Shown one piece after another: positions 1 through 64,000 of a stretch of DNA of 64,000 nucleotides. Numbering within the stretch: position 1 is the first letter of the stretch; every line of letters starts with the position of its first letter. The stretch is from positions 196,400 to 260,399 of the forward strand of contig SVNK01000001.1 in the NCBI GenBank assembly GCA_015066935.1, given 5' to 3'. The notes under the pieces were generated by a model. The model saw only the letters and a program-made list of their open reading frames with translations. It was not told the origin of the DNA and made no database searches. The translations under genes and the position numbers were made by a program. The stretch is from Ruminococcus sp. GTDB lineage: Bacteria > Bacillota > Clostridia > Oscillospirales > Ruminococcaceae.

Positions 1-212
<212 letters not shown>

Positions 213-320
213 TTACTCCTTTAATTTTATAATATTTATTTAAACCGTCAGCCGTTAGTCTGTCTACAGATGAAGTCTGAAGGCTAAAAGCTGAAAGCTA
301 ATGGCTATTTTGCTGTTGTT

Positions 321-821
321 TCAGGGGATGGTATTAAGACAATTTTCGCCTCTTTCAATTGCAACAAGTCCCGTTCGGCACATCTCCATGATTCCGTAGG
401 GTTTGAGGAGGTCGATAAAAGCGTCGATTTTGGACGTTTCACCTGTAAGCTCACAGGTGACAGCCGTTGTTGAGTAGTCAACAATCTTGGAACGGAAAAT
501 CTCAACAGCGGTCATAATGTCCTGACGTGATTCGGGCTTGTTTCTCACCTTTATGAGAAGCAGTTCACGGATAACTGTTTCGTGAGGGTCAAGAACCTCG
601 ACCTCTCTTACATCATGGAGCTTTTTAAGCTGCTGGAATATACGCTCCTTGATTTCCTCGTCGCCGTGGAAAGCGATGGTGATGCGTGAGAAGCTGCTTG
701 ATTCGGTCTCGCCCACGGTAAGGCTGTCGATATTGAAGCCACGCCTCGTGAACATCCCCGATACCCTTGAGAGAACACCCGCAACATTCGATACGATTAC
801 GCCGATAACATACTGTTTCAT
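321..821 (-). CDS. ilvN: Acetolactate synthase small (regulatory) subunit
   Basis: ACT domain N-terminus VIVSNVAGVLSRVSGMFTRRGFNIDSLTVG; adjacent to ilvB. Confidence 0.96.
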   Translation of the reverse strand: MKQYVIGVIVSNVAGVLSRVSGMFTRRGFNIDSLTVGETESSSFSRITIAFHGDEEIKERIFQQLKKLHDVREVEVLDPHETVIRELLLIKVRNKPESRQDIMTAVEIFRSKIVDYSTTAVTCELTGETSKIDAFIDLLKPYGIMEMCRTGLVAIERGENCLNTIP

Positions 822-830
822 GTTCTCACC

Positions 831-2585
831 TCACTTTATATCCGTAATGATATTGTCGATTGAACCGCCCGGAGGAAGCATCGGAAGCACGAATTCGTTG
901 CAGTCAACAACGCAGTCTATGACGCATACCTCTCCGCACGAGAAAGCCTCCTGAGCCGCTTTTTCAAGCTCATCGGCAGTTGTACAGCGTATGCCCTTCG
1001 CACCGAATGCCTCGGCAAGCTTCACGAAATCGGTCTTTCTTCCGAGAGTTGTATTTGAGTAGTGCCTGTCGAAGAAGAGCGTCTGCCACTGACGTACCAT
1101 GCCCAGAACTCCATTGTTCAGAAGCACGATTACAATGGGTAGCTTCTCCGAAACAACCGTTGCAAGCTCATTAAGGTTCATACCGAAGCTGCCGTCGCCC
1201 GTAAAGAGAACCGCAGTCTTTTCGGTTGCCACAGCCGAACCGATGGCTGCTCCCAGACCATATCCCATTGTTCCCAGACCACCGCTTGTGAGGAAGGTTC
1301 TCGGCTTTTTCAGGGGATAACGCTGAGCCGTCCACATCTGATGCTGACCCACGTCCGTCGAAATTACGGCGTCCTCGGGAGCATACTTTCCTATGATGTC
1401 GATTATTGCATAGGGACTGAGTCGCTTTTCCGCAGGAATCCCAGCCATTGAACAGGGAGCTGTACAGTTTCCGCAGTCCTTTTCGTGGGAGTGAGCCGCT
1501 GCACTGAGCTTCTCCTCCTCTTCCTTCCTGAGAACGGCAATACGCTCGCTCCAGACAGGATGCTTCTTCTCGTCAACCATTGCGGTAAGACGTTCCAGAG
1601 CTTCCTTTATATCGCCTCTCACGGCGAGGTCGGCACCTATATTCTTATGAAGTTCCGCACCGTCGATGTCGATATGGATGATGCGGAAGTTCTTGGCATA
1701 ACGCTGTTTATTTCCCGTAGCTCTGTCGCTGAAACGCACTCCGAGGGCGATTACGAGGTCTGCCTCGTCCTGAGCCATCGAGGAAGCATAGTGACCATGC
1801 ATTCCCTGCATTCCGAGGAATCTCGGGTGGTCTGAGGGGACGGCTGAAAGTCCCATAAGCGAGCATCCCATGGGCGAATCAATCTTCTCGGCAAGCGCAG
1901 TAAGCTCCTTTGAAGCCTTGCCCGAAATTACTCCTCCGCCGAAGTAGATATACGGTCTTTCGCAGCTGTTGATGAGCTTTGCAGCCTCTCTGAGCTTGTC
2001 GTCGTCAGCCAGACTCAGCGGCAACGGAATCACGGGCTGTGCCTTTGCGGTAAACTCGGTTTTCGCAATCTGCACATCCTTCGGTATATCCACCAGAACA
2101 GGTCCGGGACGTCCCGATTTTGCGATTTTGAACGCTGTTCTGAGCGTATCGGCAAGCTCTTCGATATTCTTGACGATGAAGTTATGCTTTGTAACGGGCA
2201 TGGTAATGCCTACGATGTCAACCTCCTGAAAGCTGTCACGACCGATGAGGTCACAGGGGACGTTTCCCGTAATTGCGACCATGGGTACGGAATCGAGGAA
2301 AGCCGTAGCTATTCCCGTAACGAGGTTTGTGGCTCCGGGACCCGATGTGGCGATTACAACGCCGACCTTTCCCGTAGCTCTTGCATAGCCGTCGGCAGCA
2401 TGGGAAGCTCCCTGTTCGTGAGCCGCAAGAACGTGTCTGATGCGGTCACGGCAGAGGTAAAGCTCGTCAAAAAGGTTGATGACCTGACCTCCCGGATAGC
2501 CGAAAACGGTATCAACACCCTGTTCGATAAGGGTTTCAACAACGATTTTTGCACCTGATATTTCCATAGCACTTGTCCTTTTCAT
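831..2585 (-). CDS. ilvB: Acetolactate synthase large (catalytic) subunit
   Basis: ThDP enzyme: VFGYPGGQVINLFDEL, HEQGASHAADGYARATGKVGV, GDGSFGMNLNELATVV. Confidence 0.97.
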   Translation of the reverse strand: MKRTSAMEISGAKIVVETLIEQGVDTVFGYPGGQVINLFDELYLCRDRIRHVLAAHEQGASHAADGYARATGKVGVVIATSGPGATNLVTGIATAFLDSVPMVAITGNVPCDLIGRDSFQEVDIVGITMPVTKHNFIVKNIEELADTLRTAFKIAKSGRPGPVLVDIPKDVQIAKTEFTAKAQPVIPLPLSLADDDKLREAAKLINSCERPYIYFGGGVISGKASKELTALAEKIDSPMGCSLMGLSAVPSDHPRFLGMQGMHGHYASSMAQDEADLVIALGVRFSDRATGNKQRYAKNFRIIHIDIDGAELHKNIGADLAVRGDIKEALERLTAMVDEKKHPVWSERIAVLRKEEEEKLSAAAHSHEKDCGNCTAPCSMAGIPAEKRLSPYAIIDIIGKYAPEDAVISTDVGQHQMWTAQRYPLKKPRTFLTSGGLGTMGYGLGAAIGSAVATEKTAVLFTGDGSFGMNLNELATVVSEKLPIVIVLLNNGVLGMVRQWQTLFFDRHYSNTTLGRKTDFVKLAEAFGAKGIRCTTADELEKAAQEAFSCGEVCVIDCVVDCNEFVLPMLPPGGSIDNIITDIK

Positions 2586-2602
2586 GTTTAAATTTATAAA
2601 CT

Positions 2603-2632
2603 AAAAGCCCCCGACATTCTGCCGAGGGCTTG
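2603..2632 (-). terminator. Attenuator terminator hairpin upstream of ilvB
   Basis: Minus strand AAGCCCTCG-GCAGAATGT-CGGGGGCTT followed by TTT; loop GGCAGAATG complementary to CATTCTGCC in the leader ORF. Confidence 0.65.
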
Positions 2633-2658
2633 AATCTGCTTTACGGATAAAATGATAA

Positions 2659-2769
2659 TCAGAAATCCGGAGACTCAAAGTTGCTTTTGGCAGAATGAAA
2701 CTGACGGCAGCCGACTGTGACTGCGCCGATAATGACTATTCCGTTTATGGAAGTCATAATTGTTCTCAT
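2659..2769 (-). CDS. Putative ilvBN leader peptide MRTIMTSINGIVIIGAVTVGCRQFHSAKSNFESPDF
   Basis: ATG with AAAGGAG RBS, Ile/Val-rich N-terminal half, located between a -10-like TATAAT and an attenuator hairpin before ilvB. Confidence 0.6.
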   Translation of the reverse strand: MRTIMTSINGIVIIGAVTVGCRQFHSAKSNFESPDF

Positions 2770-2950
2770 CAGGCTTAACTCCTTTGATTTCTCTTGGATA
2801 CTGCTACTTATTATAATATCACTTTATATCAACAAAATCAATAAGGAGAGAATTTATTTATAACATTTTCGCTGCATTTCGTTATAATGTATAAGCAGAC
2901 CATTATTCCTGCGTCGGATTTGGTGCGATTTCACAAGTACGGTCTGTGTC

Positions 2951-4615
2951 TCAAACGCCCTTTATAAGGTTATTTACCGCACTCACAAGCGCCTTTATCG
3001 ACGACATGATAATATCATTGTCGATACCTGTTCCCCAGAAGCTTCGTCCGTCGTCCGAAAGAACCTCCACGTAAGACACAGCCTTCGAACCTGAACCGAC
3101 TTCGAGTGCGTGTTCGGTATAGGTGTTGATGCTGTAATTTATGCCCGTGTATGAGCGTATTGCGTTGCTCACAGCGTCAAGACGTCCGTTGCCGCTGTCG
3201 GACGCAGCAGCCTTTCTGCCGTTGAAAACAAGCGAAACTGTTGCTTCTATGCCGTTGTTCTGGACGTAGTGTGTTCCCGTAACCTCAAGCGGAGAGGTGA
3301 TGTCCACGAAATGCGTTCTGAAAATATCGTAAACCTCGTCGGGGAGAAGCTCCTTGTGCTTGCGGTCGGAGACGCTCTTCACAAGGTATCCCACAACCTC
3401 GCTCATCTTCTTCGGGAGACTGTATCCGAAACGTGTCTCAAGAATATAGCCGATTCCACCCTTGCCCGACTGACTGTTGATGCGGATAACATCAGCTTCG
3501 TATTCTCTGCCGATGTCTGTCGGGTCGATGGGAAGATATGGGACTGTCCAGTGGGCGGTGTGTCCCTCGTCACGCCACTTCATTCCCTTTGCGATGGCGT
3601 CCTGATGAGAACCGCTGAATGCCGCAAATACAAGCTTTCCGCTGTATGGCTGACGCTCGTTGACAGTCATCCGTGTAACCTTCGTGTAAAGCTCGGCAAT
3701 CGACGGAATATCGCTGAAATCAAGCATCGGGTCGATACCCTGAGAGTACATATTCATGGCGATTGTGATAATGTCGGCATTACCTGTACGCTCACCGTTT
3801 CCGAAGAGAGTTCCCTCAACACGGTCGGCACCTGCAAGGAGTCCCATTTCCGTATCGGCAATCGCACATCCACGGTCGTTATGCGGATGAAGCGATACTA
3901 TCACGTTTTCACGGTATTTCAGGTTCTCGCACATGAACTCGACCTGATTTGCGTAGACGTGAGGCATCGAAAGCTGTACCGTAACGGGAAGATTTATGAT
4001 AACCTTGTCGTCGGCGGTCGGCTGCCACACGTCAAGCACGGCGTTGCAGACCTCCAGTGCAAATTCAGGTTCTGTACCCGTGAAGCTTTCGGGAGAGTAC
4101 TCAAAACGGAAGTTCCCCTCGTACTTTTCACGATATTCCTTGCAGAGCTTCGCACCTGCAACGGCGATGTCGATTATTTCCTGCTTGTTTTTGCGGAAAA
4201 CCTGTTCACGCTGAGCAACAGACGTTGAATTGTAAAGGTGGACCACTGCGTTTTTGCAGCCTCTCAGCGCCTCGAAGGTCTTTTCGATGATGTGCTCACG
4301 TGACTGCGTGAGAACCTGTATCGACACATCATCGGGAATGAGTCCCTGTTCGATAAGGGTGCGGCAGAAGTCGTATTCCGTTTCCGAAGCGGCAGGAAAT
4401 CCTATTTCAATCTCCTTGAAGCCGATTCTGACCAGCTCTGCGAAGAATTCAAGCTTTTCTCCGAGACTCATAGGCGTGATAAGTGCCTGATTGCCGTCTC
4501 TGAGGTCAACGCTGCACCATGCGGGAGCTTTTTCAATATAGGACTTTTTCATCCAGTTTCCCGAGGATTTCGGTGCTTCAAAGAATTGTCTTGTGTATTT
4601 CTGAATATTTTTCAT
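2951..4615 (-). CDS. leuA: 2-isopropylmalate synthase (long LeuA form)
   Basis: MKNIQKYTRQFFEAPKSSGNWMKKSYIEKAPAWCSVDLRDGNQALITPM; C-terminal regulatory domain. Start placed at 4615 because the upstream ORF extension reads through the T-box leader. Confidence 0.95.
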   Translation of the reverse strand: MKNIQKYTRQFFEAPKSSGNWMKKSYIEKAPAWCSVDLRDGNQALITPMSLGEKLEFFAELVRIGFKEIEIGFPAASETEYDFCRTLIEQGLIPDDVSIQVLTQSREHIIEKTFEALRGCKNAVVHLYNSTSVAQREQVFRKNKQEIIDIAVAGAKLCKEYREKYEGNFRFEYSPESFTGTEPEFALEVCNAVLDVWQPTADDKVIINLPVTVQLSMPHVYANQVEFMCENLKYRENVIVSLHPHNDRGCAIADTEMGLLAGADRVEGTLFGNGERTGNADIITIAMNMYSQGIDPMLDFSDIPSIAELYTKVTRMTVNERQPYSGKLVFAAFSGSHQDAIAKGMKWRDEGHTAHWTVPYLPIDPTDIGREYEADVIRINSQSGKGGIGYILETRFGYSLPKKMSEVVGYLVKSVSDRKHKELLPDEVYDIFRTHFVDITSPLEVTGTHYVQNNGIEATVSLVFNGRKAAASDSGNGRLDAVSNAIRSYTGINYSINTYTEHALEVGSGSKAVSYVEVLSDDGRSFWGTGIDNDIIMSSIKALVSAVNNLIKGV

Positions 4616-4639
4616 AGGTGTTACCTCCTTAAGCAGGCT

Positions 4640-4915
4640 CTGTGCATAGGCAATAAAAAAGCTCCTCCATGCACAGGCATGGAGGAGACGAAGCTTTGTG
4701 TATACTCCGTGGTACCACTCCTCTTGATGACATAAATCACCCACTCATCTGCGTCCTACTAACGCATATCTCTGTAACGGGAGAACCCGTTCAAGCCTGA
4801 TTATCCGCACTCCTGCGGTTTTCAGCCGACTGCTCCGGGATGAGCTATGGCCTGTTCCGATTTACTGCCTTTCACCAAACGGCAGCTCTCTGTGAAACTC
4901 GGGAGAGGTTTTATT
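4640..4915 (-). promoter_or_regulatory. T-box leader (probably tRNA-Leu responsive) of leuA
   Basis: Minus strand AGAGAGCTGCCG...GGTGAAAGGCAG, GAGTGGTACCACGGAGT (T-box) and terminator CTCCTCCATGCCTGTGCATGGAGGAGCTTTTTT. Candidate specifier CUC at 4842-4844. Confidence 0.9.
4653..4687 (-). terminator. T-box leader terminator
   Basis: CTCCTCCATGC/GCATGGAGGAG stem followed by T6. Confidence 0.85.
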
Positions 4916-5099
4916 TCCCTTCATCGCATTTAACGCTTTTATTATATTACTCTTTTTTGCCGTTGTCAAGTGCTGAAAGTGATTTTTGGTTATTTTCAAC
5001 AAAACTCCTCATAACAAAACAGCTGCAAAGGATATACCCTTACAGCCGCTTTGCGTACAGTGTTAAAGAGAAATAAAAAATAGGGAAGGTGGTATGTAA

Positions 5100-8000
5100 T
5101 CAGCCGAGCTTTGTGCCGCCGCTGAGCGTGCCGCCGTAAGCTGCCGACTGAGTATCATCAATTGTCTGGAAGTATGTGGAACCGCTGAGAGTTCCGCCTG
5201 TGTAGAAGCTTCCTGAAGCTCCCGAGCCGCCTGCCTTGAAATTGCTGACGCTCTTGCCTGCAATAAACGACACGATTACCTGATTATTGCTGCCGACAAG
5301 AGAGATTCTCGTGCCCTTCGAAGCAGAACCTGTCGCACTTACGGACGCTGTGAGACTTCCGCCTCCCATTCCGCCAAAGCCGCCGCCCATGCCGCCTGAG
5401 CCTGTATTTTCAACCCAGATGCCGCCTGTACAGCTCTTGGTACCGTCGCAGTCGAAGGCTTCGCTGCCGTTTGTAACGGCAAAACCGCCCGAAATTGTGA
5501 GACTTCCGTTTGAATCAAAGCCGTCATGGTCGCCGTCGGCAACATTCACAAGAGCGAATCCGCCCTTGATTTCAAGGGAATAATTTCCGCCGCCTGTCTG
5601 CATATTTCCGGGACGCCAGCCGCCGTTATTGTTGTTGCCTGAGCCGTCCGCACCGCCTGCCGCATTGTAGCCGTCGTCGGTGGTATTGCAGATGACTGTT
5701 CCGCTGTTCTGGACAATATTGAGTCCCTCGATGCCCTCGTAGCCCTTTGATACGATGATTGTAACGTCGTCGTAGGAATTTGCCGAACCTTGTCCGATTG
5801 TAACGTTGTGGTCGGAGTGGACGCCGTCGTCAGCTGTTGCGAGCTTCATAGCACCGCCGAGAAGCTTCATATCACCGCCGCAGTGGATAGCGTCGTCCGA
5901 GGAATCAACTGTGATATTTCCGCCGTTAACGGTTATATCACCGACGCTCTGCCATGTTGTGCCTGCCGAGTCGTAGAGTCCGACAGCCTTGATGCCCTTT
6001 GCGGAAACGTCGGGAGACGATGTGGACGTACTGCCGCCCCAGCCGCCTGTATTGCCCGAAACTGTTCCCGAAAAGCCTGAGCCTTCGTATGTGAAGATGT
6101 CGAGGTCGCCGCCGTTGATAACGACGCTCTGTTCGGCCTGAATACCGTCCGCATGGGAGTTTATGTCAAGCGTACCGCCGTTGATTGTGACGTTTCCATA
6201 AACCTTGTCAGCCGTTGAAGCGTCAGTACCCGTGGACTTTATTCCGTCGCCCTGAGTCGTATTGACGGTGAGCTTCAGCGACGAAAAGTCCGTATCTGCG
6301 GCATTTCCGACAGTTACACTGTCCTTGCTTCTGATTCCGTCGTCAGCGGCATTGACTGTTATATTGCCGTTATAGATTTTGAGGTCGTTCTTGCATACGA
6401 TGCCGTCCGTGACATTTCCGTTTACCGTGAGAGTGCCTGAACCCTTGAATTTAAGGTCGTCCTTTGAGAACACGGCACCCTCTACGGTCACGGTTTCGCC
6501 GTCACTGTTCGTATAGCTTTCGGTATGTGCAGTACCGTCAGAGATTATATTTACAGTGCCGCCTTTTGCGATTATCTGAACCTCGTCGCCTATGGATTTT
6601 ACGTATATCGGAGATGTGGAGCTGTTTGAGATGTCAGCGCCCGTGAGTTCAAGCTCAACAACGCCGTCGGGATAGGCAGTCTTGTCAACGTCAACAAGAA
6701 TCTGAACGTCCTTGGCATTGCCCGAAACAGCGAATGTTGCAGGCTGCGAGATTGTAAGCTTTCCGCTGTCTGCCGAAGCAACGGTTTCGGGAGCGTTGGT
6801 GCTGATTGACGAGCCGCTGAGAGTTATGCTGTAGCCGTCAGATGTTGAGGGTGTATCAGCAGGAGGAACTGCCGCCGATGGATTAACCTCGTTGAATGTA
6901 TTGACAGCACCCGAAACAGTGAACTTGAAGCTGTTTCCGCTGTGCTGAACAGCAGAGCCGTTTGAAACATTTGTCAGACTGATTTCCTTGCCTGTTGTAT
7001 AGTCGGGAGAGCTGAGAAGAACGTACTTATACTTCTTTGTAAACTCAAATCCGCCGAAGGAGTTTGCCTTCTTCCAGCAGCCGTCGGAGTTTGCGGAGTC
7101 GTCAACACAGTTGAGGATGAGCGTACCCTGAGTTGTACCCGTCATGAGAGTTGTATCAACCTGATTATCCGTAGCTGTAGCCGCAACCTTGCCGCCTGTG
7201 ATGTTCAGACCTGTTGCCGCTGTAAGACCTCTGTCGCCGCCTGCCGTGAGAGTACCGCCCGAAATGTCGATTGTAGTACCTGCCTGAACAGCGTCGTTGC
7301 CTGCCTTGACTGTGACTGTACCGCCCTCGATTGCAACGTCGCCCTTTGAGGACTTCAGACCGTCGCCCTCAGCGTCGATATTCAGAACAGCCGTATCCTT
7401 TACGGTTACGGAGGTCTTTCCGTTAACGCCGCTTGTCTCGTCAACATCATTGAGAGCGTCGATATTGATTGTGCCGCCTGTGAACTTTATATCATTGTTG
7501 CAGACAACTGCGTCCTGAGTATTTGCGGTAATTGTGAGGACTCCCGTACCAAGGTCGCCGCCCTTGAATGTAATGTCGTCCTTTGCCTCGATAACGGCAG
7601 CAGCTATCCAGTCTCCTGCGTAGGCTGTATCGCCGTCGGAGATTGTATTTTCTGTGCCGTCCACGATATTTATCGACGTATTTTCAGCGTTTTCAATGTA
7701 GATTGCAGGAGCACTCTTACCCGTAATGCTCACGCCGCTGAGGAAGATTTTCACTGTTTCGGGGTCGGCAGCTTCATCAGGAATATTAACGTGAATCTGA
7801 CCGTCGTCGAGTGTACCGTCGATAACGAAAGTACCCGAATGGCTGATTGTCACGGTTGTTCCGTTGACCTCGGCATACTCTCCCTCAACTTCGATTGAAG
7901 TTCCCTTGAGGTGGATTAGTGTTTCGGAAGTGACGGGAGGCTCAACCGCAGACCACGATTCGGGAAGCTCATTTATAGTTCCCAGCAGATATTTCTGGAT

Positions 8001-8291
8001 TGAAAGAGCGTCCTTTGTGGTGACTCCGTCACCTCTGTCGCAGACATCGGCGTTTTCGAGTCCCTTTTCGGTGATTCCCAGTTCAGCGCCGACTCCGTAT
8101 TTTGTGGGGTTAGCCTTGTACTGCATAATGAGTACGGCATCGGCAAGATTCACTTTTCCGTCGCAGTTTGCGTCGCCGTAGGCTGCACTGTCAGCAGCCG
8201 CAGTGCTGAACATCGTCACAGGCACTGCCGATGACGCTATCAGAAGTGACGAGATTCCTGCCAGTATTTTTTTCGTATAAGAATTTTTCAT
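5100..8291 (-). CDS. Secreted dockerin protein with two Cthe_2159-like carbohydrate-binding (beta-helix) regions
   Basis: Signal peptide; N-terminal dockerin YGDANCDGKVNLADAVLIMQYKANPTKYG...NADVCDRGDGVTTKDALSIQKYLLG; tandem halves 'GTFVIDGTLDDGQIHVNI..' and 'ATFAVSGNAKDVQILVDV..'; repeated DDGIRSKDSV / GDGIKS rungs. Confidence 0.85.
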   Translation of the reverse strand: MKNSYTKKILAGISSLLIASSAVPVTMFSTAAADSAAYGDANCDGKVNLADAVLIMQYKANPTKYGVGAELGITEKGLENADVCDRGDGVTTKDALSIQKYLLGTINELPESWSAVEPPVTSETLIHLKGTSIEVEGEYAEVNGTTVTISHSGTFVIDGTLDDGQIHVNIPDEAADPETVKIFLSGVSITGKSAPAIYIENAENTSINIVDGTENTISDGDTAYAGDWIAAAVIEAKDDITFKGGDLGTGVLTITANTQDAVVCNNDIKFTGGTINIDALNDVDETSGVNGKTSVTVKDTAVLNIDAEGDGLKSSKGDVAIEGGTVTVKAGNDAVQAGTTIDISGGTLTAGGDRGLTAATGLNITGGKVAATATDNQVDTTLMTGTTQGTLILNCVDDSANSDGCWKKANSFGGFEFTKKYKYVLLSSPDYTTGKEISLTNVSNGSAVQHSGNSFKFTVSGAVNTFNEVNPSAAVPPADTPSTSDGYSITLSGSSISTNAPETVASADSGKLTISQPATFAVSGNAKDVQILVDVDKTAYPDGVVELELTGADISNSSTSPIYVKSIGDEVQIIAKGGTVNIISDGTAHTESYTNSDGETVTVEGAVFSKDDLKFKGSGTLTVNGNVTDGIVCKNDLKIYNGNITVNAADDGIRSKDSVTVGNAADTDFSSLKLTVNTTQGDGIKSTGTDASTADKVYGNVTINGGTLDINSHADGIQAEQSVVINGGDLDIFTYEGSGFSGTVSGNTGGWGGSTSTSSPDVSAKGIKAVGLYDSAGTTWQSVGDITVNGGNITVDSSDDAIHCGGDMKLLGGAMKLATADDGVHSDHNVTIGQGSANSYDDVTIIVSKGYEGIEGLNIVQNSGTVICNTTDDGYNAAGGADGSGNNNNGGWRPGNMQTGGGNYSLEIKGGFALVNVADGDHDGFDSNGSLTISGGFAVTNGSEAFDCDGTKSCTGGIWVENTGSGGMGGGFGGMGGGSLTASVSATGSASKGTRISLVGSNNQVIVSFIAGKSVSNFKAGGSGASGSFYTGGTLSGSTYFQTIDDTQSAAYGGTLSGGTKLG

Positions 8292-8479
8292 AAAAATCGT
8301 CTCCTTTATAAGCCCGAATATGCTTCGGGAGCAGGGGGCTTGTTTAGTGTAACTTCATTATATTGGACAAAACTTAAAATAATCTTAATGCATATCGTAA
8401 TTTTTTGTGTATTATTATAATATTCTAACACAAACCCGTTTTTTTGTCAATCATTTTGTTCAAGTTGCGAATAAAGAAA

Positions 8480-8502
8480 CCGCATCAGACTTACCGATGC
8501 GG
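8480..8502 (-). terminator. Rho-independent terminator after acyltransferase gene
   Basis: CCGCATC...GATGCGG followed (minus strand) by TTTCTTTATT. Confidence 0.6.
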
Positions 8503-8522
8503 CTGCAAAATTAATTATTGTT

Positions 8523-9530
8523 TTAATCCGTTTTCTTTTTTCCTGTGCTTATTCTGTATAATACCAACGATACTGCCGCAGATATAAAGAATATTATAAA
8601 CGGTGCTGCATAGCCATATACTGTCTCAACAGTATTATTTTTGACTATACGCTTCATAAATACTGCCATCACGTAAATAAACATCGGATGAAGTATGTAT
8701 ATATTGGTTGACAGCTTTGAACCTGCAAAACATACTGCGTTTTTGATTTTCGATTCTTTTCCGCCTTCATAATGAAGTGCAGACAAAAAGACGCAGACAG
8801 CCATGAATGTTGTACCGATATAATGGTCTCTTGTTGTATTCAGCTCAAATCTTCCCAGCAGATAACGCTCTGCCAGAGTTACTCCCGCAAAAACGACAGA
8901 CAGAATCAATGTGTTTCGGGACTTCATTCTGATTTTATATCGGAACAGCATATCTCCGATAAGGAAATACGGCAGTCCTACGCAAAGGAAATTTCTCACC
9001 AGAATATACGGGAATGTTCTTCCCAACAGCAGGAGAGAGTATTTTCCCAGAACCAGATCCGTCAGAAGCAATATGGGAACTATCGGATACAGACATTTTC
9101 TGTCCCATTTTCTTTCGATAACAAAAACAATCAGCAGGACATACAGAATCGCACCTAAATACCATAGATGAACTCCGAATGGCGAATCATTCAGCAGAAC
9201 AAATTTCAGTATCGACTTTATGCTTAAAGCACTTCTTAAAAATGACGGCAGTGAGTCTCCGCTTAGCAAGCACTGCATTACCGAGAAAACGAAATACACT
9301 ATATTTGTCAGAACAACCAATCTGAAAATCTTTCCTATCTGCTTCAGTTCTTTTTTCTTGCTGCTTGTATTAGAATAGTAATAACCTGTTATCATGAAAA
9401 ACAACGGAACCGCTATTCTGCATATTGGTACGACAGCCTTGCCGACAATCCCGGGAAACGACGTATGAATACATACTACCATGAATGCACAGATACATTT
9501 CAGAAAATCCAACCCGTAATTTCTTTTCAC
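8523..9530 (-). CDS. Acyltransferase 3 family membrane protein
   Basis: MKRNYGLDFLKCICAFMVVCIHTSFPG..., multiple TM helices. Confidence 0.88.
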   Translation of the reverse strand: MKRNYGLDFLKCICAFMVVCIHTSFPGIVGKAVVPICRIAVPLFFMITGYYYSNTSSKKKELKQIGKIFRLVVLTNIVYFVFSVMQCLLSGDSLPSFLRSALSIKSILKFVLLNDSPFGVHLWYLGAILYVLLIVFVIERKWDRKCLYPIVPILLLTDLVLGKYSLLLLGRTFPYILVRNFLCVGLPYFLIGDMLFRYKIRMKSRNTLILSVVFAGVTLAERYLLGRFELNTTRDHYIGTTFMAVCVFLSALHYEGGKESKIKNAVCFAGSKLSTNIYILHPMFIYVMAVFMKRIVKNNTVETVYGYAAPFIIFFISAAVSLVLYRISTGKKKTD

Positions 9531-9577
9531 AATCTCATCTCCTTAAAATGAATACTATCGCTCCGCCAACTGACTCT

Positions 9578-9710
9578 TAAGGCAACACGGCACAGAACTT
9601 GTGCGGAAGATGTGAAGTCAGGTTTCATACAAAGCCCTAAGGTGGGCTTTATGCGGTGTTGCCGTAATACAAAGTCACCTCCGACACTGACGTCAGAAGT
9701 GACTTTGCTG
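9578..9710. repeat. Hairpin-dense intergenic repeat
   Basis: GGCAACAC...GTGTTGCC enclosing GCACA/TGTGC and AAAGCCC/GGGCTTT hairpins, then CAAAGTCAC..CTGACGTCAG..GTGACTTTG. Confidence 0.6.
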
Positions 9711-9761
9711 CAATTGTTTATCGCTTTCCGTTACGTACGAAACAGCTTTTTTCAACTCATA

Positions 9762-12700
9762 TTATTCTTCGTCTTTTTCGGGAGTCTCTGATTCTTCATC
9801 TGATTTTTCGGTCTCAGGAGCTTTCTCCTCAGACTTATTGTCATTCTTTTCATCGTTTTTCGAAGAATCTTCCTGTTTAGCAGTAATAACGTTTTCCGAA
9901 ACCGCACCCTTTGACTTTATAATCTGAACCTTTTTCTCAGGAACTTTCTCTGCGTCGGTTTCAGAAGCACCCTGCGCCTTAATCTTGCGTCTTGCGATAA
10001 GGACCGAGTTCTTCTTTCTGTCGTAGAGATAAAGCATTACGATTGCGCCAATTCCGAGGATAAGCGTTACTACACCGAATTTGAATCCGGGCGGAGTATA
10101 TATCATTTCAACCGTATGCTCGCCCTCTCCGAGACGGATACCGATAACTGAATCCATGAGGATGAGTTCGCCGTCGCCGGAATCGTAGTTGAGGAGCTTG
10201 ACCTTTCCTTCTTCGTCCTCCTGCTCAACTATTCTTGTATCGAGCTTCTTGCCGTCAACCTTGATAGTCCAGCCGGGCTCGTAGGGGATGCTTGTAACGA
10301 GAAGCTGGTTTGCCTTTGCAGTAACCTTTCCCACGAGATGACGCTCTGTGGACTTATCTGTGTCGATTTCCCACTGCTGAGCCTTGAGAGTATTGATGTC
10401 CTTTTCAAACTCCTCTCTGTCGAGGTAGTAGAAGTGGAAACCGCTTCCACCGTCAGACTCATTCTTTCTTACCATGATGTACTCATCTGTACCGTCGTAG
10501 GTATTGTTGGGACCTGTTGAAATGATTGTGAATCTTACCTGAATCTCCTCGCCCTTCGCAAACTTTCCGAGACGCACGATAGGAGATGAATTTGTTTCGA
10601 AATATGTTCCGCAGCCGTCATAGAGAGTGCTGTTTCTTCCGTGGTATTCGCCTGTTTCGTCCTTGATGCCGATCCAGACATTGCACTGTCTCTTGATTTC
10701 CGAACCGAGGTGCATATAGATGTCGCCGTCAACGGGAACTGTCATATTAACGTTTACAACAGCGTCGGCAGCGCCTGCTCTTGCCTCGTAGGTATCGTGG
10801 ACTGTACCTGTTGAGGGGTTTACGTAATCGTGGAGGTAAACGCTGTTGATGTCATAGTTTACAGCGTCCTCTGCAAGCTCAACACGCTTGTAGTACTGCT
10901 TGGGATTGAGCTTTACTTTGCCCGAAACAGGCTGTGTGATTTCGGGAGTATTTCCTGTAAGTGCACTGAGGTAGTTGTTGATATTATCGAAAGGATTTTC
11001 GGTTCCGAGACTTCCGTAGCGGATGATGTCGTCGTCAGCCATATAGCCGATAGCGAGTGCATTGGGATTCTCGTAAACGTCGAGAGCGTTCTTTCTGATA
11101 ATCTGCTGAGGCTCATAGTAGCTCTTGATATTTGTGCTGAATACCTTGTTGTATGAAGCATCGAGAATATTCTTGTCGCCCTGTTTTCTTGTGGGGTCGT
11201 CGATGACGTACTTGATTCCGAGGAGTGAATCGGCAATGGGACTGTTTCCCTCATACTTTGATTCAAAGCTCTGAGTGAAGTAGCCGAGGTTTTCAAGGAA
11301 TTTAATTGCTCTTGTATTCATTACAGAGCTTGAATGTGATACTCCTCTGAGACCGTAAGCCATATTGTCGTTCACCATACGCTGATACGTTTTCTCTGCA
11401 CGGTAGAAGCCGTCGTCGTATTTTTCAAGAGCGTCAACAACATTGGGAGCGTCGATGATTTCCGCATAGGAGTCACGGCAGCTGTTGCCGACTTCCTTGT
11501 AAATCTTTCTGAACGAGTCATAACAGTTATAGCCTGCCTCAAAGCTTACAACGGCTGCCATACTGATGACAAGTGCTTTCTTTACGTTATTCTTTTTTGC
11601 TCTGCTGTATCCGTAGACCATCGCAAGGTAGACTCCGGCAAGCAGAACGCCGATTGCAAGTGTTCCGAGCCAGATTTCATCCCAGCGGTCGGAGCCGTAG
11701 TTCATCTCGTCCTTATAGGGGAAGGTAGCAGCATATTTATACTTGCTTTCGTTGTAATTGTACTTTTCCTGAATTGCACCGAACCAGAGCGCAAGGACTG
11801 CAACTCCCGCAAAGGTTCCTCCTACACTGTACGGACTCAGCTTGTAGCCGTCGAGATGTGAGAACACCTCTGCCGCCATTGATACAAGTATGAATGAAAG
11901 CAGGAAGGAGTATCTGAAGGGCAGCCAGTTAGGGTCCTGTCCGCCGTGCCAGTACATATTGAGAGGCTTGATGTACATACTCATTACCATTACGAGAATG
12001 AGAAATGCATTTCCGATTTTTCTGTTGTGCTTGATTTTCTTGTTGCAGAAATAAAGCGGCAGAAGTACGAGCGTGAGAACGCCGCAGTAGATTTCGGGAC
12101 GTCCATAGAAGCGTGTTCCCGTATCAACGTTTACAGAGTAGTACTGGTTGGGAAGCAGACACGGAATAAGCTCGGGAAGCTTGAAGAGTCGCTCCTTCCA
12201 GTTGTAAACAGGCTCGGAGAAATCAAACTTACCAAGAGCAAGTGCGTTGTACACGGGCAGTATCATTATCGCACTGCACATGAGTACCACTACAGTTGAA
12301 CCGACCATAACTCCGCAGGTTCTTGCGTAATCGGCAAGCTTCTTGTACTTCTTTGTGGTTCCGAAGAAGAGGTAGTATACAAAGTAGATTGCAACAAAAA
12401 TCGCTACCATGAAGCCGATGTAGAAGTTTGCAATAAATATGAGTGCTGTGGGGATGATGTAGTTGATTTTTCTGCCGTCGTCGATGAGATACTCAACGCC
12501 GAGAATTATAAGCGGCAGGAAAATCGGTCCGTCGATCCACATGGGGTTGATGAGCTGAATCGCAACGTAGCTCATGAGGGCATATGCCGTTGAGAATGTC
12601 ACGGAAGGAATTCCGCCGAGTCTCTTTGAACGCTGAGCGTAGATGCAGAACGCCGCACCTGCCGCACCAACTTTGCATATCTGCATTATCATTACTGCCT

Positions 12701-13211
12701 CAAGGATAAGCGTCCTCGGCATGAGCATGACAATCAGTGTGAACGGACTCGCCAGATAGTATCCTATGATTCCCATGAAGCCGCCCGAAAGGTTTCGGCT
12801 CCAGTTGTACAGAGCACTTCCGTCTCCCCAGAATGCATCTCTGAGTCCCTCGAAGTAATAGATGTACTGACCGTTAAGGTCGAGGGTGAGCACGGAACGC
12901 TTTCCGAATGGGAACACGTCAAAACCGATATAGGCAATGAGTGTTAAGATTGCAGGGATTGCAAATGCTGCAAGAATCGCCCATACATTGAGCTTTTTGC
13001 CCGCTGTTTCGGCAAGAATGTCCGCAGCTGTTCTTGCAGGTCTGAGTCCCACAACGGGTCTGCTGCCGTTGAAGCGGTTGTTTTTCTGCTTCGGTTGATT
13101 CTTTTTGCTCTGTGCCTGAGCATTAGAGCCTTTTGCGGAATTGCTGCCGTTTTTCACAGCAGTCCTTGCCGCAGAAGCTTTTCCCGAAGCCTTAGCTTTT
13201 TTCTTAGCCAA
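9762..13211 (-). CDS. YfhO-family multi-TM membrane protein
   Basis: Large multi-TM protein; LTLDLNGQYIYYFEGLRDAFWGDGSALYNWSRNLSGGFMG typical of YfhO; C-terminal YTPPGFKFGVVTLILGIG. Confidence 0.88.
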   Translation of the reverse strand: MAKKKAKASGKASAARTAVKNGSNSAKGSNAQAQSKKNQPKQKNNRFNGSRPVVGLRPARTAADILAETAGKKLNVWAILAAFAIPAILTLIAYIGFDVFPFGKRSVLTLDLNGQYIYYFEGLRDAFWGDGSALYNWSRNLSGGFMGIIGYYLASPFTLIVMLMPRTLILEAVMIMQICKVGAAGAAFCIYAQRSKRLGGIPSVTFSTAYALMSYVAIQLINPMWIDGPIFLPLIILGVEYLIDDGRKINYIIPTALIFIANFYIGFMVAIFVAIYFVYYLFFGTTKKYKKLADYARTCGVMVGSTVVVLMCSAIMILPVYNALALGKFDFSEPVYNWKERLFKLPELIPCLLPNQYYSVNVDTGTRFYGRPEIYCGVLTLVLLPLYFCNKKIKHNRKIGNAFLILVMVMSMYIKPLNMYWHGGQDPNWLPFRYSFLLSFILVSMAAEVFSHLDGYKLSPYSVGGTFAGVAVLALWFGAIQEKYNYNESKYKYAATFPYKDEMNYGSDRWDEIWLGTLAIGVLLAGVYLAMVYGYSRAKKNNVKKALVISMAAVVSFEAGYNCYDSFRKIYKEVGNSCRDSYAEIIDAPNVVDALEKYDDGFYRAEKTYQRMVNDNMAYGLRGVSHSSSVMNTRAIKFLENLGYFTQSFESKYEGNSPIADSLLGIKYVIDDPTRKQGDKNILDASYNKVFSTNIKSYYEPQQIIRKNALDVYENPNALAIGYMADDDIIRYGSLGTENPFDNINNYLSALTGNTPEITQPVSGKVKLNPKQYYKRVELAEDAVNYDINSVYLHDYVNPSTGTVHDTYEARAGAADAVVNVNMTVPVDGDIYMHLGSEIKRQCNVWIGIKDETGEYHGRNSTLYDGCGTYFETNSSPIVRLGKFAKGEEIQVRFTIISTGPNNTYDGTDEYIMVRKNESDGGSGFHFYYLDREEFEKDINTLKAQQWEIDTDKSTERHLVGKVTAKANQLLVTSIPYEPGWTIKVDGKKLDTRIVEQEDEEGKVKLLNYDSGDGELILMDSVIGIRLGEGEHTVEMIYTPPGFKFGVVTLILGIGAIVMLYLYDRKKNSVLIARRKIKAQGASETDAEKVPEKKVQIIKSKGAVSENVITAKQEDSSKNDEKNDNKSEEKAPETEKSDEESETPEKDEE

Positions 13212-13368
13212 TTTTGTTCCTCCTTTGTTTTTGACGCAGTTTTCTGCGTCTTAATCGCTGTACAATACATACTCTTTTATTATACATCATATTTAAAAAT
13301 AATGCAATACATATTCCCGAATTTTAACAAAAATCCCTTCCATCTCTAATCTGACACCCTTTACCCAT

Positions 13369-13736
13369 AAAAAAACACTCCCTGAGGGTAATGTCCGTAC
13401 AGAAGTATATACGTGACTTATTGAGGAAAACCCTTTTGAAAAAGGGTTCTCCCAACGGGAGCCTGTCCCCTCTGTCCTTCGGACATCTCCCCACACTGTG
13501 GGGAGTCATCCTCAAACTCCTTTCCTAAAACTTTCAGTATGAAATTTCAGCCAGACAGGGCACACCGAGAAATGTTTGAATTTCTTGTTTTTATGGTGTG
13601 TGCCCTGTATGGCTGAAATTTGTATTAAAAGTCTTTGGAAGGGGGTTCGGGGGAGAACCTTTCCTCAGAAAGGTTTCACCCGATAAATACATATATTGCT
13701 TCTATATGGTCATCATCCCTCAGGGAGTGTTTTTTT
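13369..13736. repeat. Large palindromic element, copy 1 (orientation A), with outer 20-bp terminal inverted repeats
   Basis: AAAAAAACACTCCCTGAGGG ... CCCTCAGGGAGTGTTTTTTT; core 13421-13690 shared with 25698, 28086 and 59920 copies. Confidence 0.9.
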
Positions 13737-13739
13737 GTC

Positions 13740-14010
13740 AGTCGATAAACATCGTTGTTTGCGGACGACCAATGGTCGTCCCTACATTTATACACGCATA
13801 ACAGCCGTTTGTAGGGGACGGCGTCATCGACGTCCCGTTAATATACAGCTTTTTCTACAGACTGAGGACGACAAACATGATTATTTGCGGGCGAACACTA
13901 CCATTGGCATACGCAAAAGGGCAAAATCAAAGATTTTGTTTTTTGCCTAAGTTCGCCCCTACACTATAATACGAATAATAGAGGACGACCAATAGTCGTC
14001 CTTATTTAAC
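13740..14010. repeat. Composite GTAGGG-type hairpin repeat cluster
   Basis: GGACGACCAATGGTCGTCC, GGGGACGGCGTCATCGACGTCCC, GGGCGAAC...GTTCGCCC (13889-13958, identical to 19535-19604), GGACGACCAATAGTCGTCC. Confidence 0.85.
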
Positions 14011-14031
14011 AATAAACATGGGTATGGTTGG

Positions 14032-14469
14032 TCAATCAAGCCATTGAATAAACGCTGTTTTATCGGTGCAGTTATATCCGGCATTTTCATAGAATTTAAG
14101 TGTTGTTTCTTTTTTTGAGCCGGTAAGCAGCATCATTTTATAGCAATTCATTTCTTTGGCAATTTCCTTTGCGTAGTTCAGACATTCTGTAGCATACCCC
14201 TTTCCACGATAATCTGAATGGGTAACAACATTCTCTATAAATGCATAAGGACGTATGTTTCTTGTTAAATTAGGAATAATCACGCATACACAGGAAGATA
14301 TGATTTTACTGTCTATGACATTAACTATGATATGATGATTGTCATCCTGCATAATCGTATTCCATGTTTTCTGCAAATGCTCTGTTATTTCAGGTACGGA
14401 TTCTTCATGCAGATGCAGATATAATTCCAGCAGTTCTTTTAATTCATTTATATCAATTTCTCTGACCAT
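14032..14469 (-). CDS. GNAT family N-acetyltransferase
   Basis: ENVVTHSDYRGKGYATECLNYAKEIAKEMNCYKMMLLTGS.. acetyl-CoA binding motif. Confidence 0.88.
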   Translation of the reverse strand: MVREIDINELKELLELYLHLHEESVPEITEHLQKTWNTIMQDDNHHIIVNVIDSKIISSCVCVIIPNLTRNIRPYAFIENVVTHSDYRGKGYATECLNYAKEIAKEMNCYKMMLLTGSKKETTLKFYENAGYNCTDKTAFIQWLD

Positions 14470-14517
14470 ACAAACCTCCGCAAATTCCTGTTTTGTTATT
14501 ACTTCGCCTTAATTTAC

Positions 14518-14832
14518 TCAGTCGATAGTTTCGGAGGTATAGACCATTATAATAGTTGTGGTGACTGTGAAGTCGTCACGGCGACGGATAACAGGTGCAG
14601 AGGGCATGGTGTCCTCGAATCCGATACCCATTGCAACACGCTCGACAGACGGGTCTCCCAGAGACTCAAGCTCCTCGGAAGCCTTCAGCAGTGCTTTGCT
14701 TATGTCGGGCGGAACCGCCTTATGTCGCTTTTCACGTTTCTCCTTTATGGCGATTACGGTCCACATAATTATATTTATTATCACGAACGCAGCCGCAGCT
14801 GCCGCAATAACGAGCCATTCTTCTCGTGTCAT
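14518..14832 (-). CDS. Hypothetical membrane-anchored protein
   Basis: RBS-preceded ORF, single N-terminal TM; immediately downstream of PP2C gene. Confidence 0.7.
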   Translation of the reverse strand: MTREEWLVIAAAAAAFVIINIIMWTVIAIKEKREKRHKAVPPDISKALLKASEELESLGDPSVERVAMGIGFEDTMPSAPVIRRRDDFTVTTTIIMVYTSETID

Positions 14833-14843
14833 AGTATCACCTC

Positions 14844-15605
14844 TCAGAATTCCGCACGGAACATTGCCGCAGATATATTGTCCTTTTCGCCTCTCTCCTT
14901 GACCGTCTCGATAAGACTCCGCATTTTGATTTTCATAGCGGTTCTTGTGGTTACATGACGGGGCGAGAGATTCTCACGGATTTCTTCCTCTGTGAGGACA
15001 TGACGGAATCCGTCCGAACAGAAAAGGTAATTTGCTCCACTCTCAATGCTGCCGAAGCTTATATCGGGAGTCATTTCGCCGTTTGCACCGATACACTGTG
15101 TAAGGGCATTGCGTCTTGGGTCGGAATCAGCCTGTTCGGAAGTCATTCTTCCCTCGCTTATCTCACGGCTTACGAAGGTATGGTCTTCGGTAAGACGGCT
15201 GATTTCCGAATTTATCTTATAGACTCTTGTATCGCCTACATGGAATATCATATATTTTGAATTCACAACAATCATTCCTGTTGCGGTTGTACCGAGCTGC
15301 ACACGGTTTTTCTGTCCGTAAGCCGCAATCTTCGAATTGATTTTCTGCAATGTTTCAAGAATATCACGCTTGATAAGCTCCCAGCTGTCGAACACATCGG
15401 CAAAACGGTTATCGAACCAGTCGGAAAGCTCTCTTACAACGGCAGCTGCGGCGATTTCGCCCTTTGAAAGTCCGCCCATTCCGTCGCAGATAAGAACGAG
15501 TGCGGCTTTATCAGCATCGGCTACGGCAGTTTTGATGCAGATGCTGTCCTGATTTATCTCTTTTGAGATGCCGATGTCGGAATCGGCTGATACAATGAAA
15601 TCCAT
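14844..15605 (-). CDS. PP2C-family serine/threonine phosphatase
   Basis: DSDIGISKEINQDS, ALVLICDGMGGLSKGEIAA, FCSDGF, DNISAAMFR motifs. Confidence 0.93.
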   Translation of the reverse strand: MDFIVSADSDIGISKEINQDSICIKTAVADADKAALVLICDGMGGLSKGEIAAAAVVRELSDWFDNRFADVFDSWELIKRDILETLQKINSKIAAYGQKNRVQLGTTATGMIVVNSKYMIFHVGDTRVYKINSEISRLTEDHTFVSREISEGRMTSEQADSDPRRNALTQCIGANGEMTPDISFGSIESGANYLFCSDGFRHVLTEEEIRENLSPRHVTTRTAMKIKMRSLIETVKERGEKDNISAAMFRAEF

Positions 15606-15725
15606 GATTATCCTCCTGATTCCCGATTTTTTTCAGATTCGGGGACTGATATGATACAGAATATATTATACAATAATTTTCTTCGATTGTCAAGATTTGT
15701 GTTCAGAATGTTACACTTTTAGTAA

Positions 15726-16601
15726 TCACCTTGCTGCCGAGATGACGTCGGCAACCTCACAGAGCGTTATGTAGGCAAGAGGGTCGTGTTTCTGCACGAT
15801 TTTCTTCATCTTTACTACCTGAAAACGGTTCACCACGAAATAAAGCATTTTCAGTTCTGCACCCGAATAGCCTCCCTTTGCGTCGAAGAGGGTGATTCCG
15901 CAGCCGAATTCGCTCATAAGCTCCTTGCAGATTTCATCGGGCTTTGACGTGATTATCGTCGCAGCCTTTGAACGCTGAAGACCGTCCACAATGAAGTCGA
16001 TTGTTTTGAGTGCACCGAAGTACGCTACTATAGAATAAAGCGGCAGTATCCAGCTGTCCTTGACAAATCCGCAGATGATGTAAAGCAGCGTATTGTAAAT
16101 CATCACGAATGAACCTACCGAAATGCCGAATCCCTTCGCAAAAATTACTGCCATAACCTCGATGCCGTCCATAGCACCTCCGAAGCGTATCGCAAGTCCG
16201 CTTCCTACGCCTGAAATGACTCCGCCGAAAATCGCACACAGCAGCAGGTCCGTTCCCGCAAGCGGCGACGCAAAACTGACGTCCACAGGCAGTACGTCCG
16301 AAATCAGCCACGACGTCAGCGAGTATATTCCGACCGTGTATATGGCACTTACCGTAAATGCCGTTCCCTGTTTTTTAAGTCCGTAGAGAAACAACGGGAT
16401 GTTCAGCAGAAGCAGAAAAACCGACAGGCTAAGCGGCGTAATCTGTGCAAGAAGCATTGATGTTCCCGAAATTCCGCTGTCGTAGAGGTTCACGGGCATC
16501 AGGAACAGCGTTATGCCAAAGCCGTTTATGATGCCTGCAACCGTCAGCATAAACAGGTTTGCAGGCTTTATCGTTCTGATTTCGCTGAGGAATTTCTTCA
16601 T
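15726..16601 (-). CDS. YitT family membrane protein (DUF2179 C-terminus)
   Basis: TM helices, 'IRFGGAMDGIEVMAVIFAKGFGISVGSFVMIYN'; MKKFLSEIRTIKPANL start preferred at 16601 (RBS GGAG). Confidence 0.88.
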   Translation of the reverse strand: MKKFLSEIRTIKPANLFMLTVAGIINGFGITLFLMPVNLYDSGISGTSMLLAQITPLSLSVFLLLLNIPLFLYGLKKQGTAFTVSAIYTVGIYSLTSWLISDVLPVDVSFASPLAGTDLLLCAIFGGVISGVGSGLAIRFGGAMDGIEVMAVIFAKGFGISVGSFVMIYNTLLYIICGFVKDSWILPLYSIVAYFGALKTIDFIVDGLQRSKAATIITSKPDEICKELMSEFGCGITLFDAKGGYSGAELKMLYFVVNRFQVVKMKKIVQKHDPLAYITLCEVADVISAAR

Positions 16602-16648
16602 GTTGTATTGTACTCCTTTCAGTGGACAGATACCTTTCAATGATAAAG

Positions 16649-16677
16649 TGAGACGCTTCGGTTAAAAAGCGTCTCAT
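16649..16677 (-). terminator. Hairpin terminator downstream of small ORF 16684-16878
   Basis: GAGACGCTTTTTAACCGAAGCGTCTC then T-rich on minus strand. Confidence 0.5.
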
Positions 16678-16683
16678 TTCGGA

Positions 16684-16878
16684 TTACTTCTTGAATTTGT
16701 CAACGATGTCGTCAAGCTTATCCTTTGCTGTATCAATAACCTTATCAATCTTATCATTGGGAAGGTCGATGCCTGTTATGCCTTCAACAGCCTTTGTGGG
16801 ATCAGACTTGAGGTCGTCCTGAAAATCCTTGTCCTTGATCTTGTCAGCAATATCGCCGAGCTTCTCTTTAAAATCCAT
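16684..16878 (-). CDS. Small charged hypothetical protein (64 aa)
   Basis: MDFKEKLGDIADKIKDKDFQDDLKSDPTKAVEGITGIDLPNDKIDKVIDTAKDKLDDIVDKFKK with RBS GAAAGAAGG. Confidence 0.7.
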   Translation of the reverse strand: MDFKEKLGDIADKIKDKDFQDDLKSDPTKAVEGITGIDLPNDKIDKVIDTAKDKLDDIVDKFKK

Positions 16879-17058
16879 AAAAAAACCTTCTTTCCTGCCG
16901 TGCTTTCTGCAAAGCATCAATATCGTAACTATATTATACCATGCTTTCGGAAAATAATCAAGGGCATTTCCAAAAAACCAAAGCTATGCAGTGGACGGTG
17001 TCCCGTTATTGTGATACGTTTCGGATTATTCACAGACGGAAAACACCCGAAAACAAAG

Positions 17059-17083
17059 AGCCGCCCTTACGGACGGCTCTTAA
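17059..17083 (-). terminator. Terminator of GH5 gene
   Basis: AGAGCCGTCCGTAAGGGCGGCTCTTTG hairpin on minus strand just after stop. Confidence 0.65.
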
Positions 17084-17103
17084 AGAGTCAGAGAGATAGA
17101 GAT

Positions 17104-19248
17104 TTATGCTTCGGGTCCAAGTACTGTAACAAGTCCAAGGAGATACTTCTGGATTTCGAGAGCGTCAAGGTTTGTAACGCCGTCGCCTGTGCTGTAAACG
17201 TCAGCATTGTTTAAGCCGTACCCTGAAATAGGATACTTTGTGGGGTTAGCCTTGTACTGCATGATAAGAACAGCATCAGCAAGGTTAACAATGCCGTCCT
17301 CGTTTGAGTCGCCGTAAACGGGTTCGGGCTGACCGCCGAGACCAAAGATGTTGTAGCTTTCAAGAGTACCGTTTTCGTCGTCGCACCACCAGATCTGAGC
17401 TTCTGCAGATGTGATTCCTGCAGGGATTCCGAGTCCATCGTCTGCTGTTTTCTCACCGTAGAGAGGCACCTGTACAGAGAATGTACCGTCGTTGCCGATA
17501 ACGCCGCTGTATTCAATATTTGTCCACTCAGCACCCATGTAGCCTACACAGCCGTTGATTGTTGAACCTGCCTTACCTGTGAATACGAGGCTGAGTACCT
17601 GTGCAGATTCAGATCTTTCCGAAAGGTCAAGCTTGAATATCTTTGCAGTATCCTCAGGGGGATCTCCAACGTCAGCACCGCCGATTATTGCGATTGCCTC
17701 GATAGCAGTCTTACCGTTTGTTCTTGCAAAGAGATGCTCGATTTCGGAAGGCTCGCCTGCCCATGCAGACTTGATATGCTCTGCGGAGTAATATGCAATG
17801 CCGTCCTTATCGTCGTAGGGCTTGATTTCAGTCCAGTTGTTCCATGAACCGTCAACAACAGCGATAACGGGCTGGTCGCCTGTATACTTGATTGCAACGT
17901 CGCCGCCCTCAAGCATTTTCCATGTAGCGTTGAGACCGGGTGTGCAGTTGCCGTCGGGAGAGAGTGCTGCGTCGATTTCGACAGCCTTGTCGATAAGCTG
18001 AACACCTGTTGTGATGTCCTCGTGTTCGATAACGGGAGACTTTCTCTCGCTTCCCCATACAATAGAGTCATCTGCGAGAACCTCAAGCATTGTGTCAACA
18101 ACGGTTTCCGAACCCTCATACCATGTAAGGGACGTTCTGTTGAGGTAGCCGTGAGCCTCGCCGCCGTTGTTTCCTGCAACGTTGTTGTCCCAGAGAACAC
18201 AGGGGATGCCGTATGCCTTTGTAACTTCAAGGTAAGTTTCTGCCCAGTCGCATCTTGCTTCTGTATTATCGTAGTTTGAAGCGCTGAACTCACCGATAAC
18301 AACGGGGATGTCCTTATCGAGGAATGTTTTTCTTACGCCGTCGAGGATAGTTTTAAGCTCGTTTTCATAAGCTGTCGTAAATGTACTGTGGTCCTTTACT
18401 TCCGCATTCATCGTGAAGTTATAGGGTGAATAAGCGTGAACGGAAGCTGCAACGTAATCGTCGCCCTCGGGAATCACGTTCTTCATCATCATAGTTGTAT
18501 CGCTCGATGCACAGTAGCTCGGGAGCATTACAAGACGTGTTTCCGCATAGGGTGAATCGCTCTTTCTTACGATTTCAACAACGTCTGCGTTGAGCTTGTT
18601 GATTGTATCGCACTCAGCCTGAGTGGGTCCCCACCATTCATGATCGGTCTTCGTAGCTCTCGGCTCGTTCATAGACTCGAAAATAAGATGCTGGTCGTAG
18701 TCTGCAAAAGTTTCTGCAAGCTGAGTCCACACACCGCCTACGAAGGGTTTGAGTCTGTCGTAGTCTTCTCCGAGGGTGGGACTGTTCTGCCAGCCTTCCT
18801 CGTGGTGCATATTGAGGATAACGTATAAGCCGCTGTTGTAGCACATATCTACAACTTCCTTGACTCTTGCAAGGTAAGCATCGTCGATTTTGAAGCCGTT
18901 AGACTTGTCAACGTGCTGGAACCAGGTTACAGGTACACGGATTGTATTGAAGCCCTTAGCCTTTACAGCGTCGATCATAGCCTGAGTAGTCTTGGGGTTG
19001 CCCCAGCAGGTTTCGCTCTCAAGACCGTAGCTCTCAAGCGGTTCGCCCTTTGAGGACATATAGGAATCAAGGCTGTTTCCGAGGTTCCATCCGAGCTGCA
19101 TATTTTCTGTAATTTCCCATGCAGTCATAATGTCGGCAGCGTTTGTGGTTTCGGGACTGACAGGTGCGATTCGCAGACTTGCCAGTAAGCACAAAGCTGA
19201 TGTAGAAATACTTACAATACGCTTAATGCTTTTGTTTTCTGAAAACAT
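17104..19248 (-). CDS. GH5 family cellulase/endoglucanase with accessory beta-domains and C-terminal dockerin
   Basis: MQLGWNLGNSLDSYM, FNTIRVPVTWFQHV, LIFESMNEPR, IPVVIGEFSASN; dockerin VYGDSNEDGIVNLADAVLIMQYKANPTKYPISGYGLNNADVYSTGDGVTNLDALEIQKYLLG. Confidence 0.94.
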   Translation of the reverse strand: MFSENKSIKRIVSISTSALCLLASLRIAPVSPETTNAADIMTAWEITENMQLGWNLGNSLDSYMSSKGEPLESYGLESETCWGNPKTTQAMIDAVKAKGFNTIRVPVTWFQHVDKSNGFKIDDAYLARVKEVVDMCYNSGLYVILNMHHEEGWQNSPTLGEDYDRLKPFVGGVWTQLAETFADYDQHLIFESMNEPRATKTDHEWWGPTQAECDTINKLNADVVEIVRKSDSPYAETRLVMLPSYCASSDTTMMMKNVIPEGDDYVAASVHAYSPYNFTMNAEVKDHSTFTTAYENELKTILDGVRKTFLDKDIPVVIGEFSASNYDNTEARCDWAETYLEVTKAYGIPCVLWDNNVAGNNGGEAHGYLNRTSLTWYEGSETVVDTMLEVLADDSIVWGSERKSPVIEHEDITTGVQLIDKAVEIDAALSPDGNCTPGLNATWKMLEGGDVAIKYTGDQPVIAVVDGSWNNWTEIKPYDDKDGIAYYSAEHIKSAWAGEPSEIEHLFARTNGKTAIEAIAIIGGADVGDPPEDTAKIFKLDLSERSESAQVLSLVFTGKAGSTINGCVGYMGAEWTNIEYSGVIGNDGTFSVQVPLYGEKTADDGLGIPAGITSAEAQIWWCDDENGTLESYNIFGLGGQPEPVYGDSNEDGIVNLADAVLIMQYKANPTKYPISGYGLNNADVYSTGDGVTNLDALEIQKYLLGLVTVLGPEA

Positions 19249-19487
19249 AAATATTCCTCCATTTCTTACAGCTGAGCCAGTGCAAAACCCGCTGTATCTC
19301 ATACTATAATTGTATCATGTTGTCCAAAAAGTGTCAATGGAATTTAGCTGTTTTGACATGTAGAATTATTCGCTTGGATATTGTACATTTTGTCTAACCA
19401 AAAAATGCTCTCGGATGACCGTATATTGCGGTTTTATTAAACTGTTAAATGTTTTTTGTATCAGCACCTGTCCGCACAAAAAAAAGA

Positions 19488-19770
19488 GGACGGATTATTA
19501 TCCGTCCTCAGCGTGTCGATAAACATATTTTTTCGGGCGAACACTACCATTGGCATACGCAAAAGGGCAAAATCAAAGATTTTGTTTTTTGCCTAAGTTC
19601 GCCCCTACATTTATAATACGTAAAATAGCCATCTGTAGGGGACGGCGCACCTAACGGGTGCCCGTACCCTCTGTCCTTCGGACATCTCCCTACACGGTAG
19701 GGAGTCACCCGACGTCCCGTTAATATACGGCTTTTTCTACAGTCTGAGGACGGATTATTATCCGTCCTGC
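19488..19770. repeat. Composite GTAGGG-type hairpin element bounded by two GGACGGATTATTATCCGTCC palindromes
   Basis: Direct copies of AGGACGGATTATTATCCGTCCT at both ends; internal 70-bp module identical to 13889-13958; CTCTGTCCTTCGGACATCTCCC submodule. Confidence 0.85.
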
Positions 19771-19794
19771 ATATTGTAATGAAACTGCAAACGG

Positions 19795-20886
19795 CTATTC
19801 TACGCCGTTCTCTGTCGATTCGGACTCCGTAGGAGATGTAATGTCCGCAGAATCGCTTCGTTTCTCGTCCTTATAGACCGTAACAACAAAGCCGTCCACA
19901 TTGTTTCCCGATATTTCGTACTTCAGACCTGTCGGAACGGGAACGCTTGTATCCGTCTCGATACTTCCCACAGACTCAACAAAATAAACCTCATAGTTTT
20001 TACCGTTATGGTCGGAGAATTCGAGGTGCTTTCCCTGATAGGGGTGGTTTCTGACAAGCTCTGTGTACTCTTCAAGACACAGACCCTTGTTCGTCATATA
20101 ATAGGCATGGGGAATTCCCACATAGCGGAAATGCCATGGCTCTGACTGGATTTTCGTGATACTCTGCTTGTCCTCGGTATAGCGGATGATGAAGCCGTAC
20201 TTGTAGCAGTTTTCGGCAAACCATTCATACTCGCCCGTACCGTCGTAATCAACGGGAGCACCCGTACCCTTTTCGTAGCGTGAGAAGTCGAAGGCATATC
20301 CTGTTTCGTGTTCACTGTAACCCGGCTTCGCTACGAGTGTTGACGAATCCTCACCATTGGCGGCAAGATCGTTTTCATAAAGCATCTGCTGGAACTCTCT
20401 TGTACGGTAGGAACCGTAAATCATAAGGTCGCTGATTCCCGTAGCATCATAGAAGCTCTCAATCATCTGAGCCATGGGTTCGTATGCGGCACTGATTATT
20501 TTGTAATCGTAGTCAACGGCGGTGAAGCAGCTTCTGCCTGTTTCGTCGTTTTTTGTAAGGATACTTACGAGGTCCTCGTCGCCTGCGAAGTACTGGTGGT
20601 CCTCATTGACGAGGATGAGGTCGCCCTTATAGGTATTCTTGGTTTTGACAGAAAAATTCTCATAGATAATTTTGTTGGGGTCAGGTTCAGACGTGCTTGG
20701 CTGTGTTGTTTCCTCGGGAATATCGGTTTTGTCGTAGAAATCAGACATTTCTACAGGCTTTGCACGGTCTGCCGCACCTTTTATAATTAAGGCGCCCGAA
20801 GCAAGTGCCACTGCACATATCACAAGTTCTGTAACATGCTTTGCACGGCGTATGCTCTTTTCCTTGCTTATTTTTTTCTTAGCCAT
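19795..20886 (-). CDS. D-alanyl-D-alanine carboxypeptidase (VanY/LAS family)
   Basis: GYSEHETGYAFDFSR and EPWHFRYVGIPHA zinc-peptidase motifs; N-terminal TM. Confidence 0.92.
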   Translation of the reverse strand: MAKKKISKEKSIRRAKHVTELVICAVALASGALIIKGAADRAKPVEMSDFYDKTDIPEETTQPSTSEPDPNKIIYENFSVKTKNTYKGDLILVNEDHQYFAGDEDLVSILTKNDETGRSCFTAVDYDYKIISAAYEPMAQMIESFYDATGISDLMIYGSYRTREFQQMLYENDLAANGEDSSTLVAKPGYSEHETGYAFDFSRYEKGTGAPVDYDGTGEYEWFAENCYKYGFIIRYTEDKQSITKIQSEPWHFRYVGIPHAYYMTNKGLCLEEYTELVRNHPYQGKHLEFSDHNGKNYEVYFVESVGSIETDTSVPVPTGLKYEISGNNVDGFVVTVYKDEKRSDSADITSPTESESTENGVE

Positions 20887-21207
20887 AAAAATACTCCTTG
20901 ATTTGTTTTGTACGTCTTTCCGGGAGACGTTTCCTCACATTTTTGCCTTAACTGTGCCTTTCACGATTCATAATTATTGACTATTATACCACAATCTTTC
21001 TGAAATTTCATCACTTTCAGTCAATATTTGTAAATACAGCCAAAACAGACTGTTAGTCGAAACCGTATTGTAGCACATTTCTACATACCGTCTTCACTCA
21101 AAAATCCTCTTGTGATAAAATTTATCCAAATGACAAATATAGTTTGTAAATATTACACAAATAACGATTTGATTTTTCAATTATTCTCACGATTTTTTAA
21201 AAAGCTC

Positions 21208-21236
21208 TTGAAATAAACGCTCCGTGATGCTATAAT
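21208..21236 (+). promoter_or_regulatory. SigA-type promoter for zinc-ribbon gene
   Basis: TTGAAA-17 nt-TATAAT. Confidence 0.75.
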
Positions 21237-21250
21237 ATATGTAGTATATT

Positions 21251-21333
21251 ATCAGGGTATTGCCTTGCACTTTATAAATGCAAAGCGGTTTTTTGCCGCT
21301 TTTTTGTTTATGGACGCTTATTTCCACCCTGAT
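21251..21333 (+). ncRNA. Candidate structured 5' leader RNA
   Basis: ATCAGGGT/ACCCTGAT enclosing TTGCA..TGCAA and AGCGG..CCGCT hairpins, starting just after predicted TSS. Confidence 0.4.
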
Positions 21334-21418
21334 TTCTTGTATTCACCTTTCCCGTAACGGAATTGTATATATTTCTGAGCCGATTTCTTTCTGCGGCTCT
21401 TTCAAAGGAGTGATCCGG

Positions 21419-23047
21419 ATGATTTGCCCTCAGTGCGGAAACGATAACCCCTCAAAACTTAAATTCTGTGTAAAATGCGGCATGAACCTCGAAAATCCGT
21501 CCGAGGTCAACTATGAACAGGTCGATATGGGCGGCTACCACGCCGAGGAAGACTCCGATTCAGGTAAATTCAGCCTCGGAAGCGGTACGTTCACCATAAG
21601 CGATAACGCTCAGGTTTCAAATATGTCGTCAGACCTCTATACCGCTGAGGAACTTAACGATGACGACGAAGAATTCGATTTCAGCAGCTTCGATGAACCT
21701 TTCATCCCGAAGCTCGATACAGACAGATTGTCACTGCCGGGGGCGTCTTCAATGCGTCCTGCAGCAGGTGCTCCGCAGGTCGGCGGTATGCCTCAGCAGA
21801 ACATGACCGGTGCTCCACAGATGGGCGGTATGCCTCAGCAGAATATGGCAGGTGCTCCACAGATGGGCGGTATGCCTCAGCAGAATATGGCAGGTGCTCC
21901 ACAGATGAGTGGTATGCCTCAGCAGAATATGGCAGGTGCTCCGCAGATGGGTGGTATGCCTCAGCAGAACGGTATGCCATTCTACGGTCAGCCAATGATG
22001 TACCCTCAGCCCCAGATTGTCGGCTATGACCAGAACGGTATGCCTGTTTACGGTCAGCCAATGATGTACCCTCAGCCTCAGATTGTCGGCTATGACCAGA
22101 ACGGTATGCCTGTTTACGGTCAGCCTATGATGTACCCTCAGCCCCAGATTGTCGGCTACGACCAGAACGGTATGCCCATTTACGGTCAGCCTGCTATGTA
22201 CGCTCAGCCTCAGATCGTCGGCTACGACCAGAACGGTATGCCAATCTACGGTCAGCCTGCTATGTACGCTCAGCCTGCAATGCCGCCTCAGCCTGACCCT
22301 ATGTCTCATATGGGCGGTATGCCTCAGCAGCCTGCGGCAGGTGTCCCTCAGATGGGCGGCGTTCCGCAGATGAGTGGTATCCCTCAGATGAACAGTATCC
22401 CGCAGATGGGCGGTATTCCGCCTTACGGTGCTGCTCAGCAGTCTCCTCAGCAAAAGGACAGCGGCAGGGTCGATGTCCCCGACGATTTCTGGAAGTTCTT
22501 CGACGGCGGAAAATCACATAATCCCGAAAAAGATTCCGATAACGACTTCTTCGGCAGAACAGGAAATGAGTTCACAGACGCCTCAGCAAGAAAAAAGTCC
22601 GCTAATAAACACTATATGAGCGATACGCCCCTCGTGGACGCCGATAAGCTCAGTCCCAATACGTCTTCAAAATACAACAGCCTGCTTATGAGAAAAACAG
22701 ATGTTGTGAACGCCGACGACCTTGAAGCTCACGACGATACGAAAAAACAGGATATTATGGGCGTTACACGTGAGGTAGATGCCGAGCGTCTCAATTCCTA
22801 TGAGCACTTCAAAAGCCGCATAAGTATGGGCGATGCAGGTGAAGCCGACGCAGAGGACCTTGAAGCCTATGTCCCCGAACATCAGGAAGCTATCATGTCG
22901 CAGAATATAGATGCCGTCGAGGCTCTCCCCAAGAAGAAAACTACTTACAACGACGAAATCGACTCCATCGAGCTTCCCGAACATATGCAGGCTCGTAAAA
23001 CTACAGCCGTGGAAACTCCCGAAATACCGGGACTCCCCGAAATGTAA
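21419..23047 (+). CDS. Zinc-ribbon protein with Gly/Met/Pro/Gln tandem repeats
   Basis: MICPQCGNDNPSKLKFCVKCGMNL after RBS AAAGGAG; tandem MGGMPQQNMAGAPQ and YDQNGMPVYGQPMMYPQPQIVG units. Confidence 0.85.
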   Translation: MICPQCGNDNPSKLKFCVKCGMNLENPSEVNYEQVDMGGYHAEEDSDSGKFSLGSGTFTISDNAQVSNMSSDLYTAEELNDDDEEFDFSSFDEPFIPKLDTDRLSLPGASSMRPAAGAPQVGGMPQQNMTGAPQMGGMPQQNMAGAPQMGGMPQQNMAGAPQMSGMPQQNMAGAPQMGGMPQQNGMPFYGQPMMYPQPQIVGYDQNGMPVYGQPMMYPQPQIVGYDQNGMPVYGQPMMYPQPQIVGYDQNGMPIYGQPAMYAQPQIVGYDQNGMPIYGQPAMYAQPAMPPQPDPMSHMGGMPQQPAAGVPQMGGVPQMSGIPQMNSIPQMGGIPPYGAAQQSPQQKDSGRVDVPDDFWKFFDGGKSHNPEKDSDNDFFGRTGNEFTDASARKKSANKHYMSDTPLVDADKLSPNTSSKYNSLLMRKTDVVNADDLEAHDDTKKQDIMGVTREVDAERLNSYEHFKSRISMGDAGEADAEDLEAYVPEHQEAIMSQNIDAVEALPKKKTTYNDEIDSIELPEHMQARKTTAVETPEIPGLPEM

Positions 23048-23105
23048 CAAGGTCAATATAATGCAATAACGGGGAAATCCCCCGAATATAAAGGAGAAAT
23101 ATAAA

Positions 23106-23510
23106 ATGAAGAAGTTTTTACAGGAATTCAAGGCATTTGCTCTTAAAGGCAACGTTATGGATATGGCTATCGGTGTTATTATCGGTGCCGCTTTCGGTGC
23201 AATCGTAACATCGTTTACAGAGAGCTTCATCAATCCGCTTATCGCATGTATCGGCGGTACAGAAATCGCCGGAAGAACAGAAATCGGCAATACAGGTCAG
23301 TATCTCGAATGGGGTAACTTCATTACGGCTGTTATCAACTTCCTTATCATGGCTTTCTGTATCTTCCTTATGTTGAAGGGTATCAACAAGCTTATGTCCA
23401 TCGGCAAAAAGAAGGAAGAAGCTGCTCCTCCCAAGCCCGCTGAGCCTTCCAAGGAAGAACTCCTCCTCACAGAAATCAGAGACCTCCTCAAGGAACAGGC
23501 AAACAAGTAA
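23106..23510 (+). CDS. mscL: Large-conductance mechanosensitive channel
   Basis: MKKFLQEFKAFALKGNVMDMAIGVIIGAAFGAIVTSFTESFINPLIA. Confidence 0.97.
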   Translation: MKKFLQEFKAFALKGNVMDMAIGVIIGAAFGAIVTSFTESFINPLIACIGGTEIAGRTEIGNTGQYLEWGNFITAVINFLIMAFCIFLMLKGINKLMSIGKKKEEAAPPKPAEPSKEELLLTEIRDLLKEQANK

Positions 23511-23686
23511 TTTCAAGGGTTGTCTGTATCGGAATCCGTCCCTGTGATTTCAGCGGACGTCTGTACATATCAACCGTGATTGTAAATTTTCTGTAAAATC
23601 AAAGGCTTATTCAACGTGTTTATGTTGAATGAGCCTTTTTTTCGTCCCATTACAGAAGCACTGCGGAGCTTCGGAAGGAGGTAATT

Positions 23687-24328
23687 ATGGAAATTTATGC
23701 TCAGGGAAAAAATATTCCCACTTATTCATTTTCCCGTCTTTTTGTTCAGGGAGAAAATTGTGCCGATACGCTCACATTTGTCGTAGACAGCGTATACGGC
23801 GGAAATATCCTCTCAGACTGCGATTTCTGCATCGTCGGAGTCTCCGATGACCGCTGGGAGGTAATTCAGACACTTATCCCCGAAATCTGCGGCGATAAAA
23901 TTAAACTTGCATGGAAAGTCAGCAAAATCTTTACTCAGAACAGCGGCACCCTCGCTCTCGAACTGAGAGCGTCCCGCAACGACGAGCTTGTCCTCAAATA
24001 CGAAATGGAACCCGTTTACGTCAGAAAAACTCTTCACGGCGAAAACGCTCCGCTGCCCGATACGTCGGAGCAGATTATTTCGGATATTATTCAGACTGCT
24101 TCGGACAGCGTCGCTGTCATCGACGAGGAGAAAAATAACGCTCTCGATGAACTTCAGTCAAAAATGGACGCTTTCAATCTCGACGAAACTAACGAAAGAC
24201 TCGACAGAATCGAAGAAGATACGGCTGTGTATCTCGCACGTCCCGAGGTTGTCGCTCTCACTCAGGCTCAGTACGACGCCATTTCACCAAAAAAAGATTC
24301 GCTCTATGTAATTGTTGAGGAGGTTTAA
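23687..24328 (+). CDS. Phage baseplate/tail-like structural protein (BppU-like N-terminus suspected)
   Basis: MEIYAQGKNIPTYSFSRLFVQGENCADTLTFVVDSVYGG.. plus C-terminal coiled region and ALTQAQYDAISPKKDSLYVIVEE typical of tail-fibre hinge. Confidence 0.55.
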   Translation: MEIYAQGKNIPTYSFSRLFVQGENCADTLTFVVDSVYGGNILSDCDFCIVGVSDDRWEVIQTLIPEICGDKIKLAWKVSKIFTQNSGTLALELRASRNDELVLKYEMEPVYVRKTLHGENAPLPDTSEQIISDIIQTASDSVAVIDEEKNNALDELQSKMDAFNLDETNERLDRIEEDTAVYLARPEVVALTQAQYDAISPKKDSLYVIVEEV

Positions 24329-24329
24329 T

Positions 24330-25268
24330 ATGACAGGTACAGGTATTCAGTCAGACCCATATATCATTACGTCCGCTGAGGAACTCTACGAAATCAGTAC
24401 CCTCGGAGACGGCGACACCTATTTCAGACTCGGTTCGGATATCGACTTCAACGGTACTCCCTACGCCGAAAAATTCGAACCGATTCCGGTTAAATTCCGT
24501 GAACTCGACGGCAACGGTCACTGCATCAGAAATATTTACATCAATACGCTGTCTTCTGCGTCGGTTTTCAATGTCATCAGGAATTCAAACGGCGCTCAGA
24601 CTGCCATAAAAAATCTCACTCTCGAAAACGTCAGCATTATGGCGTCTTATGTGAACCTTTTCACAAGCGGTTCAGGCAGCAACGTGGTCAATCTTTACGG
24701 CTGCACCCTCCTGCTGGACCTCTCACAAAGTGTTGCAATCTCTTCAAATTCAAGCTACGGAAGCCTTATCTGCAATAACTACGTAACGGTGAACTACGAA
24801 CTCTGTACCGTAAGCATAAATGCTCTTATGAGAACTCCGTTTCCCATTATCAGCCGTGCGAACTTCTACAGAAGTCACCTCTGCCTCGACCTCGATATTA
24901 TCAGCGATATCAGTTCTTATGTGCAGTCGGTTGCCGTTTTCGACAACTCCAAACTCACCGACTCCTACCTCACAGGCAGTATCAGCTACCGTGACAGCGG
25001 CGACGTCAATTTCTTCCAGATTGCAAACTACCTCTGCGTCGCCCAGAATTTCTATATGGCAATCGAACTTGTGGGACGTTCCATGTTCTACTGTGATATG
25101 TCAACAAAAACAGACTGCTTCTTCGACAGCGAACTTATGAACGGTGCGGTCCACAACCAGTACAGCAGCTCAAACTGCAATAAGTTCCACGCTCTCACCA
25201 CCGCCCAGTGCAAGGACGCAGACTACCTCAATTCTATCGGATTTATCTGCGCAGGTGACTCGCCATGA
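24330..25268 (+). CDS. Tail-fibre/GLUG-like beta-repeat protein
   Basis: MTGTGIQSDPYIITSAEELYEISTLGDGDTYFRLGSDIDFNGT; RBS GAGGAGG; coupled to preceding ORF. Confidence 0.55.
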   Translation: MTGTGIQSDPYIITSAEELYEISTLGDGDTYFRLGSDIDFNGTPYAEKFEPIPVKFRELDGNGHCIRNIYINTLSSASVFNVIRNSNGAQTAIKNLTLENVSIMASYVNLFTSGSGSNVVNLYGCTLLLDLSQSVAISSNSSYGSLICNNYVTVNYELCTVSINALMRTPFPIISRANFYRSHLCLDLDIISDISSYVQSVAVFDNSKLTDSYLTGSISYRDSGDVNFFQIANYLCVAQNFYMAIELVGRSMFYCDMSTKTDCFFDSELMNGAVHNQYSSSNCNKFHALTTAQCKDADYLNSIGFICAGDSP

Positions 25269-25681
25269 GTATGTTCATAATCGAGGGAAATAATAACGGC
25301 TATCCCTGTATTCCCGAACTTACAAACAGCTTTGCCGTCATCCACAAGGCTCCCTTCTGGGACTTTTCTATGAAACTTTCGGATACCCTCAATAACGGCT
25401 ACCCCGTTATGATTCAGACTCCCGTCCCCGCAAGAACTTCCGATATGAAACCTGTCTTCCCCGATTTCTATATGCACTGCCTCGGCGAGGAATTTAACTG
25501 CGGCTATCCGTGTATACTTAAACTGGAGAATATCAGGCGTTCTGTCTTTTCGCACCTCTTCTTCAATAACCACCATGTCTCACGTCTTTTCTTCGGCTCT
25601 GAAGAACCTTCTGCCGCCTATTGCAACGGCCGCAAAGTCTACGGCAGAACCTATATACAGCATAAATCGCAGTTATCCTAG
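25265..25681 (+). CDS. Hypothetical protein, third gene of tail-like cassette
   Basis: ATGA overlap with preceding ORF; triplicated N-G-Y-P motif (NNNGYPCIPEL, LNNGYPVMIQT, FNCGYPCILKL). Confidence 0.55.
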   Translation: MSMFIIEGNNNGYPCIPELTNSFAVIHKAPFWDFSMKLSDTLNNGYPVMIQTPVPARTSDMKPVFPDFYMHCLGEEFNCGYPCILKLENIRRSVFSHLFFNNHHVSRLFFGSEEPSAAYCNGRKVYGRTYIQHKSQLS

Positions 25682-25697
25682 TACCACCAGACCTATC

Positions 25698-25903
25698 GGG
25701 GAAAACCTTTCTGAGGAAAGGTTCTTCCCCGAACCCCTTTCCAAAGACTTTTAATACAAATTTCAGTGAGACAGGGCACTTATCATACAAACTAAAAAAT
25801 TTCCAAGTATATCAGCGTGCCCTGTCTCACTGAAATTTCATACTGAAAGTTTTAGGGAGGGAGTTTGAGGGAGGACCCTTTTTCAAAAGGGTCTCCCTCA
25901 ATA
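25698..25903. repeat. Large palindromic element, copy 2 (orientation B)
   Basis: GGGGAAAACCTTTCTGAGGAAAGGTT...CAGTGAGACAGGGCAC...GTGCCCTGTCTCACTG...CCCTTTTTCAAAAGGG. Confidence 0.9.
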
Positions 25904-25991
25904 AGTTTTGATGATACTATAATAAACTCCGATTCGTGCGAAGGGTTATTTGTGCAAAATTCCGAAAATTGAGAAAAGTTTGTGAATGTAC

Positions 25992-26019
25992 TTGATTTAT
26001 TAAAAAAACATGGTAAAAT
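25992..26019 (+). promoter_or_regulatory. Predicted promoter of groESL
   Basis: TTGATT-16-TAAAAT immediately before CIRCE. Confidence 0.6.
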
Positions 26020-26023
26020 ATAG

Positions 26024-26050
26024 TTAGCACTCAATTAAAGAGAGTGCTAA
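26024..26050 (+). promoter_or_regulatory. CIRCE element (HrcA operator)
   Basis: Perfect TTAGCACTC-N9-GAGTGCTAA. Confidence 0.97.
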
Positions 26051-26077
26051 ACCAAACAGTTTCAGGAGGTATATATA

Positions 26078-26350
26078 ATGAATATCAGACCTTTACAGGA
26101 CAGAATCGTTGTAAAAATGGTTGAGGCTGAGGAGACTACAAAGGGCGGCATTATTCTTTCAGGCTCCGCAAAGGAGAAGCCTGAGGTTGCTGAGGTAGTA
26201 GAAGTAGGTCCGGGTACTTCCGACGTTAAAATGGAAGTAAAAAAGGGCGACAAGGTTCTTATTTCGAAATATTCGGGAACAAATGTAAAGCTTGAGGGCG
26301 AAGAGTACATCATCGTTAAGATGGAGGACGTTCTCGCAGTTGTAGACTGA
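26078..26350 (+). CDS. groES: Co-chaperonin GroES
   Basis: MNIRPLQDRIVVKMVEAEETTKGGIILSGSAKEKPEVAEVVEVGPG. Confidence 0.98.
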   Translation: MNIRPLQDRIVVKMVEAEETTKGGIILSGSAKEKPEVAEVVEVGPGTSDVKMEVKKGDKVLISKYSGTNVKLEGEEYIIVKMEDVLAVVD

Positions 26351-26402
26351 GCTTGAAACTCTTTCACAGGTTCACATTTCATAATATATTATAAGGAGTT
26401 AG

Positions 26403-28031
<1,629 letters not shown>

Positions 28032-28085
28032 TAAGTAAAACTAAACCCGTTTAACTGTAACGTTTTAAAGGAGTTTTACATGCAT

Positions 28086-28300
28086 TATTGAGGAAAACCC
28101 TTTTGAAAAAGGGTTATTCCTCAAACTCCTTTCCTAAAACTTTCAGTATGAAATTTCAGCCCCATAGGGTGCATCCAGTAATTTCTGAACTCCGTGTTCA
28201 TCTGGAATATGCACCCTATGGGGCTGAAATTTGTATTAAAAGTCTTTGGAAGGGGGTTCGGGGGAGAACCTTTCCTCAGAAAGGTTTCACCCGATAAATA
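28086..28300. repeat. Large palindromic element, copy 3 (orientation A)
   Basis: TTATTGAGGAAAACCCTTTTGAAAAAGGGTT...CAGCCCCATAGGGTGCAT...ATGCACCCTATGGGGCTG...CCTTTCCTCAGAAAGG. Confidence 0.92.
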
Positions 28301-28345
28301 CGTATAAAGTTCCTGTAAAAGCATTACAGTAAGACGGGTTTGGAT

Positions 28346-29638
28346 TTACTTCTTATCAGGTACTTTGATGAGGTCTTTACGCATATAGGGCTGGAGAGCC
28401 TCGGGAATTCTGATACTGCCGTCCTCGTTGAGGTTATTTTCGAGGAATGCAATGAGCATTCTTGGCGGTGCTACGACTGTATTGTTGAGTGTATGAGCGA
28501 AGTACTTTTCGCCGTCGGCGGTCTTGACTCTGATACCGAGACGTCTTGCCTGAGCGTCGCCGAGATTTGAGCAGCTTCCGACCTCGAAATACTTCTTCTG
28601 ACGTGGCGACCATGCCTCAACGTCGATACTCTTAACCTTGAGGTCAGCGAGGTCTCCCGAACAGCACTCAAGAGTTCTCACGGGAATATCGAGTGTACGG
28701 AAGAACTCAACGGTGTAGTTGTAGAGCTTGTGGAACCAATCCATGCTCTCCTCTGGCTTGCAGACAACAATCATTTCCTGCTTTTCGAACTGGTGGATAC
28801 GGTAAACGCCACGCTCCTCGATACCGTGAGCGCCAACCTCCTTACGGAAGCAGGGAGAATAGCTTGTGAGGGTCTGGGGGAGCTCGTCCTCGGAAATAAT
28901 TGTGTCGATGAACTTACCAATCATTGAATGTTCGCTTGTACCGATGAGGTAGAGGTCCTCACCCTCGATCTTGTACATCATTCCCTCCATTTCAGCGAAG
29001 CTCATAACGCCTGTAACGACGTCGCTTCTGATCATAAAGGGAGGAATATAGTATGTGAAACCTTTGTCAATCATGAAATCCCTTGCGTAGGAGAGGATGC
29101 AGCTCTGGAGCTGAGCGATGTCTCCGCAGAGGTAGTAGAAGCCGTTTCCGCTTGTTTTTCTTGCACTGTCGAGGTCGATTCCGTTGACCTTTTCCATGAT
29201 GTCCACGTGATAGGGAACCTCAAATGCGGGAACTGCGGGTGCTCCAAAACGCTCAACCTCGACGTTTTCGCTGTCGTCCTTACCGATCGGAACGCTGTCG
29301 TCGATAATATTCGGAATCACGAGCATGATTTCTCTGATGTCAGCCTCAAGCTTGACTTCAAGAGCCTCCATTTCGGTGAGTTTTGCACCGATTTCAGCTA
29401 CTTCTGCCTTGATTTTTTCAGCCTCGTCCTTCATGCCCTTAGCCATGAAACCGCCGATTTCCTTACTCTTTACCTTACGCTGGTTACGGAGGCTGTCGCA
29501 CTCAACCTTAGTCTCTCTGAACTGTCTGTCGAGGTCGATAACCTTATCGACGAGCTCAATTTTGCTGTCCTGGAACTTCTTTTTAATATTTTCTTTAACT
29601 AATTCAGGGTTTGCCCTGAGAAATTTAATATCTAACAT
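28346..29638 (-). CDS. serS: Seryl-tRNA synthetase
   Basis: MLDIKFLRANPELVKENIKKKF; class II motifs SPCFRKEVGAHG, GSCSNLGDAQARRLGIR. Confidence 0.98.
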   Translation of the reverse strand: MLDIKFLRANPELVKENIKKKFQDSKIELVDKVIDLDRQFRETKVECDSLRNQRKVKSKEIGGFMAKGMKDEAEKIKAEVAEIGAKLTEMEALEVKLEADIREIMLVIPNIIDDSVPIGKDDSENVEVERFGAPAVPAFEVPYHVDIMEKVNGIDLDSARKTSGNGFYYLCGDIAQLQSCILSYARDFMIDKGFTYYIPPFMIRSDVVTGVMSFAEMEGMMYKIEGEDLYLIGTSEHSMIGKFIDTIISEDELPQTLTSYSPCFRKEVGAHGIEERGVYRIHQFEKQEMIVVCKPEESMDWFHKLYNYTVEFFRTLDIPVRTLECCSGDLADLKVKSIDVEAWSPRQKKYFEVGSCSNLGDAQARRLGIRVKTADGEKYFAHTLNNTVVAPPRMLIAFLENNLNEDGSIRIPEALQPYMRKDLIKVPDKK

Positions 29639-29665
29639 TTAACTTACTCCTGTCTTATATTGAAT

Positions 29666-30523
29666 TTATTCTTTTGCAAGCTTATCTGCGAGTGCGGCAA
29701 GGTCCTCTTTATCGTAAAATTCAAGAATCAGAGCACCTTTATTCTTGCCGTAATCGACCTTGACCTTACGTCCGAGCCTCTCGTTGAGCGACAACTCCAT
29801 CTCCACGAAGTAATTGTCTATTCTCTTGTTTGACTTTTCGGAAGGTTCCGGCGGATTTTCGGTACTTTTACGAGCCGCATTCTCAACCTGTCGGACTGTC
29901 AGACCGCCGTCGGCAGCTCTCATAGCGGTATCGAGAAGGAGTGATTCATTCTCAAATCCGAGGAGTGCACGTCCGTGACCTGCCGAAATATCGCCGTTTT
30001 CGAGCATTTTCACAACGGGCTTCGGCAAAGTGAGAAGTCTCACGGAGTTTGCAATTGCCGAGCGTGAACGTCCGACCATTTTTGCAATCTGATCCTGAGT
30101 CATACCGAATTTTTCCAAAAGCTCGTTATAGCCGTTAGCCTCTTCAATGGGGTTGAGGTTCTCACGCTGGAGGTTCTCAATTATTGCGATCTGCATGGTC
30201 TCGGAATCGGAAAGTTCTTTAATATTGACCGGTACCTCGTCGAGACCAAGCATTCTTGCCGCACGCCATCTTCTCTCACCTGCGACAATCTGGTAACCGC
30301 CTGTTGAAAGCGGACGGACAAGAATCGGCTGAAGCATTCCGTGTTCTCTGATGGAATCAGCGAGTCCCGTTAAAGACTCATCGCTGAAAATTTTTCTGGG
30401 CTGATCACGATTCGGCTCGATTTCAGCAGTACGAAGAGTCGTTTTGACCCTCACTTCACTCGTATTTTCGCTGAAAAGTGTTCCGAGACCTGCCCCTAAA
30501 CCGCCTTTAGCCATATTTTTCAC
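29666..30523 (-). CDS. parB: Chromosome partitioning protein ParB (Spo0J)
   Basis: KGGLGAGLGTLF, EIEPNRDQPRKIF, YQIVAGERRWRAARMLG, HTH region. Confidence 0.96.
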   Translation of the reverse strand: MKNMAKGGLGAGLGTLFSENTSEVRVKTTLRTAEIEPNRDQPRKIFSDESLTGLADSIREHGMLQPILVRPLSTGGYQIVAGERRWRAARMLGLDEVPVNIKELSDSETMQIAIIENLQRENLNPIEEANGYNELLEKFGMTQDQIAKMVGRSRSAIANSVRLLTLPKPVVKMLENGDISAGHGRALLGFENESLLLDTAMRAADGGLTVRQVENAARKSTENPPEPSEKSNKRIDNYFVEMELSLNERLGRKVKVDYGKNKGALILEFYDKEDLAALADKLAKE

Positions 30524-30554
30524 ACATCACAAAGGGATGATACTCCTTTCCGGA

Positions 30555-31364
30555 TTATTTTTTGAACGTGAAGATGCCCCTGCGTTTCTTTTTCGGGAGT
30601 TCAAGAGCTTCTCCGAGCAGTTCGTGACATACAAGCTCGTAGCTTTCGGCACCTTTTGACGTTTTATCATAGTACATTACAGGTTTTCCGTGACTTGGAG
30701 CCTCGGAAATACGCACATTGCGAGGGATTTTAGTCTCAAAAACCTTATCGGGGAAGTACTTTTCGACCTCAGCCACAACGTCGTTTGCGACATTCAGTCT
30801 GCCGTCAAACATTGTAAAGAGAATACCCTCGATTTCAAGAGACGGATTATAGTTGCTCTTGACAATTTTAATGGTATTCACAAGCTGCGAGAGGCCCTCG
30901 AGAGCGTAAAATTCCGCAAGCATGGGGACGATTATGCTGTCGGCAGCAACGAGACAGTTGATTGTAATCGTACCGAGTGCAGGAGGACAATCAATAATTA
31001 TGTAATCGTAGTCTTCCTTGCAGCTGAGGAGCTGCATTTTAAGTCTATTGACACGATTTTCGTTGCTTGCAAGCTCAATTTCACAGCCTGCGAGGTCTTC
31101 CGTAGCAGGGACGATTGAGACTCCCTTGAATTCCGTCTCAATAACAGCCTCCTGAATACGTGCCTTTCCCGTCATGATGTCGTAAGTACTAATCTCGACG
31201 GATTTTTTCTTTATTCCGAAACCGGTAGTTGAATTTCCCTGCGGATCGGCGTCCACACAGAGGATTTTCATATCACGGGAGCCAAAATATGCCGCAATAT
31301 TTATGACGGTTGTGGATTTTCCGACTCCGCCCTTCTGATTGGCAACAGCAATAATTTTGCCCAT
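30555..31364 (-). CDS. parA: Chromosome partitioning ATPase ParA (Soj)
   Basis: MGKIIAVANQKGGVGKSTTVINIAAYF, DADPQGNSTTG, DYIIIDCPPALG. Confidence 0.97.
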   Translation of the reverse strand: MGKIIAVANQKGGVGKSTTVINIAAYFGSRDMKILCVDADPQGNSTTGFGIKKKSVEISTYDIMTGKARIQEAVIETEFKGVSIVPATEDLAGCEIELASNENRVNRLKMQLLSCKEDYDYIIIDCPPALGTITINCLVAADSIIVPMLAEFYALEGLSQLVNTIKIVKSNYNPSLEIEGILFTMFDGRLNVANDVVAEVEKYFPDKVFETKIPRNVRISEAPSHGKPVMYYDKTSKGAESYELVCHELLGEALELPKKKRRGIFTFKK

Positions 31365-31478
31365 AAAATCTTCCTTTCATGTTCATCGTACGAAAAACTT
31401 TCGTAAATCGCTTTCTTAAATATTATACCACTTTTTTCGCACAATGTAAATATGTAAAAGGAATTTTTTTCGATAAAT

Positions 31479-31494
31479 TGTTTCACGTGAAACA
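31479..31494. promoter_or_regulatory. parS site 1
   Basis: Exact TGTTTCACGTGAAACA. Confidence 0.97.
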
Positions 31495-31555
31495 TTTCGT
31501 GGCTGAAAGTGTATTAATATGAATAATATTCACTTAATGACGTTTTTTCTGCATT

Positions 31556-31963
31556 TTATTCATTATTTATAAGACTGAAAGAACACGATCCAGCCGATAT
31601 TTTATAATTTGACCTTATATACTCATCTATAAGCCGCTCTGAGGATTCCACGTTCATTCGATTCTGAATGATTTGCTCAATCAATTTGAGTCTTTCATCG
31701 GAACTGCCAATTCTCAGAAGAGCTCGTGCATGACGCTCGGTAAGTTTATTTTCAGTAATAATACTGCGTTCATCGTCACTCATTCTAAGTAATCTGAGCT
31801 TATTAGCGATAGTGCTCTGAGCCATACCGAGTTTCAATGCGGCATTTTCCTGCGTAAGACCGTTATTTTTAATAAAATCTGATAATTTCATTGCGTCTTC
31901 AAAAAAATTCTTTTCCGATATTGTTTCACGTGAAACATTTTTTGCATCAATTAATCCAAGCAT
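31556..31963 (-). CDS. Short Noc/ParB-like HTH protein lacking the ParB CTPase domain
   Basis: MLGLIDAKNVSRETI...NNGLTQENAALKLGMAQSTIANKLRLLRMSDDERSIITENKLTERHARALLRIG; no GERR motif. Start within longer ORF uncertain. Confidence 0.75.
   Translation of the reverse strand: MLGLIDAKNVSRETISEKNFFEDAMKLSDFIKNNGLTQENAALKLGMAQSTIANKLRLLRMSDDERSIITENKLTERHARALLRIGSSDERLKLIEQIIQNRMNVESSERLIDEYIRSNYKISAGSCSFSLINNE
31922..31937. promoter_or_regulatory. parS site 2 (inside noc-like CDS)
   Basis: Exact TGTTTCACGTGAAACA, codes VSRET. Confidence 0.97.
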
Positions 31964-32095
31964 AGTATACTTCCTCTTATTTAACTCGGGACTAACCCTG
32001 TACCTTAATTCTACCATTATGCGGAAATAATTTCCATACAAAAAATACACCGAAATATGATATTCCGGTGTATAATTATCAATTATTCGACTTAT

Positions 32096-32800
32096 TTAAA
32101 GTGATTTTTTCTTAATCTGACTGCTATTTCTGGGATATTTGGTCGGAGTCTGCGATATTTTTTTGACAAGTACTATTTTTCTTTCTTCAGATTCGAGCTG
32201 ATATTCTTCGACACGCTCAATAGTGCCACCAAGAATTTTAACGGCATTTTCGGACGAATTTATGTCCTCTGAGGGACCCTTCATTGCTGCAAAATATCCT
32301 CCCACCTTTACAAATGGCAGACAATATTCACTAAGTAAAGACATATTTGCAACTGCTCTTGCACAAGAAATGTCGAATTTTTCTCTGTATTCAGGTAATT
32401 TGGCGATGTCCTCGGCTCTTCCGTGAACAAATTCTGCATCAATATCGAGACGATTAGAAAGTTCCTTCAAGAAATTTATTCTTTTATTCAGACTATCAAG
32501 CAACGTCAGTTTAATTGCAGGACGGTAAATTTTTACAGGAACGGACGGAAAACCTGCACCCGTTCCGACATCAATAATCGACGTATTATCACCCAAATTG
32601 ACATATTTCGTCAGAAGAATACTATCAATAAAATGCTTTATAAGAATTTCTGAAGGCTCCGTAATTGCGGTCAGATTGACCATTTTATTATAGTCAACGA
32701 GAAATTCTGCATAAATATCCAGCTTTTTGTACTGTTTCTCAGTGAGTTCGAGTCCATAATTCTTGAATTTATCTAAACATATAGTATATTCCGGTAGCAT
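32096..32800 (-). CDS. rsmG: 16S rRNA m7G527 methyltransferase
   Basis: DVGTGAGFPSVPVKIYRPAIKLTLLDSLNKRINFLKEL; located next to mnmG. Confidence 0.96.
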   Translation of the reverse strand: MLPEYTICLDKFKNYGLELTEKQYKKLDIYAEFLVDYNKMVNLTAITEPSEILIKHFIDSILLTKYVNLGDNTSIIDVGTGAGFPSVPVKIYRPAIKLTLLDSLNKRINFLKELSNRLDIDAEFVHGRAEDIAKLPEYREKFDISCARAVANMSLLSEYCLPFVKVGGYFAAMKGPSEDINSSENAVKILGGTIERVEEYQLESEERKIVLVKKISQTPTKYPRNSSQIKKKSL

Positions 32801-32801
32801 T

Positions 32802-34679
32802 TTAACCCTCCGTTTCTTGATGAAGCCATACTGCAAGAAGATTTATATCGGCAGGAGAAACGCCCGAAATTCGTGATGCCTGTCCCAACGACAACGGTTT
32901 AACCCTGTTGAGCTTCTCTGCCGCTTCAAGACGAAGACCCCTAATTCGGCTATAATCCGTGTTTTCAGGCATTTTTTTATTCTCAAATCGACGCATCTGC
33001 TCAATCTGTGCAAGCTGCTTCGAAATGTAACCTTCGTATTTTATTTCAAGCTCTACCTGTTCACAGACTTCGTCAGAAAGTTCAGGACGATTGGGGTCAA
33101 AACGCTTTAAATCGACATAATTAAGCTGAGGACGACGTATCAGGTCAGCCATTTTACACCCTGTTGAAAGTTCTGATGTATCCTTAGTCAACAAATATTG
33201 ATTCAATTCAACTGACGGCGAAACATTTGTAGTCGAAACACGCTTAATCTCAGCATTTATCTGCTCAATTTTACGTTCCAGCTTCTCAATTGTTTCACGT
33301 GAAACAAGTCCGACCTTGTATCCGATAGGCATCAGACGACGGTCAGCGTTGTCCTGACGGAGAATCAGACGGTACTCACTTCTAGAAGTCATCATTCTAT
33401 AAGGGTCTGAACAACCTTTAGTCACGAGATCATCGACGAGAGTTCCGATGTATGAGCTTGCTCTGTCAAGAATCATCGGCTCTCTTCCGAGGATTTTCAG
33501 TGCAGCGTTTACACCGGCAACCATACCCTGTGCGGCAGCCTCCTCATAACCTGAGCTGCCATTAAACTGACCAGCACCGTAAAGTCCCTGTAAATTCTTG
33601 AATTCAAGTGTACAATTAAGCTGTAACGGGTCACAGCAATCGTACTCAATGGCATATGCAGGTCTCATAATTTCGACATTTTCTAGTCCCTTGATTGTTT
33701 TAAGAAAGGACAGCTGGACATCTTCGGGTAATGACGACGACATTCCCTGTAAATAATATTCCTCTGTGTATAAACCCATTGGTTCAACGAAAAGCTGATG
33801 CCTCGGTTTATCGGAAAATCTAACGATTTTATCTTCAATTGACGGACAATATCTCGGTCCGACGCCTTCAATTCTGCCTGAATACAGGGGAGAACGGTCA
33901 AGATTCGAAAGTATGACCTCATGCGTTTTACTATTAGTATATGACACAAAACAACTAACTTTATTTTCAAGCGTTGACTTGTCTGTTTCGAATGAAAATG
34001 GAACAATATCGTCGTCGCCGTCCTGACGTTCCATAGCGTCAAAATTAATACTGCGGCGAGCAACTCTGCACGGTGTTCCTGTCTTGAAACGACGCAGTTC
34101 AATACCATTATCAATCAAACTCTGAGAAAGCGAAGTACTTGGAAGTGCAGCATCCGGTCCACTTTCATATGAAACTTCACCGATGTGAATCTTTCCCTTG
34201 AGGTACGTTCCGGTGGCAATAATCACCGCTTTAACGGCGTATTCTGCACCTAATGACGTTCTGACACCAATAATTTTACCGTCTTCCGTTAAAATTTCTG
34301 ACACTTCAGCCTGCTTTATGCAAAGATTCTCCTGCTTTTCACAGACATTTTTCATGTAATTGTGGTACATCACACGGTCTGCCTGAACTCTAAGACTGTG
34401 AACCGCAGGTCCTTTTCCTCTGTTTAGCATTCTGCTCTGAATGAAACATTTATCCGCAGCCTTACCCATTTCACCGCCAAGTGCGTCGATTTCACGTACA
34501 AGATGTCCCTTCGCTGTACCACCAATCGACGGATTACAGGGCATATTTGCAATCTGGTCGAGTGAAATCGTGAACATAACGGTCCTGCATCCAAGTCGTG
34601 CCGACGCCAAAGCAGCTTCAACGCCTGCATGACCTGCACCAACCACCGCAACGTCAAATTCTCCCATTTTATATGACAT
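32802..34679 (-). CDS. mnmG: tRNA uridine 5-carboxymethylaminomethyl modification enzyme
   Basis: [56 protein letters not shown]. Confidence 0.98.
33291..33306. promoter_or_regulatory. parS site 3 (inside mnmG)
   Basis: Exact TGTTTCACGTGAAACA, codes VSRET. Confidence 0.97.
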
Positions 34680-34696
34680 AAAATTCTCCTTAAAAT

Positions 34697-34712
34697 TGTT
34701 TCACGTGAAACA
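34697..34712. promoter_or_regulatory. parS site 4 (mnmE-mnmG junction)
   Basis: Exact TGTTTCACGTGAAACA. Confidence 0.97.
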
Positions 34713-34713
34713 T

Positions 34714-36072
34714 TTACTTTCCTACACAGAAGCGTGAAAAGACCTCGTCCACCACTGCATCTGTGATTTTTTCGCCCGTGAGCGACAATAAATGCTGTTC
34801 GGCTTCATCTACAAGCACATTCACTGCGTCGAGAAGTTCACCGTTATCAAGTGCCGCAATTGCTTCGTCTATGCAAAGAATTGCCGAATCTACGCACTTT
34901 TTCTGCCTTTCATTGGCAGCGGTCACCGAACTGAATGACTCCTCATTAAGCTCAAAAAGAGTCTCTATTATTTGCTGCAAGTCGGAAATTCCGTCGGAAT
35001 CCTTCGCACTTATAAACACAATGTTTTCAGTCTTTTCCCTGATAACCGACAAATCAAGCTTTTGTTCAAGGTCGCTCTTATTGATAATCGCAATAAAATT
35101 GTTGTTAATTTTATTAATTAAATCAACATCATCATTGCTCAGCGGCGAACCGCCATCAAAAACTGCAAGCACAAGTTCCGCTGAATCTATCATTTGCTCG
35201 GCAATTCCGATGCCGATTCCTTCTATAATATCGTCAGTTTCGTGAATTCCGGCAGTGTCGGCAAGACGCAAAGTCACGTCCCCGAGACGAACAGTCTCCT
35301 CGACAACATCACGTGTCGTTCCTGCAATGTCGGTGACAATGCTCCTTTCAAAGCCGCTGAGACAGTTGAAAAGAGTCGATTTTCCGACGTTTGGGCGGCC
35401 CACGATAACAGTCCTTATACCCTCACGGATAATTCGTCCCGAATCGTAATTCTTAACGAGCGTCGAAAGGTCCTCCCGAACTGAAACAAGACTCTCACGG
35501 AGGTACTCGGGTTCGACCTCGGGAATGTCATCTTCGGGATAATCTGCCCACGCCGCAAGGTCTCCCAGAATTTTCAGAAGCTTATCCGAACAACTCCGTA
35601 CCTTCTTAAAAGCCGCACCGCTTCGCAGATTTTCCGCCATTTTCAGCTCACGCTCGCCCCTTGCGGAAATAACGTCCATAACAGCCTCAGCCTGAGTGAG
35701 GTCGAGACGGCCGTTCAGAAAAGCACGCTTCGTAAACTCTCCCGCCTGAGCGTTCTCCGCACCATTTTTAAGAATACAGCGGAGAATCCGTCTTGTGACG
35801 TAAAGTCCGCCGTGACACGAAATTTCGGCAGTATCCTCTCCCGTGTAGCTGTGGGGAGCACGAAAAACGGTCAGAATACAGTCGTCAAGACGCTGACCTT
35901 CATCGTGGGCATAGCCGTATGCGCACGTATATCCCTGCATTTCAGAGACTTTTTTATTACCGTAAGAAGCGAAAATTTTTTCCGCAACAGCGATTGCGTC
36001 CTCGCCCGAAATACGAATCACAGCGATTCCTCCCGGAGCATTCGGAGTTGAAATAGCAGCAACAGTTGACAA
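34714..36072 (-). CDS. mnmE: tRNA modification GTPase
   Basis: STVAAISTPNAPGGIAVIRISGEDA, GRPNVGKSTLFNCL, DIAGTTRD; TTG start with GGGGGA RBS preferred over the longer ORF. Confidence 0.96.
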   Translation of the reverse strand: MSTVAAISTPNAPGGIAVIRISGEDAIAVAEKIFASYGNKKVSEMQGYTCAYGYAHDEGQRLDDCILTVFRAPHSYTGEDTAEISCHGGLYVTRRILRCILKNGAENAQAGEFTKRAFLNGRLDLTQAEAVMDVISARGERELKMAENLRSGAAFKKVRSCSDKLLKILGDLAAWADYPEDDIPEVEPEYLRESLVSVREDLSTLVKNYDSGRIIREGIRTVIVGRPNVGKSTLFNCLSGFERSIVTDIAGTTRDVVEETVRLGDVTLRLADTAGIHETDDIIEGIGIGIAEQMIDSAELVLAVFDGGSPLSNDDVDLINKINNNFIAIINKSDLEQKLDLSVIREKTENIVFISAKDSDGISDLQQIIETLFELNEESFSSVTAANERQKKCVDSAILCIDEAIAALDNGELLDAVNVLVDEAEQHLLSLTGEKITDAVVDEVFSRFCVGK

Positions 36073-36115
36073 GCAAATTCCCCCATTAAATAAAATTCCA
36101 CCTGACCCATTAAAC

Positions 36116-36302
36116 AAAGGGATTCCAATGGGACGCCCTCACTTGCAGGGCGTCCCCTCTTAAAAAACAGTCCACCGGACTGTTTTTTAATTCACCCCTT
36201 GCGGAGCGCCCGAAGGCATTTTATGGGGCTTTGCCCCATACCCCACAAGGGCTTTCAGCCCTTGACCTGACCAAAGGAATTACATCCCTTTGGAATCCCT
36301 TT
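36116..36302. repeat. 187-bp MITE-like element with 13-bp terminal inverted repeats and nested hairpins
   Basis: AAAGGGATTCCAA / TTGGAATCCCTTT ends; GGGACGCCCT..AGGGCGTCCC, TTAAAAAACAGTCC-ACC-GGACTGTTTTTTAA, TATGGGGC-TTT-GCCCCATA, CAAGGGC..GCCCTTG. Confidence 0.85.
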
Positions 36303-36368
36303 ATTATCAGTATCGGCATCTTTTCTATATGCTGAGAGCCTATCATCAAAGTGATAGGCTCCTCAAAA

Positions 36369-37439
36369 TTAAAGCTCGATTTTTCCGTAGAGTGAGCCTT
36401 CGATATTGTCCTCAGGCATCGGTCTCTTGTAGTCCTTTTCAAAGCTTGTTGAAAGGTCAACAGACTTTCTCTCGAAGTTTTCCTTTCTGGGACGGCTGTT
36501 TCTCTTGAAATCCCTGTCGCCGCCGCGTCTGTTGTCACGACGTCTTCCGCCGCCGCTTCTGGGGTTATTTGAAGAAATTACAATCTTTCTGTAAGGCTCC
36601 TCGCCTACTGAGCGTGATGAAACGCCCTCAATCTTTGAGATTGCGGAGTGAATTACACGTCTCTCATAGGGGTTCATAGGCTCAAGAGGCTGTGATCTGC
36701 CTGTTCTGAGTACAGACTTCGCAACCTTTGCTGCAAGCTGCTCAAGTGTATCCTTACGCTTGCTGCGGTAGCCGAGACAGTCGATTGTGATACGGAAATA
36801 ATCGCTGTCGCCTCTGTTTGCGATGATTGAGCAGAGGTACTGTACAGCGTCGAGGGTCTCACCTCTTCTGCCGATGATAGTGCCGTTATTATTGCTGTCG
36901 ATATTGATAACAGCGCCTGTTTCGTTCTGGTAAACCTCAAATGTAACCTCAACGTCCATTGCACCGAGGACACTTCTGATGTAGTCCTTTGCAAGCTTTA
37001 CCTTGGGATTTTCGAGGGACTCGTCCTCAATAAGAGTGAAATTATCGAGAGAATACTCTGCTTCGTCGTCGTTGAATTCCTGAACGGGAGCAGCAGTCTC
37101 CTGCTTGATTTCAGGCTGAGTTTCCTGTACAACGGGTTCAGGCTTAGCCTCTGCCTTGGGAGCTTCGGCAGCCTTTGGTGCAGGAGCAGCCTTTGGAGCC
37201 TCTGTCTTTTTAACTTCGGCAGCCTTCACGGGAGCTTTCTTTGCAGACTGCTGAGCTGCGGCAGTCTGTGCGGGAACGTAGGTAGCCTTAACCTTTGCGT
37301 CGGTTTTGCCGATACCGAGGAAGCCCTTCTTTCCCTCGTCGAGAACTTCAAATTTTATGGACTTTATATCCTTTCCGAACTTTGCTGCGGCGAGAGCCTT
37401 AGCTTCTTCGACTGTTTTCGCTGTAAAAATTTCAGTCAT
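36369..37439 (-). CDS. jag: Jag/KhpB RNA-binding protein (Jag_N, KH, R3H)
   Basis: Jag_N KKGFLGIGKTDAKV, KH GTIIGRRGETLDAVQYL, R3H NPYERRVIHSAISKIEGVSSRSVGEEPYRKIVI; next to yidC. Confidence 0.95.
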   Translation of the reverse strand: MTEIFTAKTVEEAKALAAAKFGKDIKSIKFEVLDEGKKGFLGIGKTDAKVKATYVPAQTAAAQQSAKKAPVKAAEVKKTEAPKAAPAPKAAEAPKAEAKPEPVVQETQPEIKQETAAPVQEFNDDEAEYSLDNFTLIEDESLENPKVKLAKDYIRSVLGAMDVEVTFEVYQNETGAVINIDSNNNGTIIGRRGETLDAVQYLCSIIANRGDSDYFRITIDCLGYRSKRKDTLEQLAAKVAKSVLRTGRSQPLEPMNPYERRVIHSAISKIEGVSSRSVGEEPYRKIVISSNNPRSGGGRRRDNRRGGDRDFKRNSRPRKENFERKSVDLSTSFEKDYKRPMPEDNIEGSLYGKIEL

Positions 37440-37459
37440 AAATATACCTCCCTGAGGAA

Positions 37460-38572
37460 TTAATCCTCGTCATTATCATCATAGATTTCGCCGTATTTTT
37501 CAGCCATTCTCTTTCTGGCTTCCTTGATAAGCTCACGGTTGACCTTGTTCATTTCGTTACGTGACATCTTATCGCCGTTTGAATTTTTTCTTGCCTGATT
37601 ATTCTGCTGTTCAAGGAGTTCCTGCTGTTCCATCATTCTCTGCATGAACGACTTCTTCTCGGGGTGTTTTTCGGCGTATATACGAGCCTTTTCCTTTTCC
37701 TTCTCATTGATTGCCGCTGTTCTTTCGGGAGTAAAATACTGGTTCAGCAGGAATGTTATAACGAATGAGAGGAGTGCGGACCATATCCAGTAGAAGCCAA
37801 CACCTGCGGGTACCTGGAATGCGAACCATACAGACATAAGAGGCATGGAATACATCATAAATGTCATACAGCCGCCGTTCTGCATATTGGGGTTGACCTT
37901 TTTCTGGTGAATCTGGCTGTATACTGAGGAAAGGAGCTGTGCGACGCCTGCGAGAATCGGAATCATGAAGAGGATAAAGTTCTCCTTATTCCATGTATCG
38001 GGAGTGAAATCGGGAGTTTTTCCGAGGTTTGCACCGAAAATCGTGAAATTCTCGCTGAAATCGGTAACCTTTCTTGCGAAATCACCTGCAAGAGAAGTGT
38101 ACTTGTCGTAATTTACGGAGAGGTCCTTCATAACCTCAAGCTCACATCTGAGGTCGCCGATTTTTGCACCTGCGATTTCAACGGCAGCACGTCTTACGTC
38201 CTTTGTAAAATCGAGAATATGCGTAATTGGTTTATATACAACGTCCAGCACGCCGAAGAGCAGAAACATCTGTATAAATGCGGGCAGACAGCTTCCCATA
38301 GGGTTTACGCCCTCTTCGATGTAGAGCTTCTGCTGTTCCTGCTGCAGACGCTGGGGGTTGTTTGCATAGCTTTTTCTGAGCTTTTCGAGTTTTGGGGTGA
38401 GAAGCTGCATACGTGCCGCACTTTTCTGTGTTTTGTAGTTAATGGGCAGCATAAGGAGCTTGGTAACAATGGTAAATACAATTATAGAAACCGCATAATT
38501 ATCGAAAACATAATTAATGAGCTTCATGAGGTATCCGAAGGGGATACCGATAATGTCATAAAGTGCGTTCAA
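37460..38572 (-). CDS. yidC: Membrane protein insertase YidC
   Basis: FTIVTKLLMLPINYKTQKSAARMQLLTPKLEKLRKSYANNPQRLQQEQQKLY. Confidence 0.96.
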   Translation of the reverse strand: MNALYDIIGIPFGYLMKLINYVFDNYAVSIIVFTIVTKLLMLPINYKTQKSAARMQLLTPKLEKLRKSYANNPQRLQQEQQKLYIEEGVNPMGSCLPAFIQMFLLFGVLDVVYKPITHILDFTKDVRRAAVEIAGAKIGDLRCELEVMKDLSVNYDKYTSLAGDFARKVTDFSENFTIFGANLGKTPDFTPDTWNKENFILFMIPILAGVAQLLSSVYSQIHQKKVNPNMQNGGCMTFMMYSMPLMSVWFAFQVPAGVGFYWIWSALLSFVITFLLNQYFTPERTAAINEKEKEKARIYAEKHPEKKSFMQRMMEQQELLEQQNNQARKNSNGDKMSRNEMNKVNRELIKEARKRMAEKYGEIYDDNDED

Positions 38573-38584
38573 AATACATCCCTC

Positions 38585-38893
38585 TTAAATATCATCATTT
38601 TGTTGTTCTTCAGAATGGTGAGGATCAACGTCCTCACAGCCGATGCTTTCGTAATCAAACTTCTGAGCCTTAAACGTAAATTTTTCGGGAACAGGGTCTA
38701 TTCCTCCGAGAGACCACGGATTACAGCGCATGATCCTCCACACGGCAAGCAGAGTTCCCCTGATGAAGCCGAACCTTTTTAATGCTGTAAGCGCATAGGA
38801 ACTGCATGTAGGGTAATACTTGCATTTGGCAGGAAAAAGGGGAGAAATAAATTTCCTGTAGAAATTAATCAGGGCGATGGCGATATACTTCAT
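38585..38893 (-). CDS. yidD: Membrane protein insertion efficiency factor YidD
   Basis: INFYRKFISPLFPAKCKYYPTCSSYALTALKRFG. Confidence 0.97.
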   Translation of the reverse strand: MKYIAIALINFYRKFISPLFPAKCKYYPTCSSYALTALKRFGFIRGTLLAVWRIMRCNPWSLGGIDPVPEKFTFKAQKFDYESIGCEDVDPHHSEEQQNDDI

Positions 38894-39249
38894 TTTTTCA
38901 CATTGAAGCTTCCGAACATCCTGATGATTTCGGGAACGCCGTATTTTTCCATATATCCGCAGTATTCCTGTGACTTTATCTCACATATTGCCTTACGTGC
39001 AACAATAACGATATCCATGCCGATAGGAAGCCTTACTTCGGCTTTACTGTAGGCGAGGCGGATAAGTCTTTTTGCCCTGTTTCTTTTCACCGAATTGCCA
39101 ACCTTTTTGCCTGCGGTAATACCGAATCGGTTGAAGCCTTGTCCGTTGGGACGCACATAAATAACGGAATATTTTGACGCTGTATATTTTCCTTTTTTAT
39201 ATAGCGTCAGAAAGTCCTTATTATTATTCAAAATTTCCGTATAAAGCAT
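38890..39249 (-). CDS. rnpA: Ribonuclease P protein component
   Basis: RFGITAGKKVGNSVKRNRAKRLIRLAY. Confidence 0.97.
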   Translation of the reverse strand: MLYTEILNNNKDFLTLYKKGKYTASKYSVIYVRPNGQGFNRFGITAGKKVGNSVKRNRAKRLIRLAYSKAEVRLPIGMDIVIVARKAICEIKSQEYCGYMEKYGVPEIIRMFGSFNVKK

Positions 39250-39290
39250 AAAAATTACCTTTAGTCCGGCAGCAGCTTATTAACAAAAAA

Positions 39291-39315
39291 GACCACAAAA
39301 ATTTCTTTTGTGGTC
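39291..39315 (-). terminator. Hairpin between rpmH and rnpA
   Basis: GACCACAAAA..TTTTGTGGTC followed by T6 on minus strand. Confidence 0.75.
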
Positions 39316-39323
39316 AAGCCTCG

Positions 39324-39458
39324 TCAGTGAGTTAATCTTGCTCTGCCCTTAGATCTTCTACGAGCTAAAACCTTTCTGCCGTTCTTGGTAGCCATTCTCT
39401 TCATGAAGCCGTGCTCCTTCTTTCTGTGAAGCTTCTTAGGCTGATATGTTCTTTTCAT
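39324..39458 (-). CDS. rpmH: 50S ribosomal protein L34
   Basis: [44 protein letters not shown]. Confidence 0.99.
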
Positions 39459-39499
39459 ATTCAGAACCTCCTCTCTTCGGATTATATAGATAAGAATAC

Positions 39500-40022
39500 C
39501 CTTAAAAAGACAGGTATTCAAAACTGTTGAAGTTCATGCAGACTCTAAAAATCCGCATTACACTCATAAATTATATCTTATAAGGGGAGCGATGTCAAGC
39601 AGTTTCCGTAAATTTATAAAAAAAAATCCCATTTTCATATACTTTAACAATTCACACTCAACATGCCGACCTGTTTTTTTATCATTTTGTCAATTAAGAA
39701 AAAACGTCCGTGACGACTGTTTCAACAATGTTAACAGTCGCAAAACGTCGTTTTTTGTTGATAATCTTGAAAACTATGTTGATATTCGCATATAAATCAC
39801 CTCTTTTAACATAAAAATTTCGTATACATGTCCATCTGTGCGTTAAAAATGTTGAGTTTTCAACAATCCGACAATTTATGTGTGAAAAAAACTTCGTTTT
39901 TCTACTTTTTTGAAATGTAAAATCCCCTTGCAATCTGCTCCCTTTTATGATATAATAATAGTATATTAATATAGGAGAGTGTTTTTTTTATTCCGAACAC
40001 TCGGTACATACGGAGGTTTAAA
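39500..40022. other. Part of replication origin region (rpmH-dnaA intergenic)
   Basis: Gene orientation diverges here; AT-rich; TTTTCAACA (39857) and TGTTGATAA (39756) DnaA-box-like motifs. Confidence 0.7.
39928..39956 (+). promoter_or_regulatory. dnaA promoter
   Basis: TTGCAA-17-TATAAT. Confidence 0.75.
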
Positions 40023-41393
40023 ATGAATTCTTTTGAGGAAGCTTTTGATAAGGTTAAGAAATACTGCCTTGAAAATGACAAGATTCCCGAAATCGGTATC
40101 ACTACCTGGATCAGCCAGATGAAGCCCGAAAGTTTTAACGGTACCGACGCTGTTTTCAGTATCCCAACCGATTTTCAGAGAGAAATTATCGTATCAAAAT
40201 ATCTCGATATACTCACAGAGGTTTTCGGTATTATCCTCGGATTCGATGTGAATATCATCGTCAACGTAGAATCGGATAAGCCCAAGGTCATCAACGTCCC
40301 CACAGACGCCGAACTCGACAGAAAACACGAAGAACTTGAAAAATCATATAAGTTCGCAAATTACGACTATACATTCGATACTTTCATTGAGGGACGTTCC
40401 AACGAATTTGCTCTTGCGTGCAGTAAATCCGTCGCAAAGAACTGCGGCGAAAAGGCTGTTCCCGATTATAACCCCCTCTTTATCTACGGTCCCTCGGGAA
40501 TGGGTAAGACCCACCTCATCACCGCTATCGCAAATGAGGTAAGAAAAAATCACCCCGAATACAATATCGTCTACGTTACAAGCGAAACCTTTGCCGGCGA
40601 CCTCGTTACCGCACTCAACAAAAGTACAATTTCTGAATTCCATAATAAGTACAGAAACGCCGATATTCTCCTTATCGACGATATTCAGTTCTTTGCCGAA
40701 AAAGAACGTATGCAGGAGGAATTCTTCCATACATTCTACAAGCTCCATCAGGAAGGCAAACAGATCGTTATCACTTCCGATAAGCCGCCCAAGGAGCTTA
40801 TAACTCTCGAAGAACGCCTCAGAACACGTTTTGAAGGCGGTCTTATTGCGGATATTTCCGCCCCCGATTACGAAACACGTCTCGCTATCATCAACAGAAA
40901 ATCAGAGCTTCTTGAACTCAAGATGCCAAGCGAAGTTGCCGAATTTATGGCAAACCGCCTTAAATCAAATATACGTCAGCTCGAAGGCGCCGTTGTAAGA
41001 CTCAAGGCTCTCAACCACTTCGCCGGAAGTCCCATTACAATTTCAATGGCTCAGAGCGTTATCCGTGACGTTCTCACAGATGAGCAGCCTATCCCGATTA
41101 CCGTTGAGAAAATTATCTCAGAGGTTTCTACTGTCTACGGTGTATCACCCGAGGACATCCGTTCAAGCAAGCGTTCCGCACAGGTTTCAATCGCACGTAA
41201 GGTTGCTATCTACGTTGTGAGAGAAATCACCAATATGCCCCTCGCTTCAATCGGTACGGAATTCGGCGGACGTGACCACTCTACTATCGTTTATTCCGTT
41301 ACAAATATCACCGAGGCTATGCAGAAAGACCCTAACCTCAAAAACCTCGTCAACGATACCATCAAGAATATCAGAGATAAAAGTAAGGTCTGA
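40023..41393 (+). CDS. dnaA: Chromosomal replication initiator DnaA
   Basis: PLFIYGPSGMGKTHLITAIANEV, DILLIDDIQFFAEKE, EFGGRDHSTIVYSV. Confidence 0.99.
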   Translation: MNSFEEAFDKVKKYCLENDKIPEIGITTWISQMKPESFNGTDAVFSIPTDFQREIIVSKYLDILTEVFGIILGFDVNIIVNVESDKPKVINVPTDAELDRKHEELEKSYKFANYDYTFDTFIEGRSNEFALACSKSVAKNCGEKAVPDYNPLFIYGPSGMGKTHLITAIANEVRKNHPEYNIVYVTSETFAGDLVTALNKSTISEFHNKYRNADILLIDDIQFFAEKERMQEEFFHTFYKLHQEGKQIVITSDKPPKELITLEERLRTRFEGGLIADISAPDYETRLAIINRKSELLELKMPSEVAEFMANRLKSNIRQLEGAVVRLKALNHFAGSPITISMAQSVIRDVLTDEQPIPITVEKIISEVSTVYGVSPEDIRSSKRSAQVSIARKVAIYVVREITNMPLASIGTEFGGRDHSTIVYSVTNITEAMQKDPNLKNLVNDTIKNIRDKSKV

Positions 41394-41928
41394 GTTTTCA
41401 ACAGAAACGCTGTTGAAAAACGGGTTTTAAACAGAGTTTTCAACACAATGTTCAAAGCTGTGTGGAATCACAATCATCGTGTCTGCCGTAAATTTACAGA
41501 CATCGGCAGACATGTTTCAACATTTTTGATTTATCAACACTTAACAGATTCTTGAAAAAAATTTATGCAAAAACAGTTTTCTACAAAATTTTCAACTATT
41601 CTTCAACTTCAACTCCACAGCTTCAACTTTCTTCAACAAAAAATCACACCCCTTGAAATTTCTTCACATTTATCCCAAATTTCACAACAGTGGTCTGTTG
41701 ATGGATTTTTGCGGATATATAGCCGGAAAATGCTTGTCCTAACTTTTCAACAGCCCCTATAACAACAACAATTATATTATTACTTATATTACCTTTCTTC
41801 TGTGCAGCAAAGCTGCTTCTTCAAGTAAGCTTCGCTGTTAAAAACATCAGGACGTTATTCGTAACAGGCATTTCTGCTCTCCGTAAAGCATACGGAAAAA
41901 TTTTCCCTAATTCAGATTGGAGTATATA
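41394..41928. other. dnaA-dnaN intergenic origin region with DnaA-box-like motifs
   Basis: TTTTCAACA at 41395, 41437, 41744; TGTTGAAAA at 41411; TTATCAACA at 41531. Confidence 0.65.
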
Positions 41929-43032
41929 ATGAAATTTACCTGCAATAAATCAGAACTGAGCGAGGCTATCGGCAGTGTCTCAAAAGCTGTATCAATAAAA
42001 TCAACTATAGCTGCTCTTGAAGGCATAAAGGTGAGAGTCTCGGAAGGTGAGGTAGAGCTTACAGGCTATAACCTCGAAATCGGTATCCGTACATCTATCA
42101 AAGCCGAAACTGAAGGAAACGGCGAATTCGTCGCAAGCGTAAGACTCTTCAGCGAGTTTACAAGACGTATGTCAGAGGACGAGGTTACCGTCGAAATCGA
42201 CGAAAATCTCACCGTAAGAATGTCAAGCAGAGCAACAGAGTGTACCTTCACCGCAATCTCTGCTCAGGAATACCCCGAACTCCCCAAGGTCGATACCGCA
42301 AGAATCTTCACAGTAAAACAGAACGTCCTCCGTTCAATGATAAATATGACAGGCTATGCGGCTTCTACTAACGAAAGCAAGCCCGTTCTCACAGGTGAGC
42401 TTTTCGATATTGAAAACGGAAGCTTCAATATGGTCGCTATAGACGGTTTCCGTCTTGCAATCAGAAACGAGCCTACAGAGTGTCAGGATAAGTATTATTT
42501 CGTAGTTCCGAAAAAGGCTCTCATGGAGGTTTCTGCTCTCGCTAAGGACGATAACGACAAAATCTGCCGTATCTTTACAAATAATCGCCACATTATCTTC
42601 GAAATCGACAACTGCACCGTCATTTCAAGACTCCTTGAAGGTGCTTTCCATAACTATAAGCTCAGTATCCCGTCAAGTCACAAAACAGAGGTCATCATCA
42701 GCAAGAGAGACTTCGCTTCATGTCTTGAACGCTGCTCGCTTATCATCGACGAAAAAAATAAGTGTCCTATCCGCTGCGAAATCGGAAACGGCGTTATGAA
42801 AATTAACTGCAAAACAGGAATCGGTAAGGTGAACGATGCCATTTCTGCCGATATTTCGGGAGAAGCTCTCACAATCGGCTTCAACAACAAGCTCGTCCTC
42901 GAAGCTCTCAGGGCTGCGGAGGGCGATAAGCTCAGACTCCGTTTCAGCGGTGCGATGAAGGTTATTGAAATCCTTCCCATGGAGGGCGAAAGCTTCATCT
43001 ACCTCGTTATGCCGATTCAGCTCAAAAACTGA
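41929..43032 (+). CDS. dnaN: DNA polymerase III beta clamp
   Basis: [38 protein letters not shown]-terminal [10 protein letters not shown]. Confidence 0.98.
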
Positions 43033-43070
43033 TTTTTCCATTAATCCTGTATCGAAAGGCTGCTGCTTTT

Positions 43071-43283
43071 ATGGCTGAAAATAAAGTAAAAATCACTACG
43101 GAATTCATAAAGCTCGATGCGCTTATGAAGTTTGCATCAATGACAGGTTCGGGCGGTGAGGCAAAGGCTGTTATAAACGAGGGACTCGTCCTCGTAAACG
43201 GCGAGGTCTGCACCATGAGAGGCAAGAAAATACGTCCCGGCGACGTTGTTTCTTTCAACGGAACAGAGGTAACCGTAGAGTGA
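43071..43283 (+). CDS. yaaA: S4-domain RNA-binding protein (YaaA type)
   Basis: [51 protein letters not shown]. Confidence 0.93.
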
Positions 43284-44428
43284 ATGTAACTTACGCTCAG
43301 ATAGACGGCTTTAAGAATCTTTCCGGAATCTCTTTCGCTCCCGACCCGAAATATAATATCATCGTAGGTAAAAATGCTCAGGGTAAAACAAATCTCCTTG
43401 AAGCTATGTGGATTCTTTCGGGCTGCAGAAGCTTCCGTGGCTCGAAGGAAAGGGACTACGTATGCCTTGACGGCGTGAAAATGTCCTCGAAAATCAAGCT
43501 GCTTGACAGCGTCCGTGAGCAGAAAATCAGCTACGAAATGATAAAAGGCGTCAATCAGCAGAAAATTATCCACCTGAACGGCGTCAGACAAAAGGGTACA
43601 AGACAGCTCTTCGACGTTTTCAAGTGCATTGCCTTCATTCCCGATGACGTCGATATAATCAAAGGTTCGCCCGAAAAAAGACGCAGCTTCATTGATATGG
43701 CTGCTTCCCAGCTTAACCCGATTTTCGTCGTCCATATCACAAAGCACCACGCTGTCATGAACCAGCGGAATGCCCTGCTTAAGGAAATTATGCAGGGTAA
43801 GGCTCCCCGTGAGGTCCTCTGCATCTGGGACAGACAGGCGGCTCACGAGGGTACTCTCATCTCCTATATGAGAAATGAGTATATAGCTAAAATCAACGGT
43901 ATCTGCGGTAAACTCTATGAGAAAATTTCAGGCGGATCCGAAAAAATGGAAATCGAATATAAGTCGAACGTCTTTAAACCCGAGGACTTTCAGAAGCCCT
44001 GCGGTGAGGACGCTTATCTGCGTTATTACGAGAAACTCTGCGAATCCGCAGATTACGATATACGTACAGGCTCCACTCATTCGGGAGTCAACCGTGACGA
44101 AATTATCATAAAAATCAACGGAGTGAGTGCAAAGGAGTACGGCTCTCAGGGACAGATTAAAAGTGCCGCACTCGTCATGAAGCTCGCTCAGGCGGAAATT
44201 TTCAGAACAAAGTCAAAGGAGTCTCCCGTCGTCTTTCTCGACGACGTTATGGGCGAGCTCGACGAGAACCGCCAGAAATTCGTCTTCGATATCATCAGAG
44301 ATATGCAGGTTTTTCTCACTACCTGCAACGAAAGTGCACTTCTTCCCGAAATAAAAGGGAAAATCCTCAGAATCAGCGGAGGAAAAATAATTGAAGAAAC
44401 CGACAATCTATCTCCACATAGGGAATAA
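43280..44428 (+). CDS. recF: DNA replication/repair protein RecF
   Basis: [37 protein letters not shown]. Confidence 0.97.
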
Positions 44429-44666
44429 TTATTCCGTGGATACAAGGGATATAGTGGGAATTTTCGACATTGAGAATACAACTGTTGAAAAGTGTACAAA
44501 AATCCTCCTTGAACGTGCGGAAAAGGAAAAAAAGTGTGTCTACACAACCTACGAGATGCCGAAAAGCTTCATTATTACCGTCAGAAACGGCAGGGAGAGA
44601 CTCTATATCTCTCAGCTTGCCGCCTCAACACTCAGAAAAAGACTCGCAGACGGCGGTGGAATGTGA
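44391..44666 (+). CDS. remB: DUF370 / RemB-like protein, TTG start overlapping recF
   Basis: TTG after [38 protein letters not shown]. Confidence 0.85.
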   Translation: MKKPTIYLHIGNNYSVDTRDIVGIFDIENTTVEKCTKILLERAEKEKKCVYTTYEMPKSFIITVRNGRERLYISQLAASTLRKRLADGGGM

Positions 44667-45127
44667 TGATAAAAAAAAGAAAAACAATTATAAAAATTAT
44701 CACGGTAATTATTGCGGTAATTTTAATTTGGGTGCTGGTATATCTGGAATTTCACCGTTTTTTCATTACAGGTTTAAGCCGCAGTTACATGAGCAATAAA
44801 TTCAATATCGAAATAACAAAAGATATGGAATTAAAAAAATATAAAAAGGAAGTAGTTTTCAAAGACGGTTCAGTATATGAGCTTCACATTGACAACATCG
44901 GAAATGACCATCTTGGTTTTATGGAAAAATATTGTAAAGGTGATATATGGTCATACAGCAAAGACGGTGAACATCTTAATGACGGAAAACACAAATACAA
45001 TGATGCCTATAAGGGAACTTTCGGATGCGATGAATACGTCATTTATGAAAGAAAAGGAAATCCGGCTCAGGCATATTTCTTCAAAGATGGAGATACCTAT
45101 GATATGATTCTGTACACATGGTATTAA
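44666..45127 (+). CDS. Hypothetical membrane-anchored protein
   Basis: TGATG overlap with remB; MIKKRKTIIKIITVIIAVILIWVLVYLEF TM helix. Confidence 0.7.
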   Translation: MIKKRKTIIKIITVIIAVILIWVLVYLEFHRFFITGLSRSYMSNKFNIEITKDMELKKYKKEVVFKDGSVYELHIDNIGNDHLGFMEKYCKGDIWSYSKDGEHLNDGKHKYNDAYKGTFGCDEYVIYERKGNPAQAYFFKDGDTYDMILYTWY

Positions 45128-45144
45128 AATCAGAAGGGAACGGC

Positions 45145-45400
45145 GTTCCGATAATGCGTAATTCGTAATTATTAATGCGTAATTATATAATTGGGATAAC
45201 ATGCATATTGTAGGGACGACCATTGGTCGTCCGCAATCCGAAAATCTCCCGCAATAATGGGAAATCCCTATAATGCGTAATTCGCAATTATTAATGCGTA
45301 ATGCGTAATTATGCCGTCGGACGACCATTGGTCGTCCCTACACGGTAAACCGGTTACGAAAAATTCTTAATTCATAATTCATAATTCTTAATTTGAATAA
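45145..45400. repeat. GTAGGG hairpins plus AATTCATAATTCTTAAT runs upstream of gyrB
   Basis: GTAGGGACGACCATTGGTCGTCC and its reverse complement; TAATGCGTAATTCGTAATTATTAATGCGTAAT repeats. Confidence 0.75.
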
Positions 45401-45414
45401 ATGGAGGTAAATTC

Positions 45415-47346
45415 ATGAATCAGCAGAACAACAACTACGATGAAAACGATATACAAATTCTGGAGGGACTCGAAGCTGTCCGCAAAAGACCCGGAATGTA
45501 TATCGGTTCAACAGGTCCCGGCGGACTTCATCACCTTGTTTATGAAATTGTGGATAACTCCATTGACGAGGCTCTTGCAGGCTTCTGTACGGAAATCAAT
45601 GTAGAGATTCTTGAAGGGAACGTTATCCGTGTTTCCGATAACGGACGAGGTATCCCCGTAGGTATCCACCCTAAGGAGGGAATTTCTGCGGCAACCGTCG
45701 TTTATACGATTCTCCATGCGGGAGGAAAGTTCGGCGGAGGCGGATACAAGGTTTCGGGAGGACTTCACGGTGTAGGAGCTTCCGTTGTAAACGCTCTTTC
45801 GGAGTGGCTTGAGCTTACTGTCTGCGACGGAAAACACGTCTACTTCCAGCGTTTCGAGAGAGGTCACTACGACGAGGAACTCAAAATTACAGGCGATACC
45901 GACAAGACCGGTACAAGCGTTATGTTCAAGGCGGACGGCGAAATCTTCGAAAGTACCGTATATGACTACGACGTGCTCCTGAAGCGTCTGCGTGAACAGG
46001 CATTCCTCAATGCGGGAATCAGAATCGTTTTCTCCGACAAACGCAATGCCGACAATATCCAGAGCGAAACCCTCCACTATGAGGGCGGTATAAATCAGTT
46101 TGTAGAGCATATCAGGGAAAGCTGGGGACTTGATGCTCCGCTTCATGAGAATGTAATCTACATTTCGGGTACTCAGGGCGACTCATTTGCCGAAATTGCC
46201 TTCCAGTACAATGCGGGCTATAAGGAGATAATCCTCTCGTTTGCGAACAATATCCATACAAAGGACGGCGGTTCGCACGAAATGGGCTTCAAGAACGCTC
46301 TCACGAAGGTCATCAACGAATACGGCAGAAAAATGGGACTCCTCAAAGAAGGCGAAAAGCTCTCGGGAGAGGACGTCCGTGAAGGTATTACGGCAATTGT
46401 CTCCGTAAAGCTGACCGAGTGCGAGTTCGAGGGACAGACAAAAGGCCGTCTCGGAAACCCCGAGGTAAGACCGTTCATCGACAAGCTTGTAACGGAAAAG
46501 CTCTCAAATTATCTTGAGGAGAATCCGTCTATAGGAAAGCTTATTTTCAGCAAGAGCGTTTCTGCACTCAAGGCTCGTGAGGCTGCAAAGAGAGCCCGTG
46601 AAGCCGAAAGAAAAAAGAACGTCTTCGGAAGCGGAGTCTCAATGCCCGAAAAGCTTGCGGACTGCTCCGAGCGTGACAACAGATACACCGAAATATATAT
46701 CGTCGAGGGAGATTCTGCGGGAGGTTCCGCAAAAAGCGGCAGAGACCGCCGTTATCAGGCAATCCTTTCCCTCTGGGGTAAGATGCTGAACGTCGAAAAG
46801 GCGAGAATCGACCGAATCTACGGCAACGAAAAGCTTGAACCCGTTGTTGCGGCACTCGGTACGGGAATCGGTGACGAGTTCGATATAACGAAGCTCCGCT
46901 ACGGAAAAGTAATCATCATGGCGGATGCCGACGTTGACGGTATGCACATCAGAACACTCCTTCTGACGTTCTTCTTCCGCTATATGAGACCCCTCATCAG
47001 CAACGGCAACGTCTATATCGCACAGCCGCCGCTTTTCAAGGTCTCAAGAGGAAATAACGAGCGTTATGCCTTCTCCGACGAGGAGCGTGACAAGTATATC
47101 GAGGAGCTTTCAGAGGGCGGTAAGTATAAACCAGATACCCAGCGTTACAAGGGTCTCGGTGAGATGGACCCCGAACAGCTCTGGGAAACTACTATGGACC
47201 CCGAACGCCGTACAATGATTAGAATTACCATGGAGGACGCCTATAAAGCCGACGAGGTATTCTCTGTCCTTATGGGCGATAAGGTTGAACCCCGACGCAA
47301 TTTCATCGAAAAGAATGCAAGATACGTTCAGAACCTTGATTTCTGA
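45415..47346 (+). CDS. gyrB: DNA gyrase subunit B
   Basis: [58 protein letters not shown]. Confidence 0.99.
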
Positions 47347-47363
47347 TTACGACAGGAGGATAC

Positions 47364-47933
47364 ATGAACGAAAATTACAGACTCGTGAAGGATTACAGCA
47401 TCCCTCTTGACATCTTCAGTGACGCTTACAGAAGCTATCAGAAAAAATATATATACCCGAAAAATTACATTTTTATGGCGATTTTCGGTATTCTGGCAAT
47501 CGACTTCATAGTCGCCGCAGTTAAGGACCCTTCGAATTTGTTTGCTTACCTGCTTATCATGGTGTGTCTTGCGATGATGTTCAGGGAGTGGTTCAATCCG
47601 AGGAAAATCCGCAACAATATCATTGATACCGTCAAAGAGCTTGGAAATCCCGTGTACAGACTCGGTATTGCCGACGATTATATCGAGATTTCAACAATCA
47701 GCGACGGCGGTGTTGATAACTCTGCTTCCGACGCTTCCGCCGATGAGCTTGATTATAACGAGCAGTACGACCCCCTGCCCGAAAAAACAACGCTCGTCAT
47801 TAACGACCAGATTAAAACTCTTGAATATGACAGGTATTTTCTGCTTCTCAACGGCAGAATGTCGTTCTATATAATCCCGAAGGAAGGCTTTACGGACAGT
47901 GAAATGGACGTTATCCGCAGCATCAACCGCTGA
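47364..47933 (+). CDS. Hypothetical membrane protein (YcxB-like C-terminus suspected)
   Basis: Two TM helices, C-terminal YFLLLNGRMSFYIIPKEGF. Confidence 0.65.
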   Translation: MNENYRLVKDYSIPLDIFSDAYRSYQKKYIYPKNYIFMAIFGILAIDFIVAAVKDPSNLFAYLLIMVCLAMMFREWFNPRKIRNNIIDTVKELGNPVYRLGIADDYIEISTISDGGVDNSASDASADELDYNEQYDPLPEKTTLVINDQIKTLEYDRYFLLLNGRMSFYIIPKEGFTDSEMDVIRSINR

Positions 47934-47934
47934 T

Positions 47935-48250
47935 TTATAATGCGTAATTATATAATTGGGATACGGACATATTCACCGTGTAGGGACGACCAATGGTCGT
48001 CCGCAATCTGAAAATCTTCCGCAATAATTGGAAATCCATATAATGCGGAATTAATTATCGGGACGTTTCGGATTATTTACGGGCGAACACAGTTCGCCCC
48101 TACAGTTTCACGACGTATTCACCATGTAGGGACGACCAATGGTCGTCCGCAATCTGAAAATCTTCCGCAAAAATTGGAAATCCATATAATGCGGAATTAT
48201 ATAATTGGGATACGGACATATTGTAGGGGACGGCGTCCCCGACGTCCCGA
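47935..48250. repeat. Tandem array A of ~146-bp hairpin units
   Basis: GTAGGGACGACCAATGGTCGTCC at 47980 and 48126 (146-bp spacing), interleaved GGGCGAACACAGTTCGCCC. Confidence 0.9.
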
Positions 48251-48316
48251 TTATAAAAATGCTGATTTGTCCATAAAATTATAATTCATAATTCGAAAAG
48301 CAGGAGGTAAGAAATT

Positions 48317-50950
48317 TTGCTTTATAACGATAATTCCAAGGTTATAAATTCCGAAATCGTTGACGAGATGCAGAACTCTATGCTGAGTTACGCCATGTCG
48401 GTAATTGTATCACGTGCGCTTCCCGATGTAAGGGACGGTATGAAGCCTGTTCACCGCCGTATCCTCTACACTATGCACGAAGCAGGACTCACCCCCGATA
48501 AAAAATACCTGAAATGTGCCGCTACAGTCGGCGACGTTCTCGGTAAATACCACCCCCACGGCGACGCATCTGTTTACGACGCCCTTGTTCGTCTTGCACA
48601 GGATTTCTCACTCCGCTATCCTCTTGTGGACGGTCACGGAAACTTCGGTAACATCGACGGCGATAAGGCTGCCGCTTACCGTTATACCGAGGCTAAAATG
48701 GCTAAAATCGCCACAGAAATGCTCACCGATATAAACAAGGAAACGGTGGACTTTATCCCTAACTACGACGACCGTCTCAAAGAACCTGTGGTTCTCCCCT
48801 CACGCTTCCCGAACCTTCTTGTAAACGGTTCTACGGGTATTGCCGTGGGTATGGCAACAAATATCCCTCCGCATAACCTCGGAGAGGTAATCGACGCTCT
48901 TCAGGTTCTTATCGACGACCCCGACTGCAGTATGGAACAGCTCATGGAGCATATCAAGGGTCCCGATTTCCCCACAGGCGGAATTATCATGGGTAAGGCG
49001 GGAATACGTGCCGCTTACGGTACCGGCAGAGGTAAGATTATCCTCAGAAGCCGCACCCATTTCGAGGAAATCAAGGGAAGAAACTGCATTATAGTTGACG
49101 AAATTCCCTACATGGTGAATAAGGTTCTTATACTTAAAAATATTGCACAGCTCTGTAAGGATAAGCGTATCGAAGGCATCTACGACCTCCGTGACGAGTC
49201 CGATAAGGACGGTATCAGAATCGTAATTGAGCTTAAAAAGGACGCTATCCCGAATATTGTCCTCAACAAGCTTTTCGCAATGACAAAGCTTCAGGATACG
49301 GTAGGAATCATCATGCTCGCACTTGTGAACGGTGAGCCGAAGATTATCACCCTCAAGCAGATGCTCAGCCATTACCTCGACTTCCAGGTTGAGGTAATCC
49401 AGCGCAGAACACGCTATGAACGCCGCAAGGCTCTTGAAAGAGCACATATTCTTCAGGGCTTCATCCTCGCTGCAGACTACATCGACGAGGTTATCGAAAT
49501 CATCAGAGGAAGCAAGAATATCCCCGAAGCAAGAGAACGTATGATTGAACGCTTCAAGGACGTTGATATGTCGGCACTCCTCGACCGTGCACAGTATGAC
49601 TGCTCAAATATTCATATAGAGTCACAGACGGGACTCTCCATGGAACAGGCTGAGGCTATTGTCCAGATGCGTCTCGGACAGCTCACGGGTCTCGAAAGAC
49701 AGAAGATTTCAGACGAGCTTTACGGACTCCTTACAAAAATTTCAGATTACGACGATATTCTCGCCGATGTTAACCGTGTCTACGCAATCATCATGGAGGA
49801 CCTCAGCGTTATCCGCAAGAAGTACAGCGATGAACGCCGTACAGACATCGAATCCGTCAGCGGAGAGGTCGATATAGAGGACCTTATCCCCGAGGAGGAC
49901 TGCGTTGTTACCCTCACAAACAACGGCTACATCAAGCGTATGCCCGTTTCAGAGTACAAGACCCAGCGCAGAGGCGGCAGAGGTATCACGGGTATGAAGC
50001 AGCGTGACGAGGACTTCGTGCAGGAAATGTATATCTGCGGCTCTCACGACAATATCCTGTTTATCTCCGATAAGGGTATCATGTTCAAGCTCAAGTGCTA
50101 CGAGATTCCCGACGGTTCAAAGGCTTCAAGAGGCTTCAATCTCATAAATCTCCTTCCCCTTGCTCCGGGAGAGAAGGTTGCCGCCATGATAAGAACTACT
50201 GATTTCAGCGACGAAAAATACGTCATCATGGTCACAAAGAACGGCAAAATCAAGAGGTCTAACCTTTCACTCTATAAAAATGTCCGCAAGAACGGTCTTA
50301 TCGCAATCGGTCTTGACGAGGGCGACGAAATTGCAGGCGTCCGCATGACAGACGGCAATGAACAGCTGTTTGTCGCAACAAGAAACGGTATGGCTATCCG
50401 TCTTGAGGAGGACAAAATCCGTGCAATGTCACGTTCCGCACACGGCGTAAGAGCTATAAAGCTGCGTGAGGGAGACTACGTTGTGGGAATTGCAAGAATC
50501 CGTCAGGGTGCAACTCTCCTTACCGTCACCGAAAACGGCTACGGCAAGCGTACTGACCTTGAAAGCTACCGTATCCAGAACAGAGGCGGCTACGGTCTTA
50601 CAAACTACAAGGTTGACGATATAAGAGGTCACGTCTGCGGAATAAAGATTGTTGACGAGGAGGACGATATTATCCTCATTTCAAGCGAGGGTATCATCAT
50701 CAGAATCCTTGCAAGCGATATAAGAATTATGGGACGTATCGCAAAGGGAGTACGTGTGATGAGAGTCACCGGCGACGCAAAGGTTGTTGCGTTTACACGT
50801 GCCGAGCATGACGACTCCGCAGAAACCGAAAAGGTCGAGCAGCTTACCGACGAACAGGCAAGAATCGCCGAAGCCGAAGCTGCACTCGAAGAACAGAACG
50901 AGATTGTTATCGAAGCAGATTCCGATGACAGCGACGATTCCGACGAATGA
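48317..50950 (+). CDS. gyrA: DNA gyrase subunit A (TTG start)
   Basis: TTG at 48317 after [36 protein letters not shown]; GyrA-box QRRGGRG. Confidence 0.98.
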
Positions 50951-51750
50951 TAACGATTATATTTACAGTGATTGCCCTTATATGCTCCGCAGCCGTTTTT
51001 TTCAGCAACTATCCGCTGACGGTGAGACGTGAAAATCTCGGTGGAACTGTAAGGGCAGTTCACGTTTCAGACCTCCATAAAAGACGCTTCGGCAGGGATA
51101 ACAGTCGTCTTATAGCGTCAATAAAAGCCGAAAAGCCCGACTTTATCGTCATCAGCGGCGACGCCGTTACAAGAGACGAAACCGATTTTTCGTGCATAAA
51201 ATCAACTCTTGACGCCCTCTGCAGGATTGCTCCCGTTTTCATGTGCTCAGGAAATCACGAGCAGAGTCTGCCGCAGGAGTACCGTGGGAAGTTCTATGAA
51301 ACCGTTGCGGAAACGCAGGTGAAAATGCTCAGGAACACTTCTGCGGAGATTGTCCTGAACGGCAGAAAACTGCGGATTTTCGGTCTTGAGGAGGATTACG
51401 GAGTGTACAAGAAGGGCGAAAGTTACCGCAATCTCGATGTGCTGACGGCTGACGTAATAACGGAGCTTCTCGGAGAAAGTCCCGATGACGGCGAGGTTCT
51501 TCTCATGGCACACAATCCCTTCTTCGGGGAAGCGTATTCGCAGTGGGGAGCTTCTTACACATTCAGCGGTCACGTCCACGGAGGTGCGGTGAGACTCTTC
51601 GGAATCGGCATATTGTCTCCCGAAAGAAAATTCTTCCCGAAATGCTCAAAGGGAGTATACGTTTACGGCGGAATGAAGCTTCTTGTTTCGGCAGGACTGG
51701 GTAAAATCAGACTCTTTAACCCTCCCGAAATCGTTGTGTATGAAATTTAA
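50947..51750 (+). CDS. Metallophosphoesterase
   Basis: [40 protein letters not shown] motifs; ATGA overlap with gyrA. Confidence 0.94.
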
Positions 51751-51764
51751 GCACCCGAAATGTA

Positions 51765-51875
51765 CCATAATAACGGGACGTCGGGACGCCGTCCCCTACA
51801 AGGTGTATATGTCCGTAAAATTATATGGACGGATAATTATAATTCTTAATTCATAATTCTTAATTCTTAATTGGA
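51765..51875. repeat. GGGACGTCGGGACGCCGTCCCCTAC hairpin plus AATTCTTAATTCATAATTC run
   Basis: Sequence reverse complement of hairpins in the arrays; precedes SEL1 gene. Confidence 0.7.
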
Positions 51876-51883
51876 CTTGGTGT

Positions 51884-53461
51884 ATGATGCAGACCGAAAA
51901 TACAAAACAAAATGAAATTAATATTGCCGTAAAGCAGGTCACCGACCGCTTCGGAATTGATATAATCGCCGACCATAAACGATTCTGCTCGGCTATGAAG
52001 GACCTTGCTCCGAAGCTTTCAAAGGAGAGTAAGGCGTTTTTCGTTGCACTCAGCGAAAACGTCGGAACAATCTATCTCCGTGATAACGACGCTGTTGCGT
52101 CGGGAGAGAAGTCGGCATCTGAGGTAATGGTCCGTGCAAAGTCGGTGATTTCAGAGTACCTCAACGACAGCAAGGCTGATATGATTACGGAGAGCCTTGC
52201 GTTTGCACTCGGCTGGGAGATTGCAGAGGTCGTCACGTCACAAACCGATGACGACTATGACGGCGGCTCGTCAACAGTCATCGAGGACCTCATGCGTAAG
52301 GCTGAAAACGGCAGCGATGACGCCTGCTTCAATATCGGTGAAAGTTTCTTCTACGGCAGAGGCGGCGTCAAACAGGACTACGTGAAGGCTGTTGAATGGT
52401 ATACAAAATCCGCTGAAAGAGGCGATTGCAGTTCTCAGAAAAAGCTCGCCGACTGCTTCCGCTCGGGACAGGGTACGAAAAGAAGCTTTGCAAAGGCTGT
52501 TTTCTGGTACGAAAAAGCTGCTCAGCAGGGAGACTATGAGTCCGCAAAGGCTGCCGTGTACTGCTACAGAATCGGCGGAAACGACCTTTCGCAGGATGTG
52601 AAGAAAGCCGAGGAAATCGCACAGAAATACGGCGTTGACATCGACGTCGAAGACGGTATCGACGATATTATGAGAGGTGCCGAATCGGGAAATCCCGCAA
52701 TGCAGTTCGCTCTGGCAAACGCCTATTACAACGGCACGGGAATCTCCGCAAGCACTCAGATGGCTGTATACTGGTACAAAAAGTCTGCCGCACAGGGCTA
52801 TGCTCCGGCACAGTACAACCTCGCCTGCTGTCTGAGTTCGGGAACGGGTACCAATAAGGATACAAATGCCGCAGCACAGCTCTATTCACAAGCCGCCAAG
52901 CAGGGTGACCTCGACGCTATGAATAACCTCGCTTCATTCTACATGAAGGGAGAAGGCGTTGTGAAGTCCGAGAAAAAGGCTGCGGAACTGTGGCGTGAAG
53001 CGGCATTGGGCGGTCATGTGAAGGCTCAGTACAATTACGGGGAGTGCTGCTTCAACGGCAAAGGCACCAGCAGAGATTACGCCGAGGCTGTAAGATGGTA
53101 CAAAAAGGCTGCCGAATTCTTCGACCCCGACGCTGCTTATTCGCTCAGCTGGTGCTATCTCAACGGAACCGGTGTCTCTACAAATATTTATCAGGCGAAA
53201 AAATATGCCAAATTCTCGGCACAGAAAATGAATCTCAACGCAATGAAGCTTCTGGCATATCTCTATCTGGCAGGTCTCGGCTGTGAAATGAACCATGCAA
53301 GAGCTGTCGATTGGCTCGGAAAAGCTGCCGTGAGAGGCGATAAGGAGTCTGCTGATATGCTCGTATATTGTCTGAAGTACGGCGGACCCTTCCTTATGAA
53401 AAACGAGTCCAAAGCCCGTGCTGCTGCCGATAAATACAGCATCGACTACGAACTCATATAA
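51884..53461 (+). CDS. SEL1-like tetratricopeptide repeat protein
   Basis: Multiple A..WY.KAA..G...A...L..C...G.G...D repeats (e.g. AVEWYTKSAERGDCSSQKKLADCFRSGQGT). Confidence 0.92.
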   Translation: MMQTENTKQNEINIAVKQVTDRFGIDIIADHKRFCSAMKDLAPKLSKESKAFFVALSENVGTIYLRDNDAVASGEKSASEVMVRAKSVISEYLNDSKADMITESLAFALGWEIAEVVTSQTDDDYDGGSSTVIEDLMRKAENGSDDACFNIGESFFYGRGGVKQDYVKAVEWYTKSAERGDCSSQKKLADCFRSGQGTKRSFAKAVFWYEKAAQQGDYESAKAAVYCYRIGGNDLSQDVKKAEEIAQKYGVDIDVEDGIDDIMRGAESGNPAMQFALANAYYNGTGISASTQMAVYWYKKSAAQGYAPAQYNLACCLSSGTGTNKDTNAAAQLYSQAAKQGDLDAMNNLASFYMKGEGVVKSEKKAAELWREAALGGHVKAQYNYGECCFNGKGTSRDYAEAVRWYKKAAEFFDPDAAYSLSWCYLNGTGVSTNIYQAKKYAKFSAQKMNLNAMKLLAYLYLAGLGCEMNHARAVDWLGKAAVRGDKESADMLVYCLKYGGPFLMKNESKARAAADKYSIDYELI

Positions 53462-54120
53462 TGCGTAATGCGTAATGCGGAATTGTATAATCGTGATACG
53501 GACATATTGTAGGGGACGGCGTCCCCGACGTCCCGTAAAATTCATGTATTGTGCAATATATATGCGGACGCCCCTACAATTTCACGACGTATTCACCGTG
53601 TAGGGACGACCATTGGTCGTCCGCAATCTGAAAATCTTCCGCAAAAATTTGAAATTCATATAATGTGGAATTAATTATCGGGACGTTTCGGATTATTCAC
53701 GGGCGAACACAGTTCGCCCCTACAATTTCACGACGTATTCACCGTGTAGGGACGACCATTGGTCGTCCGCAATCTGAAAACCTTCCGCAAAAATTGGAAA
53801 TCCATATAATGCGTATTAATTATCGGGACGTTTCGGATTATTCACGGGCGAACACAGTTCGCCCCTACAATTTCACGATGTATTCACCGTGTAGGGACGA
53901 CCAATGGTCGTCCGCAATCTGGAAACCTACCGCAAAAATTGGAAATCCATATAATGCGTATTAATTATCGGGACGTTTCGGATTATTCACGGGCGAACAC
54001 AGTTCGCCCCTACAACTTCACGACGTATTCACCGTGTAGGGACGACCATTGGTCGTCCGCAATCTGGAAATCTTCCGCAATAATTGGAAATCCATATAAT
54101 GCGGAATTGTATAATCGTGA
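53462..54120. repeat. Tandem array B of ~146-bp hairpin units (4 units)
   Basis: GTAGGGACGACCATTGGTCGTCC at 53600, 53746, 53891, 54036; interleaved GGGCGAACACAGTTCGCCCC. Confidence 0.93.
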
Positions 54121-54188
54121 CACCAAGCACAACGTTTACTGTTAGTATAAAACAATCCGATTATACCGTAAAATAAGGAAAAATCCTA

Positions 54189-54217
54189 TTGACAAATCCT
54201 ACGAAACTGAGTATAAT
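54189..54217 (+). promoter_or_regulatory. Consensus SigA promoter
   Basis: TTGACA-17-TATAAT, exact consensus. Confidence 0.85.
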
Positions 54218-54250
54218 ATTCTATGTAAATTGCTGTAAGGAGGGGTAGAT

Positions 54251-55036
54251 GTGATAGCCGGAGTTTCAACAGCCTGTCTTTATCCGAAGCCCCTTGAGGA
54301 AAGTCTCTACGACCTCGCCGTGAATGGCGTATCAAACGTGGAAATCTTCGTAAATACGCACTCTGAGCTGAAAAAAAACTTTGCGTACAGCGTTGCGAAT
54401 CTACTGAAGCGTTTTGATGTGAAATGTGCGTCTGTTCACCCTTTTACATGCGAAAATGAGCAGATTATGTTCTTTTCCGACTACGAAAGACGCCTTGACG
54501 ACATCCTCGAATACTACAGGTATTTTTTTCGGTTCATGAATATAGTCGGTGCTGAATACTTCGTTTTTCACGGAGCAAAATCAGTTCGCTCGACTGAGTT
54601 CTTCTGTGAGCGCTACAGCAGGCTCTACAGGCTCGGTAAGGAGTTCGGAGTGACAACTGCCCTTGAGAACGTCGCACGCTGTACAAGCGCATCCTCAGCG
54701 TTTGTGAGGGACGTCGCAAAAATGCTCGGAAACGAGTTTGCTTTCGTCCTCGACACAAAACAGGCTGTACGTGCAGGTGAAAATCCTTTTTCATTCCTCG
54801 ACGCAGCAGGTGACAGAACCGTTCACGTACATATAAGCGATTCGGGAGAACTCGGTGACTGTCTGCTTATCGGCAGAGGAAGATTCGATTTCAAGCGTTT
54901 TTTTGCGAAGCTCGCAGCTCTGAATCCCGATTGCAGCGTTATCCTTGAACTCTACAGAAGCGGATTCGGCGGTATAAGCGACCTGCTTTCGTCCTATAAC
55001 AAACTTACAAATATGATTAAGGAGCAGAATTTATGA
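54251..55036 (+). CDS. Sugar phosphate isomerase/epimerase (AP endonuclease family 2 TIM barrel); GTG start
   Basis: IAGVSTACLYPKPLEESLYDLAVNGVSNVEIFVNTHSEL; EYFVFHGA, ALENVARCTSA, VHVHISDSG. Confidence 0.87.
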   Translation: MIAGVSTACLYPKPLEESLYDLAVNGVSNVEIFVNTHSELKKNFAYSVANLLKRFDVKCASVHPFTCENEQIMFFSDYERRLDDILEYYRYFFRFMNIVGAEYFVFHGAKSVRSTEFFCERYSRLYRLGKEFGVTTALENVARCTSASSAFVRDVAKMLGNEFAFVLDTKQAVRAGENPFSFLDAAGDRTVHVHISDSGELGDCLLIGRGRFDFKRFFAKLAALNPDCSVILELYRSGFGGISDLLSSYNKLTNMIKEQNL

Positions 55037-55494
55037 AGTGTCCCTTCTGCGGATTTCTTGATTCAAAGGTAACGGATTCACGTCCTACCGATGAGAAAAT
55101 CCGCCGCCGCAGGGAATGTCTTAAATGCATGGGAAGATTCACAACATACGAGGTTGTCGAACAACCCCTGCTGATGGTGGAAAAACGTGACGGAAGCTAT
55201 GAAACTTTCAAGCGTGATAAGCTCATCAAGGGCATTTTCAGTGCAATAAAAAAGCGTCCCGTTACAATAGACCAGGTTACCGAAATTGTTAATTATGTGG
55301 AAAATTACTACGCCAATGACCTCAGAACAGTGGCGAAATCAAAGGAGATAGGAGAGCTTGTCCTTAATAAGCTCAGAGCTATCGACCCAATATCATACAT
55401 CCGTTTTGCCTCTGTTTATGAGGACTTTACGGACGTTGCCAGCTTCGTTGCCACAATCAGCGAGCTTGAAGAATCGGCTGATCCGCAGGAATAA
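55033..55494 (+). CDS. nrdR: Transcriptional repressor NrdR
   Basis: MKCPFCGFLDSKVTDSRPTDEKIRRRRECLKCMGRFTTYE; ATP-cone. Confidence 0.98.
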   Translation: MKCPFCGFLDSKVTDSRPTDEKIRRRRECLKCMGRFTTYEVVEQPLLMVEKRDGSYETFKRDKLIKGIFSAIKKRPVTIDQVTEIVNYVENYYANDLRTVAKSKEIGELVLNKLRAIDPISYIRFASVYEDFTDVASFVATISELEESADPQE

Positions 55495-55580
55495 GCTGCG
55501 GTCAATAAAAAAATGCACCTTTATGCGTAAAGCGGAAAGGTGCGGAAAACAAAAAAATTATAAAGAAAGAGGTAAAAACC

Positions 55581-55952
55581 ATGGACGGTATTCTCGAAAA
55601 CTTCAACGACAAAAGCGTAGAAAGCACATTCACTTCATCTGATGTGGAGTCAAACAAGATTATCGTAGCAGTATGCTGCATCGTGTCAATCCTGTTCTTC
55701 CTTCCACTTCTCATGGACAAGAATTCTGCTTACTGCAAGTTCTACGCTAACCAGATTCTTACATTGTTTGTATGTCTGCTTGTTCTGGGAATCGTATGTG
55801 CAATTATCGGATTAATCCCTGTGATTGGTGCTATTATCGGTACTGTTGCAGGTATTGCCGCACTTGCTGTTGCAATTCTCATGGCAATCGGTGCATTCAA
55901 GGGCAAGGCAATCAGACTTCCCTTCGTAGGAAATCTTATCAGCATTTTCTGA
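55581..55952 (+). CDS. Small membrane protein (DUF4870-like)
   Basis: YCKFYANQILTLFVCLLVLGIVCAIIGLIPVIGAIIGTV. Confidence 0.75.
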   Translation: MDGILENFNDKSVESTFTSSDVESNKIIVAVCCIVSILFFLPLLMDKNSAYCKFYANQILTLFVCLLVLGIVCAIIGLIPVIGAIIGTVAGIAALAVAILMAIGAFKGKAIRLPFVGNLISIF

Positions 55953-55953
55953 T

Positions 55954-56388
55954 TCAGCTTACGGCGAGACGGAGACTTCCTCCGTCCTCGCTGTATACCA
56001 TTGATGCGACGGCAATGTCGTTACAGACAAGAAGCTCCGCAAGCATTTTTTTGCTTTCGGGGCTGTAATTTTTTACCTCGTAGACGTAGAGGGTAGCCTC
56101 TCTGCCTGCGTATTCCCTGAGAGGCATCCCCTGCTTATCCTGCATAACGGCGTATTCCTCGTAGGCGGAGGAGAAGTTTTCGGGAATTATGATGCTCTTT
56201 CCCGCAATTTCACCGACCTCCCAGCCGTGTGAAGCAAAATAATCAATTCTTTCTGCTGTTGTGGATGCGGCAACGTGTGCACTCTCAGGCAGCTTTTGGC
56301 TGTGTTTGTCGGGAATCAGCAGAGCTGCAAGAAGCGCTCCGAAAAATGCGGTAAATAAAAACAGTCTGAATTTTTTCATGTTGAACAC
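55954..56388 (-). CDS. DUF4830-like secreted/membrane protein
   Basis: AERIDYFASHGWEVGEIAGKSIIIPENFSSAYEEYAVMQDKQGMPLREYAGREATLYVYEVKNY. Confidence 0.75.
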   Translation of the reverse strand: MFNMKKFRLFLFTAFFGALLAALLIPDKHSQKLPESAHVAASTTAERIDYFASHGWEVGEIAGKSIIIPENFSSAYEEYAVMQDKQGMPLREYAGREATLYVYEVKNYSPESKKMLAELLVCNDIAVASMVYSEDGGSLRLAVS

Positions 56389-56454
56389 TCCATATCGTTG
56401 AACTGTTCAATAATATGCCGGACAAATCTGAATTATGAATCAAACAAAACAACC

Positions 56455-57030
56455 ATATAATGCGGAATTCGTAATTGATAATCGTGATACGGACATATTG
56501 TAGGGGACGGCGTCCCCGACGTCCCGTAAAATTCATGTATTGTGCGATATATATGCGGACGCTCCTACAATTTCACGACGTATTCACCATGTAGGGACGA
56601 CCAATGGTCGTCCGCAATCTGAAAATCTTCCGCAAAAATTGGAAATCCATATAATGCGAAATTAATTATCGGGACGTTTCGGATTATTCACGGGCGAACA
56701 CAGTTCGCCCCTACAACTTCACGACGTATTCACCGTGTAGGGACGACCATTGGTCGTCCGCAATCTGGAAATCTTCCGCAATAATTGGAAATCCATATAA
56801 TGCGAAATTAATTATCGGGACGTTTCGGATTATTCACGGGCGAACACAGTTCGCCCCTACAAATTCACGATATATTCACCGTGTAGGGACGACCATTGGT
56901 CGTCCGCAATCTGGAAATCTTCCGCAAAAATTGGAAATCCATATAATGCGGAATTAATTATCGGGACGTCCCGTAAAATTCATGTATTGTGCAATATATA
57001 TGCGGACGCCCACTGGGCGTCCCTACATGG
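56455..57030. repeat. Tandem array C of ~146-bp hairpin units (3 units)
   Basis: GTAGGGACGACC..GGTCGTCC at 56591, 56737, 56883; final GGACGCCCACTGGGCGTCC variant hairpin. Confidence 0.93.
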
Positions 57031-57072
57031 TGTAACGAATATCGTAATAAATTGATAAAGAGGGTGGTTAAA

Positions 57073-57858
57073 ATGTCACAGATACGACTCGATAAATTCA
57101 TATCTGAACGCACGGAGTATTCCCGTCGTGAAATAAAGGAGCTTGCCCGAAAAGGCGGAATCAAGCTCAACGGAGCTGCCGTAAAGGCTCCCGACGTGAA
57201 AATCGACCCCGAAAATGATACGGTAGAGGTCTGCGGAAAGACTGTTCAGGCAGAGCGTTTCAGGTATCTTCTGCTGAACAAGCCGCAGGGGTACGTATGC
57301 TCAACCGACGAAAAGGACGGGAAAACCGTTATGGAGCTTGTACCTGCTGAGCTGAGGACCAAAGGCATGTTTCCTGCCGGAAGACTCGACAAGGATTCGC
57401 TCGGAGCACTCCTGATTACCGACGACGGCGAGCTTGCCCACAGGATACTTGCTCCGGGACGTCATGTGTCCAAAATTTATATTGTGAAACTTGACAGACC
57501 GTTTCAAAGTAATTATATTGACTTATTCAGTAAAGGTATTGATTTAAAGACGGGCGAAAGATGTCTTCCCGCAAAGGTAAAACCGCTTGAAAACAGCGAA
57601 AAACACGTGTTTGTGGAGCTTTGTGAGGGGAAATATCATCAGATTAAAAGAATGTTTGCCGCAGTTGGGAATCATGTGGAGGTTCTGATGAGAATTTCGG
57701 TCGGAGGACTGATTCTGCCCGAAAAACTGGCAATCGGAGAATGTATGGAATTATTGCACAAAGATGTTGAAAACTTGTTTTTGCCACTCGATTTTGATGC
57801 TTTTTGTACCGAATTTTCTGCGAATTTTTCGGCAAAACTGATAAACAAAGTATTGTAA
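57073..57858 (+). CDS. RsuA-family 16S/23S rRNA pseudouridine synthase
   Basis: S4 domain RLDKFISERTEYSRREIKELARKGGIKLNG; AGRLDKDSLGALLITDDGELAHRILAP. Confidence 0.94.
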   Translation: MSQIRLDKFISERTEYSRREIKELARKGGIKLNGAAVKAPDVKIDPENDTVEVCGKTVQAERFRYLLLNKPQGYVCSTDEKDGKTVMELVPAELRTKGMFPAGRLDKDSLGALLITDDGELAHRILAPGRHVSKIYIVKLDRPFQSNYIDLFSKGIDLKTGERCLPAKVKPLENSEKHVFVELCEGKYHQIKRMFAAVGNHVEVLMRISVGGLILPEKLAIGECMELLHKDVENLFLPLDFDAFCTEFSANFSAKLINKVL

Positions 57859-57978
57859 GTTTGGCAATTTAGCATCTTGAAATTTTTTGCGGAATTTGGT
57901 ATTATATTAATGTAGCTGATACTAAAAATTTATAAGACGATATCGGCAAGAAATATTTGAACTGGAGGACTGGAATAA

Positions 57979-59118
57979 ATGGCAGGTTTAACACTCAAAG
58001 GCATTTATAAAAAATATCCCGGCGGCGTTGTTGCTGTTTCGGATGTTAATTTAGAAATAAGAGATAAGGAATTTATCGTTCTTGTAGGACCTTCCGGCTG
58101 CGGTAAGTCAACAACTCTCCGTATGATCGCCGGACTTGAGGAAATCTCTGAGGGTGAGCTTTACATCGGCGACCGCCTTGTAAATGACATCGCTCCCAAG
58201 GACAGAGATATCGCAATGGTTTTCCAGAACTATGCTCTTTATCCTCATATGACTGTTTTCGATAACATGGCTTTCGGACTTAAACTCAGAAAAGTTCCCA
58301 AGGATGAAATCGAAAGAAAGGTTAACGAGGCTGCTAAGATCCTCGACCTTACTCACCTTCTCGACAGAAAGCCTAAGGCAATGTCCGGTGGTCAGAGACA
58401 GAGAGTTGCTCTCGGTCGTGCTATCGTTCGTTCACCTAAGGTATTCCTCCTTGACGAGCCTCTTTCAAACCTCGACGCTAAGCTCCGTGCTCAGATGAGA
58501 ACCGAGATCTCCAAGATCCACAAGAAGCTCGGTACAACATTTATCTACGTAACTCATGACCAGACTGAGGCTATGACAATGGGTGACAGAATCGTTTGTA
58601 TGAAGGACGGTTTCGTTCAGCAGATCGATACTCCCCAGAACCTCTATGAGAATCCTACAAACAAGTTCGTTGCAGGCTTCTTAGGTTCACCTCAGATGAA
58701 CTTCATCGACGCTGTTCTCAAGGAAGAGTACGGTCAGTATATCGTTGAGTTCGGTTCTGAAGATACTCCCAGATCCAACGGCGTTAAGTATCAGATTATC
58801 GTTCCTGAGTCAAAGGCTAACGACGATCTCGCTCACTATGTAGGCAAGGAAATCATCCTCGGAATCCGTCCTGAGAGCATCCACGATGAGGAAATGTACC
58901 TCTCAAATGCTACAACAGGTGTCATCGAGGCTAACGTTGAAATCACAGAAATGATGGGTGCTGAGACATATCTCTACCTTGAGTGTGAGGGTATTCCGCT
59001 TACAGCAAGAGTTAGCCCCAGATCTACTGCAAGATCAGGCGACAGAATTAAAGTTGCTCTCGATCCCAACAGAATCCACCTCTTTGATAAGGAAACAGAA
59101 AAGACTATCGTTAACTGA
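57979..59118 (+). CDS. Carbohydrate ABC transporter ATP-binding protein (MsmX/UgpC type)
   Basis: [59 protein letters not shown]-terminal TOBE. Confidence 0.95.
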
Positions 59119-59154
59119 TTTCAGTTATTTTAGCAGTTCTTTATTAATAAGCAG

Positions 59155-59182
59155 AAAACCGCAGTGTAAAGCTGCGGTTTTT
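59155..59182 (+). terminator. Terminator of ABC ATPase gene
   Basis: AAAACCGCAGTGTAAAGCTGCGGTTTTTTT. Confidence 0.9.
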
Positions 59183-59360
59183 TTATTGTCTGCAAAATCG
59201 TAGGGGCGAACTGCAGACGACCAATGGTCGTCCCTACATGGGGGTGTGTCCGCAAATCCGCAAGACTTTCAGACCGTCCCCTCAATATTATACAATATGT
59301 TTTCATATATTTCATGAAAAAATGCAGAAATCCGATTTTTTCCGAGCAATATAGTGCTAA

Positions 59361-59575
59361 ATCTTTCCACAGACTTTTTGAGAAGTTTTCAACATGATGT
59401 TAAAAGTGGTGTGGAATTGAATTCAACTATGTTGAAAACTCTGTGGAAACGGTGGAAAACAACGTATAATGCACGTTTTTCCAGTGCTAAAAAGTTGAAA
59501 ACATTGTGGATAAACGGGGAAAAAGTGTAAACAATAAAATTACGTTGTGGAAAACCTGTCCACAATCAAATTATG
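59361..59575. other. DnaA-box-like cluster (second cluster)
   Basis: TTTTCAACA 59386; TGTTGAAAA 59430; TGTGGAAAC 59442; exact TGTGGATAA 59505; TGTGGAAAA 59546; CTGTCCACA 59557. Confidence 0.7.
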
Positions 59576-59591
59576 CAAAGGATATGATTGT

Positions 59592-59876
59592 ATGAAAAAG
59601 TATTTAGCAATATGCTCCATATTGTTTACAGTCTGTACTGCTTTTACCGGCTGCGGTTCAAGTGATACACCCTACGATTCTAACCCTACCTCAGAGAACG
59701 GAACACGTTATACCGAGGAAGATACGAACTCCATCCGTGAGGATATCACCGACGCTGCCGACGGTATCGGCGATGCAGGTAAGGATATTATCGACGGCGT
59801 TACTAATGCCGTCGGCGACATCATAGACGGCTTCGACGGCAATCCCGACTCAACCCACACAACAAATAAGGATTGA
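59592..59876 (+). CDS. Small lipoprotein
   Basis: MKKYLAICSILFTVCTAFTGCGSSD lipobox. Confidence 0.75.
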   Translation: MKKYLAICSILFTVCTAFTGCGSSDTPYDSNPTSENGTRYTEEDTNSIREDITDAADGIGDAGKDIIDGVTNAVGDIIDGFDGNPDSTHTTNKD

Positions 59877-59919
59877 TAATAGAGGATTTGTTTATACAGA
59901 GACATTTACAGGTGTTTTT

Positions 59920-60176
59920 GGGGGAAACCTTTCTGAGGAAAGGTTCTCCCCCAAGCCCCCTTCCAAAGACTTTTAATACAAATTTCAGCCCCATAGGGTG
60001 CGTCCAAAAAAAGTTTGAACATCATGTTCATCCGGAAACGCACCCTATGGGGCTGAAATTTCATACTGAAAGTTTTAGGAAAGGAGTTTGAGGATGACTC
60101 CCCACAGTGTGGGGAGATGTCCGAAGGACAGAGGGGACAGGCTCCCGTTGGGAGAACCCTTTTTCAAAAGGGTTTC
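59920..60176. repeat. Large palindromic element, copy 4 (orientation B)
   Basis: CAGCCCCATAGGGTGCGT...ACGCACCCTATGGGGCTG core; includes TGTCCGAAGGACA submodule. Confidence 0.92.
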
Positions 60177-60184
60177 AGACTGTA

Positions 60185-60310
60185 GAAAAAGCCGTATATT
60201 AACGGGACGTCGAGGACGCCGTCCCCTACAGATGGCTATTTTACGTATTATAAATGTAGGGGCGAACTGTGTTCGCCCGAAAAAAATATGTTTATCGACA
60301 CGCTGAACCC
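60185..60310. repeat. Composite GTAGGG-type element, inverted relative to 19488-19770
   Basis: AACGGGACGTCGAGGACGCCGTCCCCTACAGATGGCTATTTTACGTATTATAAATGTAGGGGCGAACTGTGTTCGCCCG...GTTTATCGACACGCTGA. Confidence 0.85.
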
Positions 60311-60379
60311 TTTTTCAAAAGGTTCTTCCTCAAGAAGACTTGCAAAAGTCTGCAAAAACAAATTCTTTATTATAATTCA

Positions 60380-61375
60380 TTATTGCTGAGAGTCGTCGGT
60401 GTTGATGAATTCGGCACCGAGGTCGTTGAGGAAGTCCGCAACGATGAATCTCGGACGCTGTTTCACCTCGGCATAGATTTTTCCGACGTACTCGCCGATG
60501 ATTCCGAGACAGAAAAGCTGGAGTCCGCCGATGAGCCATATCGAACAGATTGTACTCGACCAGCCGAGTTCTGCAAAGCCTGCAAACTTCGCAATAAATG
60601 CCCATATAAAGGCTAAAATGCTGAGCATCGACGTAACGATTCCGAGAGTTGTTATCATTTTAAGGGGCTTTGTACTGAACGAGGTTATGCCGTTTATTGC
60701 AAAAGCGAGCATTTTTTTCAGGGGATATTTACTCTCGCCCGCAAAACGCTCAGCACGCTCGTAGTAGACGTTGCAGCTCTTGAAGCCGATAAGCGGAACC
60801 ATTCCTCTCAGGAACAGATTTACTTCCTTGTAGTTTGCAAGTTCGCACAGAACACGCTTGCTCATAAGACGGAAATCCGCATGATTATAAACAACGTCGG
60901 CACCCATGACCTTCATGAATTTATAGAAGCCCTCCGCTGTGAATTTCTTGAAGAATGTATCGGTTTTACGCTCGCTTCTAACGCCGTATACAACCTGATT
61001 TCCCTCGTAGTATTTCTGCACCATTTCGTCGATAGCATTGATGTCGTCCTGCAAATCGGCGTCCATAGTGATAGCCATGTCGCAGATGTCCCTGACCGTC
61101 ATGAGACCTGCGAGGACTGCGTTCTGGTGACCGCTGTTTCGTGAGAGGTTGATTCCCGAAAACAGCTGCGGACTTTCATTGTGAAGTTCCTGAATAATTT
61201 CCCATGTACTGTCCTTTGAGCCGTCGTTGACGAAAACTACACGGCTTTTCGGGGAAATAAGCATTCTGTCGATGAGTGAACGGTACTTTTCTTCAAGTCT
61301 TTTTGCAGTTTCTCTGAGGACTTCCTCCTCGTTGTAGCAGGGTACGACCATGTAAAGGATTTCCGGTTTTTCCAT
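60380..61375 (-). CDS. Glycosyltransferase family 2 (GtrB/DPM1-like)
   Basis: ILYMVVPCYNEEEVLRETAKRLEE, VVFVNDGSKDSTWEII, MDADLQDD; two C-terminal TMs. Confidence 0.94.
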   Translation of the reverse strand: MEKPEILYMVVPCYNEEEVLRETAKRLEEKYRSLIDRMLISPKSRVVFVNDGSKDSTWEIIQELHNESPQLFSGINLSRNSGHQNAVLAGLMTVRDICDMAITMDADLQDDINAIDEMVQKYYEGNQVVYGVRSERKTDTFFKKFTAEGFYKFMKVMGADVVYNHADFRLMSKRVLCELANYKEVNLFLRGMVPLIGFKSCNVYYERAERFAGESKYPLKKMLAFAINGITSFSTKPLKMITTLGIVTSMLSILAFIWAFIAKFAGFAELGWSSTICSIWLIGGLQLFCLGIIGEYVGKIYAEVKQRPRFIVADFLNDLGAEFINTDDSQQ

Positions 61376-61390
61376 TTTAAAATCTCCTGT

Positions 61391-63205
61391 CTATTGAAAT
61401 ATTGATTCAAGAATTCTGATAAAGGTGTCGCCGATTCCGTTTGAGTAGACGACCTCCACGGCAATATCGGGACGGTTTGTGATGATATTGTCAACGCCGA
61501 GAGCTACCATCTGCTCTATATCGGCTCTTCTGTCAACGGTCCAGACGAAAATCAGTTTACCGTTGCGGTGAGCCTCGTGGACGACACTCTGGTTGACAAA
61601 CAGGTAATTCATGCTTACGGCGTCGATGTATTCGAGCATGGAATACGAAGTTGAGGCTGCCATATTAGCGATGAGAGCCGTTTTTATTCTGGGGTTAAGC
61701 TCCTTCACACGCTTCAGGATGGTGTACGAAAACGACGTGACATAGCACGAGCCTTCAAGGTTGTATTCTTCAAGAAGCTCAACGGTCTTTTCGGCAGCCT
61801 GAACCGCACCTGCCGACTCCTTGATTTCTATATTGAGCAGTTTTTTTCTGTCCACAAGTTCAAGAACCTCGGAAAGGAGCATGATTTTAGCGTCGTCGAA
61901 CTCCCCTTTTTCCCCGAAATCCGTACCTGCCGACAGCTTCTGAAGTTCATTGTAGGTATAGTCGGAGAGCTTACCGCTGCCGTTGGTGGTACGTTCAAGG
62001 GTGGAATCGTGGAAGACGACAAGCTGACCGTCCTTTGTAAGACGGACATCAAGCTCGATATAGTCCGCACCGCTTTCCATAGCCGCTTCAAATGCATATG
62101 ACGTATTTTCGGGAGCGACGTGGGAGAAGCCTCTGTGAGCACTTATCTGGGCACGTGTGAGAAAACCTGCGGCGAATCTGAAATTGCCCTTGTAGATTGT
62201 GCGTATATAGCCGAAATCAAGCAGCAGAGCTGCTGCTGCGAGAGTGGTGATAAGAACGGCTTTTTTCTTTTTTCCCATTTTGGGACGTTCCTTGTCGGGG
62301 ACAGTGACGGTCTCATTTTCGTCGAGGTCGCCGAAGAATTCTCCCGTGAGCCAGCACATGATTGCGGGTGCGGAGAAGAATGCTGATATTGCCGTAAAGA
62401 CGTTCATGGCGTATTTCAGGACGTACAAAGCGGTTCTGAACGAGGATTCGGGCTTTGAAAATCCCTTGACGCCGTAAATGATGATGAAGCTTATTCCGAA
62501 TGTCAGAATGGCGATTGCGGCAAATATGAACAGTGTCCAGAGAAGGAAGCGTACTGCCATTGAGATTCTTTTTCTGCCGATTTTCTCACGGCTTGTCCTG
62601 ACACATTCGGGGAAGTCTCTGTCGGTAAGCACGAGGTAGTGCAGACTGTAGCTTCTTCCTACGATAATCAGAATCATTAAAGTCTGGATAATGATGTAGA
62701 CGATAACTGCCATATAGCCGCCGATTCCCTTGAAAACCCACCTCAGAAGCGGCAGAAGCGGTACCATGAATACACCCGACGAAAGTGTGAATTCCGTAAA
62801 GGGCATGAACATTGTAAAGCCGAAGAATTTTGCAATGCCTGAACCTCTGAAAGCTTTTGCGAAGCCCTTGAAGCCGGTCCGCATCATTCCGCCGACGGTA
62901 ATAGTCTCACCTCTGCCGTAGCATGAAAAGCAGGCGGCGAGTGCGGTAAGCTCGACGAATGAGAAAAAGCCGAACAGAAACAGCAATATGATAAGGAAGA
63001 AAACAGTCACGGGACTGTGAAGATAAGTCAGGAGGCTTTCGTCGTAAATATAAGAAATGCCTGCGGCTTTCATTGTGAGTTTAAGCGAGATTGCGAGTAC
63101 GGGTGCACCGAAGGCTATCAGCAGCAGTTTGAAAAGAAGCTCGAAAAGCAGAAAATGGGGCATCGCACGCACAAAAGTCCCTATTGAACCAAAAAATTTT
63201 TTCAT
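61391..63205 (-). CDS. Membrane-anchored glycerophosphodiester phosphodiesterase
   Basis: AHRGFSHVAPENTSYAFEAAMESGADYIELDVRLTKDGQLVVFHDSTLERTTNGSG; N-terminal multi-TM domain. Confidence 0.95.
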   Translation of the reverse strand: MKKFFGSIGTFVRAMPHFLLFELLFKLLLIAFGAPVLAISLKLTMKAAGISYIYDESLLTYLHSPVTVFFLIILLFLFGFFSFVELTALAACFSCYGRGETITVGGMMRTGFKGFAKAFRGSGIAKFFGFTMFMPFTEFTLSSGVFMVPLLPLLRWVFKGIGGYMAVIVYIIIQTLMILIIVGRSYSLHYLVLTDRDFPECVRTSREKIGRKRISMAVRFLLWTLFIFAAIAILTFGISFIIIYGVKGFSKPESSFRTALYVLKYAMNVFTAISAFFSAPAIMCWLTGEFFGDLDENETVTVPDKERPKMGKKKKAVLITTLAAAALLLDFGYIRTIYKGNFRFAAGFLTRAQISAHRGFSHVAPENTSYAFEAAMESGADYIELDVRLTKDGQLVVFHDSTLERTTNGSGKLSDYTYNELQKLSAGTDFGEKGEFDDAKIMLLSEVLELVDRKKLLNIEIKESAGAVQAAEKTVELLEEYNLEGSCYVTSFSYTILKRVKELNPRIKTALIANMAASTSYSMLEYIDAVSMNYLFVNQSVVHEAHRNGKLIFVWTVDRRADIEQMVALGVDNIITNRPDIAVEVVYSNGIGDTFIRILESIFQ

Positions 63206-63355
63206 TTTATCTCCGAATCGTATGTCAGCCGAAGCAGCTTATATTATTTAGTCGCTTCTAAGTGCGTAATCTCTCAGTATTTTATTATACATCTTTAAAT
63301 ATATATTGTCAACATTGTCAACCGCAAAAAAGTGGTGTTTCTTTGAAAACAGGTA

Positions 63356-63385
63356 TTTACAAAGTGCATGAAAAAGTGGTATAAT
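63356..63385 (+). promoter_or_regulatory. Predicted promoter of GTPase gene
   Basis: TTTACA-18-TATAAT. Confidence 0.6.
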
Positions 63386-63443
63386 AATAACGTAGTGCCT
63401 TTTGGGGCTGATTCAATTATTATTTCAGGAAAGAAGTGTTTAT

Positions 63444-64000
63444 ATGACTAAAATTACGATCTTTTCGGGCTTCCTCGGAGCAGGTAAAACAACGCTTATC
63501 AAGAAGCTCATCGCTGAGGGCTACAAGGGTGAAAAGCTTGTGCTTATCGAAAACGAGTTCGGACAGATTGGCATTGACGGCGGTTTCCTTCAGGACGCAG
63601 GCGTTGAGATTACCGAAATGAATTCGGGCTGTATCTGCTGTTCTCTTGTGGGAGACTTCGGAAAGGCTCTGGAGAAGGTTCTTGCGGACTACGCTCCCGA
63701 CCGTATTCTCATTGAACCGTCAGGCGTCGGAAAGCTCAGCGACGTTATCCGTGCCGTACAGGACATAGATTCACATGATATAATTCTCGACGGCTTCACA
63801 ACGGTAGTTGACGCAAAGAAGTGCAGAATGTACCGCAAGAATTTCGGCGAGTTCTTCAACAATCAGATAACATATGCAAGCTGTATAATTCTCAGCCACA
63901 CTCAGGGCGTTTCCGAGGAAAAGCTTGACGAGTGCATTGCTCTTGTAAGGGAGCTTAATCCCGTTGCACCCATTGTAACTACCGACTGGGACGAGCTTAC
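63444..64000 (+). CDS. CobW/P47K (G3E) GTPase, N-terminal part (runs off window)
   Basis: MTKITIFSGFLGAGKTTLIKKLIAEGYKGEKLVLIENEFGQIGIDGGFLQDAGVEITEMNSGCICCSL. Confidence 0.93.
   Translation, partial: MTKITIFSGFLGAGKTTLIKKLIAEGYKGEKLVLIENEFGQIGIDGGFLQDAGVEITEMNSGCICCSLVGDFGKALEKVLADYAPDRILIEPSGVGKLSDVIRAVQDIDSHDIILDGFTTVVDAKKCRMYRKNFGEFFNNQITYASCIILSHTQGVSEEKLDECIALVRELNPVAPIVTTDWDEL

Follow-up and report, generated by a model that had tools for sequence, protein, structure and literature searches.

The 64,000-nucleotide stretch of DNA analyzed here (the window) carries four copies of a large palindromic element that we regard, with fair confidence, as a non-autonomous, REPIN/MITE-like mobile family inserting into the loops of terminator hairpins. 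Re-reading of the sequence and inspection of the inverted-repeat table recovered all four copies at the positions given by a first-pass annotation, together with the end hairpins, arms and central stems that it had described. The limits of the element had been drawn too narrowly, however, as the end hairpins are themselves enclosed by an inverted layer of about 40 bp on each side. Likewise, the perfect 20-bp terminal inverted repeat listed for copy 1 does pair, but it is not an extra of this copy: it corresponds to a copy-specific, terminator-like stem of which most copies possess their own version. The features are as follows; those of copy 1 for which no other basis is named were read directly from the sequence.

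13369–13388, + strand: copy 1, left half of the putative host terminator stem, AAAAAAACACTCCCTGAGGG; perfect pairing with 13717–13736 (L001, score 20)
13389–13426, + strand: copy 1, inner part of basal stem P1, A side, TAATGTCCGTACAGAAGTATATACG..TTATTGAGG
13427–13448, + strand: copy 1, hairpin A, AAACCCTTTTGAAAAAGGGTT
13449–13510, + strand: copy 1, extra module, CTCCCAACGGGAG..CTGTGGGGAGTCATC; shared with copy 4, and located beside hairpin B in L030 and L063 (inverted-repeat table and copy comparison)
13511–13550, + strand: copy 1, conserved arm A, TCAAACTCCTTTCCTAAAACTTTCAGTATGAAATTTCAG (sequence and copy comparison)
13548–13615, + strand: copy 1, core, variable but paired (pairing tests across copies)
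13613–13650, + strand: copy 1, conserved arm B, CTGAAATTTGTATTAAAAGTCTTTGGAAGGGGGTTCGG (sequence and copy comparison)
13650–13681, + strand: copy 1, hairpin B, AACCTTTCCTCAGAAAGGTT with an outer G/C stem (sequence and copy comparison)
13682–13716, + strand: copy 1, inner part of P1, B side
13717–13736, + strand: copy 1, right half of the putative host terminator stem with T tract, CCCTCAGGGAGTGTTTTTTT (stem-partner alignment)
25664–25945 (outer limits approximate), - strand: copy 2 (L016) with P1 stem; core at 25764–25832
28043–28342, + strand: copy 3 (L009) with putative terminator stem AAACCCGT..ACGGGTTT; core at 28157–28226
59878–60176, - strand: copy 4, with hairpin B, arms, core (59986–60055), extra module (60092–60155) and hairpin A
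60305–60335, - strand: copy 4, a further A-hairpin sequence, AACCCTTTTTCAAAAGGTTCTTCCTCAA, set apart from the copy by other repeats (inverted-repeat table)

Copy 2 is positioned between an open reading frame (25265–25681) and the gene upstream of groEL, which is probably groES, and copy 3 lies between the convergent groEL and serS genes. Copy 4 is interrupted by a block of other palindromic repeats (60177–60304) that separates hairpin A from the second A-hairpin sequence. A module of about 60 bp has been added beside hairpin A in copies 1 and 4; across the family, five copies have it next to hairpin A and two others have it next to hairpin B. As the annotation had stated, no transposase is nearby: a scan of window proteins that covered part of the open reading frames detected none. 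The window also contains a T-box leader (4681–4933, - strand) that scores above the Rfam threshold upstream of an open reading frame (2951–4744, - strand), and an open reading frame (21278–23047) with in-frame tandem repeats of 42, 66, and 18 bp at 21764–22421.

From the outside inward, the element begins with a copy-specific stem, one side of which carries an A tract and the other a T tract; this is followed by the inverted P1 layer of about 40 bp, hairpins A and B, the conserved arms, a core stem of 18–20 bp, and an interior of about 30 nt. The core unit measures about 190 bp, and about 300 bp when the basal stem is included. Its predicted fold is a four-way junction, and the fold of one copy with its stem deviated strongly from that of shuffled sequence (z = -12.8 as DNA and -14.1 as RNA). 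The end hairpins and arms are near-invariant between copies and strongly conserved across genera, while core and P1 change freely in sequence with their pairing kept. P1 is common to most copies in the genus and is replaced in some copies of genome G019 and in other genera. A conserved junction with covarying stems resembles what is seen in RNA families, and the RNA fold is very stable; the element might hence be read as a functional structured RNA, a 3'-UTR or two-way terminator domain kept in each species for termination or mRNA stability, with the conserved junction and covarying outer helices reflecting selection on RNA. Against this reading speaks the comparison with Rfam 15, in which no family reached its gathering score on the element and matches were at chance level only.

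The pattern of variation in the core bears on the same question. The claim that the central stems differ between copies yet stay paired holds across 33 copies, in which most variable core pairs are altered on both sides. Pair 7 is G-C in 14 copies, C-G in 13, T-A in four, and mismatched in two; pair 9 is C-G in nine, T-A in 23, and A-T in one; pair 14 is C-G in eight and T-A in 25; and pair 15 is A-T in nine and G-C in 24. Half-compensated intermediates are rare among these copies, and the paired changes include swaps from C-G to G-C, for which two transversions are required. Pairs of the G-U type are equally distributed over the two strands (76/76, 25/25, and 18/20 in the 33 copies), and a test of the core pairs for RNA-strand polarity showed none, a result at odds with a structured RNA. 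The core interior is found in one orientation in 16 of the 31 assignable copies and in the other in 15, with both orientations seen in both core subfamilies. At secA, the sole comparable site at which the same type of element is common to G019 and G357, the two elements occupy the same place and their cores differ by paired changes (GTGTATC..GATACAC versus GCGTATC..GATACGC, and TGGGAC..GTCCCA versus TAGGAC..GTCCTA). Since half-compensated pairs are rare, G-U pairs show no strand bias, and 15 of the 31 assignable copies have a flipped interior, the compensatory changes point to templating between the arms at the level of the DNA more than to RNA selection. Of the causes proposed in the first-pass annotation, namely selection on folded DNA or RNA, or hairpin templating, DNA-level templating thus agrees with the pattern, whereas selection on one RNA strand fits less well. 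The conserved arms are asymmetric in a fixed way, which implies that they either escape such correction or are under selection. A more general caution follows if this is true: covarying base pairs in dispersed palindromes can have their origin at the DNA level and, taken alone, are no evidence that an RNA has a function.

In most copies, the element caps a copy-specific stem resembling a two-way intrinsic terminator. A duplex-energy swap test of the basal stems was blunted by base composition, and an alignment test was used instead; by this measure, the flanking stems pair with their own partner far better than with those of other copies (z of about 13), a signal that is gone beyond position -78. 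Exactly at the stem base there is an A tract (A fraction of 0.54 versus 0.28) and next to it a G+C-rich stretch, the order found in two-way terminators. The features of intrinsic terminators at gene 3' ends, a G+C-containing stem and then a T tract, are present at the stem base of most copies, which, judged by its sequence, looks like an intrinsic terminator. The neighboring genes are convergent in 77, co-directional in 62, and divergent in four of 143 cases, counts that are approximate because the choice of open reading frames was automatic and some palindromes entered the tally in both orientations. A position at gene 3' ends and a terminator-like base would suit a structured RNA as well. 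Some stems depart from this picture: several G019 copies possess a basal stem of up to 35–40 bp that is copy-specific throughout and longer than an ordinary terminator, and the stem in G179 is again different and partly common among copies.

Empty and filled sites with a recognizably common terminator stem are found at two places, secA and ptsH, and at both of them the element is located within the terminator. At ptsH, the genome of the window (G000) reads AAGGATACATTCATTAGG[element]CCTTATAAATGTATCCTT, with a homologous stem flanking the element. Genomes G018, G345, and G354 possess an uninterrupted AAAAGGGATAYGTTC...GAATGTATCCC terminator at this position, the halves of the uninterrupted stem of the relatives being AAGGGATAYGTTC and GAATGTATCCC, and G020 has a similar terminator and no element. 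At secA, where three of 30 loci contain the element, G000 reads CAGGCGGATG..[element]..CGTCTGCCTG and G011 has a plain CAGGCGGATATTACTTCCGCCTG, whose stem (CAGGCGGA/TCCGCCTG) corresponds to the base of the G000 stem; similar plain terminators are present in others. Downstream of secA in G357 (contig C62, L316), two GTAGGGG-type palindromes interrupt an A hairpin, so that one repeat family is nested within another. No target-site duplication was recognized at secA or ptsH, where relatives rather than empty sites of the same strain were compared and the flanks are inverted, not direct. The element downstream of groEL is absent from the 29 relatives examined, but neighbors and terminators differ there, which is why this site was set aside as an empty-site comparison.

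Insertion sites mostly differ between species. The element is present at uvrA and at glyS in G000 as well as in G011, but in opposite orientations, and orientation is therefore not inherited together with the site. Sites that vary by species and in which a plain terminator often stands alone, and orientations that differ at common sites, are hard to reconcile with an RNA kept for its function, and we consider a structured RNA rather unlikely. A second alternative is a classical MITE derived from a DDE insertion sequence by internal deletion, in which P1 would represent the terminal inverted repeats and the preference for terminators would stem solely from purifying selection against other sites. 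The terminal inverted layer of about 40 bp (TAAGGG/TAACAG..), the lack of an open reading frame, the many copies, and their intergenic position are all as expected for such an element, but it is the inner hairpins that are conserved, while the sequence of P1 is not conserved between genera or in some copies. Moreover, direct repeats were not seen, and selection alone leaves the placement within a terminator hairpin unexplained, which makes a classical MITE an improbable account.

An intergenic element in which a variable spacer separates two end hairpins in inverted orientation might also be a REPIN mobilized by a RAYT (REP-associated tyrosine transposase), and the first-pass annotation had proposed a search for a RAYT-like or other transposase. 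G000 does contain one RAYT-like open reading frame, the sole Y1-like one, which encodes 206 amino acids on the same contig as the window (L266:2056–2676, corresponding to G000:C7:362055–362675) and lies about 2 kb from one copy of the element. However, its coding sequence holds two perfect in-frame GGGCGAACnnnGTTCGCCC palindromes (GGGCGAAC..GTTCGCCC), translated as GANCVRP and GRTQFAP. Because of these two copies and the abundance of this palindrome elsewhere in the window, the enzyme probably serves the GGGCGAACnnnGTTCGCCC repeat family and not the element. The hairpins of the element are flanked by TTATTGAGG and TTATCGGG and lack the GTAG/GGAG-type tetranucleotide. Furthermore, no match to PF01797 (Y1) was found in the copy-rich genomes G007, G008, G009, G011, G019, and G020; G008 and G009 are 99% complete and have 12 and 28 element matches, respectively. 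A RAYT as partner is thus not supported by these data, and we judge mobilization by a RAYT very improbable. An IS200/IS605-type Y1 transposase acting in trans likewise finds no support in G008 and G009, which carry the element and no PF01797 match. Among the loci examined, there was no autonomous version with single arms and an open reading frame between distant arms. Tandem arrays with a period of 145–146 bp surround gyrA in the window (47867–48255, 53473–54123, and 56464–57011); their units contain palindromes, among them GTAGGGACGACCAATGGTCGTCC and GGGCGAACACAGTTCGCCC, and they are likely REP-type repeats.

A DNA search of the 2.1-Mb genome of the window (18 contigs; a relative of Ruminococcus flavefaciens) yielded about 33 full copies, including the four of the window, in addition to short or fragmentary ones (L064 and L065). 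L064 (G000:C2) is a deletion derivative that has retained the basal stem and hairpin B and still lies within a terminator-like stem. Matches were present in 16 of the 40 genomes searched (G000 and relatives), every one of the same genus, and a scan with the conserved-arm pattern retrieved R. flavefaciens FD-1, YRD2003, XPD3002, ND2009, SAb67, and Y1 as well as Ruminococcus MAGs. Many other Ruminococcus species have tens of copies, some copies occur in related genera, and almost none beyond the family: a class-level search gave clear matches in two further genera, both of the same family, and when 399 genomes of the phylum were searched with a half-element model, four matched, two only weakly. 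The two weak matches, both in distant genomes, were not counted as members: L345 has a lone hairpin that looks unrelated, and L346 (G393:C66) has a distinct repeat that resembles the element, GAACCTTTTCAAAGGTTCG..GGGGAACCTTTTTCAAGAAAAAAGGTTCCCC, and may point to a wider superfamily. Similar 'AAAAGTTTTTGG..GGGG hairpin' repeats presumably exist in other gut bacteria. Phage and plasmid collections gave no match to the element and viral contigs only two, and an origin from phages or plasmids was rejected on these grounds.

Taken together, we favor a mobile palindrome that would fold into a four-way junction and whose targets would be the loops of intrinsic-terminator hairpins already present at gene 3' ends, entered in either orientation. 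The terminator stem would survive as the base of the stem of the element, and insertion would for this reason probably do little harm. Transposition, recognition of folded DNA, and the enzyme responsible are what we infer from these patterns: an enzyme supplied in trans may recognize the end hairpins and arms, which is the probable reason for their conservation. The core would need only to remain palindromic, with changes copied from arm to arm in the DNA through strand switching or templated repair, a process in the hairpin that could also flip the core interior. The lack of a gene-carrying version among the loci examined, of an identified mobilizing enzyme, and of a recognized duplication weighs against such a mobile palindrome, as do the over-long G019 stems, the different G179 stem, and the fact that empty and filled states have a recognizably common stem at only two sites. 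More tentatively, and a little short of an even chance in our estimate, the element may represent a novel transposition system that operates on folded DNA, with a junction recognized through its arms, any terminator loop as target, and a core renewed by strand switching. If true, terminators would constitute both a safe harbor and a structural target for mobile DNA, the tolerance of a gut genus for dozens of large palindromes would be explained, and the search for a structure-guided transposase would become concrete.

No description of the element was located in the open-access literature searched, and none was found there of nesting in terminator hairpins of varied sequence with the stems preserved. 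ERIC and Correia-type MITEs are short, palindromic, geneless intergenic elements; unlike the family described here, they are not known to possess a four-way junction with a paired, hypervariable core, and we know of no report of terminator nesting for them. REPINs have a highly diverse spacer bordered by two conserved, inverted ends that form hairpins, and they are non-autonomous, dispersed, intergenic, and able to fold as single strands (PMC8049555). The element shares with REPINs and BIMEs the inverted hairpin-forming ends and the variable spacer but differs in the unrelated sequence of its ends, the lack of a GTAG-type motif, its longer arms, its location inside terminator stems, and the absence of a linked RAYT. 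Insertion into palindromic units, as hairpin DNA, is known from IS1397 and ISKpn1 (IS3 family) and from IS621 (IS110) (PMC1525189); those elements move autonomously and are directed at a single repeat family (REP), whereas the element would target varied terminator hairpins and carries no transposase. The pneumococcal BOX, RUP, and SPRITE repeats are small, dispersed, structured Firmicute repeats, some of them terminator-like, that insert into one another, and SPRITE is enriched near gene 3' ends (PMC3049150, PMC10969869). Their sequences are unrelated to that of the element as far as is known, and while SPRITE is itself terminator-like, the element sits within the terminator of its host.
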